Made by a program: the position numbers and the translations under genes. The notes below the pieces were generated by a model that had not been told where the DNA came from, made no database searches, and saw only the letters and a program-made list of their open reading frames with translations. Positions 1 through 26,297 of a stretch of DNA of 26,297 nucleotides are shown here, piece after piece. Position 1 is the first letter of the stretch. Each line of letters starts with the position of its first letter. The DNA comes from a virus: the IMG/VR virus record IMGVR_UViG_3300000525_000011, positions 1-26,297 of that record; one strand, given 5' to 3'.

Positions 1-474
1 ATCACCACCTTCATCTTCAGATGATATTCCATCTTCCTCAGTTTCTTTAGAGGCATCTGTAATATTTTCTTCTTCAACATCTGGGCCCTGTGAACCTGGA
101 GGAGTACCTAAAGTAAGCAATTCAGCTATTGATTTTATAGCATATTCCTCTTCCCCTATGTTGAGTAAGTAATATTTTTTACCTGAGATTTTAGCTATGT
201 AAGAATCTTTAGCATAAATAAGGTAAAAGTGTTGGCCGTTATGTAATAATATTTTGAATGTTGTTGGTTTAGGTGCCATTACATATATACCTGTAATATA
301 ATCTCGATAACTAGGAGTTAATAAGTCATCTAAGGTCCCATCTAGTGAAGGATATTTATTAAGGATGTATTCCATAGGATCATCCTCAAAAGAAATTACT
401 TTATCTGCTTGAGATTGAATAAAATCTTCTACTTCTTGCTCGAGTAGTTGAATTAATTGGGTTTTATTTAACAT
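1..474 (-). CDS. Leader-bearing phage protein, N-terminal part (partial)
   Basis: An open frame runs from ATG at 474 off the left edge, giving 158 residues with no stop. It begins [18 protein letters not shown], with L10-L11-E12 exactly where five siblings have (L/I)-x-E. Residues about 40-120 are a compact mixed domain, with [20 protein letters not shown], a [19 protein letters not shown] strand pair and [13 protein letters not shown]. From about residue 128 the sequence is acidic and low in complexity ([20 protein letters not shown]), probably a linker to a further domain outside the window. It overlaps the preceding gene by 11 bases. Function unknown; leader and context place it with the putative internal-protein cluster. 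Confidence 0.78.
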
Positions 475-1624
475 GCTTATCTAATAAATGAGATAATGTT
501 ATTTTAAATTCGGTTTCATCATCTACTTCTACTTTTTTCTCTTCCATAGAAGCTTTACCAACTCGACTTGGGTCTATTTTATATCCTCTAATTTCGTCAT
601 CTGTAAGTTTTCTACCTAGTGCTTTTTTAAAAGCTCTTATCATATCAACTTCGGTAGAAGCACCTGTTTTAAGTTGTCTAAGAACTCTAATTAGTTCTTG
701 TTCAGAAAAATCATAATCGGTTTTAGTTTCAGATATTTCATTTACAGTATCATATTCATCATCATTTCTTTCATTCCAAATATTTTTTAAACTAGCTACT
801 GTACTTAGTGTAAGTTTACTTGGTAGGTTTAGGGTGCTTTTTGATATACTGTTTAGGTGAGTTTGTGCTTTTTGTTTAAATTCTTGATAAGAATCGCTAG
901 ATTTTGCTAATTTATGCAATGTACTCTGTCCGTGTACTTCTTCGCTTACTATATTACCTTTGGTAGTTTCAGATATTGCTTTTTTAATTTCACCATCTTT
1001 ATTATATATGTTTGTAACTTTTGTATCACCATTACCTTTATCATAAGATACACTATATATAGGTCTATCCATTATGTCTGTTCCAGAGGCTGTAATAACA
1101 GCTGGGTGTCTTAGGTATGTTACTTTATCTCCTACTTTAAATTCTAATTTATCTTCATAAATACTATTTTCAGCATTTAAAGATTTTGTTGGTTTGGGGA
1201 AAATAGAAATTGATGCTTCTCCCATAGAATCTATTTGTGCTACTTTTTGTTTACCATCTAAATAATCGAATGCTGAGCTAAGATATAGGTTGGCTTTAAT
1301 AATCTTAGCCTGCCACCATTGTGGAAAATCTACTTCCCCAGGCATATTATCGTACTTATCTAATTCTTTATATAACATTGAAGCCATCTTAGCGGCTCTA
1401 TATAACTCAGACTTCAACATTGAGGGTTCATCATCTTGATGTCCCACATCTAAATCCTCAGTTTGGGTGGATTTTTTAATAGCAGCATCTCTAGCAGCCA
1501 GGTAATCATTCGAATCTATATCTCCATCTTTGTCTAGGTCTTTGCCTTTTTTCTCCATAGAGAGTTTAGAATAAGCACCTAATTGGTTTTCGATAATAAA
1601 ATCTTTTAAATTGAATGGTTCCAT
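464..1624 (-). CDS. Leader-bearing modular phage protein with EF-hand-like loop
   Basis: This 386-residue protein starts [16 protein letters not shown], with I10-I11-E12. Residues 29-40 form a near-perfect calcium-binding EF-hand loop (D29, D31, D33, G34, D35, I36, D37, D40), followed by [11 protein letters not shown]; similar single loops occur in marine T4-like phage proteins. Residues about 66-131 are a helical module ([20 protein letters not shown], then [20 protein letters not shown]) that I also associate with those phages. Residues about 158-215 are a small beta module starting [13 protein letters not shown]. The C-terminal helices ([20 protein letters not shown], then [11 protein letters not shown]) are unassigned. 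Internal I-S-E sites lie at 217-219 and 297-299, both followed by Thr. It overlaps the next gene by 11 bases. Function unknown. Confidence 0.8.
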
Positions 1625-1640
1625 TATTAGTATATTTTAA

Positions 1641-1648
1641 TATAAATA
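1641..1648 (-). promoter_or_regulatory. Candidate late-promoter-like element (TATTTATA)
   Basis: The coding-strand octamer TATTTATA lies 16 bases upstream of the ATG at 1624, in a 24-base space between two leader-bearing genes. It directly abuts the stop of the gene before. Its placement matches that before the genes starting at 4141, 7864 and 17117. Confidence 0.3.
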
Positions 1649-2377
1649 TTATTTTTCTTTATTAATTTTATCTCCTGCGGATTTAGCAATTTTAAATGCT
1701 TTGCTACCTTTACGTGCTGGTTTTTCTCCTCTAGCTTGTTTTGCTCTAATATTTGCCCATAAACCTGGACGGTCTGCTTCGCTTATGCTTACTGTATCGT
1801 CTCTGTCATCATGATCTATGACATCTACCTTATATTTACCAAAACCTTTTGGATTATCTTTAACAAAATCTTGTAATTTAGATTTATTACCTTTTACAGA
1901 AATTTGATCTTGAAATACCCCTTTGAATTTAAAATCTAAGTCTGGGTATTTTGTTTGTAGTTGGGTTGTTAGTTTTTGTAAGGGTGATGTATTGTTATCT
2001 ACTTCCTCATTCACATCTTCGGTATCATCCGCTATGATTTTTAAGATTTGGTTTAATATATCTGGGGTAAGGCCTGATGTTGTTCCAATTTGGGGTGAAT
2101 GTCCTTTTTCTTCTTGAATACCTGCAAAACCACCATCAACTAACATAGTGTATAAATCTAATGCTCCTAAGGTAAACATATCTTCTATATGGTCTTTACC
2201 AAAATTATCTACTAGCACCTTATATACATTTTCAACTTGACCCATGTTTAGTGGAGGGGCTAGGTTTTCATTTAAAGTAGTGGGTGTTTTAGATAATTTA
2301 TTAACCAATAAATTTTTTAAATTTTTATCTTCTAGCAGAAGTTCATGTAAAGCTTTTGTGATTTTACTTTTGTTCAT
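1649..2377 (-). CDS. Leader-bearing modular phage protein with RPGLWANI module
   Basis: This 242-residue protein starts MNKSKITKALHELLLEDKNL, with L10-H11-E12 and a second site L14-L15-E16. L35-N36-E37 is followed by Asn. The middle part is mixed helix/strand with no recognised fold (GALDLYTMLVDGGFAG, then a TKYPDLDFKFKGVFQDQI strand pair). Near the C-terminus I198-S199-E200 is followed by Ala201 and then DRPGLWANIRAKQARGEKP, a basic module I recognise from the ends of marine-phage proteins, finishing in a Lys-rich tail. An (I/L)-x-E-A immediately before a conserved module recurs in the protein at 2626-3420. Function unknown; a packaged or virion-internal protein is inferred. It overlaps the cupin-like gene by 14 bases. 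Confidence 0.78.
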   Translation of the reverse strand: MNKSKITKALHELLLEDKNLKNLLVNKLSKTPTTLNENLAPPLNMGQVENVYKVLVDNFGKDHIEDMFTLGALDLYTMLVDGGFAGIQEEKGHSPQIGTTSGLTPDILNQILKIIADDTEDVNEEVDNNTSPLQKLTTQLQTKYPDLDFKFKGVFQDQISVKGNKSKLQDFVKDNPKGFGKYKVDVIDHDDRDDTVSISEADRPGLWANIRAKQARGEKPARKGSKAFKIAKSAGDKINKEK

Positions 2378-2624
2378 TTATAAGTATTTTTAAATGTCCT
2401 TTACCTTTTATTATTCTATGATATCTCCCTTCTTGTATAAATATACAATCATTTATTGGTATAGGCAATTCATTGTCGAATTGTATTTGCCAGTCAGTAT
2501 TTCCTATAGGAGTTATATATCGGTCACATCTATCTCGATGCCAAACTAAATCGGCACTTTCTGTGTCATGTGAAAAATGTCTAACCTGATATCCAAGATA
2601 TTCGTAATCTATGTATGCCGCCAT
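2364..2624 (-). CDS. Small cupin-like phage protein
   Basis: From the ATG at 2624 this is an 86-residue protein. Its pattern is a small cupin-like beta barrel: HRDRCDRYITPIGNTDWQIQ, then FDNELPIPINDCIFI and a histidine in GRYHRIIKGKGHLKI. I know this type as a conserved hypothetical in marine T4-like phages; its ligand is unknown. A longer reading from GTG at 2651 would overlap the preceding gene by 26 bases and add nine residues, so I prefer the ATG, which follows the preceding stop (TAG) by one base. Its N-terminus (MAAYIDYEYLGYQV) lacks the (L/I)-x-E leader of its neighbours. It overlaps the next gene by 14 bases. Confidence 0.78.
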   Translation of the reverse strand: MAAYIDYEYLGYQVRHFSHDTESADLVWHRDRCDRYITPIGNTDWQIQFDNELPIPINDCIFIQEGRYHRIIKGKGHLKILINEQK

Positions 2625-2625
2625 C

Positions 2626-3420
2626 CTACCAAAACGTATTTTTATTAGCACCCAAACCTAAGGCTTTGGCATAACGTGGAAGATTACATGACCAGTAACC
2701 TGCTGTAGTTCTATCTTTCTTCTTATCACAATTATGTCTAGCAGCAAAGGCATTGCGGGCATCTTTATTATTAATTTTTGCTCTTAACCCACCAGAACCG
2801 AATGATACTTTCTTAACTTTGTCTCCGTCTTTAACATAAACATAATAAGCTTTTGAACCTCCACGTTTGGGTTTGTTTAGTGAGACGTCTTTTCCTTTAA
2901 ATTCTGCTTCTTCAATTTCTCCTCCATTTAACATAGGTATATCTAAAGCGACTTCTTTCCCTTCAAATATACCATATTCTCCAATATCTGTATTACGTAT
3001 TAAATATTTGTCATTTTCATTTAATTGTATAGCACCTTCATTAAACATCTCACGTACTTCAGCAAAAAATTCAATATATGATTTTGACCCTATACGATAT
3101 ACACATTCTGATATGTTGAGTTTGTTTTTAACATGAAATTCTAAACCAGCAGAAACTATTACTCCTTCATTAAGAATAATGCCTTCAGATGTTTGGGATA
3201 TTTCTTTTTCTTTATAGGGAGCTAAATCTTTAAAACTAAATGACTTTGTTATGCCCGTAGATTCTAACTTTACAGTATAAAAAGGGTGCTCTGCCATAGT
3301 TACTTTAGCCATATCCCCATCAACTGTGGTTACTTTATCTCCTAAAGAAAACTTACTTATTGCTTTTGCAACTTTTTCTATAGTTTCTCTAAGAAAATAT
3401 CGGAGTGTTAGTTGGTTCAT
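2626..3420 (-). CDS. Leader-bearing modular phage protein with DUF5872-like C-terminus
   Basis: This 264-residue protein begins MNQLTLRYFLRETIEK, with L10-R11-E12. Residues about 25-70 are a small beta module (FSLGDKVTTVDG) that resembles part of the 386-residue protein at 464-1624. Residues 169-171 are I-E-E followed by Ala172, directly before a module starting FKGKDVSLNKPKRGG (about 174-206). The module continues to a basic C-terminus with FAARHNCDKKKDRTTAGYW, an SCNLPRYAK segment and conserved Cys231 and Cys245. I associate this C-terminal block with the DUF5872-type domain common in marine T4-like phages, probably metal- or nucleic-acid-binding; no activity is established. The layout leader-(L/I)xE-module-(I/L)xE-A-module supports proteolytic processing. 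The stop is TAG, one base before the ATG of the next gene. Confidence 0.8.
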   Translation of the reverse strand: MNQLTLRYFLRETIEKVAKAISKFSLGDKVTTVDGDMAKVTMAEHPFYTVKLESTGITKSFSFKDLAPYKEKEISQTSEGIILNEGVIVSAGLEFHVKNKLNISECVYRIGSKSYIEFFAEVREMFNEGAIQLNENDKYLIRNTDIGEYGIFEGKEVALDIPMLNGGEIEEAEFKGKDVSLNKPKRGGSKAYYVYVKDGDKVKKVSFGSGGLRAKINNKDARNAFAARHNCDKKKDRTTAGYWSCNLPRYAKALGLGANKNTFW

Positions 3421-3496
3421 AAACTATTTTATGTATGTTTATTAAAAAATTTTACAATTACTTTATTTAAACTCTTCATTATTTACTTACCTACTT

Positions 3497-4141
3497 TTAT
3501 TTCTTGTCGTCTTTCTTGTCAGTTTTTTTATCGTCCATTTTAGTATCGTCCTTAGAAGGCTTTTTCTTTTCTAAACGCAATCCTTCTTTTTCAAGACCAC
3601 CTTTTAATCTTTCAATCATGGCCTCTACTTGAGTAAGTTTTTCAAGCATGCTATTGGATTTAGTTTGCATTGTTTCACGCATAGTAGGGTTAGCAGTGGC
3701 TTCTGCCATGTTCTTTTCGATAGAAGCTTTGATTTCATCAAGTGAACTTTCAAGAGTTTTAAGCTTATCTTTCCCCTTTTGATAGGTTTCTTTCATTTGG
3801 GTATCTCTGGCTTTTAATGCCTTTTTACCAGCACTTAAGGCTTGAACCCCTGTAGTAAAGGCTCCAATATATTCACCATCATTAATTAAAGATTGTAAAG
3901 ATACTTCTTGAACAATACCCCCTTCTGCAGTTTCTTTATTAGGTTTTCTCACAAGATAAATATTACCGTCTTTAGTAACTTTATCTTCAAAATCTAATGA
4001 GGCTTCCTCTAATTTAACTTTTTCAGTATAAGCCATATCTCCACTTGAAGCTTCTTCCTGGGACATATCTAATGCCATCCTTTCAGATAACCATTCAGAT
4101 ATATTTTCTTTAATGAGATTTTTTAATTCTTGTTTTTTCAT
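3497..4141 (-). CDS. Charged coiled-coil protein with putative capsid-targeting leader
   Basis: This 214-residue protein starts MKKQELKNLIKENISEWL, with I10-K11-E12 in the same register as five neighbours. A second site, L44-E45-E46 followed by Ala47, precedes a small beta segment (DFEDKVTKDGNIYLVRK). Residues about 110-195 form a long heptad-like coiled coil (KDKLKTLESSLDEIKASIEK, and MLEKLTQVEAMIERLKGGLE). The last 25 residues are almost only Lys and Asp (KDDTKMDDKKTDKKDDKK). A charged coiled coil of this kind could act as scaffold or prohead core protein, or as an internal DNA-associated protein; the sequence cannot separate these. A 76-base gap separates it from the next gene, the widest in the window. 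Confidence 0.75.
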   Translation of the reverse strand: MKKQELKNLIKENISEWLSERMALDMSQEEASSGDMAYTEKVKLEEASLDFEDKVTKDGNIYLVRKPNKETAEGGIVQEVSLQSLINDGEYIGAFTTGVQALSAGKKALKARDTQMKETYQKGKDKLKTLESSLDEIKASIEKNMAEATANPTMRETMQTKSNSMLEKLTQVEAMIERLKGGLEKEGLRLEKKKPSKDDTKMDDKKTDKKDDKK

Positions 4142-4160
4142 GGTATAAAAATTATTCTAT

Positions 4161-4168
4161 TATAAATA
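4161..4168 (-). promoter_or_regulatory. Candidate late-promoter-like element (TATTTATA)
   Basis: The coding-strand octamer TATTTATA lies 19 bases upstream of the ATG of the 214-residue coiled-coil protein, in a 37-base intergenic space. It is placed like the elements before the genes starting at 1624, 7864 and 17117. In an AT-rich genome the octamer alone is weak evidence. Confidence 0.3.
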
Positions 4169-4178
4169 TGTATAGGTA

Positions 4179-4754
4179 TTATAATTCAATTTCCTTTAAT
4201 TTTTTAATATTGTCTTTTAACATTTTAAGTACTTCAGGTGATACCTTACTTTTACTCCAATTTTCAATATCACCAGCTTCAGACATAAAAGTATCGTCAT
4301 TGGCTGTAGCATATTCTTCTACAGCTTGTTCGTAATCTGTTAAAAAAGCATTTTTATTCTGATTCATTATGTTTTTAGCATATGTTTCGTATTTACCTTC
4401 TATTCTTAATTTAGTTTCCATATCTATAACACAATCCGAACAAATTTTATGGTATGACCACATTTTTTTATTTAGGGGTGTTGGTTTAAATGAACTATTA
4501 CATGAAGGGCAAACAAGGGGTAGTTGAGTAAGTTCTCTTATTTTATCGTGTTTGGTGATGGTTTGTTTTAAGTTGTTTATTATAGTCCAACTTTTACCAT
4601 TTTCTTCCCAAATATCACCTTCTTTATATGTTTCCTTTTTTTTCTCATAACCTGTTTGGATGCGAGTAGTATTTGAGGTGTTACCTGAAATTATGTTTCG
4701 TGCTCTTTGTAGGTCTCTTTCAGTAAATTGTTTATTTAATTGAGTTTCTTTCAT
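4179..4754 (-). CDS. Conserved T4-like phage protein with zinc-ribbon cysteines
   Basis: This 191-residue protein is of a type I recall from marine T4-like phages, without known function. It starts with a charged helix (FTERDLQRARNIISG), followed by YKEGDIWEENGKSWTI-type beta strands and a probable zinc ribbon: C-x2-C in PLVCPSCNSS, then C-x2-C in HKICSDCVID about 27 residues on. A Lys/Glu-rich C-terminal helix follows, with SEAGDIENW near residue 155. It lies among leader-bearing proteins. Its own N-terminus has L6 and E12 in the same register but Phe instead of Leu/Ile at position 10, so I do not count it as a leader carrier. The start ATG overlaps the preceding stop by 4 bases (ATGA). Confidence 0.75.
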   Translation of the reverse strand: MKETQLNKQFTERDLQRARNIISGNTSNTTRIQTGYEKKKETYKEGDIWEENGKSWTIINNLKQTITKHDKIRELTQLPLVCPSCNSSFKPTPLNKKMWSYHKICSDCVIDMETKLRIEGKYETYAKNIMNQNKNAFLTDYEQAVEEYATANDDTFMSEAGDIENWSKSKVSPEVLKMLKDNIKKLKEIEL

Positions 4755-5302
4755 AAGCCTATTTTTGATAATTCGTGTATAACTTGATCTGTTGATTTAA
4801 ATATTATACCAATACCTCCTGCCTGTTTCCAAGATTGTATATTATCTTCTCGATCATCAATTAAAATGGAGGTAGGAGTTGCAAATTTTTCTTTACCACT
4901 TGCTCCAAATCCAAATTTATATGGGGTATTAGGTGTATTTCTTTTAATCCAAACACCTTTCCCAATACGAGATGATTCATCTCTGGAGGGTGATGTTAAG
5001 ATTGTGGGTTTGTGTTTTTTAATATAATTATATAGTTTTTCTCCTTCGGGCATCCAAGTCATTCCAGCCCAATATCTAACACCAATTTGGTTGTCTATTA
5101 AACTCCAAAATTGTTCAGTGGCTTTAGATTTTCCAAATTCTATTGTTTTTTGAGCTATAAATTCTTCAGGGGTAACACCCGCAAATTGTTCAAAACGTCT
5201 TTCAAAATCAGTTAAAACCCCATCCATATCAACATAAATCGTATAAGATTTTGATATATCTTCTTTAAGTAAATCCATTAAACTACCCTTTATTGTATTC
5301 AT
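4751..5302 (-). CDS. HAD-superfamily 5'-nucleotidase-like phosphatase with putative capsid-targeting leader
   Basis: From the ATG at 5302 the protein is 183 residues. It has the HAD motifs: YVDMDGVLTDF (two catalytic Asp), ILTSPSRD (Thr/Ser motif II), and ILIDDREDN with W-K-Q-A-G-G-I-G-I (motif IV) near the end. Spacing and the WMPEG segment before motif II resemble the NT5C family of deoxyribonucleotidases, which remove phosphate from nucleoside monophosphates; nucleotide salvage is the likely role. The leader MNTIKGSLMDLLKED contains L12-K13-E14. A shorter ATG at 5278 has an AAGGG-like element 7 bases before it and would retain only MDLLKED. I prefer 5302 because the E14 spacing resembles sibling leaders and most genes here lack Shine-Dalgarno sequences. 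The stop overlaps the next ATG by 4 bases. Confidence 0.85.
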   Translation of the reverse strand: MNTIKGSLMDLLKEDISKSYTIYVDMDGVLTDFERRFEQFAGVTPEEFIAQKTIEFGKSKATEQFWSLIDNQIGVRYWAGMTWMPEGEKLYNYIKKHKPTILTSPSRDESSRIGKGVWIKRNTPNTPYKFGFGASGKEKFATPTSILIDDREDNIQSWKQAGGIGIIFKSTDQVIHELSKIGL

Positions 5303-7067
5303 ATATTTGTGGGTTGTTTCTCCCAAATTGTCTCATTATAACACCGGCTAAGGAATGTGCTTCATTTTCTTCTGGTGAGCCGTCTTCTCCAGATGTAGGT
5401 TCTAATCTACCATCCTGATTTTGCATGTGGTGAACCATTTCATGTGCTATGGTTCTTAAAATATCAGCCATATTTCGGTTATGAACTACAACCATTAATT
5501 TATTATTTGAAGGAACATAACCTCCAAAACTATGATATTGTTGCGTATATTCAGGTGAATTAATTAATTTAATGCTAGGTCTATCGATAGACAGATAATC
5601 CGTACAATAATCTAGGAACGCGTTTATAATGCGTGCTTTATTTGTATCCCAGCTTTCGTTTAAGAATTTTTTATATCTCGCCTCTTGAAGATATTTATCT
5701 TCCTGTGTTTTAAATTTTTTAGGAACAACTGGTTCCTCTCCAGAAAGTAGTATATTAATGCTTTCATCACTATATTCCCCAGTTTCAACTAATTTATAAA
5801 TTTCTTTTAAAGTTTTTCTTTCTATTAACTTTTTAACAGAGTTCCATTGTTCAATTCTACTTTTAGAATTTAAATCCCCATTTTGATAGTAGTTTAAAGA
5901 TTGTTTATATGATTCATTTAATGAATCCATACGTTTGTTAATTGAAGATTTATATGATTCCTCAATAGAACGTATTGTTACTCCTTCTTCTTGACTATTG
6001 TCTATTACATATCTATTATTAAGTAAAGTTTGAAGCTTTAATATATAATTCTTATATATAAGGGTTTTAGAACTGGTATTGCCAGATATAAATATAGATT
6101 TAGGGGAGTTAGTTTGTAACCAATCTTCTAAAACTTTAAAAACTGTAGTTGTTACTTGTTTCCAAGCTTCGGGAGATTTATTATTATTATTATCTGTAAA
6201 TTTCCAATTTAGTGAATAATCATCATCCCAATCTTCAAATTTAAAATAATATTTTGCTTCTATATCTTCCCCATCTCCTACAATATATTCTAAGGGTGAT
6301 GTTTTTTTAATAATGGGTAAATCTTTTTCAAATAATTCATTTAAGACATAATGTTTGTATTCTTTAATATGATTTTGAATTTTATGTTTAAATTTTTCAC
6401 TTAATTTAGGTGTATTATCGTGTCCACATTTATGACACATATATAAATCATCACCACCGTCAGCTATTTTCCAATGCCATTCACAACCATCACAGTGTAT
6501 TTCATCACCAACTATAGCTTCGTTTAATTGAAATATAGATAAAAAATCATCTACGTTTACCTCATCAGGTATGAATGAGGATATTACTTCTATATCTTTA
6601 TTACGAATTGCCTGACGTAGATTTGTTGATGAAAAATTACCAACAGTTCCAGCATTGAATATTTCAACATTGAAGTATTTTTCTTTATTGGATAGAGATT
6701 TAAAACGATCTCCTTCACCTTTACCAAATACAGCTTTAATATCGTGGGTAGGGTTGTCTTTAGCGTAATTATATACTGCTAAAACTGGGGAAGGTGTTGT
6801 AATTATTTCTAAATTTTTTAAACCTGGGATGTTTTGTTTGTATAGTTCCCATACTTTTAGTGATTTTTCTACTTCAATATCTTCTCTTGCTTTTGAAGAA
6901 ATAAATAATATTAGTTTAGATGTATCATAATCAAAGGAATCTAATGCTATTTGAACGTGTCCTTTATGTGGGGGTTTAAAAGCACCAGGGTATAGAGATA
7001 CTTTCTCCGTAAAGTCCTCCATGAGCAGTTGCTCAATTATATTTTTACCTAATTTTTCGTAATTCAT
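5283..7067 (-). CDS. Multidomain nucleotidyltransferase/zinc-ribbon/metallopeptidase, putative processed polyprotein
   Basis: This 594-residue protein has four parts. Residues 22-175 are a nucleotidyltransferase of the HxGH type (YPGAFKPPHKGH, H34-H37) with the late motif FSSTNLRQAI (146-153), as in NMNAT/CTP-transferases. Residues 188-220 are a zinc ribbon (C192, C195, C211, C214, ending CGHDN). Residues about 255-362 are a module I know from marine phages (a WKFTDN strand, then a VFKVLEDWL helix and IFISGN). Residues about 475-594 are a zinc metallopeptidase-like domain with H542-E543-x2-H546 and a likely downstream Glu in ENEAHSLAG. The leader has I10-I11-E12. Further (L/I)-x-E sites lie at 181-183, 242-244, 368-370, 383-385, 460-462 and 469-471, most followed by Ala or Ser and located between the domains. 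Processing by a prohead protease into separate proteins is inferred. Confidence 0.82.
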   Translation of the reverse strand: MNYEKLGKNIIEQLLMEDFTEKVSLYPGAFKPPHKGHVQIALDSFDYDTSKLILFISSKAREDIEVEKSLKVWELYKQNIPGLKNLEIITTPSPVLAVYNYAKDNPTHDIKAVFGKGEGDRFKSLSNKEKYFNVEIFNAGTVGNFSSTNLRQAIRNKDIEVISSFIPDEVNVDDFLSIFQLNEAIVGDEIHCDGCEWHWKIADGGDDLYMCHKCGHDNTPKLSEKFKHKIQNHIKEYKHYVLNELFEKDLPIIKKTSPLEYIVGDGEDIEAKYYFKFEDWDDDYSLNWKFTDNNNNKSPEAWKQVTTTVFKVLEDWLQTNSPKSIFISGNTSSKTLIYKNYILKLQTLLNNRYVIDNSQEEGVTIRSIEESYKSSINKRMDSLNESYKQSLNYYQNGDLNSKSRIEQWNSVKKLIERKTLKEIYKLVETGEYSDESINILLSGEEPVVPKKFKTQEDKYLQEARYKKFLNESWDTNKARIINAFLDYCTDYLSIDRPSIKLINSPEYTQQYHSFGGYVPSNNKLMVVVHNRNMADILRTIAHEMVHHMQNQDGRLEPTSGEDGSPEENEAHSLAGVIMRQFGRNNPQIYEYNKG

Positions 7068-7864
7068 GAAAAAAATTGATTTACACGTGATTTTGCTTCG
7101 TCTTTAGATACAGAACTTGACTTGATATCTTCAATTTTATTTGAATTTACAAAATCATTTATTTGGTTTTCGAGTTCTACCTTTGATGCCTCACTTCTTT
7201 CTTTTTCCTTGTCTGTTTTAGGTTTAGTATCTGTTGGGGTATATGGTGTAAGGTATTTATCTACTAAATCTTCTAAAGATTTCATAGGCTCACCTTTCTC
7301 TAATGCTTTGTCGTTAACTACCGATACAAATCCATTTCCAAATTCTTTTCGGTATAAATCATAATTTTGAGTTACACTATTCCAAGTACGTAATACAATA
7401 CCTGGGGCTAAGCTGCGGTCTTTACCATCTGATTTACTAAATCGTACATCATTTCTTTCTAATGATTTTTCTAATGAGGCAAAAACATATACCATTAGTA
7501 TATCGTATCCTAAATCTTCGAGTTGTTTTTTAAGTTCTAGGGTAGGTTTTGGTGATGCTGCTGTACCATCTAATATAAAATTTTTCTTACCTAATATAAT
7601 CTCACGAGATATAGGGCGAAATTCAGCATTTGCGGCCGCCATTGCTTTAGCTGCTTTACTTCTATCTTCGGCACTGGAGTTTTTGAGGTCTAAAGAAACA
7701 TTTAAGTCCTTTAAATTACGCATATAATAATCATCTACGTTTAATATAAGAGCGTCCTTTACTCCCTCTATGAATGAAGACTTGCCAGCACCTGGGGAGC
7801 CAGCAAGTATAAGTGCTTTAGGATTTGTTGATTGTTCTAATATTATATGTCTTAATTTTATCAC
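7064..7864 (-). CDS. Zeta-toxin-like P-loop kinase with putative capsid-targeting leader
   Basis: This 266-residue protein has a Walker A motif (AGSPGAGKSS, residues 21-30), an acidic pair in LNVDDYYM (D44-D45), an EFRPISREII segment and a long-distance Arg/Asp region (LERNDVRF, near residue 137). These match zeta-toxin/AAA_33-type kinases, which phosphorylate small substrates such as UDP-GlcNAc or RNA ends. No epsilon-type antitoxin is nearby. The N-terminus MIKLRHIILEQS has I8-L9-E10, the same position as I8-A9-E10 in the T4 internal-protein leader, and Walker A follows at once, so cleavage would leave an intact kinase. The C-terminal tail (after about residue 205) is a charged linker. The start is GTG; an in-frame TAA lies immediately upstream, so it cannot start earlier. 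It overlaps the next gene by 4 bases. Confidence 0.82.
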   Translation of the reverse strand: MIKLRHIILEQSTNPKALILAGSPGAGKSSFIEGVKDALILNVDDYYMRNLKDLNVSLDLKNSSAEDRSKAAKAMAAANAEFRPISREIILGKKNFILDGTAASPKPTLELKKQLEDLGYDILMVYVFASLEKSLERNDVRFSKSDGKDRSLAPGIVLRTWNSVTQNYDLYRKEFGNGFVSVVNDKALEKGEPMKSLEDLVDKYLTPYTPTDTKPKTDKEKERSEASKVELENQINDFVNSNKIEDIKSSSVSKDEAKSRVNQFFS

Positions 7865-7878
7865 TTATATGATTTACA

Positions 7879-7886
7879 TATAAATA
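7879..7886 (-). promoter_or_regulatory. Candidate late-promoter-like element (TATTTATA)
   Basis: On the coding strand TATTTATA lies 14 bases upstream of the GTG start of the kinase gene, in a 35-base intergenic space. The same octamer is placed 14-23 bases before three other gene starts. It is the reverse complement of the T4 late consensus TATAAATA, so its role as a minus-strand promoter is unproven. Confidence 0.3.
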
Positions 7887-7899
7887 TACGAAATATATC

Positions 7900-8673
7900 T
7901 TAGGTAGCCAAATTTAGTTTAACTTCTGTTCTATATTTTTGTGATAAGGGTTTTAGTACTGGGTTTTCGATGTCAAATAAGGCACGTACATGATTATATA
8001 TTTTTAAATTTTCATCTATTGTACGGGAAGATTCGTACATTTCCCAATTTTTACCTTTTAGACGTTTATCAGATTTATCTTCCCCTCTAGATTTTGACTT
8101 AAGCCATAATACTCCTACACGGTCTACTTTTTGTTCATAACATTCTTCAAAACATTTTGAATATATTGCAGTTTGTAAATCATATGTAGTTTGAAGATGG
8201 TTTGATGTTTTAATATCTATAACCCATATTTCATCCTTTATTTTACATACTATATCACAGGTTCCTGCTATTTTAAGAGTATCTGAATAAAGAAATATTT
8301 CGGTTTCAAGTAATTCAGCTTTACTAGTCTCCCAAAAATCTACAAAACGTAAAAACATTTTCCATACCTCTAAATTATATTGAGGTGTACCATCTTTCAT
8401 TAGTTTTATTTCATTACCCAATAAATAACGTTCAGCTAGATTGTGGACTTGAGTACCTTCAGAAGATGCTTTTTTTACAATATATTCAGCTGAGTACCCT
8501 ACTTTCTTAAGCCATTCTTCAAAATATTTTCCCTTAGGATAATATGATAACACGTATGTTACTGAAGGGTACGTTTTATTACCATCTTCATAAAACCTAG
8601 AATCGTTAGTTGTTATTTGGGTAAAATTTTTATTGTATTCCTGCTTGGGGAATATTGCTTTTCTCAATATCAT
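7900..8673 (-). CDS. PD-(D/E)XK nuclease, RecB/Cas4 type
   Basis: This 257-residue protein carries the motif set of the RecB/Cas4-like PD-(D/E)XK superfamily: an upstream GTQVHNLAE (His77), a Glu at residue 125 (LLETEIF), G-T-C-D with Asp140, then VIDIKT with Asp153 and Lys155, and a Q-x3-Y motif (Q167-Y171, LQTAIY). Asp140, Asp153 and Lys155 would be the metal-binding/catalytic residues, and Q-x3-Y is typical of RecB-family nucleases. The enzyme would act on DNA ends or single strands. It overlaps the primase by 4 bases, so the pair is probably co-expressed for replication or recombination. No Cas4-type cysteine cluster for iron-sulphur binding is visible, which argues for a RecB-like/phage exonuclease rather than a true Cas4. 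Confidence 0.87.
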   Translation of the reverse strand: MILRKAIFPKQEYNKNFTQITTNDSRFYEDGNKTYPSVTYVLSYYPKGKYFEEWLKKVGYSAEYIVKKASSEGTQVHNLAERYLLGNEIKLMKDGTPQYNLEVWKMFLRFVDFWETSKAELLETEIFLYSDTLKIAGTCDIVCKIKDEIWVIDIKTSNHLQTTYDLQTAIYSKCFEECYEQKVDRVGVLWLKSKSRGEDKSDKRLKGKNWEMYESSRTIDENLKIYNHVRALFDIENPVLKPLSQKYRTEVKLNLAT

Positions 8674-9599
8674 AATGATAATTTAAGTTTAAATAAGTCT
8701 GAGAATGTAAATTGTTGTGCTTCTTGGACTTTATTAGTAAAATTATAAAATCCCATGTCTGCTGGGTCTTTATCTTCTAATTCAATTACAAATAATTTTT
8801 TACCTGCTTCGAGTAGTTTTTCAGCTATTTTATAAGTTGCTTTAATTGCATCTTGATCTAAAGCTAGGTATACTTTTTTAACACTAGTTGTAACTAATTT
8901 TTTCATTAATTTTTCAGAAATATTTTTACCAAATAATGGTATAGCATTTCTTTTAATAGCAATGGCATCAAATACTCCTTCACACAATATTATAGGAACA
9001 TTCCAATTTATCATATTTTCAAAACCTATTATATTTTTATTAGATATAGGGGCATCGTATTTTCTAGTAGGGTCTTTGTCAAATGCTCTAGCTATAAAAT
9101 AATCTAATTTACCTTCAGCACTATATGTAGGGATAATTACTTTATTATTAAATTTACCAGATTCACAATACCCAATTTGATATTTTAATATATCCATCAT
9201 ATTTAAACCTCTACTTTTTAAATACATTAAAGCATGACGTGCTATTAAATCAGATGGGGCTAAGTTGTATAGGGGTTTATATTCTTTAGGAAGTTCAATT
9301 TTAATATCTTGGCTTATATTTTCATATTTTATAGTTGTTCCTAGGATATCATTTAATTGATTATATTTTTCAGGAGTAACTTTTAGCCTCTTAAATAAAG
9401 AATGGATGGTTTTACCTTTAGTATCACATACCCAACAATGCCATGGATTTTCATTCTTTTTATTAGGAATTAAATTAATTTCAAGTTTAGGGTTTTTATG
9501 ATTACAAAAGGGACATTGATATGAATGATTACCTCTTGATGTTGGAGACCCTTTACCTAATATTGAATTAACTAATCCTAATAAAACATTATTTAACAT
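8670..9599 (-). CDS. DNA primase (zinc finger plus TOPRIM)
   Basis: This 309-residue protein is a DnaG-like primase that would make RNA primers for lagging-strand synthesis. It has an N-terminal zinc-binding pattern C29-x2-C32 and C55-x2-C58 (CPFC, then HCWVC), followed by a linker and a TOPRIM fold. TOPRIM motifs are the conserved Glu in LCEGVFDAIA (E207-G208, with D211), the DxD pair in LALDQDA (D248 and D250), and DKDPADMG near residue 280, as in bacterial DnaG (GKDPxE). The size is like T4 gp61 (342 residues); no helicase domain is attached. Its stop overlaps the start of the PD-(D/E)XK gene by 4 bases. An odd C-rich leader (CCCCCCT) lies just before its ATG. I am confident of primase, less so that it is orthologous to gp61. 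Confidence 0.9.
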   Translation of the reverse strand: MLNNVLLGLVNSILGKGSPTSRGNHSYQCPFCNHKNPKLEINLIPNKKNENPWHCWVCDTKGKTIHSLFKRLKVTPEKYNQLNDILGTTIKYENISQDIKIELPKEYKPLYNLAPSDLIARHALMYLKSRGLNMMDILKYQIGYCESGKFNNKVIIPTYSAEGKLDYFIARAFDKDPTRKYDAPISNKNIIGFENMINWNVPIILCEGVFDAIAIKRNAIPLFGKNISEKLMKKLVTTSVKKVYLALDQDAIKATYKIAEKLLEAGKKLFVIELEDKDPADMGFYNFTNKVQEAQQFTFSDLFKLKLSL

Positions 9600-9623
9600 A
9601 GGGGGGAATATACGAAACCTTAT

Positions 9624-10076
9624 TTAATAAACCAAATCTTTTCGATAAAATTTTCCTAAAACATTATCATTATAACTTTCAACTAGAAGAACATCTTCTT
9701 TAAGTTGATAAGATATCTCCCAATATGTTAGTTCTTTTTTAGTTAAACATGTTTTTAATATATGTCTCTCGAACCCATCACCCTTTTGTGTTTTAAAATC
9801 TAAAATTAATTCTTTAGATGAACCCCAATAACTTATCCAATCACTTTCTAATTGGATTTTTTTAGTTAATGGTTTACGGCCTGGTGTGGTGATTTCTGTT
9901 AGTTCTTTCTTGGTTAGTTTTTTCTTTCGATTAAAGTATAATACTTTTTTCCCTATATATATTTTACCATTTATTAGGTTTTTAGTTTTATAAACAAAAC
10001 CAAAAGTGTTTTCGGGAAAATCATGTACTTCATTATATACTTTACCGGTTAAATCTGTCCAGTAATTATTGATCAT
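9624..10076 (-). CDS. GIY-YIG/Seg-like endonuclease-family protein
   Basis: This 150-residue protein has the outline of a compact GIY-YIG nuclease. The first motif appears as GFVYK (residues 26-30, with F-V-Y in place of G-I-Y), followed by KIYIGKK (residues 38-44, containing the YIG triad). Downstream are a basic stretch (KKKLTKKEL), a conserved DWISYWGSSKEL segment (79-90), an Arg in GFERHILK (R104), a Glu in YWEISYQ (E120) and an Asn-rich YNDN near residue 135. The order Tyr-Tyr-Arg-Glu-Asn is what the family uses for one-metal DNA cleavage. It matches the type found in T4-like phages as Seg-like or 'putative endonuclease' proteins. Whether it cuts DNA or acts as a homing enzyme cannot be told from sequence. 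It is 3' of the 99-residue tail gene and precedes the primase gene by 24 bases. Confidence 0.75.
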   Translation of the reverse strand: MINNYWTDLTGKVYNEVHDFPENTFGFVYKTKNLINGKIYIGKKVLYFNRKKKLTKKELTEITTPGRKPLTKKIQLESDWISYWGSSKELILDFKTQKGDGFERHILKTCLTKKELTYWEISYQLKEDVLLVESYNDNVLGKFYRKDLVY

Positions 10077-10365
10077 ATCTTATTATAAATGTTGTATCAG
10101 TTACATCGGACATAGGTAAGGGTTGGGCAAACTTTCCTACTAGTAATAATTCATTACTGTCATTATATAATCCTACGGTGGTAATATAAGGTTTAAAAAT
10201 AGAACCTGTAGCAAAATTTCTTAATGAACCTAATTTATCTGTTGTAATTGATGGGTTTTGAGTCATATTAAATTCGCTTTCAGCTACAGTACATATGATT
10301 TCATTCTCATATATTGTATATTTGTTTTTGAAAGATAATTTGTTTGGACCTACTTCTATTGCCAT
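10066..10365 (-). CDS. Stand-alone paralogue of the C-terminal domain of the 348-residue tail protein
   Basis: This 99-residue protein corresponds almost entirely to the C-terminal domain of the protein at 15400-16446. Shared landmarks in the same order are an I-Y-E/I-F-V strand, an (E/D)-F-N motif followed by a conserved N-P-S, a TT(V/I)GLYNDSNELL segment (residues 62-74) and a K-(F/L)-(A/S)-(Q/K)-PL turn. Ten residues are identical in a row, while the DNA has diverged, so the duplication is not recent. It directly follows the fibre gene (11-base gap) and overlaps the GIY-YIG-like gene by 11 bases. It may cap or trimerise a fibre, or occupy a baseplate position equivalent to the larger protein. 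The function is inferred only from the paralogy. Confidence 0.75.
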   Translation of the reverse strand: MAIEVGPNKLSFKNKYTIYENEIICTVAESEFNMTQNPSITTDKLGSLRNFATGSIFKPYITTVGLYNDSNELLLVGKFAQPLPMSDVTDTTFIIRYDQ

Positions 10366-10376
10366 AATTTATTTTT

Positions 10377-12110
10377 TTAACATGGTGAAGGTGCTTCTTC
10401 TATTATTAGTCCCCTATTAAAGCGTACAAAATTTCCCGATGGGGTTTTTCTCCAACTAGAACCTAAATCTAAAGGTATATATGCTGGTGAGCTATAGTAT
10501 ACAACACCTGAGGGGCCAAGTTTAAAATTAGTCATTGGGGTTGATGGGTTACATATACTTACTGATGATAAAGGATTTAATAATATAGGATTGATATTTG
10601 ATGGATCATTTAGTAAATAAGCATTAGAATACCATGAAAACTTAGAATAAGATACATTAGTTAGTTCAGTTCCACAAGTTTCATGTGCAATTATTTTACC
10701 TCCACTTACTATAACATTACTACCACCCCTACCAGATCCTGCTACTGGGAATCTACCAGATACTCCAATTTTTCCTAGCTCATAGGTTGTATTAATTTCA
10801 CCTGATTTATTTCTAGAGCATGCGGATTCTTGGGTTGGATATGCTCCTCTACTTGATGCTAATGTAATAGAAGGTCTTCTGCAAGTTCCTGTACTTTGCA
10901 TTCTACCATCTTTATTCACCACATAATAGGTCCCATCTCCATACAAAATATAATTTAAAATGTTAGGGAAAGTTCCTCTATTACTAGCTAAAGCATCAAT
11001 TTCATTAAGATATAACACATTCCCAAATTGGGAGTATGTTTCAGATCTATAATTTTCATTAAAATTACTGCATGCATCTTCTTCACTTCCAAATATAACA
11101 GAACCAAATTTTACTGTAGGAAAAGCTACTTCTACAGGAGGTGGACCATTAGGTCCTAGTGGTGGTGGAGGTGGTGGTGGTGGGGGAGTTGAGAATGGTG
11201 GTGGGACATTAAGTAAAGTAAATGTGGTGGTCGTTGTAGTATTATTTTTAGGTAAAACTAATTGTCTAATATTAAATACTAAACCAAGATCAGAAGTAAA
11301 AGTAGAACTATTATCATTATTATTATTAGGATTATTAAATCCACCTCCCGTAGTATATGTTTCTTTTTCTATACCATTAGTTATTCTTTGAATATAATTC
11401 CCATAAGCACTCCGTGCTCCTCCTTTTATTATAATATTTAAATTTTCAGAACGACCTGTAGAAGTCCAGGCACCTGAGTCAGGTGAAGAACCATAATCAT
11501 ACGTTATAGATTGTCCCGGGTCTATTCTATAGTTAGCATTTCCTCTAGTACTACGAAGTAAAACTTCCATAGCAGAAGAATAATTATTTTTAAATACAAT
11601 ATTTACACTTCCAGTATCTAATGGAGGTGGTAAAAGGTCATAAGTAAAAGATAAAGGGTCTGAATTTGGTGAAGGGTCAGGGCCACTACATGATGTAAAG
11701 GCTCTAAAATATACAGTACCACTTGTATATGATGATGAGATAGGAATAACTCCACCAATACCAGCATAAAAAGATTCACTTATATTAAAATTAATATCGT
11801 TACTAACTGAAGCTGTTATGTTTATTGGGGCATTTATTGAAGATTGGGTAACATAATTTATGTGAAATCTTCCTCTTTTTGAACCAGTATTTAAACTAGT
11901 TAGTAAAGGAACAATACAGGTTTCAAATCCAGGTTCACATAAAATAGGGTCATAGGCTCTATTATAATAATTTATATTATTTAAGCTTGATGAAAAAGGT
12001 GCTACTGTTAAATCTATATCAGACCCTGTTGACACAGCGCTACCCGAATTGGGACCTGTTGTGAAAAACTGTCGTACTGTATTATTTATTATGTATCCAG
12101 TATTAGCCAT
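10377..12110 (-). CDS. Putative tail fibre/adhesin with polyproline hinge and three Cys-bounded modules
   Basis: This 577-residue protein has several visible parts. Residues 1-160 are a fibronectin/Ig-like beta region. Residues about 165-250 look like a second beta domain (VNIVFKNNYSSAMEVLL, then YRIDPGQSITYDYG). A low-complexity Asn- and Thr-rich stretch covers about 257-297, and nine prolines in a row lie at 309-317. After this hinge come three modules that each open at a Cys and close at a Cys: C347-C410, C431-C479 and C520-C577. The first two share A-C at the start, a Y or beta strand in the middle and G-x-(M/I) before the closing Cys. Such modules occur in Bacteroidota surface and phage fibre proteins, to my knowledge without a firm function. 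It sits last in the large-fibre series. The receptor-binding role is inferred from layout. Confidence 0.72.
   Translation of the reverse strand: MANTGYIINNTVRQFFTTGPNSGSAVSTGSDIDLTVAPFSSSLNNINYYNRAYDPILCEPGFETCIVPLLTSLNTGSKRGRFHINYVTQSSINAPINITASVSNDINFNISESFYAGIGGVIPISSSYTSGTVYFRAFTSCSGPDPSPNSDPLSFTYDLLPPPLDTGSVNIVFKNNYSSAMEVLLRSTRGNANYRIDPGQSITYDYGSSPDSGAWTSTGRSENLNIIIKGGARSAYGNYIQRITNGIEKETYTTGGGFNNPNNNNDNSSTFTSDLGLVFNIRQLVLPKNNTTTTTTFTLLNVPPPFSTPPPPPPPPPLGPNGPPPVEVAFPTVKFGSVIFGSEEDACSNFNENYRSETYSQFGNVLYLNEIDALASNRGTFPNILNYILYGDGTYYVVNKDGRMQSTGTCRRPSITLASSRGAYPTQESACSRNKSGEINTTYELGKIGVSGRFPVAGSGRGGSNVIVSGGKIIAHETCGTELTNVSYSKFSWYSNAYLLNDPSNINPILLNPLSSVSICNPSTPMTNFKLGPSGVVYYSSPAYIPLDLGSSWRKTPSGNFVRFNRGLIIEEAPSPC
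11160..11186 (-). repeat. Proline-codon microsatellite (nine Pro codons) in the fibre gene
   Basis: On the plus strand this is an uninterrupted run of TGG/AGG/GGG triplets; on the coding strand it reads as nine proline codons, mostly CCA. It is the most GC-rich spot in the gene and stands out in an AT-rich window. It separates the N-terminal beta domains from the Cys-bounded C-terminal modules, so it probably forms a stiff polyproline II linker. Triplet tracts like this can change length by slippage without shifting the frame. Confidence 0.85.
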
Positions 12111-15100
12111 ATATTACGTTATCTATAAAATATTTTCCTATTGCTATTGCTCTATTATCTAAATTAGCTTGGGAATTTGATGAACCTATTGGTGATATAA
12201 ATAAATAGTATATTCGGTTAACATCTTTTATAAGTTCAATTTTTCTATTAAAAATTTCACCACCACCTAATCCTGTAGGTAAAGGCATTGTTGTATACTC
12301 ATCCTCATGTATTATTCCTATATACATAAGATCATTTTCCATTTTTTGAGATCCTGCAAATATTTTATATTCCTTATGAATATAATTTGTATTTGTTCGA
12401 ATTCCTACAGGGTCGTTACTATATTGATCTTTATCTGTGTAAGAATAAGCCTCAAAAAAACCTATATTGTCTACATCAGCAGTCAATAGCCATACCTTAT
12501 CAGTACGTTGGGTGAAATAGTATGCATTTTCACCACCAAATATACTAGCTGAAACTGAACCACTTAGAATTGAACCACTAGTGTATTTAACGTTTGAACC
12601 TGATATTGTGTTTATAATGTTTCCGAATCCATATTCTTCTCTAAAGAGTAATGTGTTTTTACCTATAAAACTTCCGGTATTACCGTATTCTATATCAATA
12701 AATTCATTACTACGAGCTATAAAATTTGAACCACTTCCATTACTTCCTGTTGTAGATAATAAATTAGCACTAGCTGTAAAATTATCTCTAATTTTTGATA
12801 ATGGTATTTGTCTATTAAATTTAAAATTAATATTAGTAGCTAAGTTTTCTGTATTTACTTTACTAGCAGTTAAATGTAGAGATTTAATACCATAATCAGG
12901 ACCAAAAGCTAAAGATACATCTAAGTTTTCATCAAATTGAACTATATTAGCATTACCTAATATGATTGCAGATGCTGTAATTTCACTTCCTGTTATATTA
13001 GAAGGGCCTGTTTCTCCCCAATTTGAACCACTAAATTCTCTTCTTAAATAAAAATTATCATTTGAACCCGTATACACATCTATATATAGAGTATCATTAT
13101 AATTCCATATTAAACTACCAGTTAAGCTACTAGATGTGGCTAATTGGATGGGTGATTCACTACCAGAACGAATTAATATATTTACCCATTCTGAACCAGT
13201 TTTTTCGTTGGTATAAAAATTTAACTTTCTTTGTCCTACTTGCTTACCTGTAAGACTACCAGTTCCATCTTCACAATTTGAACCCGTTAATTCCCAAGCT
13301 CTACCAAATATTTCTAAACTAGAGGTAGTAGAAGAACATGAAAATGAATCTTGTAATAAAACAGTACAAGCACCACCATTTAATTCATCTGCTATTAATG
13401 GGATTGAAAAATTCCCACTTGTGGTAACTTCTAAAAAATAATTAGACAGTAAGGTAGATGCTGTTATGCTGTAAGGAGGTACACCTCCTAGTAAATTTGA
13501 TATAATTAAAGAACTTGTATAGGCACTACTAGTGTAATCTATACTAGAGGTATATAATATAGGGGTTGAAGAGGTTAATTCAAATGTAAATCCATAAAAA
13601 CACCCATCATTATCTTGTATATTTAGTAAATATGTACCTGAAGGGATATTATCAATGTTTATAGAGTTTGTTATAAACCCATTAGGACCTGTCCATTCCC
13701 AATTAAATGGTTCAGCTCCCCCTGTTAGATATAGTTCTGGTTCTCTTTCTTCTAAAGAAATACTATCAAATTGGTATAAAGATATTTGTCCTGTTGATTT
13801 ACTAAAACAATCTATATGTTCTAAAACATAGCTTGCTGTTATAGGAGTTGTTTTTGTTATTTCTATTTGTGAAGTTGTAACACAATTATTAGTGTCTTTA
13901 AAATATACTGTATAATTACCTGTCTCTAGATTACTCATAGTATTAGGTAATTCAATATTATTGTCAAACGAAGCGCTTAAAGACGCTATGATAGGTAAGT
14001 CACCACTCGCGCTAGCAATTATATATCCATCGTTTATACCACAGAATGATACGTCATTCTGCCATAATTTACCATCTATAGGAGTAAAGGAGGTGTTTAT
14101 AGAATGAGTTACAATATCATCACCTCTATCTTTAATATATAAAGTAACCGATTGTGAGGGGAATATTGATGATGAAACTACAGGTTGAAATAAATCATTT
14201 ATGGGATTATAATTTATATTATCTATGGACCAGCTATATGGTGGTAAACCCCTATCTACTGTAAATACAACTGAAGAGGATTGGTTAGATAAATTTTGGT
14301 AACATGCAGGAGTGATTGATGAGATACTAGAAGTTAATGGTAGTGCTGCTATTTTTAGTATAACGGAACCTGTATTGCTATTTAAATTGAAATTATTTTT
14401 TACATTATAATTTAATCTATAATCTCCAGGTATTACACTAGTAATATTAGGAGTTATAATTAAATCCCCACTAGAACTAATAGTATAATCAGGAAAGTTA
14501 AAATTTGGGCTTTCAAAAGTATTTATAGATCCTGTAAGAATAAAACCACAATCATCAAAATCATCTTCTAGGGTAAGAATGGTTTTATTAACTTGGGTAT
14601 TTAATAATTCTACATAATTATTTCTAGCTACGGGATTACCTTCTATAAAACATATATAATCTACATTTGTAATTACAGCTATACCATGATTATAAAATAT
14701 ATTTCCCACAGGAACAGCAAGTGAACTATTACCAGCATATCCACTGTCAGAATCTAAGTAATTTACCCCTTCATAAGACCCCGCTAAAAGTTTATAATCA
14801 AATAGATTACCTTGTCCATCATCTTTAATTAAAAAATTTGAACCTGATAATTCAAAAGTAGTGGGTTGTACTCCATTTCCATATAAATCTTTAGGAATAG
14901 AAATTACTCTAATTTTAGCAGCATTTTCTATAAAATATATAGCTGTACCATATAAAGAAGAAGATACATTATCAAAGTTGTATTCTATACTTTCAAAATA
15001 AGGAAAACTCCTATAATTTTGTGCAAATGAACTTGATGCCATAGTGTTTTGCAGAAAATTATCATAAGATGAAGAATGCCAGAATTGACCAACATTCTTA

Positions 15101-15396
15101 GGATATATCAAATCTTCGGATTCTGTTTCTTGATCTAAAGATGATTTTGTAACATAATTTTGGTAGTAGAGGTGACGAATTGATTCATAAATCAAACGTC
15201 TATAATTACCATCTGTAGTTAAGTTATCGTTCTTAGGATCAAAAGGTCTATCATTTGTAATAGGGATATATTCTCCTATATAAGTTTGAATACCTTGGTC
15301 TTCATAAGAAGATGATAGAAAATCATATTGCTTATTAGCAACATAAGGAGTTGACTTTATGTCAGATGGGCTTAGTTTTTTGTATGCAAAACTCAT
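12103..15396 (-). CDS. Tail fibre/baseplate protein with SprB-like Ig repeats
   Basis: This 1097-residue protein has three parts. Residues 1-300 are an aromatic, Ser-rich structural region (GEYIPITNDRPF, YRRLIYESIRHLYYQNY, SFPYFESIEYNF), probably for docking to the baseplate. Residues about 360-695 contain four imperfect repeats of SprB type. The clearest run from C450 to C505 and from C530 to C599, with G-x-I after the first Cys, GG-x-x-P in the middle, a NL/NI-x-x-G-x-Y-x-V/L segment and D-x-x-x-C at the end. The C-terminal 400 residues are a beta-rich Ser/Gly/Asn domain ending in a more globular part with WLLTADVDNIGFFEAYSY. SprB repeats are known from secreted gliding adhesins of Bacteroidota. 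The gene overlaps the 577-residue fibre gene by 8 bases. A role in cell contact is inferred. Confidence 0.78.
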   Translation of the reverse strand: MSFAYKKLSPSDIKSTPYVANKQYDFLSSSYEDQGIQTYIGEYIPITNDRPFDPKNDNLTTDGNYRRLIYESIRHLYYQNYVTKSSLDQETESEDLIYPKNVGQFWHSSSYDNFLQNTMASSSFAQNYRSFPYFESIEYNFDNVSSSLYGTAIYFIENAAKIRVISIPKDLYGNGVQPTTFELSGSNFLIKDDGQGNLFDYKLLAGSYEGVNYLDSDSGYAGNSSLAVPVGNIFYNHGIAVITNVDYICFIEGNPVARNNYVELLNTQVNKTILTLEDDFDDCGFILTGSINTFESPNFNFPDYTISSSGDLIITPNITSVIPGDYRLNYNVKNNFNLNSNTGSVILKIAALPLTSSISSITPACYQNLSNQSSSVVFTVDRGLPPYSWSIDNINYNPINDLFQPVVSSSIFPSQSVTLYIKDRGDDIVTHSINTSFTPIDGKLWQNDVSFCGINDGYIIASASGDLPIIASLSASFDNNIELPNTMSNLETGNYTVYFKDTNNCVTTSQIEITKTTPITASYVLEHIDCFSKSTGQISLYQFDSISLEEREPELYLTGGAEPFNWEWTGPNGFITNSINIDNIPSGTYLLNIQDNDGCFYGFTFELTSSTPILYTSSIDYTSSAYTSSLIISNLLGGVPPYSITASTLLSNYFLEVTTSGNFSIPLIADELNGGACTVLLQDSFSCSSTTSSLEIFGRAWELTGSNCEDGTGSLTGKQVGQRKLNFYTNEKTGSEWVNILIRSGSESPIQLATSSSLTGSLIWNYNDTLYIDVYTGSNDNFYLRREFSGSNWGETGPSNITGSEITASAIILGNANIVQFDENLDVSLAFGPDYGIKSLHLTASKVNTENLATNINFKFNRQIPLSKIRDNFTASANLLSTTGSNGSGSNFIARSNEFIDIEYGNTGSFIGKNTLLFREEYGFGNIINTISGSNVKYTSGSILSGSVSASIFGGENAYYFTQRTDKVWLLTADVDNIGFFEAYSYTDKDQYSNDPVGIRTNTNYIHKEYKIFAGSQKMENDLMYIGIIHEDEYTTMPLPTGLGGGEIFNRKIELIKDVNRIYYLFISPIGSSNSQANLDNRAIAIGKYFIDNVIYG

Positions 15397-15399
15397 TCA

Positions 15400-16446
15400 T
15401 TAAAAATCTAATTTTACACGTACTAGTGCTTCTTTAGTAAAATCTTTTACTAAGGGTTTTGATAATTTAGCTACTGAAAGTAATTCATTTGAATCATTAT
15501 ATAAACCAATAGTTGTTACGAATGTTTGGGGATTGTTAATTAGACTTGAATATACAAATTCACCACTACCACTTATCATAGATGGGTTTGTTGAATAATT
15601 AAAATCAGAATTTCGTACTCTTACAAAAATATAATCAGAAGTTATTGTTTCTTCAGAATTAAGTGAAAAGGTTTGAGCTAGTTTAATTGATTCAAAAAGT
15701 GCACTATGGTTGGCTACTAAAGCTTCATTTGTTAAATCTCCATTTATTACTAATCCTGCACCTCCTAAAGAAGCAGATAATTGTAAAGCTTGTGGGTTTA
15801 ATAAAATTAGACCTACATCTGGGAGGAATTTACCATAAGAACCTGATGGTGTATATCCTGGTCTTACGGTTGAAGCTGAAACTGGAGTAGAGGTAGTTGC
15901 ACTACCATTTGTACCACTTACAATATCAAATACTCTACCAGCATCCGTATAGGTTAAAGTTGTTACATCTTTAGAATTGTCTGTAAGTTGTAAGCGAGAT
16001 ACTTCTGTACCATCAGAACCTGATATTGTTAGATTAAATGTTCCAGGGAATAGTTTTTCTTTATATCTTGCTCTATTAACATTTAATACAAAAACATCAT
16101 CTGAATTTGTATTCCCTACTCCAAAATTAAAATTTGTATTCTCATCTCCATTGATTAAAGTTCTAAACTGACCATATGTTACTCTGGTTGGAGAATTACC
16201 TGGGACTAGGTTGTTATATGGAGCAGACCCTGATCCTTCTACTTGACCATATGCAATTGAAAATTGTACTTCAGCATCTGATCTTAATGAACCCGTTTGA
16301 TATATATCCAAAAAAGTATTAAATGATGATGTTTGTGATGAGGTAAAGAATTGATTTAGGATGGGTGAACCACCTGACCATAAGGTAGAGGTAATTGAAT
16401 CAGCACTTACTATAAAATCGCTTGATTGTAAATTTATAAAGCTCAT
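15400..16446 (-). CDS. Tail/baseplate protein whose C-terminal domain is duplicated as a separate gene
   Basis: This 348-residue protein has an N-terminal region with an aromatic and Ser-rich start, then QFSIAYGQVEGSGSAPYN and GQFRTLING. The first of these is weakly reminiscent of the F-x-x-F/Y-G segment of T4 gp8-type wedge proteins, but the match is too weak to name it. The C-terminal 80 or so residues (about 267-348) contain NSDFNYSTNPS and TTIGLYNDSNELL. They match nearly the whole 99-residue protein encoded at 10066-10365, including ten identical residues in a row (GLYNDSNELL, residues 314-323). It lies between the 219-residue protein and the SprB-repeat protein. A structural baseplate or fibre-network role is inferred from position and from its beta-rich composition. 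Confidence 0.75.
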   Translation of the reverse strand: MSFINLQSSDFIVSADSITSTLWSGGSPILNQFFTSSQTSSFNTFLDIYQTGSLRSDAEVQFSIAYGQVEGSGSAPYNNLVPGNSPTRVTYGQFRTLINGDENTNFNFGVGNTNSDDVFVLNVNRARYKEKLFPGTFNLTISGSDGTEVSRLQLTDNSKDVTTLTYTDAGRVFDIVSGTNGSATTSTPVSASTVRPGYTPSGSYGKFLPDVGLILLNPQALQLSASLGGAGLVINGDLTNEALVANHSALFESIKLAQTFSLNSEETITSDYIFVRVRNSDFNYSTNPSMISGSGEFVYSSLINNPQTFVTTIGLYNDSNELLSVAKLSKPLVKDFTKEALVRVKLDF

Positions 16447-16457
16447 ATATTTTTATC

Positions 16458-17117
16458 TTATGATGTTACTTTAGTTATATTTAAAGGTATTGTTAATCTA
16501 GCTCCTGAATCTCTACCAGTAACTGTTAGAATTGTATTTAGTGTATTCGAGGTACCAAATAAAGTATTTATGGTTGTTGCTGTTAAATTTATTGTAGTTC
16601 CAATTATAGTACGAGATACATTTGTACCAATGGTGGATGATGAATTTAATTGAGTAGCATTTGGAGTAGTTACCCCTACACCTTCAAATTTAGATAAAGT
16701 TCTAGAATCTCCAATTGTAGCTACATACCCACTAGATTCAAATGTTGAATTTGTACCTAAGTAATTTAATGTTTGGGGTGTAATTGATAGTGAAGCACCT
16801 TGTTTTAAAGTAATAACTGTATATCCTAATTCTAAAACCGGAAGTTTTGCTGTACCTCTTGGTAAGGTAAGTAATTTATACTTCATAGTTTGAGTTTCAT
16901 CAGGAAATGCTTCTAGTATAGGCATATTTTCAATAGCCTCTCCATAAAATGCTGAACCTGATGGGTGGGTGGGGTTATACAATGTGTAATCAATTTCATC
17001 ATCTGCTAATGAAAATTGTGTAATTCTGAAAGAGCCATCGTTTCTAGCTAATAACTCACGTCCTTTTTTAGTGAGGATTGCATCAACTGTAACTGTGGTA
17101 TTATTTAAGTATCCCAT
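16458..17117 (-). CDS. Conserved marine T4-like phage tail/baseplate protein
   Basis: This 219-residue protein begins with a very conserved-looking N-terminus: MGYLNNTTVTVDAILTKKGR, then ELLARNDGSF, an ADDEIDYTLYN segment and an acidic ENMPILEAFPDETQ-MKYKL segment. I recognise this N-terminal type from structural proteins of marine T4-like phages, but I do not know an established function. The C-terminal half is a Thr/Asn-rich beta domain (INLTATTINTLFGTSN, then a GRDSGARLTIPLNI strand), like an adhesin or fibre tip. A 40-base gap precedes it and holds two overlapping TATTTATA sequences on the coding strand, so it may have its own promoter. It is followed by the 348-residue tail protein. Confidence 0.75.
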   Translation of the reverse strand: MGYLNNTTVTVDAILTKKGRELLARNDGSFRITQFSLADDEIDYTLYNPTHPSGSAFYGEAIENMPILEAFPDETQTMKYKLLTLPRGTAKLPVLELGYTVITLKQGASLSITPQTLNYLGTNSTFESSGYVATIGDSRTLSKFEGVGVTTPNATQLNSSSTIGTNVSRTIIGTTINLTATTINTLFGTSNTLNTILTVTGRDSGARLTIPLNITKVTS

Positions 17118-17134
17118 AATGTATTAATGTTGTA

Positions 17135-17148
17135 TATAAATATAAATA
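17135..17148 (-). promoter_or_regulatory. Two overlapping TATTTATA elements, candidate promoter
   Basis: Two copies of the coding-strand octamer TATTTATA overlap here, 17 and 23 bases upstream of the ATG at 17117, in the 40-base gap after the giant 1777-residue gene. This is the only promoter-like sequence I see inside the baseplate/fibre region. The orientation relative to the T4 late consensus is reversed, so confidence is low. Confidence 0.3.
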
Positions 17149-17157
17149 TTTTATTTT

Positions 17158-20100
17158 TTATGATATTAAATTTTGTGATTTAAGTTGTTTTACTATATTA
17201 CCTGCTCTTTCTTGTAAAGATTTTGGAACATCTGATGGAAGTACTATACCTGTTGAGGTTTGTCCTGGTTGTTTAGTAAAATCTAGTACAATGTTAGTTT
17301 CATCTAATGTTTTTCTTAGAATAATAAAATGTTTAATTTGTCTAGCATCCTCTGGATTATCAACACTTCCATAATCTATACAAGCCTTTGTTGGAATATC
17401 TCTATTAAATTCAATTGTTAAACGTCTAGTATTAGTAACTTCATCTCTATTTATAGTGTTAACAAGTTTTACTTGTCTTTCAAATTCTTTAGGGAAGGTT
17501 CCACTTGATGAATCATAAAATCTAAATAAATCTCCTTTTTCAATTCTAAATTCTTCATCTACTAATTGATACCCATCTTGAACTGATGAGGTTTGAATAA
17601 AATTTCCATACCAATAAGACATTGAAACAGAGGCTGTTATAATATTAAATGAACCTGTATTATTTCTTAAAAAGAAAGCATTTCCATTATTAGAATCACC
17701 CATATCTTCTATACTAGATGTTAAAGAAAGTATAGGATCTGAAGGGTAATAGTAAGTATAAGGAGGATCTAAGTATTTTGCAGCTTCTACTCCAATATTA
17801 ATTGAAGCATTGGTGATTTGGGGATTTAAATTGTTAGTTTTAAAGTAACCTCCCATAGCTGAAGTAGAGTTATCTAATAAAGCTTCAATAGAGTTAACAT
17901 TCTTGGGAAGTGTTACTGAATTTGATATATGGTAAGTTGCTTTTAGTAAAGCAAAATTCCCCAAATCTATAGATGATGATATTATGGGTGGAAATCCATT
18001 AAAGGGATTCCAAGTTATACTATCTATAGAAGTAGATTCGTTTTTAGAAATATTTAATTCTATTTCAACTTGCCCCTCAATGTTAATTACTAAATTATTA
18101 TCCCACCAAATTGTGGATTGGTTGACTGGAGTATTTCTAGTTAATGTTATAGCTGGATAGCCTCCTACTGATACATTATCACTCCCACTTTGCATTTTAA
18201 TATTACCTAAAGAAAAATTAGATATTTTAACAAATTCCCCTCCTAAACTTCCAGGTAATTCTCTTAAATCAGTGTTTGTAGTTGTGGTTAAAGAACCAGA
18301 TGTAAATTTGTATATTAAAACTTCACTCCCTGTAGGATTTTGTAAACAAGATAAATATTTGTACCCACCAGCATATATAGGTTTTAAACCATCTAAATAT
18401 TTTTGGTCTGAAAATAATTGGTTGTTGTCTAAAGATATATTTGCTTGCTTTTTTGAATTAAAAATATTCTGTATTTCAAATATATTTTCATTTTTACGAG
18501 TTAATTCAGTAACATTCGCTCTACCATCAATCAAATATTTTAAATACATATTCGAACGATCTGGGAGTAAAGATCCAGTCTCTACTATTTCTGAGAAGTA
18601 AGCAAATTTGATTGAATTTAAATCAATAGCAGCCGTTTTACCATAAGATTGATCACCTACAGTATAATCATTATATTTTTTGGATATAGTTTTACTTCCT
18701 AAATAACGTGGATTTATACTACGCAACAGTGTGTAATTACTATCTTGTATAGGGGCATCTAAGAAAGGAGTATCTAATTCAGATATATACCCAAAAGATC
18801 TACTTGTAACTAAATCTATGTTTACTGGGGTGATTATATTATAAGAATAATCAAGATCCATGTATTGGGTTGATTTTCTGGCCTCTGAAATATTGTTTAA
18901 TGTAGGGTTAAAAGGTAGAGATGAATATGATAATGAGGTACTATATTCAGTTTCTATACCAAAAAAACTTTTTTCAGTTACTATACTATTAGGTGGTTGA
19001 GTGTAAACTGTTACTTGGCTGCCACTATATTCTCCGGTAAATGCCTCTCTATTATCTGTAAAATTATATAGTACATAAGGGGTGGTTGAAATTTTTCCTG
19101 ACCCTGAATTGATTCTTATTTCACCTATATATTTAGTATTTAATGAAATTCCCATTGGAGTTGAACCTATAACATCAATCATTTTAATAGATCCGCTATA
19201 ATCTATGTATGTTAACGAGGGTTCAAATTTTTCTATTTTATTTCTTTCAAGCATGTGGGGTTTAATCACAAGACCTGTTCTTAAGGAAGTTTTTGCAGGT
19301 ACAAAATCTTTAATCATTTTAAACAACGAACTATCAAAATATGATATCAGTTTAACTATATCATAAACATTTTGTTGTTTAGTATATTTTTGAAAATAAA
19401 AATCTCTTAAATTATTTAATTTAGGGTAAGTAGTTAAGGATGCTAATTTAGGGTCACCTATATAAGAATCTATATTAAAAAACCCTAATTGATTTGTAAT
19501 ATCATTATTAATACTATCTTGAGGTGAAATTGCTATTTCAAGATTATCTAAATCTGTAGTATAACCATCTATTAAGGGTTGCTGGGTTGTAATATATGGT
19601 GATAAAATTGAACCAGATATAAGTGGGGAGTTTTGGATTCTAATTTTATTATCATTTTGACCATAAGATCCTATATCTGCGGATTGGATTAAGTCTACTC
19701 TAGCTTCACTTGTAAAACTTTCAGTTGAGAAATTGGTGATAATACCATAATTTATTGTAGATGAACCTGTTCCCAAAAATGAAGCAGTGGGTGCAAGCGA
19801 ACCTGTTGACATGGGGTGAACTGTAATTACTCTATTATCCCCATCAGATCCTGATATTATTGAGTAACCTCCCAGAGGTAATCTATACATTAAGTTATAA
19901 TATGAAGAAGTATTATCATTATCTACATAAGATGTTGGGTTAATAACATGCTGGTCAAAGGTAGATTGCGATAAGTTTGTAATCCAATATCTAAATTCTT
20001 GGAAATAACCATCAAATACAATCCCATCTTGAGTTATTATATTATTGCTATTAGCTCCTCCTAAATACCCATATAAATTAGAATTATTTGGTGAAAAGGT

Positions 20101-22491
20101 ATAATTATTCCATGATTGATTGTATGATGAAGAGTTTGCACCATTTATAAATAAACTTTGAGATGCTTGGTATTGTATGTATCGATCTTTGCTATTATCT
20201 AAGTTAGTATTTTTTACTAATAATTCATAGGTTTGGTTTGAACCCGTTTGATTTAGATTTAGACCCGCAACTCCTCTATTTAATTTTAAATTCCACCAAC
20301 TCTCATTAAAGAATGGTAAATATATAGGGGTTGTAGAAATATACCCTTCAGAACCCGAAAGGATAAATCTAAGTTCTCCATAATTATCATATTCAGTTCC
20401 TGGTTTTAGGGCATTAGAGGAAGAAGGATATAATAATTGGATACCAAATTGTGATGAAGATACACTATTATTTACTTGAAATAGTGATTGAGAAAAATTA
20501 TTGGTATTTGGGATACCCTTGGTTTTAAATCTAAATTCAATTGTGTCAGGTACTTGATCTTCAGCTAGTACTCCATTCCACCAACCCTCTATATTATTCC
20601 AATCTTGATCTATTTCCTCCCAATAATCAGGAACAATAGGCATTAATGTTGGTAACCAAGGGACTTGTACTACACTTTCACCCTTTGTATCTAAATTATA
20701 AACTAAATGTTCAAAATATTGATTTACTTCTCTTATGTTTTTTCTATTACCACCAAATTCATTTATTTTTAAAATAATATCGGATATACCAAAACAATTT
20801 AGTAGAGCTCTTAAACCACGATATGAACCCTTACTTTTAAGTAAATAAGGTAAGTTATTATAAATGCGCTTGTATACTTCTTTATTTACATCATCATAAG
20901 ATATAACTTCATTTGATGCTGATATGTAGTTTTCTACTCTTAAAGAACCTGTATCTGGTACGAGGGAACCTAAAGGTGATATTCCTAAAATAGAGGTGAA
21001 GATATCGGTATTTGTCCTGTTACTAGAATATAATTTAATTCCTAAAGAGCGGAGTGCATCAGCAACCATATCTTTAGATATACCATAATCTGGTCGGTTG
21101 TCTGCATCTTTTAAGTTAGTAAGGGCTTGAGAGTATGACCATATATAGTCAAAATGTTGACCAAGCATTGCTACTATTAATTCTAAATTTTGATTTTGAA
21201 AATCATTTTTTATATATAAAGGTAAAGTATTCCATATGTAATCTCTGTTTTCTGCATCATATAATGAGGCTGAAAGCGATTGACCACCGTAATAGCTACT
21301 ATCTTCATTAGCAGAACCAAACCATTCCATAGAGAATGGTGAGTTTACTGGTAGATTGTTATATGGGGGGAGGTCATTAGATTTGGGCCATGATTTTGAG
21401 CCAGAGTCGAAATATAAAAAATATTCATAATTATCGAACTTTTCAACTAAAGTATCGATGTTTTGTTGTATAGTAGATTTAGAAGAGCTTAAAAATGTAT
21501 CGTTTGTTAATTCATCAACTCCTTTCAGTTGATTTAAATCATTTTGATAATTTTGTATTAAATTTATTTTATATTTAAAATTTTCTAACCTTTCAACAGC
21601 AGATGAAAAATGGACAAAATTTTCATAATCTGTATGGTCTATGTTAATATTAACACTTGTTTCCTCAAGATATGATTTTACTTGTTGGTATGATGAAGTT
21701 TGGGAAGTTTCTAATAAATTAGATATATTCAAATAACTAGTTGGTATGTTTATCTGATTATTTAATTCAATATTTGTATTAGGACCTCTTAAAAAATTTT
21801 TAGTTTCTACTTCCTCGGATCTAAATTCAATGTCTATATTAAAGGAAATAGGTTCAGATACTTCTTCAACACAAAATAAAGTATCTTTTAAACTATATTG
21901 AGAAGGTAAAGGTTCATATAATTTAATATAAAGACTAGGTTCAGAAGTATTACTAGTGTCTAATAGAGTATTTACTGCTATTAAAGTTTGGTTATTACTA
22001 AAATTTAAAAGTATATCAGAATAAAAACTCTTACCTTGTTTTGAAGTTATATAATTAAAATATGATGTACCTAAAGCATCATATGATAAATCATTAGTAA
22101 CAATTTTAATTTCAGTTCTATCTTGGGATATCTCTTTTATAAAGAAACGTCTATCAATATTACTTAAAAATAAAGTTCTATAAAAGAAATAACCTACATT
22201 ATATTTTCCTAAATTAAACCCTGCTTGTTTTAAATGATCCTCAGGATCAAGATATAAAGTATTAAATAAATTAGTATCTTCCGAAGTAACTTGAGTTTTA
22301 TATCCCCTAAAATCATAATTAGAACTTAAAAGTTGGTTATTATTAGAAAATACATGATATTCAACAACATCTTGTTCAGCCCCAAAATCTCTATTTATTG
22401 AAAATTCATTTAATAATGAAGTATCCTTAATAGAATAATCTTGATTTATAAGATCAATAGGAGAATTATTTGTAATACTGGTTTGCTTCAT
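17158..22491 (-). CDS. Giant baseplate/tail protein with P2 gpI-like region and lectin-like domain
   Basis: At 1777 residues this is the largest gene. Around residues 410-590 is a region like P2-type tail protein I: an IWNTLPLYIKND segment, a helix with GQHFDYIWSYSQAL, then VYKRIYNNLPYLLKSKGSYR-GLRALLNCFGI. The last part matches the 'three helices, short linker, R-x-x-G-x-L' logic of gpI, which attaches fibres to the baseplate. Residues about 645-860 look like a LamG/concanavalin-like beta sandwich with a typical WWNLKLNR strand and an FDGYFQEFRYWI strand near its end. The rest is Ser/Asn/Thr-rich beta structure. By position it may take the place of T4 gp7, the wedge initiator (about 1030 residues), enlarged by extra binding domains. 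The start ATG has no Shine-Dalgarno sequence. The domain assignments are inferences from pattern. Confidence 0.8.
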   Translation of the reverse strand: MKQTSITNNSPIDLINQDYSIKDTSLLNEFSINRDFGAEQDVVEYHVFSNNNQLLSSNYDFRGYKTQVTSEDTNLFNTLYLDPEDHLKQAGFNLGKYNVGYFFYRTLFLSNIDRRFFIKEISQDRTEIKIVTNDLSYDALGTSYFNYITSKQGKSFYSDILLNFSNNQTLIAVNTLLDTSNTSEPSLYIKLYEPLPSQYSLKDTLFCVEEVSEPISFNIDIEFRSEEVETKNFLRGPNTNIELNNQINIPTSYLNISNLLETSQTSSYQQVKSYLEETSVNINIDHTDYENFVHFSSAVERLENFKYKINLIQNYQNDLNQLKGVDELTNDTFLSSSKSTIQQNIDTLVEKFDNYEYFLYFDSGSKSWPKSNDLPPYNNLPVNSPFSMEWFGSANEDSSYYGGQSLSASLYDAENRDYIWNTLPLYIKNDFQNQNLELIVAMLGQHFDYIWSYSQALTNLKDADNRPDYGISKDMVADALRSLGIKLYSSNRTNTDIFTSILGISPLGSLVPDTGSLRVENYISASNEVISYDDVNKEVYKRIYNNLPYLLKSKGSYRGLRALLNCFGISDIILKINEFGGNRKNIREVNQYFEHLVYNLDTKGESVVQVPWLPTLMPIVPDYWEEIDQDWNNIEGWWNGVLAEDQVPDTIEFRFKTKGIPNTNNFSQSLFQVNNSVSSSQFGIQLLYPSSSNALKPGTEYDNYGELRFILSGSEGYISTTPIYLPFFNESWWNLKLNRGVAGLNLNQTGSNQTYELLVKNTNLDNSKDRYIQYQASQSLFINGANSSSYNQSWNNYTFSPNNSNLYGYLGGANSNNIITQDGIVFDGYFQEFRYWITNLSQSTFDQHVINPTSYVDNDNTSSYYNLMYRLPLGGYSIISGSDGDNRVITVHPMSTGSLAPTASFLGTGSSTINYGIITNFSTESFTSEARVDLIQSADIGSYGQNDNKIRIQNSPLISGSILSPYITTQQPLIDGYTTDLDNLEIAISPQDSINNDITNQLGFFNIDSYIGDPKLASLTTYPKLNNLRDFYFQKYTKQQNVYDIVKLISYFDSSLFKMIKDFVPAKTSLRTGLVIKPHMLERNKIEKFEPSLTYIDYSGSIKMIDVIGSTPMGISLNTKYIGEIRINSGSGKISTTPYVLYNFTDNREAFTGEYSGSQVTVYTQPPNSIVTEKSFFGIETEYSTSLSYSSLPFNPTLNNISEARKSTQYMDLDYSYNIITPVNIDLVTSRSFGYISELDTPFLDAPIQDSNYTLLRSINPRYLGSKTISKKYNDYTVGDQSYGKTAAIDLNSIKFAYFSEIVETGSLLPDRSNMYLKYLIDGRANVTELTRKNENIFEIQNIFNSKKQANISLDNNQLFSDQKYLDGLKPIYAGGYKYLSCLQNPTGSEVLIYKFTSGSLTTTTNTDLRELPGSLGGEFVKISNFSLGNIKMQSGSDNVSVGGYPAITLTRNTPVNQSTIWWDNNLVINIEGQVEIELNISKNESTSIDSITWNPFNGFPPIISSSIDLGNFALLKATYHISNSVTLPKNVNSIEALLDNSTSAMGGYFKTNNLNPQITNASINIGVEAAKYLDPPYTYYYPSDPILSLTSSIEDMGDSNNGNAFFLRNNTGSFNIITASVSMSYWYGNFIQTSSVQDGYQLVDEEFRIEKGDLFRFYDSSSGTFPKEFERQVKLVNTINRDEVTNTRRLTIEFNRDIPTKACIDYGSVDNPEDARQIKHFIILRKTLDETNIVLDFTKQPGQTSTGIVLPSDVPKSLQERAGNIVKQLKSQNLIS

Positions 22492-22492
22492 G

Positions 22493-22840
22493 TTATATAT
22501 TTGTACTTAAATTAAGTATCTCTTGTTGGGATGAAAATAGTTGATTTCTTAGTTCATTTATTTCATCTAATAAGGCTTGGATTTCTCCTGATTGCCCCGT
22601 TACTCCTATAAAACTAGAACTTCGTTTAATTATTTCTTCGTGAGAGCCAAAATTACCTCTTTGGGGAATTTCAAAAAATAATCTATCATATTCAGTAAAA
22701 AATTCAGCTATAGTAATAGGTTCTTCTATAGTTAAAATTTGTTCAGGTTTAATTAATTGAGAAAATTCAATATCTATAACTTTGGGATATGTTACTTTCC
22801 CAAATACATTTTTATTTAATTTTACCTCTTGTATAGCCAT
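22493..22840 (-). CDS. Small baseplate-operon protein with C-terminal coiled coil
   Basis: This 115-residue protein is of unrecognised family. The N-terminal two thirds are mixed hydrophobic/charged, with KVIDIEFSQLIKPEQ and an aromatic segment EFFTEYDRLFFEIPQRG. Residues 78-113 form a likely coiled coil (EIQALLDEINELRNQLFSSQ and onward, leucines and isoleucines in heptad spacing), suggesting oligomerisation. The ATG shares one base with the previous stop, and the next gene begins one base after its stop, so it lies inside a coupled structural operon between the DNRLRE-like protein and the giant 1777-residue protein. A small assembly or linker protein of the baseplate is plausible; nothing in the sequence proves it. 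Confidence 0.72.
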   Translation of the reverse strand: MAIQEVKLNKNVFGKVTYPKVIDIEFSQLIKPEQILTIEEPITIAEFFTEYDRLFFEIPQRGNFGSHEEIIKRSSSFIGVTGQSGEIQALLDEINELRNQLFSSQQEILNLSTNI

Positions 22841-23868
22841 TATCTTACAACTTTAAAATAATTAGTTTTATCTTCAATTACTATGGTTTCTTCCCCTACT
22901 ATAGTCTTAACCATTACTTGGTAATATCTTTCAGGTTCTAACCCATCCATATAAACTGTAAAATAATTACTATTATTATCAGCAGAGATTTTAGTATATG
23001 AGGTATCAAAATCCACCACCATTTCTCCAGTTTTAATATCTTTTAATCCCCAATAAGAGGTTGGTGGTATTATTTTAGAATCTAAATATATGGAAGAGGT
23101 TTGGAATGACCTAATAGGGTATGTATCTCTTACTTTTAATTTAAATTTGTATATATTTGTATTTTCAAATTCAGATTTTATATTTGTTAACTTTAAAACA
23201 AAATCATTTGAGGTAATAGGAGCTATCGAGGAAGAATATATGGAATCATCCCATTTAAATTCTAGATGGGGTGGGTATATTGTGTGGGTATCCATGGAAA
23301 AATAGCTGGTTTCTATGGTTGTAGGTGATGATTCGATATTATTGTTGAGTTTTAAAATAAACCCGTTATTATCAATTGAGTTATCATCCCACATTTGGAC
23401 TACATTTGTAACATTAATTGAAATATCTTTGTTATTTGTGTATGTAAAATTTTGAGTATTAATAGATGATGTTAAAAAATCTCCCCCAGGATTATTCCAG
23501 GCTTCTGACCCTGATGTTGATCTAAAATTCCACGATACCCCATTAGTAGTTTTTGGAAAATCACTAATTTTTCCAGTACCCATACCCCAAGATTGAATTA
23601 ATGGAAAGGCTTCTATTGTGTAATCTAGGGGTAAATTACTAGCATTAGCTAGGTATAAATTTAGATTACTTTGGAATTGTGCACCAGATATTTGATTATT
23701 AATTACATCGCTTATATCAGTTGAGTTGAATTGAATTAATGCACGTTTAATATATGGAGTATCTCCATTATTAGAAATTTCTAATACTTCATCCCTACCT
23801 GTATTTTGTGAGGTGGAATTTGATAATATAAAAGCATCTTTTTCAGGAAATATTTTGTATATGGCCAT
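22840..23868 (-). CDS. Beta-sandwich baseplate/tail protein with DNRLRE-like domain
   Basis: This 342-residue protein has an N-terminal half resembling the DNRLRE type of beta-sandwich found in surface and carbohydrate-binding proteins. Features are KDAFILSN near the start, then a KRALIQFN strand at about residues 41-48, a run of alternating hydrophobic strands, and a W-rich segment with GVSWNFRS at about 108-115. That is the usual order of the fold (D-x-F/Y at the start, K-R-x-L-L-x-F, then V-x-W). The C-terminal part, from about residue 225, looks like one or two Ig/FN3-like domains. It sits between the gp6-like gene and a 115-residue protein; its stop overlaps the next start by one base. 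By position it may act as a wedge or peripheral baseplate protein. The domain name is a family-level judgement from pattern, not a search result. Confidence 0.6.
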   Translation of the reverse strand: MAIYKIFPEKDAFILSNSTSQNTGRDEVLEISNNGDTPYIKRALIQFNSTDISDVINNQISGAQFQSNLNLYLANASNLPLDYTIEAFPLIQSWGMGTGKISDFPKTTNGVSWNFRSTSGSEAWNNPGGDFLTSSINTQNFTYTNNKDISINVTNVVQMWDDNSIDNNGFILKLNNNIESSPTTIETSYFSMDTHTIYPPHLEFKWDDSIYSSSIAPITSNDFVLKLTNIKSEFENTNIYKFKLKVRDTYPIRSFQTSSIYLDSKIIPPTSYWGLKDIKTGEMVVDFDTSYTKISADNNSNYFTVYMDGLEPERYYQVMVKTIVGEETIVIEDKTNYFKVVR

Positions 23869-23874
23869 TGTTTG

Positions 23875-25752
23875 TTAATTTGTTATTACTCTACCTTGTA
23901 TATCGATGGTAGGGAATTTTACTTCAAATACACTTGGATCTAAGGATGGATATAAAACTTCGTTTATAGTTGCACCTTTAATATCGTATGAAAATTCCGA
24001 ATAATTACTTTCAATTCCGGATTTGTTGATTAATTCTAATTTTTTAACGGTTTGGACACCCTCTATATTATCAATTATATTACGAACATTATTTAATAAT
24101 ATTGGTTGGTTTAATTGCCATTTATCTATATCAAAGTATATAGTTAAAGCATTAATTATATTATTTAATATTACTCTATTATTAAAATTAGGCATGATTA
24201 TAACATCAAAATTAACCCCAATGTTTATTATAAAGGCATCTTTAATAGTAACAGCATCTGTTATCATCCTATATTCTCCCAAATAATTACTTAAGTTTTT
24301 CTTTAATGCGGGGTCTGCTATGGTTAATTTATTATTACTATCTCTTGATAAAACATATAATGATAAAGCATTAGTGTCAAATGAGCTTTCTGAGTTTAAA
24401 GTATTGGGTGAGATAGAATTATCTTGGGCAATGTATACTTTAGATAAAATACCATATTTTGAAGGTAATGATAAAGCTCTAATGGCATAATCATCCTTAG
24501 TTACAGTTCTTAATTGTGTTGGGTATTGAGCAGCAGCATTTAATCTAATATCTTCATTAGTATCCCCATTCCCTCCCCCTATAGCGGGTTGAGTATTTGT
24601 AAATGCTAAAGAATTTCGTGTTGTTGATTCTAATGTTGGGTCTAGATTATCCCCAAAAAATACCACATTACCCGAAGATAATATTGTTAAGGATTGGGCA
24701 GGTACATTTGAAGTTACACCTCCACCAGTTAAATATTCTACTGTAAGAGTAGTATTTGAAGGAGATAATCCGTAAGTTTTTGTATATAAAAAATTTGAAG
24801 GATCCCAAGCAGTGGTAAGTTTGTTTTGACCATAAGGCAATCCTAAACCTATATTATCAGAATTAGGAGTAATTACTTCATCCGGGTTAGATGAAATGCC
24901 GGGACCAAATTGTAATTCTAAGGTATTATTAGATTTGAATCTTTTTATAAATCTACGTGGTACCTTTTTAATTTTTAAAAGATATGGAGTAGTTTCATTG
25001 TACTGATATAATTCAGGGTTATTTTGTGCTATGTTGGTGGTAGGATCAAAAATGGTTTCTTGTGCCAAATAAGGTACTTCATACCATCTATTCCCATCAC
25101 TATCTGTTACTTTGATTATTTCTATTATATTATTATCCTCTATCTTTACAGTAGAAAACCTTTGAGGATTTGTAAAAGTAAAGTTTATTGTTTTTAAATC
25201 TCCGGCTGTAGATTTTGTTCTTTTTTTAAGTAAATAAAAATTTGGTTGGTTGTTTGAATCTAAAGAATATACAGAAATGTCTGTAGGGTCTGCACTACTT
25301 GATACTGTAAAATCTATTTTATTTTCTACATAAAAGAAAATGGATGTATTATTAGAAGATTGAATTTGTGATCCTTCCTCAACTATCAGGGCATAATTAA
25401 AATCTGGAGATACTAACCCACCCTCAATAGTGGAAGGTATTGTTTGGTAAACATCTAGATTGGTAGATGCTGCATTAGTTACTTGAGGGAAATATCCTGA
25501 ATTATATGCTAGTGAAAGCAAACTATTCCTCTGTTTGGCAAATTGTAAGAAATTTTCTTGTATTTGGTTATCAGTATAAAATGATAATACATCACCAACA
25601 TAAGAAGCCATTTCTATAAGCATAAGACCAGCAGAGGTTTCTGAAAAGTCATTATAAGTATTTGGGTAATATATTTCAGCAAATTCTAAAAGTTTTTGCT
25701 TAAATCCATCAAAATCTTTATTTATATATTGTATTTGTTTAGACTCCGCCAT
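23875..25752 (-). CDS. 6: Baseplate wedge protein, gp6-like (baseplate J family)
   Basis: This 625-residue protein is the gp6/P2 gpJ-type baseplate wedge subunit that forms the ring connecting wedges in contractile tails. The N-terminal signature at about residues 38-87 has the pattern ETSAGLMLIEMASYVGD followed by LSFYTDNQIQENFLQFAKQR and LAYNSGY. This is the classic gp6/J region in which a helical segment precedes the beta domains. The central and C-terminal parts are beta-rich, and near residues 395-430 is the region that includes LNAAAQYPTQLRTVTKDDY, typical of the J-like core. The length is close to T4 gp6 (660 residues). It overlaps the gp25-like gene by 14 bases and is followed 6 bases later by the next structural gene. 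Confidence 0.92.
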   Translation of the reverse strand: MAESKQIQYINKDFDGFKQKLLEFAEIYYPNTYNDFSETSAGLMLIEMASYVGDVLSFYTDNQIQENFLQFAKQRNSLLSLAYNSGYFPQVTNAASTNLDVYQTIPSTIEGGLVSPDFNYALIVEEGSQIQSSNNTSIFFYVENKIDFTVSSSADPTDISVYSLDSNNQPNFYLLKKRTKSTAGDLKTINFTFTNPQRFSTVKIEDNNIIEIIKVTDSDGNRWYEVPYLAQETIFDPTTNIAQNNPELYQYNETTPYLLKIKKVPRRFIKRFKSNNTLELQFGPGISSNPDEVITPNSDNIGLGLPYGQNKLTTAWDPSNFLYTKTYGLSPSNTTLTVEYLTGGGVTSNVPAQSLTILSSGNVVFFGDNLDPTLESTTRNSLAFTNTQPAIGGGNGDTNEDIRLNAAAQYPTQLRTVTKDDYAIRALSLPSKYGILSKVYIAQDNSISPNTLNSESSFDTNALSLYVLSRDSNNKLTIADPALKKNLSNYLGEYRMITDAVTIKDAFIINIGVNFDVIIMPNFNNRVILNNIINALTIYFDIDKWQLNQPILLNNVRNIIDNIEGVQTVKKLELINKSGIESNYSEFSYDIKGATINEVLYPSLDPSVFEVKFPTIDIQGRVITN

Positions 25753-26158
25753 TATTGAGGTTTATTTGAAGTTCATCTTCAATATTTGTGTTAATTATAG
25801 AATACTTTATGTATATAGTAATTGATTTTGTTGATGTAGATAAATCTACTACTAAATTATCTATCTTAATTTGAGGAAAATATTGTTCAACACCACCATA
25901 TATTAAATTTTCAATTTGATCAACTCTTTCTTCAGTTATGGGTTCAAATAAAACATCTCTAATCCCTGAACCAAATGTTGGGTTCATTATTCTTTCTCTC
26001 TTACCAGTTAATATAAAGTTTAATAGGTTGGATTTAGTAGCATCTTTAGTACTATAAGTAGTGTTAATACCTGTGGGTCCATTAAAGGGTAAAGATATAC
26101 CTACACCTATACTAGGGTTAAGATCTAAAATATCAACATTTCTTACAATATAAGCCAT
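25739..26158 (-). CDS. 25: Baseplate wedge protein, gp25-like (GPW/gp25 family)
   Basis: This 139-residue protein fits the GPW/gp25 family, a lysozyme-fold-derived subunit of the baseplate wedge in contractile tails. The diagnostic stretch is at residues 53-73: a basic/acidic start (KRERIMNP), then TFGSGIRDVLFEP, matching the family pattern of a conserved Arg/Glu, an FG.G turn and a final F-E-P. The length matches T4 gp25 (about 130 residues). Its 3' end overlaps the start of the gp6-like gene by 14 bases. This is the gp25-gp6 order seen in many T4-like marine phages, where the two proteins pack together in the wedge core. The start ATG overlaps the stop of the upstream gene and has no Shine-Dalgarno sequence. 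Confidence 0.94.
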   Translation of the reverse strand: MAYIVRNVDILDLNPSIGVGISLPFNGPTGINTTYSTKDATKSNLLNFILTGKRERIMNPTFGSGIRDVLFEPITEERVDQIENLIYGGVEQYFPQIKIDNLVVDLSTSTKSITIYIKYSIINTNIEDELQINLNNGGV

Positions 26159-26297
26159 TATATTTTACCTATCTCTTTAAATTTATTCATCATTTTAGAA
26201 AAATCAGGAACAGCATCTATAGATACTTGATTTATGTCGGTTGCACCCTGTTTTCCAGCTAACATTTGATCTACAGAATCTACTACTCTTGTTGGGG
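26158..26297 (-). CDS. C-terminal end of an unknown phage structural gene (partial)
   Basis: An open frame enters from the right edge and gives 45 residues ending in ...MMNKFKEIGKI before a TAA stop. The last A of the stop is also the A of the ATG of the gp25-like gene (TAATG), so the two genes are tightly coupled. The visible part is hydrophilic, with a Lys-rich C-terminal helix, and has no motif I can name. In T4-like phages the gene before the gp25/gp6 pair is often a baseplate hub or gp53-like protein, but that is context only. The frame itself is well supported by the coupling; the function is unknown. Confidence 0.7.
   Translation of the reverse strand, partial: PTRVVDSVDQMLAGKQGATDINQVSIDAVPDFSKMMNKFKEIGKI

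Follow-up and report, generated by a model that had tools for sequence, protein, structure and literature searches.

What kind of phage protein carries repeats resembling those of the Bacteroidota gliding adhesin SprB, and what would such repeats do there? The question is raised by a 1097-residue open reading frame on a 26,297-nucleotide stretch of viral DNA (the window; bases 1-26297 of a 35,253-base IMG/VR virus record), in which a preliminary description had placed four SprB-type repeats at 13312-14319. These coordinates are right and correspond, on the minus strand, to residues 360-695 of the protein. The reading that we favor, at a probability of about 0.62, is a virion tail-fiber or baseplate adhesin of a T4-like contractile phage, in which SprB-like repeats form a stem, the last of them (R4) contacts the host, and the whole is a cassette placed in an ancestral tail gene.

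Position of the repeat protein in a tail locus

The gene had been described as fiber-like, and both its position in a tail locus (Table 1) and its N-terminal homology bear this out. It lies in a tail operon near genes for gp6-like and gp25-like proteins, its N-terminal tail domain is conserved, and its homologs are syntenic. Over 99-100% of its length, the gp6-like protein shares 44-45% identity with its counterparts in the Flavobacterium phage immuto and in the Microcystis phage Mel-JY01. The N-terminal part of the 1097-aa protein was found at related loci on viral contigs (n = 16), and residues 1-245 are conserved at 67-82% in close orthologs; a PHROGs search returned nothing for the protein, and tblastn of its whole length against 50,697 phage records found no relative. 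In the Ig/cadherin-like domain, matches of orthologs to Big_9/Bact_surface_Ig-like stayed below threshold. Beyond the repeats, residues 701-814 are conserved within the window clade only, and the C-terminal domain is 70-84% identical in that clade and of unrelated sequence in the L014/L015 clade. The 577-aa companion protein is 49-71% identical in window-clade relatives and absent from the L014 clade; it has a polyproline run and no family match, and was seen in the window clade only.

Table 1 Features of the tail locus in the window
Feature	Position	Strand	Basis or remark
1097-aa tail protein with SprB-like repeats	12103..15396	-	ORF; tail-gene synteny with immuto and Mel-JY01
N-terminal domain, residues 1-245, presumed tail attachment	14662..15396	-	Homology to immuto gp105
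Ig/cadherin-like domain, residues 246-352	14341..14661	-	Predicted all-beta, pLDDT about 83-94 over most
R1, residues 353-441, degenerate SprB-like unit	14074..14340	-	Marginal similarity to R3
R2, residues 442-518, SprB-like unit	13843..14073	-	SprB-unit HMM iE 1.6e-7 at 447-516
R3, residues 519-613, SprB-like unit	13558..13842	-	SprB-unit HMM iE 3.3e-7 at 556-609
R4, residues 614-700, hypervariable SprB-like unit	13297..13557	-	Profile similarity to R3
Beta-rich domain, residues 701-814	12955..13296	-	Weak model
C-terminal domain, residues 815-1097 and stop codon	12103..12954	-	Low-confidence model
577-aa companion protein	10377..12110	-	Downstream; 8-base overlap with fiber gene
99-aa ORF, apparent displaced C-terminal half of ancestral tail gene	10066..10365	-	Immuto gp105, Mel-JY01 WWT39517
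Tail protein, same C-terminal domain family as 10066-10365	15400..16446	-	49% to immuto gp106, E 3e-108
Conserved tail protein	16458..17117	-	76% to immuto gp107, E 1e-123
Baseplate wedge proteins, gp6-like and gp25-like	23875..26158	-	PHROG and Pfam matches; right end of window

The four repeat units

Unit limits were set by alignment with 16 orthologous phage proteins. R3 has the full SprB layout (C530 ... GGAEPF ... NIPSGTY ... DNDGC599) and that of R2 is near-complete (C452 ... SGDLP ... NLETGNY ... DTNNC505), with GD replacing GG. R4 retains GGVPPY and DSFSC687 and lacks the first Cys and NLxxGxY; R1 has GLPPYSW and C365, which is invariant in 17 sequences, and lacks both NLxxGxY and DxxxC. 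When units were compared profile against profile (nine sequences per unit; 60 column shuffles as the null), R3-R4 (E 1.3e-11), R2-R3 (2.5e-6) and R2-R4 (2.5e-5) all exceeded every shuffle, and R1-R3 was marginal (score 21.0, shuffle maximum 18.7). The observed repeats are therefore real, as three related units and one probably degenerate one; of the four SprB-layout repeats first proposed, R2 and R3 stand, R4 becomes a relative and R1 is weak.

Relation to SprB repeats of Bacteroidota

The Pfam profile PF13573 (curated cut-off 28 bits), suggested earlier as a check, gave nothing for the window protein at any E up to 10, but passed the cut-off in two orthologs (L034, 32.1 bits; L036, 34.6 bits), for which it was the best Pfam family, and matched orthologs L011 and L015 below it. 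An HMM of 91 Bacteroidota SprB units, built from loci whose retrieval used the window to confirm matches and so carrying a mild selection bias, matched the window at E 2.5e-16, with none of 200 region shuffles matching; this bias does not touch the Pfam matches in orthologs. When 84,980 species genomes were scanned, 78 of the best 80 loci came from Bacteroidota and two from Verrucomicrobia MAGs, at 24-35% identity; the query alignment included a synthetic SprB-like consensus row, which shaped the search patterns only, the confirming sequence being the window. All four proteins checked among these loci are SprB-repeat proteins by Pfam. By blastp, R2 and R3 matched many ORFs from the scan (among them a Bacteroidota SprB protein, which R3 matched at E 2e-11), R1 matched three and R4 one (E near 0.003-0.008), and no match to the same ORFs was obtained with shuffled or reversed R2/R3 or with the protein's other domains (N-terminal, Ig, middle, C-terminal). 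The relationship to SprB repeats is thus upheld by the HMM, the Bacteroidota relatives and the ortholog Pfam scores.

SprB proteins (PF13573, e.g., that of Flavobacterium johnsoniae) share with the window protein the first Cys, GG-x-x-P-Y, N-L-x-x-G-x-Y and D-x-x-G-C, whereas the window protein has three or four diverged units only, lacks both a signal peptide and a type IX signal, and is encoded in a phage tail operon. The preliminary description had also suggested that the phage took up a module from a host adhesin. The relationship itself stands, but identity is only 24-35% to the best bacterial stretches found, and no donor came to light. Since the repeats also run throughout a divergent phage clade, the transfer would be old and may have gone in either direction, so that host capture is plausible but ancient.

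These differences also bear on whether the protein might be no virion part at all but a phage-encoded adhesin exported to the surface of the infected cell via host type IX secretion. Two other phage contigs do encode proteins with signal-peptide-like N-termini and CHU_C, one of them with SprB repeats (below). The window protein, however, starts MSFAYKKLSPSDIK, with no signal peptide by inspection, gave no above-threshold CHU_C or Por_Secre_tail match, and has an N-terminal domain that belongs to a tail-operon family, which makes export very improbable. NCBIfam and Pfam together returned for the protein only a sub-threshold internal Por_Secre_tail match, at residues 576-597, which was rejected as a sorting signal, being the GTYxLxxxDxxGC part of R3.

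SprB-like repeats and ordinary phage Ig domains

Phages also carry Ig-type decoration domains (T5 pb10, T4-like Hoc), which could have converged on the motif GG-P-Y-W ... G-Y-x-V-x-D with no link to Bacteroidota adhesins. SprB-type and pb10-type domains are both Ig-like folds, and pb10 was the top PDB sequence match to a profile of the repeat region, at a weak E of 0.017. T5 pb10-type domains reached 24-41 bits with the SprB HMM and as many as 26.7 with PF13573, but the window scored 59.8 bits on the SprB HMM against 10.3 on a pb10-type Ig HMM, whose own building members scored 105-124 bits and which is thus not its best fit. The frame of first Cys and DxxxC is missing in pb10-type domains, the orthologs that pass the PF13573 cut-off have it as their best Pfam family, and the closest bacterial relatives are nearly all Bacteroidota; together these points render convergence of decoration domains doubtful. 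The head-decoration Ig domain was accordingly rejected as the closest family on profile scores and retained as kin: Hoc and pb10 domains share the Ig-like fold (predicted in the window) and part of the motif, but lack the Cys frame, decorate heads and fit their own profile far better. Judged from these scores, SprB repeats and the Ig domains common in phages are kin that differ in degree, and the accurate label is therefore "SprB-like Ig-type repeat". As SprB profiles also pick up generic phage Ig domains, those of T5 pb10 among them, an adhesin label alone is no proof of binding. The repeats might, as was first suggested, bind glycans or the gliding machinery.

Predicted fold of the repeat region

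AlphaFold2 (17 sequences) modeled residues 246-702 as an all-beta chain with a mean pLDDT of 73, of good quality for the Ig domain, R1 and R4 and poor for R2 and part of R3 (pLDDT about 30-62). The structure prediction called for earlier thus yields a predicted chain of Ig-like domains, with low confidence in those two stretches. The best solved-structure match of this model, with Foldseek (E 7.6e-10) and with VIA-align alike, was GhpA, a grappling-hook adhesin of the Bacteroidota member Aureispira (PDB 9flv and related entries), which has in common with it a chain of Ig-like domains and a match by sequence to an SprB-type profile; this profile contains a synthetic consensus. GhpA differs in being a very large bacterial hook protein with 11-15% sequence identity, and VIA-align superposed the two flexibly (Z 10.4, rmsd 13.3, 379 aligned residues), with low whole-chain TM-scores (about 0.3). 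The best viral structural match was annotated "SprB repeat [uncultured Caudovirales phage]" (E 5.8e-12), and a sequence search of solved structures with the window repeats alone gave no match. The C-terminal model was poor (55) and its best VIA Z was 6.2, to scattered folds, so that the receptor-binding tip could alternatively lie in the C-terminal domain or in ORF 10377-12110.

A hypervariable last unit

Within the window clade, mean pairwise identity per 15-residue bin is 37-59% in R4 (residues 616-705) and mostly 70-90% elsewhere; orthologs are about 45% identical in R4 versus about 70-90% in other parts, and the limits of this variability coincide with the one repeat unit. In four pairs, dN in R4 was 0.57-0.74 compared with mostly 0.03-0.25 in neighboring domains, the pair L012-L013 having 0.57 in R4 and 0.03-0.12 in all other domains. 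The dN/dS of R4 was 0.7-1.4 in four pairs, these ratios being rough at high dS. The contrast was not seen for the window and L001, nor in the L014 clade, in which variation is greater in R3 or in the C-terminal part. Substitutions in R4 fall in all classes without the adenine bias looked for as a sign of a diversity-generating retroelement, and a search for reverse transcriptase in four records, all possibly fragments and including a 166-kb relative, found none. Its hypervariability makes R4 the likely host-contact domain, although its divergence could also stem from relaxed constraint or domain swapping rather than receptor selection.

The same rates speak to a different division of labor, in which the repeats are a rigid stem that distances the C-terminal domain or the product of ORF 10377-12110 from the baseplate and recognition occurs elsewhere. 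Tandem Ig-type domains often serve as stalks, and R1-R3 evolve at ordinary rates; the L014 clade moreover has an entirely different C-terminal region, and such replacement is common in receptor tips. Within the window clade, however, variability is sharpest in R4 and not in the well-conserved C-terminal domain, and we consider a pure spacer possible but on balance unlikely.

An apparently split ancestral tail gene

Residues 4-244 align with the N-terminal portion of immuto gp105 (E 1.7e-6), and the N-terminal domain weakly matches Mel-JY01 WWT39517 (E 1e-3). The 99-aa ORF at 10066-10365 is 43.5% identical to residues 249-356 of gp105 (E 3e-24) and 52% to residues 500-590 of WWT39517 (E 7e-27), so that 14662-15396 and 10066-10365 match the N- and C-halves of gp105 in order. 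These two parts appear to derive from a single ancestral tail gene whose halves a cassette of about 4.3 kb now keeps apart. Gp105 of the Flavobacterium phage vB_FspM_immuto shares the N- and C-terminal tail domains and the gene neighborhood but is a single 357-aa gene product without repeats. Both halves likewise form one compact gene in L018 (302 aa) and L020 (308 aa) and lie at the two ends of a 1657-aa gene in L021, whereas differing large ORFs or extensions come between them in L017, L019 and the window and L014 clades. The simplest reading of this pattern is that one tail gene has repeatedly served as the docking frame into which cassettes for host recognition were placed. An extra domain of ~107 aa, putatively cupredoxin-like, sits at two different sites in orthologs (residues 791-897 in L004, 1068-1174 in L011), insertions that again show modular exchange. 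Among the corresponding tail cassettes, that of L017 (12574-13392) gave a sub-threshold match to glycosyltransferase family 2, and that of L019 (11866-12981) encodes a von Willebrand factor A domain protein.

Host and comparable arrays in other phages

A Bacteroidota host, as first suggested, is well supported by the relatives of the repeats, by immuto as a close cultured relative and by the absence of Shine-Dalgarno signals. The closest tail proteins are those of the Flavobacterium phage immuto (gp107, 76%; gp106, 49%). Bacteroidota genes characteristically lack Shine-Dalgarno signals, and such a motif was found at 0 of 19 gene starts in the window compared with 1 of 17 in immuto and 7 of 16 in Mel-JY01; as chance alone would give an estimated ~2 of 19, this absence is supporting evidence only. 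That Mel-JY01 is recorded on a cyanobacterium calls for caution.

A literature search found no paper on SprB repeats in phages. The closest published parallel is that of crAss-like phages, whose tail-associated tandem arrays of BACON domains have a proposed role in host binding (PMC6949934). Here too a Bacteroidota-type domain forms a tail-associated tandem array, but in a different phage group and from another domain family, the crAss-like arrays being those of gut phages. Across the 50,697 phage records, the 642-kb LR756502 was alone in matching the R2-R3 segment at an E below 0.1 (E 7e-3), and alone in matching a canonical SprB array at that level. Canonical repeats on phage contigs (L040, L128 and L137; UniProt A0A6J5LD72) belong to the same repeat family but differ in having 10-14 canonical units, in their cadherin domains (L040) or type IX signal (L137), and in lying in a non-orthologous gene.

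In L040 (2391-7367) and L128 (5400-10334), a viral-contig gene encodes six cadherin domains and about ten SprB repeats. It stands within a tail-like gene cluster and adjoins genes for TPT-rich proteins and for one resembling, by eye, the tail protein at 16458-17117 of the window. In L137 (8873-13882; LR756502.1, an uncultured phage), a protein of 1670 aa begins with a signal-peptide-like stretch and carries 13-14 canonical SprB repeats along with PKD and a type IX secretion signal (CHU_C). By its domain content, this protein of a huge phage is a complete exported adhesin in the style of the host. L133 (6417-9128; IMGVR 3300017917_003859, 155 kb) has a signal-peptide-like start, PKD and a CHU_C type IX signal near genes for a major head protein and PhoH, and its product is likely phage-encoded type IX cargo.

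Discussion

Our preferred reading is that ORF 12103-15396 encodes a virion adhesin, either a tail fiber or attached to the baseplate, of a T4-like contractile phage whose host most likely belongs to the Bacteroidota. The N-terminal domain would anchor the protein in the tail, and the Ig-like domain with the three or four SprB-like Ig-type repeats that follow would form an extended, outward-facing stem. R4 would be the diversifying domain that contacts the host, while the conserved C-terminal domains and the products of ORFs 10377-12110 and 10066-10365 would complete the fiber assembly. Stem and C-terminal region would together be a cassette between the halves of a shorter ancestral tail protein, which is intact in immuto and others. 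In this reading the tail locus, the separation of the N- and C-halves, the homology of R2 and R3 to SprB repeats and the localized hypervariability are shown by the data and the Ig-like fold is a prediction, whereas outward exposure, contact with the host through R4 and adhesion are inferred.

Little is known of the receptors and adsorption proteins of phages that infect Bacteroidota. It is also conceivable, if improbable, that the phage mimics host gliding-adhesin repeats, with a hypervariable last unit that engages the SprB/type IX machinery or SprB partners; a moving track of host adhesin would then be the point of phage entry. As context only, gliding proteins including SprB and RemA have been suggested as possible receptors of Bacteroidota phages (PMC7345892, PMC13288928). 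Overall, the tail-adhesin reading would provide a concrete candidate adhesin family for these phages, offers a hypervariable segment of a single domain for testing host recognition, and points to a conserved tail gene as an apparent site for placing recognition cassettes.
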